Origin: Patescibacteria group bacterium
GTDB lineage: Bacteria > Patescibacteria > ABY1 > JAGPKW01
Assembly: GCA_021735565.1 (NCBI GenBank)
Contig: JAIPGT010000018.1
Location: forward strand, 1-6,929
DNA: 6,929 nt
Direction of reading: 5' to 3'
The notes beneath the pieces are model-generated. The model searched no databases. It was not told the origin of the DNA and saw only the letters and a program-made list of their open reading frames with translations. This document shows, one piece after another, positions 1-6,929 of this stretch (position 1 is the stretch's first letter; every line of letters begins with the position of its first letter). The position numbers were made by a program, and so were the translations under genes.

Positions 1-66
1 GAAAAATAAAAAATAAAAACGAAATATTGTGAATATAAAATAATTTATTAATTTTAAAAAATGTAG

Positions 67-86
67 TGGCCAACCATGGTTGGCCA
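67..86. repeat. Perfect 20-bp palindrome, possible hairpin or operator
   Basis: The sequence reads the same on both strands over 20 bp. As RNA it would form an 8-bp GC-rich stem (TGGCCAAC with GTTGGCCA) around a CATG loop. It is much richer in G+C than the surrounding DNA. On the plus strand it is followed only by mixed A/T, so it is a poor intrinsic terminator in that direction. On the minus strand it is followed by CTAC and then six T, but I see no minus-strand gene to its right that would need a terminator. It could be the terminator of a gene left of the window or a protein-binding operator. The function is unknown. Confidence 0.6.
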
Positions 87-160
87 TAATAAATATAATT
101 TATAATATTATAAAATAATACAATAATTTATTAATCAAAAATCAAAAATTTACCAAAAAT

Positions 161-189
161 TTGACAAAAAAACAATAAAATAATATATT
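161..189 (+). promoter_or_regulatory. Sigma-70-type promoter of the orphan gene
   Basis: A perfect -35 box TTGACA (161-166) is followed by a 17-nt spacer and the -10 box TATATT (184-189, five of six matches). This predicts a transcription start near 196, about 14 nt before the first ATG at 210. The consensus -35 box and ideal spacing stand out even against the AT-rich background. No other element is visible in the rest of 90-209. Confidence 0.7.
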
Positions 190-201
190 TAAAATAAGAT
201 T

Positions 202-245
202 AGTATAAGATGCATAAAAAATTTATTCAGTATCTTATGCACAAA
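202..245 (+). repeat. Imperfect 17-nt direct repeat carrying two in-frame ATG codons
   Basis: Positions 202-218 and 229-245 match at 13 of 17 bases (AGTAT, three differing bases, ATGCA, one differing base, AAA). They are 27 nt apart, so the ATG at 210 and the ATG at 237 are in frame and both begin Met-His-Lys. Within the same stretch ATAAGAT (205-211) and ATCTTAT (232-238) are inverted complements and could fold the start region. The true translation start may be either ATG. Confidence 0.5.
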
Positions 246-641
246 TACAATACAACACAAAACCCAAACAATCCAACATATCTAGAGAGAAGACATACCC
301 CAAAAATAAGAAAAATTTCAGATTATGAAATAGAAGTTAGTATAGATTTTGAGTTTGTAACAGATAGAAAAAAGAAAAGAAAAAAATTTCTTTATTTATG
401 TGATGAAAATGGAAGTATTATAGAAGAAAGAAAATTAAAAAAATTAGAAGAATATAAAGAGGGAAAAATAGTAGAAATATTTAATATTAATGAAATAAAT
501 AAAAGAGAAAAAGAAGAAGCAGAAATAGATGATAGGGAAGAAATACCGCATTATAGAGATATAGTAGATGATTATCACGCAATATTTCATTGTGATGTTC
601 ATGGAGATTGGGTAGATAAAGATTTTCCGTTATTATATTAG
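210..641 (+). CDS. Hypothetical protein, 143 aa
   Basis: I do not recognise a family. The product is a soluble, highly charged protein with no signal peptide or membrane segment. It has a basic patch (RKKKRKK, residues 53-59), an acidic Glu/Asp-rich stretch (about 101-121), and a C-terminal region rich in His (H114, H123, H127, H131) with C128 and W134. The His/Cys cluster could bind a metal, but this is speculation. The ATG at 210 was chosen because the promoter at 161-189 puts the transcript start near 196. The in-frame ATG at 237 (Met10) is an equally plausible start and would give 134 aa. Neither ATG has a Shine-Dalgarno sequence. The gene stands alone, with its own promoter and a terminator 11 nt after its TAG stop. 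Its base composition and AGA-type codon use match the other genes in the window, and the strong promoter and terminator support a real gene. Confidence 0.75.
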   Translation: MHKKFIQYLMHKYNTTQNPNNPTYLERRHTPKIRKISDYEIEVSIDFEFVTDRKKKRKKFLYLCDENGSIIEERKLKKLEEYKEGKIVEIFNINEINKREKEEAEIDDREEIPHYRDIVDDYHAIFHCDVHGDWVDKDFPLLY

Positions 642-651
642 ATAAATAAAC

Positions 652-682
652 AAAAAAACCGCCAAACATTTGGCGATTTTTT
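652..682. terminator. Bidirectional intrinsic terminator
   Basis: A GC-rich stem CGCCAA/TTGGCG (660-665 with 670-675, ACAT loop) is flanked by seven A on the left (652-658) and six T on the right (677-682). Read on the plus strand it terminates the 143-aa gene, which ends at 641. Read on the minus strand it terminates tRNA-Arg, whose 3' end is at 687. Confidence 0.85.
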
Positions 683-686
683 AATT

Positions 687-761
687 TGGTACACCCGCTA
701 AGAATCGAACTTAGATCTAAAGCTTAGAAGGCTCTTGTTCTATCCGTTGAACTACGGGTGC
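687..761 (-). tRNA. tRNA-Arg (anticodon TCT)
   Basis: The reverse complement folds as a full 75-nt cloverleaf. The acceptor is GCACCCG/CGGGTGT (G1-U72 wobble), the D-arm is GTTC/GAAC, and the anticodon stem is AGAGC/GCTTT with loop CTTCTAA. The T-arm is CTAAG-TTCGATT-CTTAG, the discriminator is A, and the CCA is encoded (687-689 on the plus strand). The anticodon TCT reads AGA, the dominant arginine codon in this window's genes. It has its own promoter upstream (774-802) and a terminator just downstream. Confidence 0.97.
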
Positions 762-773
762 TTAATAGAAAAA

Positions 774-802
774 ATTATATCAATTTTTAAGCAAAAAGTC
801 AA
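774..802 (-). promoter_or_regulatory. Promoter of tRNA-Arg
   Basis: On the minus strand TTGACT (-35, plus-strand positions 797-802) is followed by a 17-nt spacer and a perfect TATAAT (-10, 774-779). The predicted start lies near 767, about 6 nt before the tRNA 5' end at 761, a typical short tRNA leader. Confidence 0.8.
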
Positions 803-816
803 AAATATGATACAAT
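787..816 (+). promoter_or_regulatory. Probable promoter of tRNA-Thr
   Basis: A -10-like TACAAT (811-816, five of six) would start transcription near 823, about 4 nt before tRNA-Thr. This mirrors the tRNA-Arg arrangement. The -35 is weak: TTAAGC (787-792) at 18 nt spacing. An alternative -10, TATGAT (806-811), overlaps it. The element overlaps the divergent tRNA-Arg promoter, so the two may compete for RNA polymerase. Confidence 0.4.
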
Positions 817-826
817 ATATCAATAG

Positions 827-902
827 GCCATTATAGCTCAGTTGGTAGAGCAACTCCCTCGTAAAGAGTAGGTCACAGGTTCGATTCCTGTTAATGGCTC
901 CA
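827..902 (+). tRNA. tRNA-Thr (anticodon CGT)
   Basis: This is a 76-nt cloverleaf. The acceptor GCCATTA/TAATGGC pairs perfectly, the D-arm is GCTC/GAGC, and the anticodon loop CTCGTAA gives anticodon CGT (reads ACG). The variable loop is AGGTC, the T-arm is ACAGG-TTCGATT-CCTGT, the discriminator is T, and the CCA is encoded at 900-902. The anticodon stem ACTCC/AGAGT pairs at four of five positions. The pair next to the loop (31-39) is a C-A mismatch, which is unusual but tolerable. The last two bases of CCA are also the first two bases of the downstream palindrome. Confidence 0.95.
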
Positions 903-946
903 TTCTACACTCTTAGCGAACAAAGTGAGCTTTAGAGTGGAGAATG
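901..946. repeat. Palindromic repeat unit 1, abutting tRNA-Thr
   Basis: Arms 901-913 and 934-946 are complementary at 12 of 13 positions (mismatch 907/940). The stem can extend a few pairs inward through TAGC/GCTT-like bases. No T-run follows, so it is not a normal intrinsic terminator. It begins inside the CCA of tRNA-Thr and could affect 3' end processing. It is the first of three back-to-back units. Confidence 0.7.
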
Positions 947-1002
947 TCATTCGGAGCTTTCTTGTTCTTTGTAGTAAATACGAAAAAGAAAGCGAAGAAT
1001 GA
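947..1002. repeat. Palindromic repeat unit 2
   Basis: Arms 947-967 and 982-1002 are complementary at 17 of 21 positions, with mismatches at 953-955 and 964, around a 14-nt loop. The unit starts at the base after unit 1 ends. Its outer ends, TCATTC and GAATGA, and its inner AAGCGAAGAATGA resemble the widespread intergenic repeats of the form GTCATTC...AGCGAAGAAT. That likeness is from memory and not from a search. Confidence 0.7.
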
Positions 1003-1008
1003 TTTATT

Positions 1009-1059
1009 ATTCGAAGCTTTAGCGAAGAATGACTATTCAAATTACGAAGAGCTTCGAAT
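1009..1059. repeat. Palindromic repeat unit 3
   Basis: ATTCGAAGCT (1009-1018) and AGCTTCGAAT (1050-1059) are perfect 10-bp inverted complements. AGCGAAGAATGA at 1021-1032 is an exact copy of 991-1002 in unit 2. The right arm can instead pair with CGAAGCT at 1083-1089 (7 bp), giving two mutually exclusive folds. The remaining bases to 1110 are GC-richer than the genome, include a run of six C at 1066-1071, and look like further decayed repeat. Confidence 0.65.
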
Positions 1060-1126
1060 GGCAAGCCCCCCTTCACTTCTTACGAAGCTACAAAAATAGT
1101 CGAAACCTTGGAGAAGATTTAAAAAA

Positions 1127-1132
1127 TATAAT
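1127..1132 (+). promoter_or_regulatory. -10 box of the small membrane protein gene
   Basis: A perfect TATAAT lies at 1127-1132 and would start transcription near 1139, about 10 nt before the ATG at 1149. No convincing -35 is present at 16-18 nt spacing; TTGGAG at 1108-1113 is too close. In such AT-rich DNA a lone -10 match is weak evidence, but its position fits the short-leader pattern of neighbouring genes. Confidence 0.4.
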
Positions 1133-1148
1133 TAAATATAACAAAACT

Positions 1149-1472
1149 ATGAAAGAAAAAACTATAAAAAATAATGTAGCAACAGAACAGAGTTCTATCG
1201 AAGAAGAACAAAATAATTATTCAATAAAAAACTTGTTAAATAAAAAGCAGGAAAGACATGATGAATTAATGGCAGAAATATTAAAAGTAAAAAAAGAAGT
1301 AAAAAAGATTAGAAAAATAATGCTTTTTAATAAAGTCATTATATTTATAATAGTAATTTTAATAGCATTAGGAGTTCAAATAGGAATAAAATTTTTAGAA
1401 CCAGTATTTGAAGATTATGCAAGAAGTTTTAATTCAACAATGGAAGCAATAAATAATATTTCTAACAATTAA
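1149..1472 (+). CDS. Small membrane protein, coiled coil plus one TM segment
   Basis: The 107-aa product has a charged N-terminal part, a Lys/Glu-rich helical stretch likely to form a coiled coil (about residues 30-56), one transmembrane segment (about 62-80) and a short polar C-terminus. The layout recalls a type of small hypothetical membrane protein common in CPR genomes; the function is unknown. The frame stays open back to 1029, but the upstream 40 codons are read out of the palindromic repeat and differ in composition. I therefore take the ATG at 1149, which also lies just after a TATAAT box. There is no Shine-Dalgarno sequence. The TAA stop overlaps the stop of the convergent recombinase gene by 4 nt (TTAA, 1469-1472), and there is no room for a terminator between them. 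Confidence 0.75.
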   Translation: MKEKTIKNNVATEQSSIEEEQNNYSIKNLLNKKQERHDELMAEILKVKKEVKKIRKIMLFNKVIIFIIVILIALGVQIGIKFLEPVFEDYARSFNSTMEAINNISNN

Positions 1473-2386
1473 TTTGAGTGATTCTTTTTATAAACCTCCT
1501 TTAATCTCTTATTTGTTATATGAGTATAAACTTGAGTTGTAGTAATACTAGAATGCCCCAACATCTCTTGGACAGATCTTATATCCGCTCCATTATATAA
1601 CAAATCAGTAGCAAAAGAATGCCTTATAGTATGAGGTGTAACATTTTTTGTTATTCCTGCAATTTTAGAATATTTTTTAACTAATCTTTGTATACTTCTT
1701 GTGGTTAAATTTTTAGTTTCATTTTTTGCAAGGTCAATATCATGCCTAATAAAAAGATAAGGATAAACGTCAGTTCTTTTATCTAAATATTGTTTCAAAA
1801 CATATTTTGCTTTATCAGATAAAAAGACAATTCTGATTTTTCTTCCTTTACCTCTAATACTAAATTCGTCTTTATTAAAATTAATATCTTCTTTTTTTAA
1901 ATTACAAATTTCAGAAACACGAAGCCCAGTAGAGAATAAAACCTCTAAAATAGCATTATCTCTTAATTTTATTATCTCAGGAGATTTTGTATCATAAGGA
2001 GCATTCATTATTTTTTCAAGCTCATCTTTTTCCAAAAATTCTACCTGCCTACTTTCTTGTCTTGCAAGTTCAATCTTATCAGGAGAAAGTGAGGCAATAT
2101 CATTTTTTGCAAGATATTTAAGAAACATCCTTATAGCAATTAAGTGGTAATTTCTAGTTGAAGTTTTAGTTTCATTTCCAGTAGATCCTTTAGACCTCCT
2201 TAAATCTAAAATAAAAGTATCAATATTATTTTTATTTAATTCAGAAATATTTTTTATATCAATAAAATTAAAAAATCTATTTAAATATCTTCTGTAATTT
2301 TCTACAGTTTTTAAGCTTCTATTTTTAGTAACTTCCAGATATAAAATAAAATCATCAATTAATTTTTGTATTTCAGGACTTATCAT
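1469..2386 (-). CDS. xer: Tyrosine recombinase, XerC/XerD family
   Basis: The 305-aa protein is the usual length for XerC/XerD, the enzymes that resolve chromosome dimers at dif sites by cutting and rejoining DNA through a catalytic Tyr. The N-terminal SAM-like core-binding domain covers about residues 1-100. The catalytic domain carries R156 (STGLRVSE), K180 (RGKGRK), H252 and R255 (PHTIRHSFATDLL), H278 (LGHSS) and nucleophile Y287 (QVYTHI). All catalytic positions are present, with spacings the same as I recall for E. coli XerD. The start is the ATG at 2386. A longer frame from a TTG at 2425 adds 13 residues without family character and runs across the divergent promoter region. Genomes with a single Xer use it for dif resolution, and this may be one, but a mobile-element integrase cannot be excluded. 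I saw no dif-like site nearby. Confidence 0.93.
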   Translation of the reverse strand: MISPEIQKLIDDFILYLEVTKNRSLKTVENYRRYLNRFFNFIDIKNISELNKNNIDTFILDLRRSKGSTGNETKTSTRNYHLIAIRMFLKYLAKNDIASLSPDKIELARQESRQVEFLEKDELEKIMNAPYDTKSPEIIKLRDNAILEVLFSTGLRVSEICNLKKEDINFNKDEFSIRGKGRKIRIVFLSDKAKYVLKQYLDKRTDVYPYLFIRHDIDLAKNETKNLTTRSIQRLVKKYSKIAGITKNVTPHTIRHSFATDLLYNGADIRSVQEMLGHSSITTTQVYTHITNKRLKEVYKKNHSN

Positions 2387-2394
2387 AATATAAT
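2366..2394 (+). promoter_or_regulatory. Promoter of the YgjP-like gene
   Basis: TTGTAT (-35, 2366-2371), a 17-nt spacer and a perfect TATAAT (-10, 2389-2394) predict a start near 2401, 25 nt before the ATG at 2426. The -35 lies inside the first codons of the divergent recombinase gene. Confidence 0.5.
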
Positions 2395-2413
2395 TAAAAA
2401 TACTTATATTCTC

Positions 2414-2419
2414 ATTATA
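2414..2419 (-). promoter_or_regulatory. -10 box of the recombinase gene
   Basis: TATAAT on the minus strand (2414-2419) would start transcription near 2407, about 21 nt before the recombinase ATG at 2386. Its -35 region would fall in the first codons of the YgjP-like gene and is poor. The two divergent promoters interlock within about 55 bp, so expression of the two genes may be linked. Confidence 0.4.
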
Positions 2420-2425
2420 CAACAA

Positions 2426-2950
2426 ATGAAAGAAATATTTTATATAAAATCAAAAAAATCAAAATATTATTCAATAAGAATTGATAATAATGAAGATATA
2501 ATAGTAACAATACCAAGATTAGGAAATAAAATATTTGCTGATAATTTTTTGAAACAAAAAAAAGATTGGATAGATAAAAAAATAGAACAAAAAAAAGATA
2601 AGCCAATAAATTTATCAAAAAAAACAAAAGAAGATTATAAAAAAAATAAAAATATAGCACTTTTTGAAATAAAAGAAATAATAAAAAATTTAAATATTAA
2701 TATAGAATATAAAAATATTTATATAAAAAATCAAAAAACAATATGGGGGAGTTGTTCTAGTAATAAAAATTTGAATTTTAATTATAAAATAATATATATT
2801 CCAAAAGAATTAAGAGAATATATTATTGTTCATGAACTTTGTCATTTAAAAGAAATGAATCATTCAAAAAAGTTTTGGAATGAAGTAGAAAAAATAATTC
2901 CAGACTATAAAGAAAGAAGAAAAAAAATTAAAAATATGGTACAATTATAA
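2426..2950 (+). CDS. YgjP/SprT-like metallopeptidase-fold protein (DUF45)
   Basis: The 174-aa protein has the DUF45 (YgjP) layout. An N-terminal beta-rich part is followed by a Lys-rich linker, WGSC (residues 107-110, the conserved WGSCS signature), and a zincin helix H136-E-L-C-H140. A third likely zinc ligand, H146, sits in MNHSKKFW, with W151 after it. Zinc-dependent hydrolase activity is therefore plausible, with E137 as catalytic base; the physiological substrate of this family is not settled. The protein is shorter than E. coli-type members of roughly 230 aa as I recall, mainly in the N-terminal half. The start at 2426 was chosen over a TTG at 2366, which would overlap the recombinase gene. 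The envelope protein gene follows 33 nt downstream in the same direction with no terminator between, so the two may be co-transcribed. Confidence 0.9.
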   Translation: MKEIFYIKSKKSKYYSIRIDNNEDIIVTIPRLGNKIFADNFLKQKKDWIDKKIEQKKDKPINLSKKTKEDYKKNKNIALFEIKEIIKNLNINIEYKNIYIKNQKTIWGSCSSNKNLNFNYKIIYIPKELREYIIVHELCHLKEMNHSKKFWNEVEKIIPDYKERRKKIKNMVQL

Positions 2951-2983
2951 AAAATAAAAGGTTAATTTTTAATTATTTAATTT

Positions 2984-4327
2984 ATGAAAAAAAATAAGTT
3001 TCTAAAAATAGGAGCTTTATTTTTTGCTCTAATACTAATATTCATTGGTATATTTTCTTTTACAAAAGTTCAAGCGGACGATAACTATATAATTTTAGAA
3101 GAAAATAAAACCATAGAATCTTCATATTTTGCAAAAAGTAAAGTCATAGATTTAAAAGGGACTATAAACGGAGATGCTTTTATTATTGGAACAGATATAA
3201 AAATATCTGGAGAAATAAATGGTAATTTATTTATTATAGGAAATTCAATAGAATTAACAGGAAAAGTTTCTGGTTCTATACTTTCTATTTCTACTAATTT
3301 AGATATATCAACAAAAGAAAGAGCAAGTTCGATATTATCAATTGGAAATGTAGTAAATATAAACAGTGGTTCAAAAAATAGTGCTTATATAATATCAAAT
3401 GAAGCAAATATAAATGGATTAATAGGTAGAGATTTATATATAGCAAGTACAAATACAAGTTTAAATAATATAGTATTTAGAAATTTTGTTTTAGCGGGAG
3501 AAAAATTATATTTTGGAGAATCAGCAAACGTAAATCAAAACTTAAAATATAATATAAACACAAAAACAAACGTTAACCCAGAAGTTATAAAAGGTAAAAT
3601 AACTAAATATAATACTACTATAAATCACTTTAATTTTAATAAAGAATCAAAAAATATAAAAAATTTATTAAATGGAATAACAGTAGCTAATGTATTAATA
3701 ACATTTTCAACTTTATTACTTTTAGGATTTCTTTTTGCAAAATATGCAAAAAATATTGGTAAAAAAGCCTCTGAAAAATATATGAATGAATTTGGAGATA
3801 ATTTACTTATAGGGTTTCTAACATTATTATTATTTCCTATTGCCTTTATATTATTAACATTAAGTATATTTGGAATAAATATAGCACTATTTTTGCTTCT
3901 AGGATTTATTTTCTTATTTGCTTTTGCTTACATATTTTCTGCAATGAGTATAGGATTGTTTATAGAAAAAATGTTATTTAACGATGATAATTTATATATA
4001 GCAGTATTTATTGGTGCTATATTATTTCCGATGATTGGATTTTTACCAATAATAGGAAAGATAGCAGAATTAATTTTAATATTAGTTGGAGTAGGTTGTA
4101 TCATAAAATATGATACAGAAACCCTTGGTAAATTAAATGAAGATTTAGAACCAAAAAAGAAAAGATTATTTTTTAAAAAAGAAGATAAAAAACCAAAAAA
4201 AGAAAATAAAAAAATAACTAAAAAATCTAAAAAAGAAGAAAAGCCAAAAATAAAAAAAGTTAAAAAAGAAGAAATTAAAAAACAGCCAGCAAAAAAAAGA
4301 GGTAGACCAAGAAAAAATGAAAAATAA
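2984..4327 (+). CDS. Exported bactofilin-like beta-helix membrane protein with Lys-rich AT-hook tail
   Basis: The 447-aa protein begins with a basic N-terminus and hydrophobic signal segment (residues 8-26), ending in VQA (29-31), a good signal peptidase I site. Residues about 54-180 hold some seven or eight repeats with a 17-residue period (for example DLKGTINGDAFIIG, KISGEINGNLFIIG). These are typical of the right-handed beta-helix of bactofilin, or polymer-forming, proteins. Here the beta-helix would lie outside the membrane. Hydrophobic segments at about 231-252, 273-297, 299-327, 337-356 and 357-375 then cross the membrane. The tail 391-447 has 27 Lys in 57 residues and ends in RGRPRK (439-444), an AT-hook core. 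By the positive-inside rule the tail is cytoplasmic. The likely role is envelope structure or a membrane scaffold; the exact function is unknown. The gene ends 18 nt before a strong terminator. Confidence 0.85.
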   Translation: MKKNKFLKIGALFFALILIFIGIFSFTKVQADDNYIILEENKTIESSYFAKSKVIDLKGTINGDAFIIGTDIKISGEINGNLFIIGNSIELTGKVSGSILSISTNLDISTKERASSILSIGNVVNINSGSKNSAYIISNEANINGLIGRDLYIASTNTSLNNIVFRNFVLAGEKLYFGESANVNQNLKYNINTKTNVNPEVIKGKITKYNTTINHFNFNKESKNIKNLLNGITVANVLITFSTLLLLGFLFAKYAKNIGKKASEKYMNEFGDNLLIGFLTLLLFPIAFILLTLSIFGINIALFLLLGFIFLFAFAYIFSAMSIGLFIEKMLFNDDNLYIAVFIGAILFPMIGFLPIIGKIAELILILVGVGCIIKYDTETLGKLNEDLEPKKKRLFFKKEDKKPKKENKKITKKSKKEEKPKIKKVKKEEIKKQPAKKRGRPRKNEK

Positions 4328-4344
4328 AAATATATTTTAATATG

Positions 4345-4378
4345 AGAACGGGACGAAAAAGTCGTCCTGTTCTTTTTT
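4345..4378 (+). terminator. Strong intrinsic terminator
   Basis: A 12-bp stem (4345-4356 with 4362-4373, one G-U pair) surrounds the loop AAAAG and is followed by a run of six T ending at 4378. It closes the transcription unit of the YgjP-like and envelope protein genes and insulates it from the tig operon. Confidence 0.92.
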
Positions 4379-4405
4379 AATCAAATTATAAATATTAAAA
4401 GTCGT

Positions 4406-4434
4406 TTGATATTTTTAATAAAATATGATAAAAA
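4406..4434 (+). promoter_or_regulatory. Possible promoter of the tig operon
   Basis: TTGATA (-35, 4406-4411, five of six) with a 17-nt spacer leads to TAAAAA (4429-4434), a weak -10. An alternative is TATATT (4441-4446), which would give a start about 15 nt before the tig ATG but has no -35 at the right distance. A promoter must lie in 4379-4467 because a terminator precedes it; which element is used is uncertain. An inverted repeat, TATTAAAA/TTTTAATA (4393-4400, 4413-4420), overlaps the -35. Confidence 0.35.
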
Positions 4435-4467
4435 TAAGACTATATTTAAAAAATAAAAAATCTAAAA

Positions 4468-5784
4468 ATGTCTATTCAAGTTAACAAAAAACAAGAAAAA
4501 TCCGAAATAATTTTAAATATTTCTGTTCCTTATGAAGATTATAAAAAATATATAGAAAAGTCAGCGGAAAATTTTTCAAAAAATATTGAAATAAAAGGTT
4601 TTAGAAAAGGAACAGCACCTTACGATATTGTTGCAAAACATGTTGGAGAAATGAATATATATGAAAATGCTCTAGAAGAGATAATAAATAATTCATATTA
4701 TGAAGCTGTAAAAGAAATAGGAGAAGATGTTAAATTTTTTGTAGAGCCAGAAATTACAATTGAAAAAATGGCACCAAATAATCCTATAGAATATACAGCA
4801 AAACTTATGCTTGTTCCAGAAATACAACTTGGAAAATATAAATCTTTAAATTACAAGATAAAAAATACATATAAAGAAGAAGAAATTAAAGACAAGGCTA
4901 AAAAATCTATTGATGAACTTTTAGAAATGAGATCAAAAGAAAGTGTTCAAGATAAAGCTATAGAATCAGGTGATAAAGCCACAATGAATCTAGAATTATC
5001 ACAAAACGGAGTTATTTTAGAAGATGGTCAAATAAAAGATTTTAATTCTATATGCGAAGAACAAAAATTTATTCCTGGATTTTTTAAAAATCTAGAGGGA
5101 ATGAAAGCAGGGGAAACTAAAAATTTTGAATTAGAATTTCCTAAAGATTATTTTGAAAGTAAATTAGCAGGTAAAAAAGTAAATTTTAAGTGCGAAATTA
5201 AAACTGTTTACAAAAGAGAAATGCCAGAATTAAATGATGATTTTGTAAAAACTCTTGGAAATTTCAAAAATAAAGAAGAATTTATAAAACAAATAGAAGA
5301 AAATGTAAGTCAAGAAGGTATAGAAAAAGGAAAAGAAAAAACGACAATAGAAGTATTAGAAGAAATAAAAAAGAAATCAAAAATATCAGAAATTCCAGAA
5401 AGATTAGTTAATCTTGAAGCAAAAAAAATGTTAGAAGAATTAAAAAATTCAGTTGCACAAAGTGGAATGGATTGGAATTCTTACAAAGATTCAATAAAAA
5501 AATCTGATGAAGAATTAGAGAAAGAATTTAAACCAAAAGCAAAAGAAAGAGTTATCTCAAGTTTAATATTAGAGAAAATTGGTGAGGAAGAAAAAATAAA
5601 AGTAGATCCAGAAGAAATAAAAAAAGAAATAGAACAAACTAAAAAAATGTATTCTACTCATCCAGAGTATGAAACTATAGAAAAAAATTTAAAAGATCCA
5701 AGATATATATCAAACTTAGAAAGGGTAATGAAAAACAAAAAAACAATAGAATTATTACAAAAAGAAAATATAACAAATCTATGA
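4468..5784 (+). CDS. tig: Trigger factor, ribosome-associated chaperone
   Basis: The 438-aa protein matches trigger factor in length and domain order. The N-terminal ribosome-binding domain (about 1-115) carries the signature GFRKG (44-48) with P51, the loop that docks at the exit tunnel. The FKBP-type prolyl isomerase domain (about 160-250) includes GDKATMNLE (168-176), FIPGF (201-205), GMKAGETK (211-218) and LAGKKVNF (233-240). The helical chaperone C-domain (about 251-438) begins with the conserved MPELNDDFVK. It holds nascent chains as they leave the ribosome. The ATG at 4468 gives a full-length N-terminus and no upstream in-frame extension is needed; there is no Shine-Dalgarno sequence. 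The TGA stop overlaps the ATG of the next gene (ATGA). In many bacteria tig precedes clpP; here it precedes a DUF167 gene and a helicase. Confidence 0.97.
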   Translation: MSIQVNKKQEKSEIILNISVPYEDYKKYIEKSAENFSKNIEIKGFRKGTAPYDIVAKHVGEMNIYENALEEIINNSYYEAVKEIGEDVKFFVEPEITIEKMAPNNPIEYTAKLMLVPEIQLGKYKSLNYKIKNTYKEEEIKDKAKKSIDELLEMRSKESVQDKAIESGDKATMNLELSQNGVILEDGQIKDFNSICEEQKFIPGFFKNLEGMKAGETKNFELEFPKDYFESKLAGKKVNFKCEIKTVYKREMPELNDDFVKTLGNFKNKEEFIKQIEENVSQEGIEKGKEKTTIEVLEEIKKKSKISEIPERLVNLEAKKMLEELKNSVAQSGMDWNSYKDSIKKSDEELEKEFKPKAKERVISSLILEKIGEEEKIKVDPEEIKKEIEQTKKMYSTHPEYETIEKNLKDPRYISNLERVMKNKKTIELLQKENITNL

Positions 5785-6002
5785 TTTTAGAGGTAAAAGT
5801 AATACCGAACTCTAAAGAAGAAAAAATATATCAAGAGAATGGGATATATAAAATAAAAATAAAAAAACCTGCTTTAGAAGGTAAGGCAAATTTAAATTTG
5901 ATTAAATTTTTAGCAAAAGAATTTAAAACAAAAAAGGGAAATATTAAAATATTAAAAGGAGAAAAAACAAGAAATAAAATTATAGAAATTAATGAATTTT
6001 GA
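5781..6002 (+). CDS. yggU: DUF167 / UPF0235 (YggU family) protein
   Basis: The 73-aa protein is a near-complete DUF167 domain. It opens with the VKVIPNSK strand (residues 5-12), continues with KIKIKKPALEGKANLNLIKFLAKEF (about 24-48, containing the family signature EGKAN) and ends with ILKGEKTRNKIIEI. Family members are small alpha/beta proteins of unknown function. It is at the short end of the family, with only a brief tail after the last strand. The ATG at 5781 overlaps the tig stop (ATGA), and the helicase ATG at 5992 lies 11 nt inside its own end. It therefore sits in the middle of a coupled three-gene unit. There is no own ribosome binding site, so re-initiation by ribosomes finishing tig is likely. 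Confidence 0.92.
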   Translation: MILEVKVIPNSKEEKIYQENGIYKIKIKKPALEGKANLNLIKFLAKEFKTKKGNIKILKGEKTRNKIIEINEF

Positions 6003-6929
6003 AATAACAGAAAAAATTCAATATGCTATAGATTTAATTAAAAACTCTAATAAAAATATATTCATAACAGGAAGAGCAGGAACAGGAAAATCAACATTAC
6101 TTGAATATCTAAGAGATAATATAAAAAAAAATCTAGTAGTATTAGCTCCAACTGGAGTTTCCGCTTTAAATGTTGGTGGTCAAACGATACATTCTTTTTT
6201 TGGCTTTAAACCAAATATAACAATAGATAAAATTAAAAAAGGTAAAAATACTAAAATATACAAAAATTTAGAACTTATTATAATTGATGAAGTATCAATG
6301 GTAAGAGCTGACTTATTAGACTGTATTGATAAATTTTTAAAACTATCAAGAAATAATGAAAAACCATTTGGAGGAATACAAATTGTCTTCATAGGAGATT
6401 TATATCAATTACCGCCAGTAGTTACATATGAAGATAAAAAAATATTAGATTATCTTTTATACAAAACCCCATACTTTTTTTCAGCTTATGTTATGTCTCA
6501 AGTAGATCTTGCGATAATAGAATTAAAAAAAATATATAGACAAAAAGATAATGATTTTATAAATTTATTAAATTTAATCAGAAATAAAAAAATTGATCAA
6601 GAAAATTTAAATTCAATAAATAAAAGGTATTTAAATGTAGAATTTGATAATGAATTATATATAACTCTAACAAGTACGAATAAATTAGCTGAAAATATAA
6701 ATAGAGAAAAATTATCAGAAATAAAAGGTAGAAAATATAATTATAAGGCAGAAATAGAAGGTAAATTTGATTCAAAATATTATCCTACATCTGAAGCTTT
6801 AAATGTGAAAATAGGTTCTCAAGTTATGTTGATTAATAATGATTCTAAGAAAAGATGGGTTAATGGAAGTATAGGAAAAATTATAGATATAAAAGAGAAT
6901 TTTGTAACAAAAAATGATATAATAATAAT
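5992..6929 (+). CDS. Pif1-like superfamily 1 DNA helicase, 3' end outside window
   Basis: The frame is open for 312 codons from the ATG at 5992 to the window edge, so the C-terminus is missing. Visible SF1B/Pif1 motifs are Walker A GRAGTGKST (residues 27-35), motif Ia-like APTGVSA (52-58), and GGQTIHSFFGF (62-72). Walker B is IIIDEVSM (96-103) and motif III is GDLYQLPPV (135-143). Later, LNVKIGSQVMLINN followed by WVNGSIGKI matches the region before the C-terminal helicase motifs in Pif1/RecD-like proteins. The family unwinds DNA 5' to 3' using ATP, in replication and repair and often at G-quadruplex or stalled forks. The start overlaps the DUF167 stop by 11 nt, which suggests translational coupling with tig and the DUF167 gene. 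Many CPR and Bacteroidetes homologues carry extra C-terminal domains that cannot be judged here. Confidence 0.93.
   Translation, partial: MNFEITEKIQYAIDLIKNSNKNIFITGRAGTGKSTLLEYLRDNIKKNLVVLAPTGVSALNVGGQTIHSFFGFKPNITIDKIKKGKNTKIYKNLELIIIDEVSMVRADLLDCIDKFLKLSRNNEKPFGGIQIVFIGDLYQLPPVVTYEDKKILDYLLYKTPYFFSAYVMSQVDLAIIELKKIYRQKDNDFINLLNLIRNKKIDQENLNSINKRYLNVEFDNELYITLTSTNKLAENINREKLSEIKGRKYNYKAEIEGKFDSKYYPTSEALNVKIGSQVMLINNDSKKRWVNGSIGKIIDIKENFVTKNDIII

Follow-up and report, generated by a model that had tools for sequence, protein, structure and literature searches.

A lysine-rich tail ending in an AT-hook core on a predicted envelope beta-solenoid protein of Patescibacteria, a candidate nucleic-acid contact

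The window, that is, the whole stretch of DNA analysed here, comprises 6,929 nt of contig JAIPGT010000018.1 (assembly GCA_021735565.1) from a Patescibacteria group bacterium and has a GC content of 23%. The features at and around its gene for a membrane-anchored protein are collected in Table 1. The sole related locus that the genome collection yielded, L001, comes from Patescibacteria group bacterium isolate Tobar14m-G36 and is 91% identical to the window in DNA across 5.9 kb. Gene order is the same in both: xerD-like, ygjP-like, the membrane gene, tig, yggU and pif1-like, the L001 genes being named by comparison with those of the window. Between the membrane gene and the downstream set (tig, yggU and the gene for a Pif1-like helicase) the window has one terminator-like hairpin, where shuffled sequence gave 0.2 on average (sd 0.5), and by eye a similar sequence lies 3′ of the L001 orthologue. 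Because this hairpin intervenes, we set aside a coupling of the membrane gene to trigger factor.

Table 1. Positions of features at the membrane gene locus, numbered within the window
Feature	Position	Strand	Basis
YgjP-like metallopeptidase gene upstream, ending 33 bases 5′ of the membrane gene	2426-2950	+	L001 comparison sets the start
Gene for the membrane-anchored protein of 447 aa with a beta-solenoid; its homologues indicate the PF26514 type	2984-4327	+	ORF list; homologues; L001 syntenic orthologue
Hydrophobic helix at the N-terminus (residues 4-25), probably a signal peptide	2993-3058	+	Hydropathy and AlphaFold2
Beta-solenoid domain, residues 35-209, predicted extracytoplasmic	3086-3610	+	AlphaFold2
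Membrane domain, helices 222-254, 270-293, 297-332, 337-351, 358-388	3647-4147	+	Topology scoring and AlphaFold2
Lys-rich tail (residues 389-447) with a net charge of +22, predicted to be disordered and cytoplasmic	4148-4324	+	pLDDT, charge, topology
RGRPRK, AT-hook core, residues 439-444	4298-4315	+	Sequence; unique in L001 genome
Intrinsic-terminator-like hairpin and T run, separating membrane gene from tig	4344-4374	+	Shuffle control

Several further observations concern the surroundings of the gene. Window positions 210-641 encode a 143-aa protein without clear family match, within a stretch (2-647) that is 93% identical in DNA to L001. A tRNA-Arg/tRNA-Thr pair is flanked by short GCTTCG/CGAAG-type repeats (window 901-1030 and L001 5620-6100, by eye). 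L001 has an additional peptidase-like gene (4382-5590, by eye) directly before this tRNA pair, on a stretch unmatched in the window. A search of viral contigs gave no relatives, and a defence library matched neither the membrane protein nor the 143-aa protein.

An AlphaFold2 model of the membrane protein, built with 14 sequences, has a mean pLDDT of 74.6 and a pTM of 0.45, low enough that the relative placement of domains is not fixed. Within it the solenoid is predicted well (block-of-ten mean pLDDT of 85-96 over residues 41 to 210), helix 337-351 is short, and the tail (389-447) stays below 50. By eye, VQA before D32 may be a signal peptidase site.

Topology was scored with a custom combination of hydropathy and the positive-inside rule, the N-terminus being set inside. 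A hydrophobic N-terminal helix precedes the solenoid, and this scoring places the solenoid outside. The C-terminus is inside in the best-scoring topology of the window protein and of all 10 homologues scored, including six (P0006 to P0011) that have no such tail, and the preference survives deletion of the window tail (170.5 versus 156.0). Five helices after an outside solenoid put the tail inside; four, or a re-entrant one among the last two, would put it outside. On the GES scale five post-solenoid helices are found in P0004, P0013, P0008, P0010 and P0011, and four exceed the threshold in the window protein, P0002, P0003, P0006, P0007 and P0009. The predicted arrangement is a solenoid outside the cytoplasmic membrane and a cytoplasmic tail, and positive-inside scoring and the AlphaFold2 model here agree with an earlier sequence-only reading, which had the beta-helix facing outward and the Lys-rich tail in the cytoplasm.

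Relatives were collected in two ways. A protein search, in which scoring was confined to the 7,995 candidates with the most words in common, found 12; a profile search found 11, of which P0013 and P0014 were new. Precomputed annotation assigns PF26514, which we take to be DUF8173, to 11 of the 12 protein-search relatives, among them P0001, 97% identical to the window protein, and to both P0013 and P0014; the Pfam copy scanned here returned it for neither the window protein nor P0001. No literature was found under the name DUF8173. By prediction, the window protein shares with proteins of this type a signal peptide, a beta-solenoid and C-terminal membrane helices.

The same reading called the protein bactofilin-like, a term that can apply to its fold at most. 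The core of bactofilins is a right-handed beta-solenoid, and their polymerisation is independent of nucleotides. The Bactofilin model (PF04519) did not match the window protein at E ≤ 1; P0004 scored 18.3 bits, below the cut-off of 27.9, while the distant relative P0009 does match at 39.6 bits. Foldseek gave no match in the PDB at E ≤ 0.001, and no bactofilin is among the 50 VIA matches listed, though the fold may nonetheless be that of a bactofilin; VIA matches to GlmU and LpxD had an rmsd of at least 10.6 Å and were not used. We do not file the window protein as a bactofilin.

Compared with canonical bactofilins (BacA, BacNOP), the window protein has the beta-solenoid in common, by prediction on its side. 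It differs in matching no bactofilin family model and in that canonical bactofilins are cytoplasmic, across the membrane from the predicted place of this domain, and only about 3.2% of them have membrane helices (PMC12448750). A link from bactofilins to chromosome segregation is already known. In Myxococcus xanthus, BacNOP scaffolds together with PadC position ParA/ParB of the ParABS chromosome segregation system, and PadC is bound by the disordered C-terminal extension of BacP (PMC5703909), whose KKKVVVKK motif is potentially involved in the binding (PMC12448750). In BacP, as by prediction in the window protein, the tail is disordered and rich in Lys at least locally; that of BacP leads to chromosome segregation through PadC (PMC5703909, PMC12448750). 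The claim that no bactofilin-type protein with an envelope-nucleoid role had been described overlooked BacNOP, although these act through adaptors; the window protein would differ by its outward solenoid and by a DNA grip of its own. A literature search on transmembrane bactofilins in Patescibacteria, judged by titles and opening abstract lines of the matches listed, showed no such protein.

The tail itself is as the reading had it. The last 57 residues of the protein (nt 4154-4324, with the stop codon at 4325-4327) hold exactly 27 Lys, and RGRPRK lies near the end as part of KKRGRPRK (residues 437-444), a canonical AT-hook core. Such a core is GRP with basic flanking residues; the extended form of the hook prefers RNA to DNA as a ligand, and binding is weak for hook peptides 5-11 residues long (PMC11354804). 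The arrangement is that of HMGA-type hooks (PF02178) and of bacterial WhiB7, cited in the same source, except that here a single copy, under the model cut-off, closes a membrane protein. Composition alone seldom yields it: when the 57 residues were shuffled 1,000,000 times, GRP arose in 5,021 of the shuffles, RGRP in 257 and RGRPR in 11. The Pfam AT_hook model gives 13.6 bits for the window protein (cut-off 17.4), 13.7 for P0001 and 12.9 for P0004, and hmmscan at E ≤ 1 did not report it for the L001 orthologue, P0002, or for P0003. A search of the L001 genome scored the P0002 gene at 17.3, or at 18.2 with its frame neighbours, marked as over the cut-off. In that genome (0.7 Mb, completeness not given) the gene is the single Pfam AT_hook match and the only place with a codon pattern for RGRPRK, the backward control giving 0. 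A literature search gave no papers on AT-hooks in the candidate phyla radiation, and the matches listed in others, judged by titles and opening abstract lines, include neither a bacterial membrane-chromosome tether by AT-hook nor a nucleoid AT-hook on a membrane C-terminal tail.

The tail is kept within a small clade, with exceptions. This clade comprises the window protein, P0001, P0002, P0003, P0004, P0013 and P0005, whose sequence is missing the N-terminus, and the terminal KKRGRPRKNEK is intact in five of the seven, at 46% overall identity and with a drifting linker. Two members depart from it, P0003 with RGISRKNEK and P0005 with a Lys-rich tail lacking GRP. With identities of 97% between P0001 and the window protein and of 88% between P0004 and P0013, the intact hooks represent about three lineages. 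Against the window protein, the terminal 14 residues (a block picked after seeing the alignment) match at 14/14 in P0004 and 13/14 in P0013, the linker at 16/29 and 17/30, and the solenoid at 68/177 in both. That the block matches better than the linker is a sign that selection acts on the whole end as one unit, with loss in two members.

A relative is present in two of three genomes of the order to which L001 belongs, and the syntenic one (L004, in G003; xerD-like, membrane gene and tig neighbours by eye) encodes a protein ending KFINKKV, without a tail. The idea that homologues keep the GRP and the Lys-rich tail stands for most of the clade and fails for P0003 in its hook, for P0005 in its GRP and for L004 in the whole tail; these three are, in part, the homologues lacking the core while keeping the rest that were named beforehand as counting against it. 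A search of a class sample of 380 genomes gave matches in 139 of them. We compared 31 distinct class proteins (30 from returned loci, one of them the L001 gene, plus L004). In difference from the window protein, GRP follows the last helix in only one, the L001 orthologue, and in none of the other 30; 27 of the 31 end no more than eight residues past the site corresponding to residue 380 of the window protein. The rest of the tails are Lys-rich without GRP in L008, acidic in L020 and a 21-residue end in L025. For the other genomes with a match, the places listed were compared with those of AT_hook matches, and the only shared place is the L001 gene. Three genomes in both lists, G022, G028 and G183, have no place listed for the match; the frames that hold their hooks measure just 74, 58 and 23 aa. 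In these comparisons the tail is restricted to this lineage.

Similar hooks occur on other proteins in the class. AT_hook matches at E ≤ 0.5 were found in 64 of 380 class genomes, over the cut-off in 23, versus six and none of 14 control genomes. Eighteen of the fetched loci, each from a different genome, encode an RpoA with RGRP[RK]K at its C-terminal end (L055, L065, L066, L069, L070, L071, L075, L076, L077, L079, L080, L083, L084, L086, L087, L089, L090 and L092). Fifteen were scanned with Pfam, all with the N-terminal RpoA domains and none with the alpha-CTD at E ≤ 0.01; the others, L076 (incomplete), L083 and L086, are RpoA by NCBIfam. As in the window protein, KRGRP[RK]K stands at or near the C-terminus of a long tail without known domain; the difference is that the carrier is a polymerase subunit rather than a membrane protein and that the linkers are, by eye, mostly acidic. 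The alpha-CTD contacts the AT-rich minor groove, and the hook on RpoA may replace this contact. The titles and opening abstract lines of the literature matches listed mention no AT-hook on RpoA and no alpha-CTD question in Patescibacteria.

The module is further seen in N-terminal extensions of ribosomal protein S9 (L057 by Pfam; L051, L074, L082 and L091 by eye, all with RGRP[RK]K) and on an NYN-domain protein (L040). Another hooked membrane protein is an FtsK (L103:827-3001) that starts MAKRGRPRK ahead of its membrane helices; the N-terminus of known FtsK is cytoplasmic. Nucleic-acid binding by the window tail is plausible because the same module stands on RpoA, ribosomal protein S9 and FtsK in the class.

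Basic tails without the core are also at hand. In the L001 genome and two other genomes of its order, RpoA (L096:1483-2340, L095:1432-2289 and L094:1483-2304) has a long Lys-rich tail without GRP, and Pfam lists no alpha-CTD for the L096 protein. The protein encoded just after RpoA in the L001 genome (L17 by eye) likewise has a long Lys-rich tail and no GRP, and a Lys tail as such is ordinary in this genome. A small one-helix membrane-protein family of Patescibacteria, represented by L058:1228-1530 (itself without Pfam match), has by eye a basic C-terminal stretch in nearly all members. GRP lies within the last 30 residues in 6 of its 58 members, all six among the 11 closest (at least 70% identity to the query); the other five of these end in RGRKKK or other basic stretches. 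With only 6 of the 11 carrying it, GRP comes and goes among close relatives, much as in the clade of the window protein, where five of seven have it. Of 191 class genomes searched for an RGRPRK codon pattern, 63 contain it, and it is not enriched there (82 matches versus about 125 in the backward control, counted by hand). Many of the fetched pattern matches are in short frames, and with the lack of enrichment we dropped those outside identified genes as support.

What the tail does can be read in several ways. We give somewhat less than even probability to the reading in which it binds nucleic acid nonspecifically, mainly AT-rich DNA, and so holds DNA near the membrane. We rate as just as likely a generic polycationic cytoplasmic end that would set the topology or attach to RNA, ribosomes or acidic lipid head groups, with RGRP interchangeable with other basic sequence. 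Three results put the two readings level: the pattern control, the outcome on the GES scale and the count of 6 of 11. The scarcity of GRP in the L058 family, where other basic ends take its place, and the GRP-less Lys-rich tails on RpoA and its neighbour in the L001 genome speak for the generic end, as do P0005 and L008, the Lys/Asn-rich (by eye) tail of P0012, the presence of RGRPRK also on a ribosomal protein extension and the unenriched codon pattern. Against it, KKRGRPRKNEK stays intact in this clade at 46% overall identity while the other basic residues move. A literature search on ribosome-binding Lys-rich tails led only to work on Alb3.

Drift without function, with A-rich codons in a 23% GC genome feeding the Lys tail and the hook kept by descent, is improbable. 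It would fit the instability of the tail, most class proteins ending close after residue 380, and the hook DNA is identical in the window and L001, so that synonymous change there does not discriminate. Against it, an exact 11-residue end in P0004 and P0013 at 46% identity would be unlikely without selection, and the shuffles rarely gave RGRPR. Slightly more improbable still is a tail that binds a protein partner, a suggestion drawn by analogy from the contact of BacP with PadC through a disordered C-terminal extension and its KKKVVVKK motif (PMC5703909, PMC12448750). No partner is evident among the products of tig, yggU and the Pif1-like helicase gene, and tig lies beyond the terminator-like hairpin.

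In the tether reading, the protein would be an envelope component whose solenoid lies outside the cytoplasmic membrane and is anchored by five helices, and to which this lineage would have added a flexible polycationic cytoplasmic tail ending in an AT-hook core. The tail would bind nucleic acid without sequence specificity, AT-rich chromosomal DNA foremost, and the bound DNA would stay near the membrane beneath the site of the solenoid. A broader proposal, which we regard as doubtful, takes RGRP[RK]K as a portable nucleic-acid grip, carried by RpoA (where it would take the place of the alpha-CTD), S9, FtsK and an envelope solenoid, and the window protein as a one-protein transmembrane link from AT-rich chromosomal DNA to an outward-facing scaffold, free of ParABS-type adaptors. 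If the tail does bind DNA, one protein would connect the chromosome with a scaffold outside the cytoplasm in cells whose genomes are very small, and the terminal AT-hook would stand out as a reusable module in Patescibacteria.
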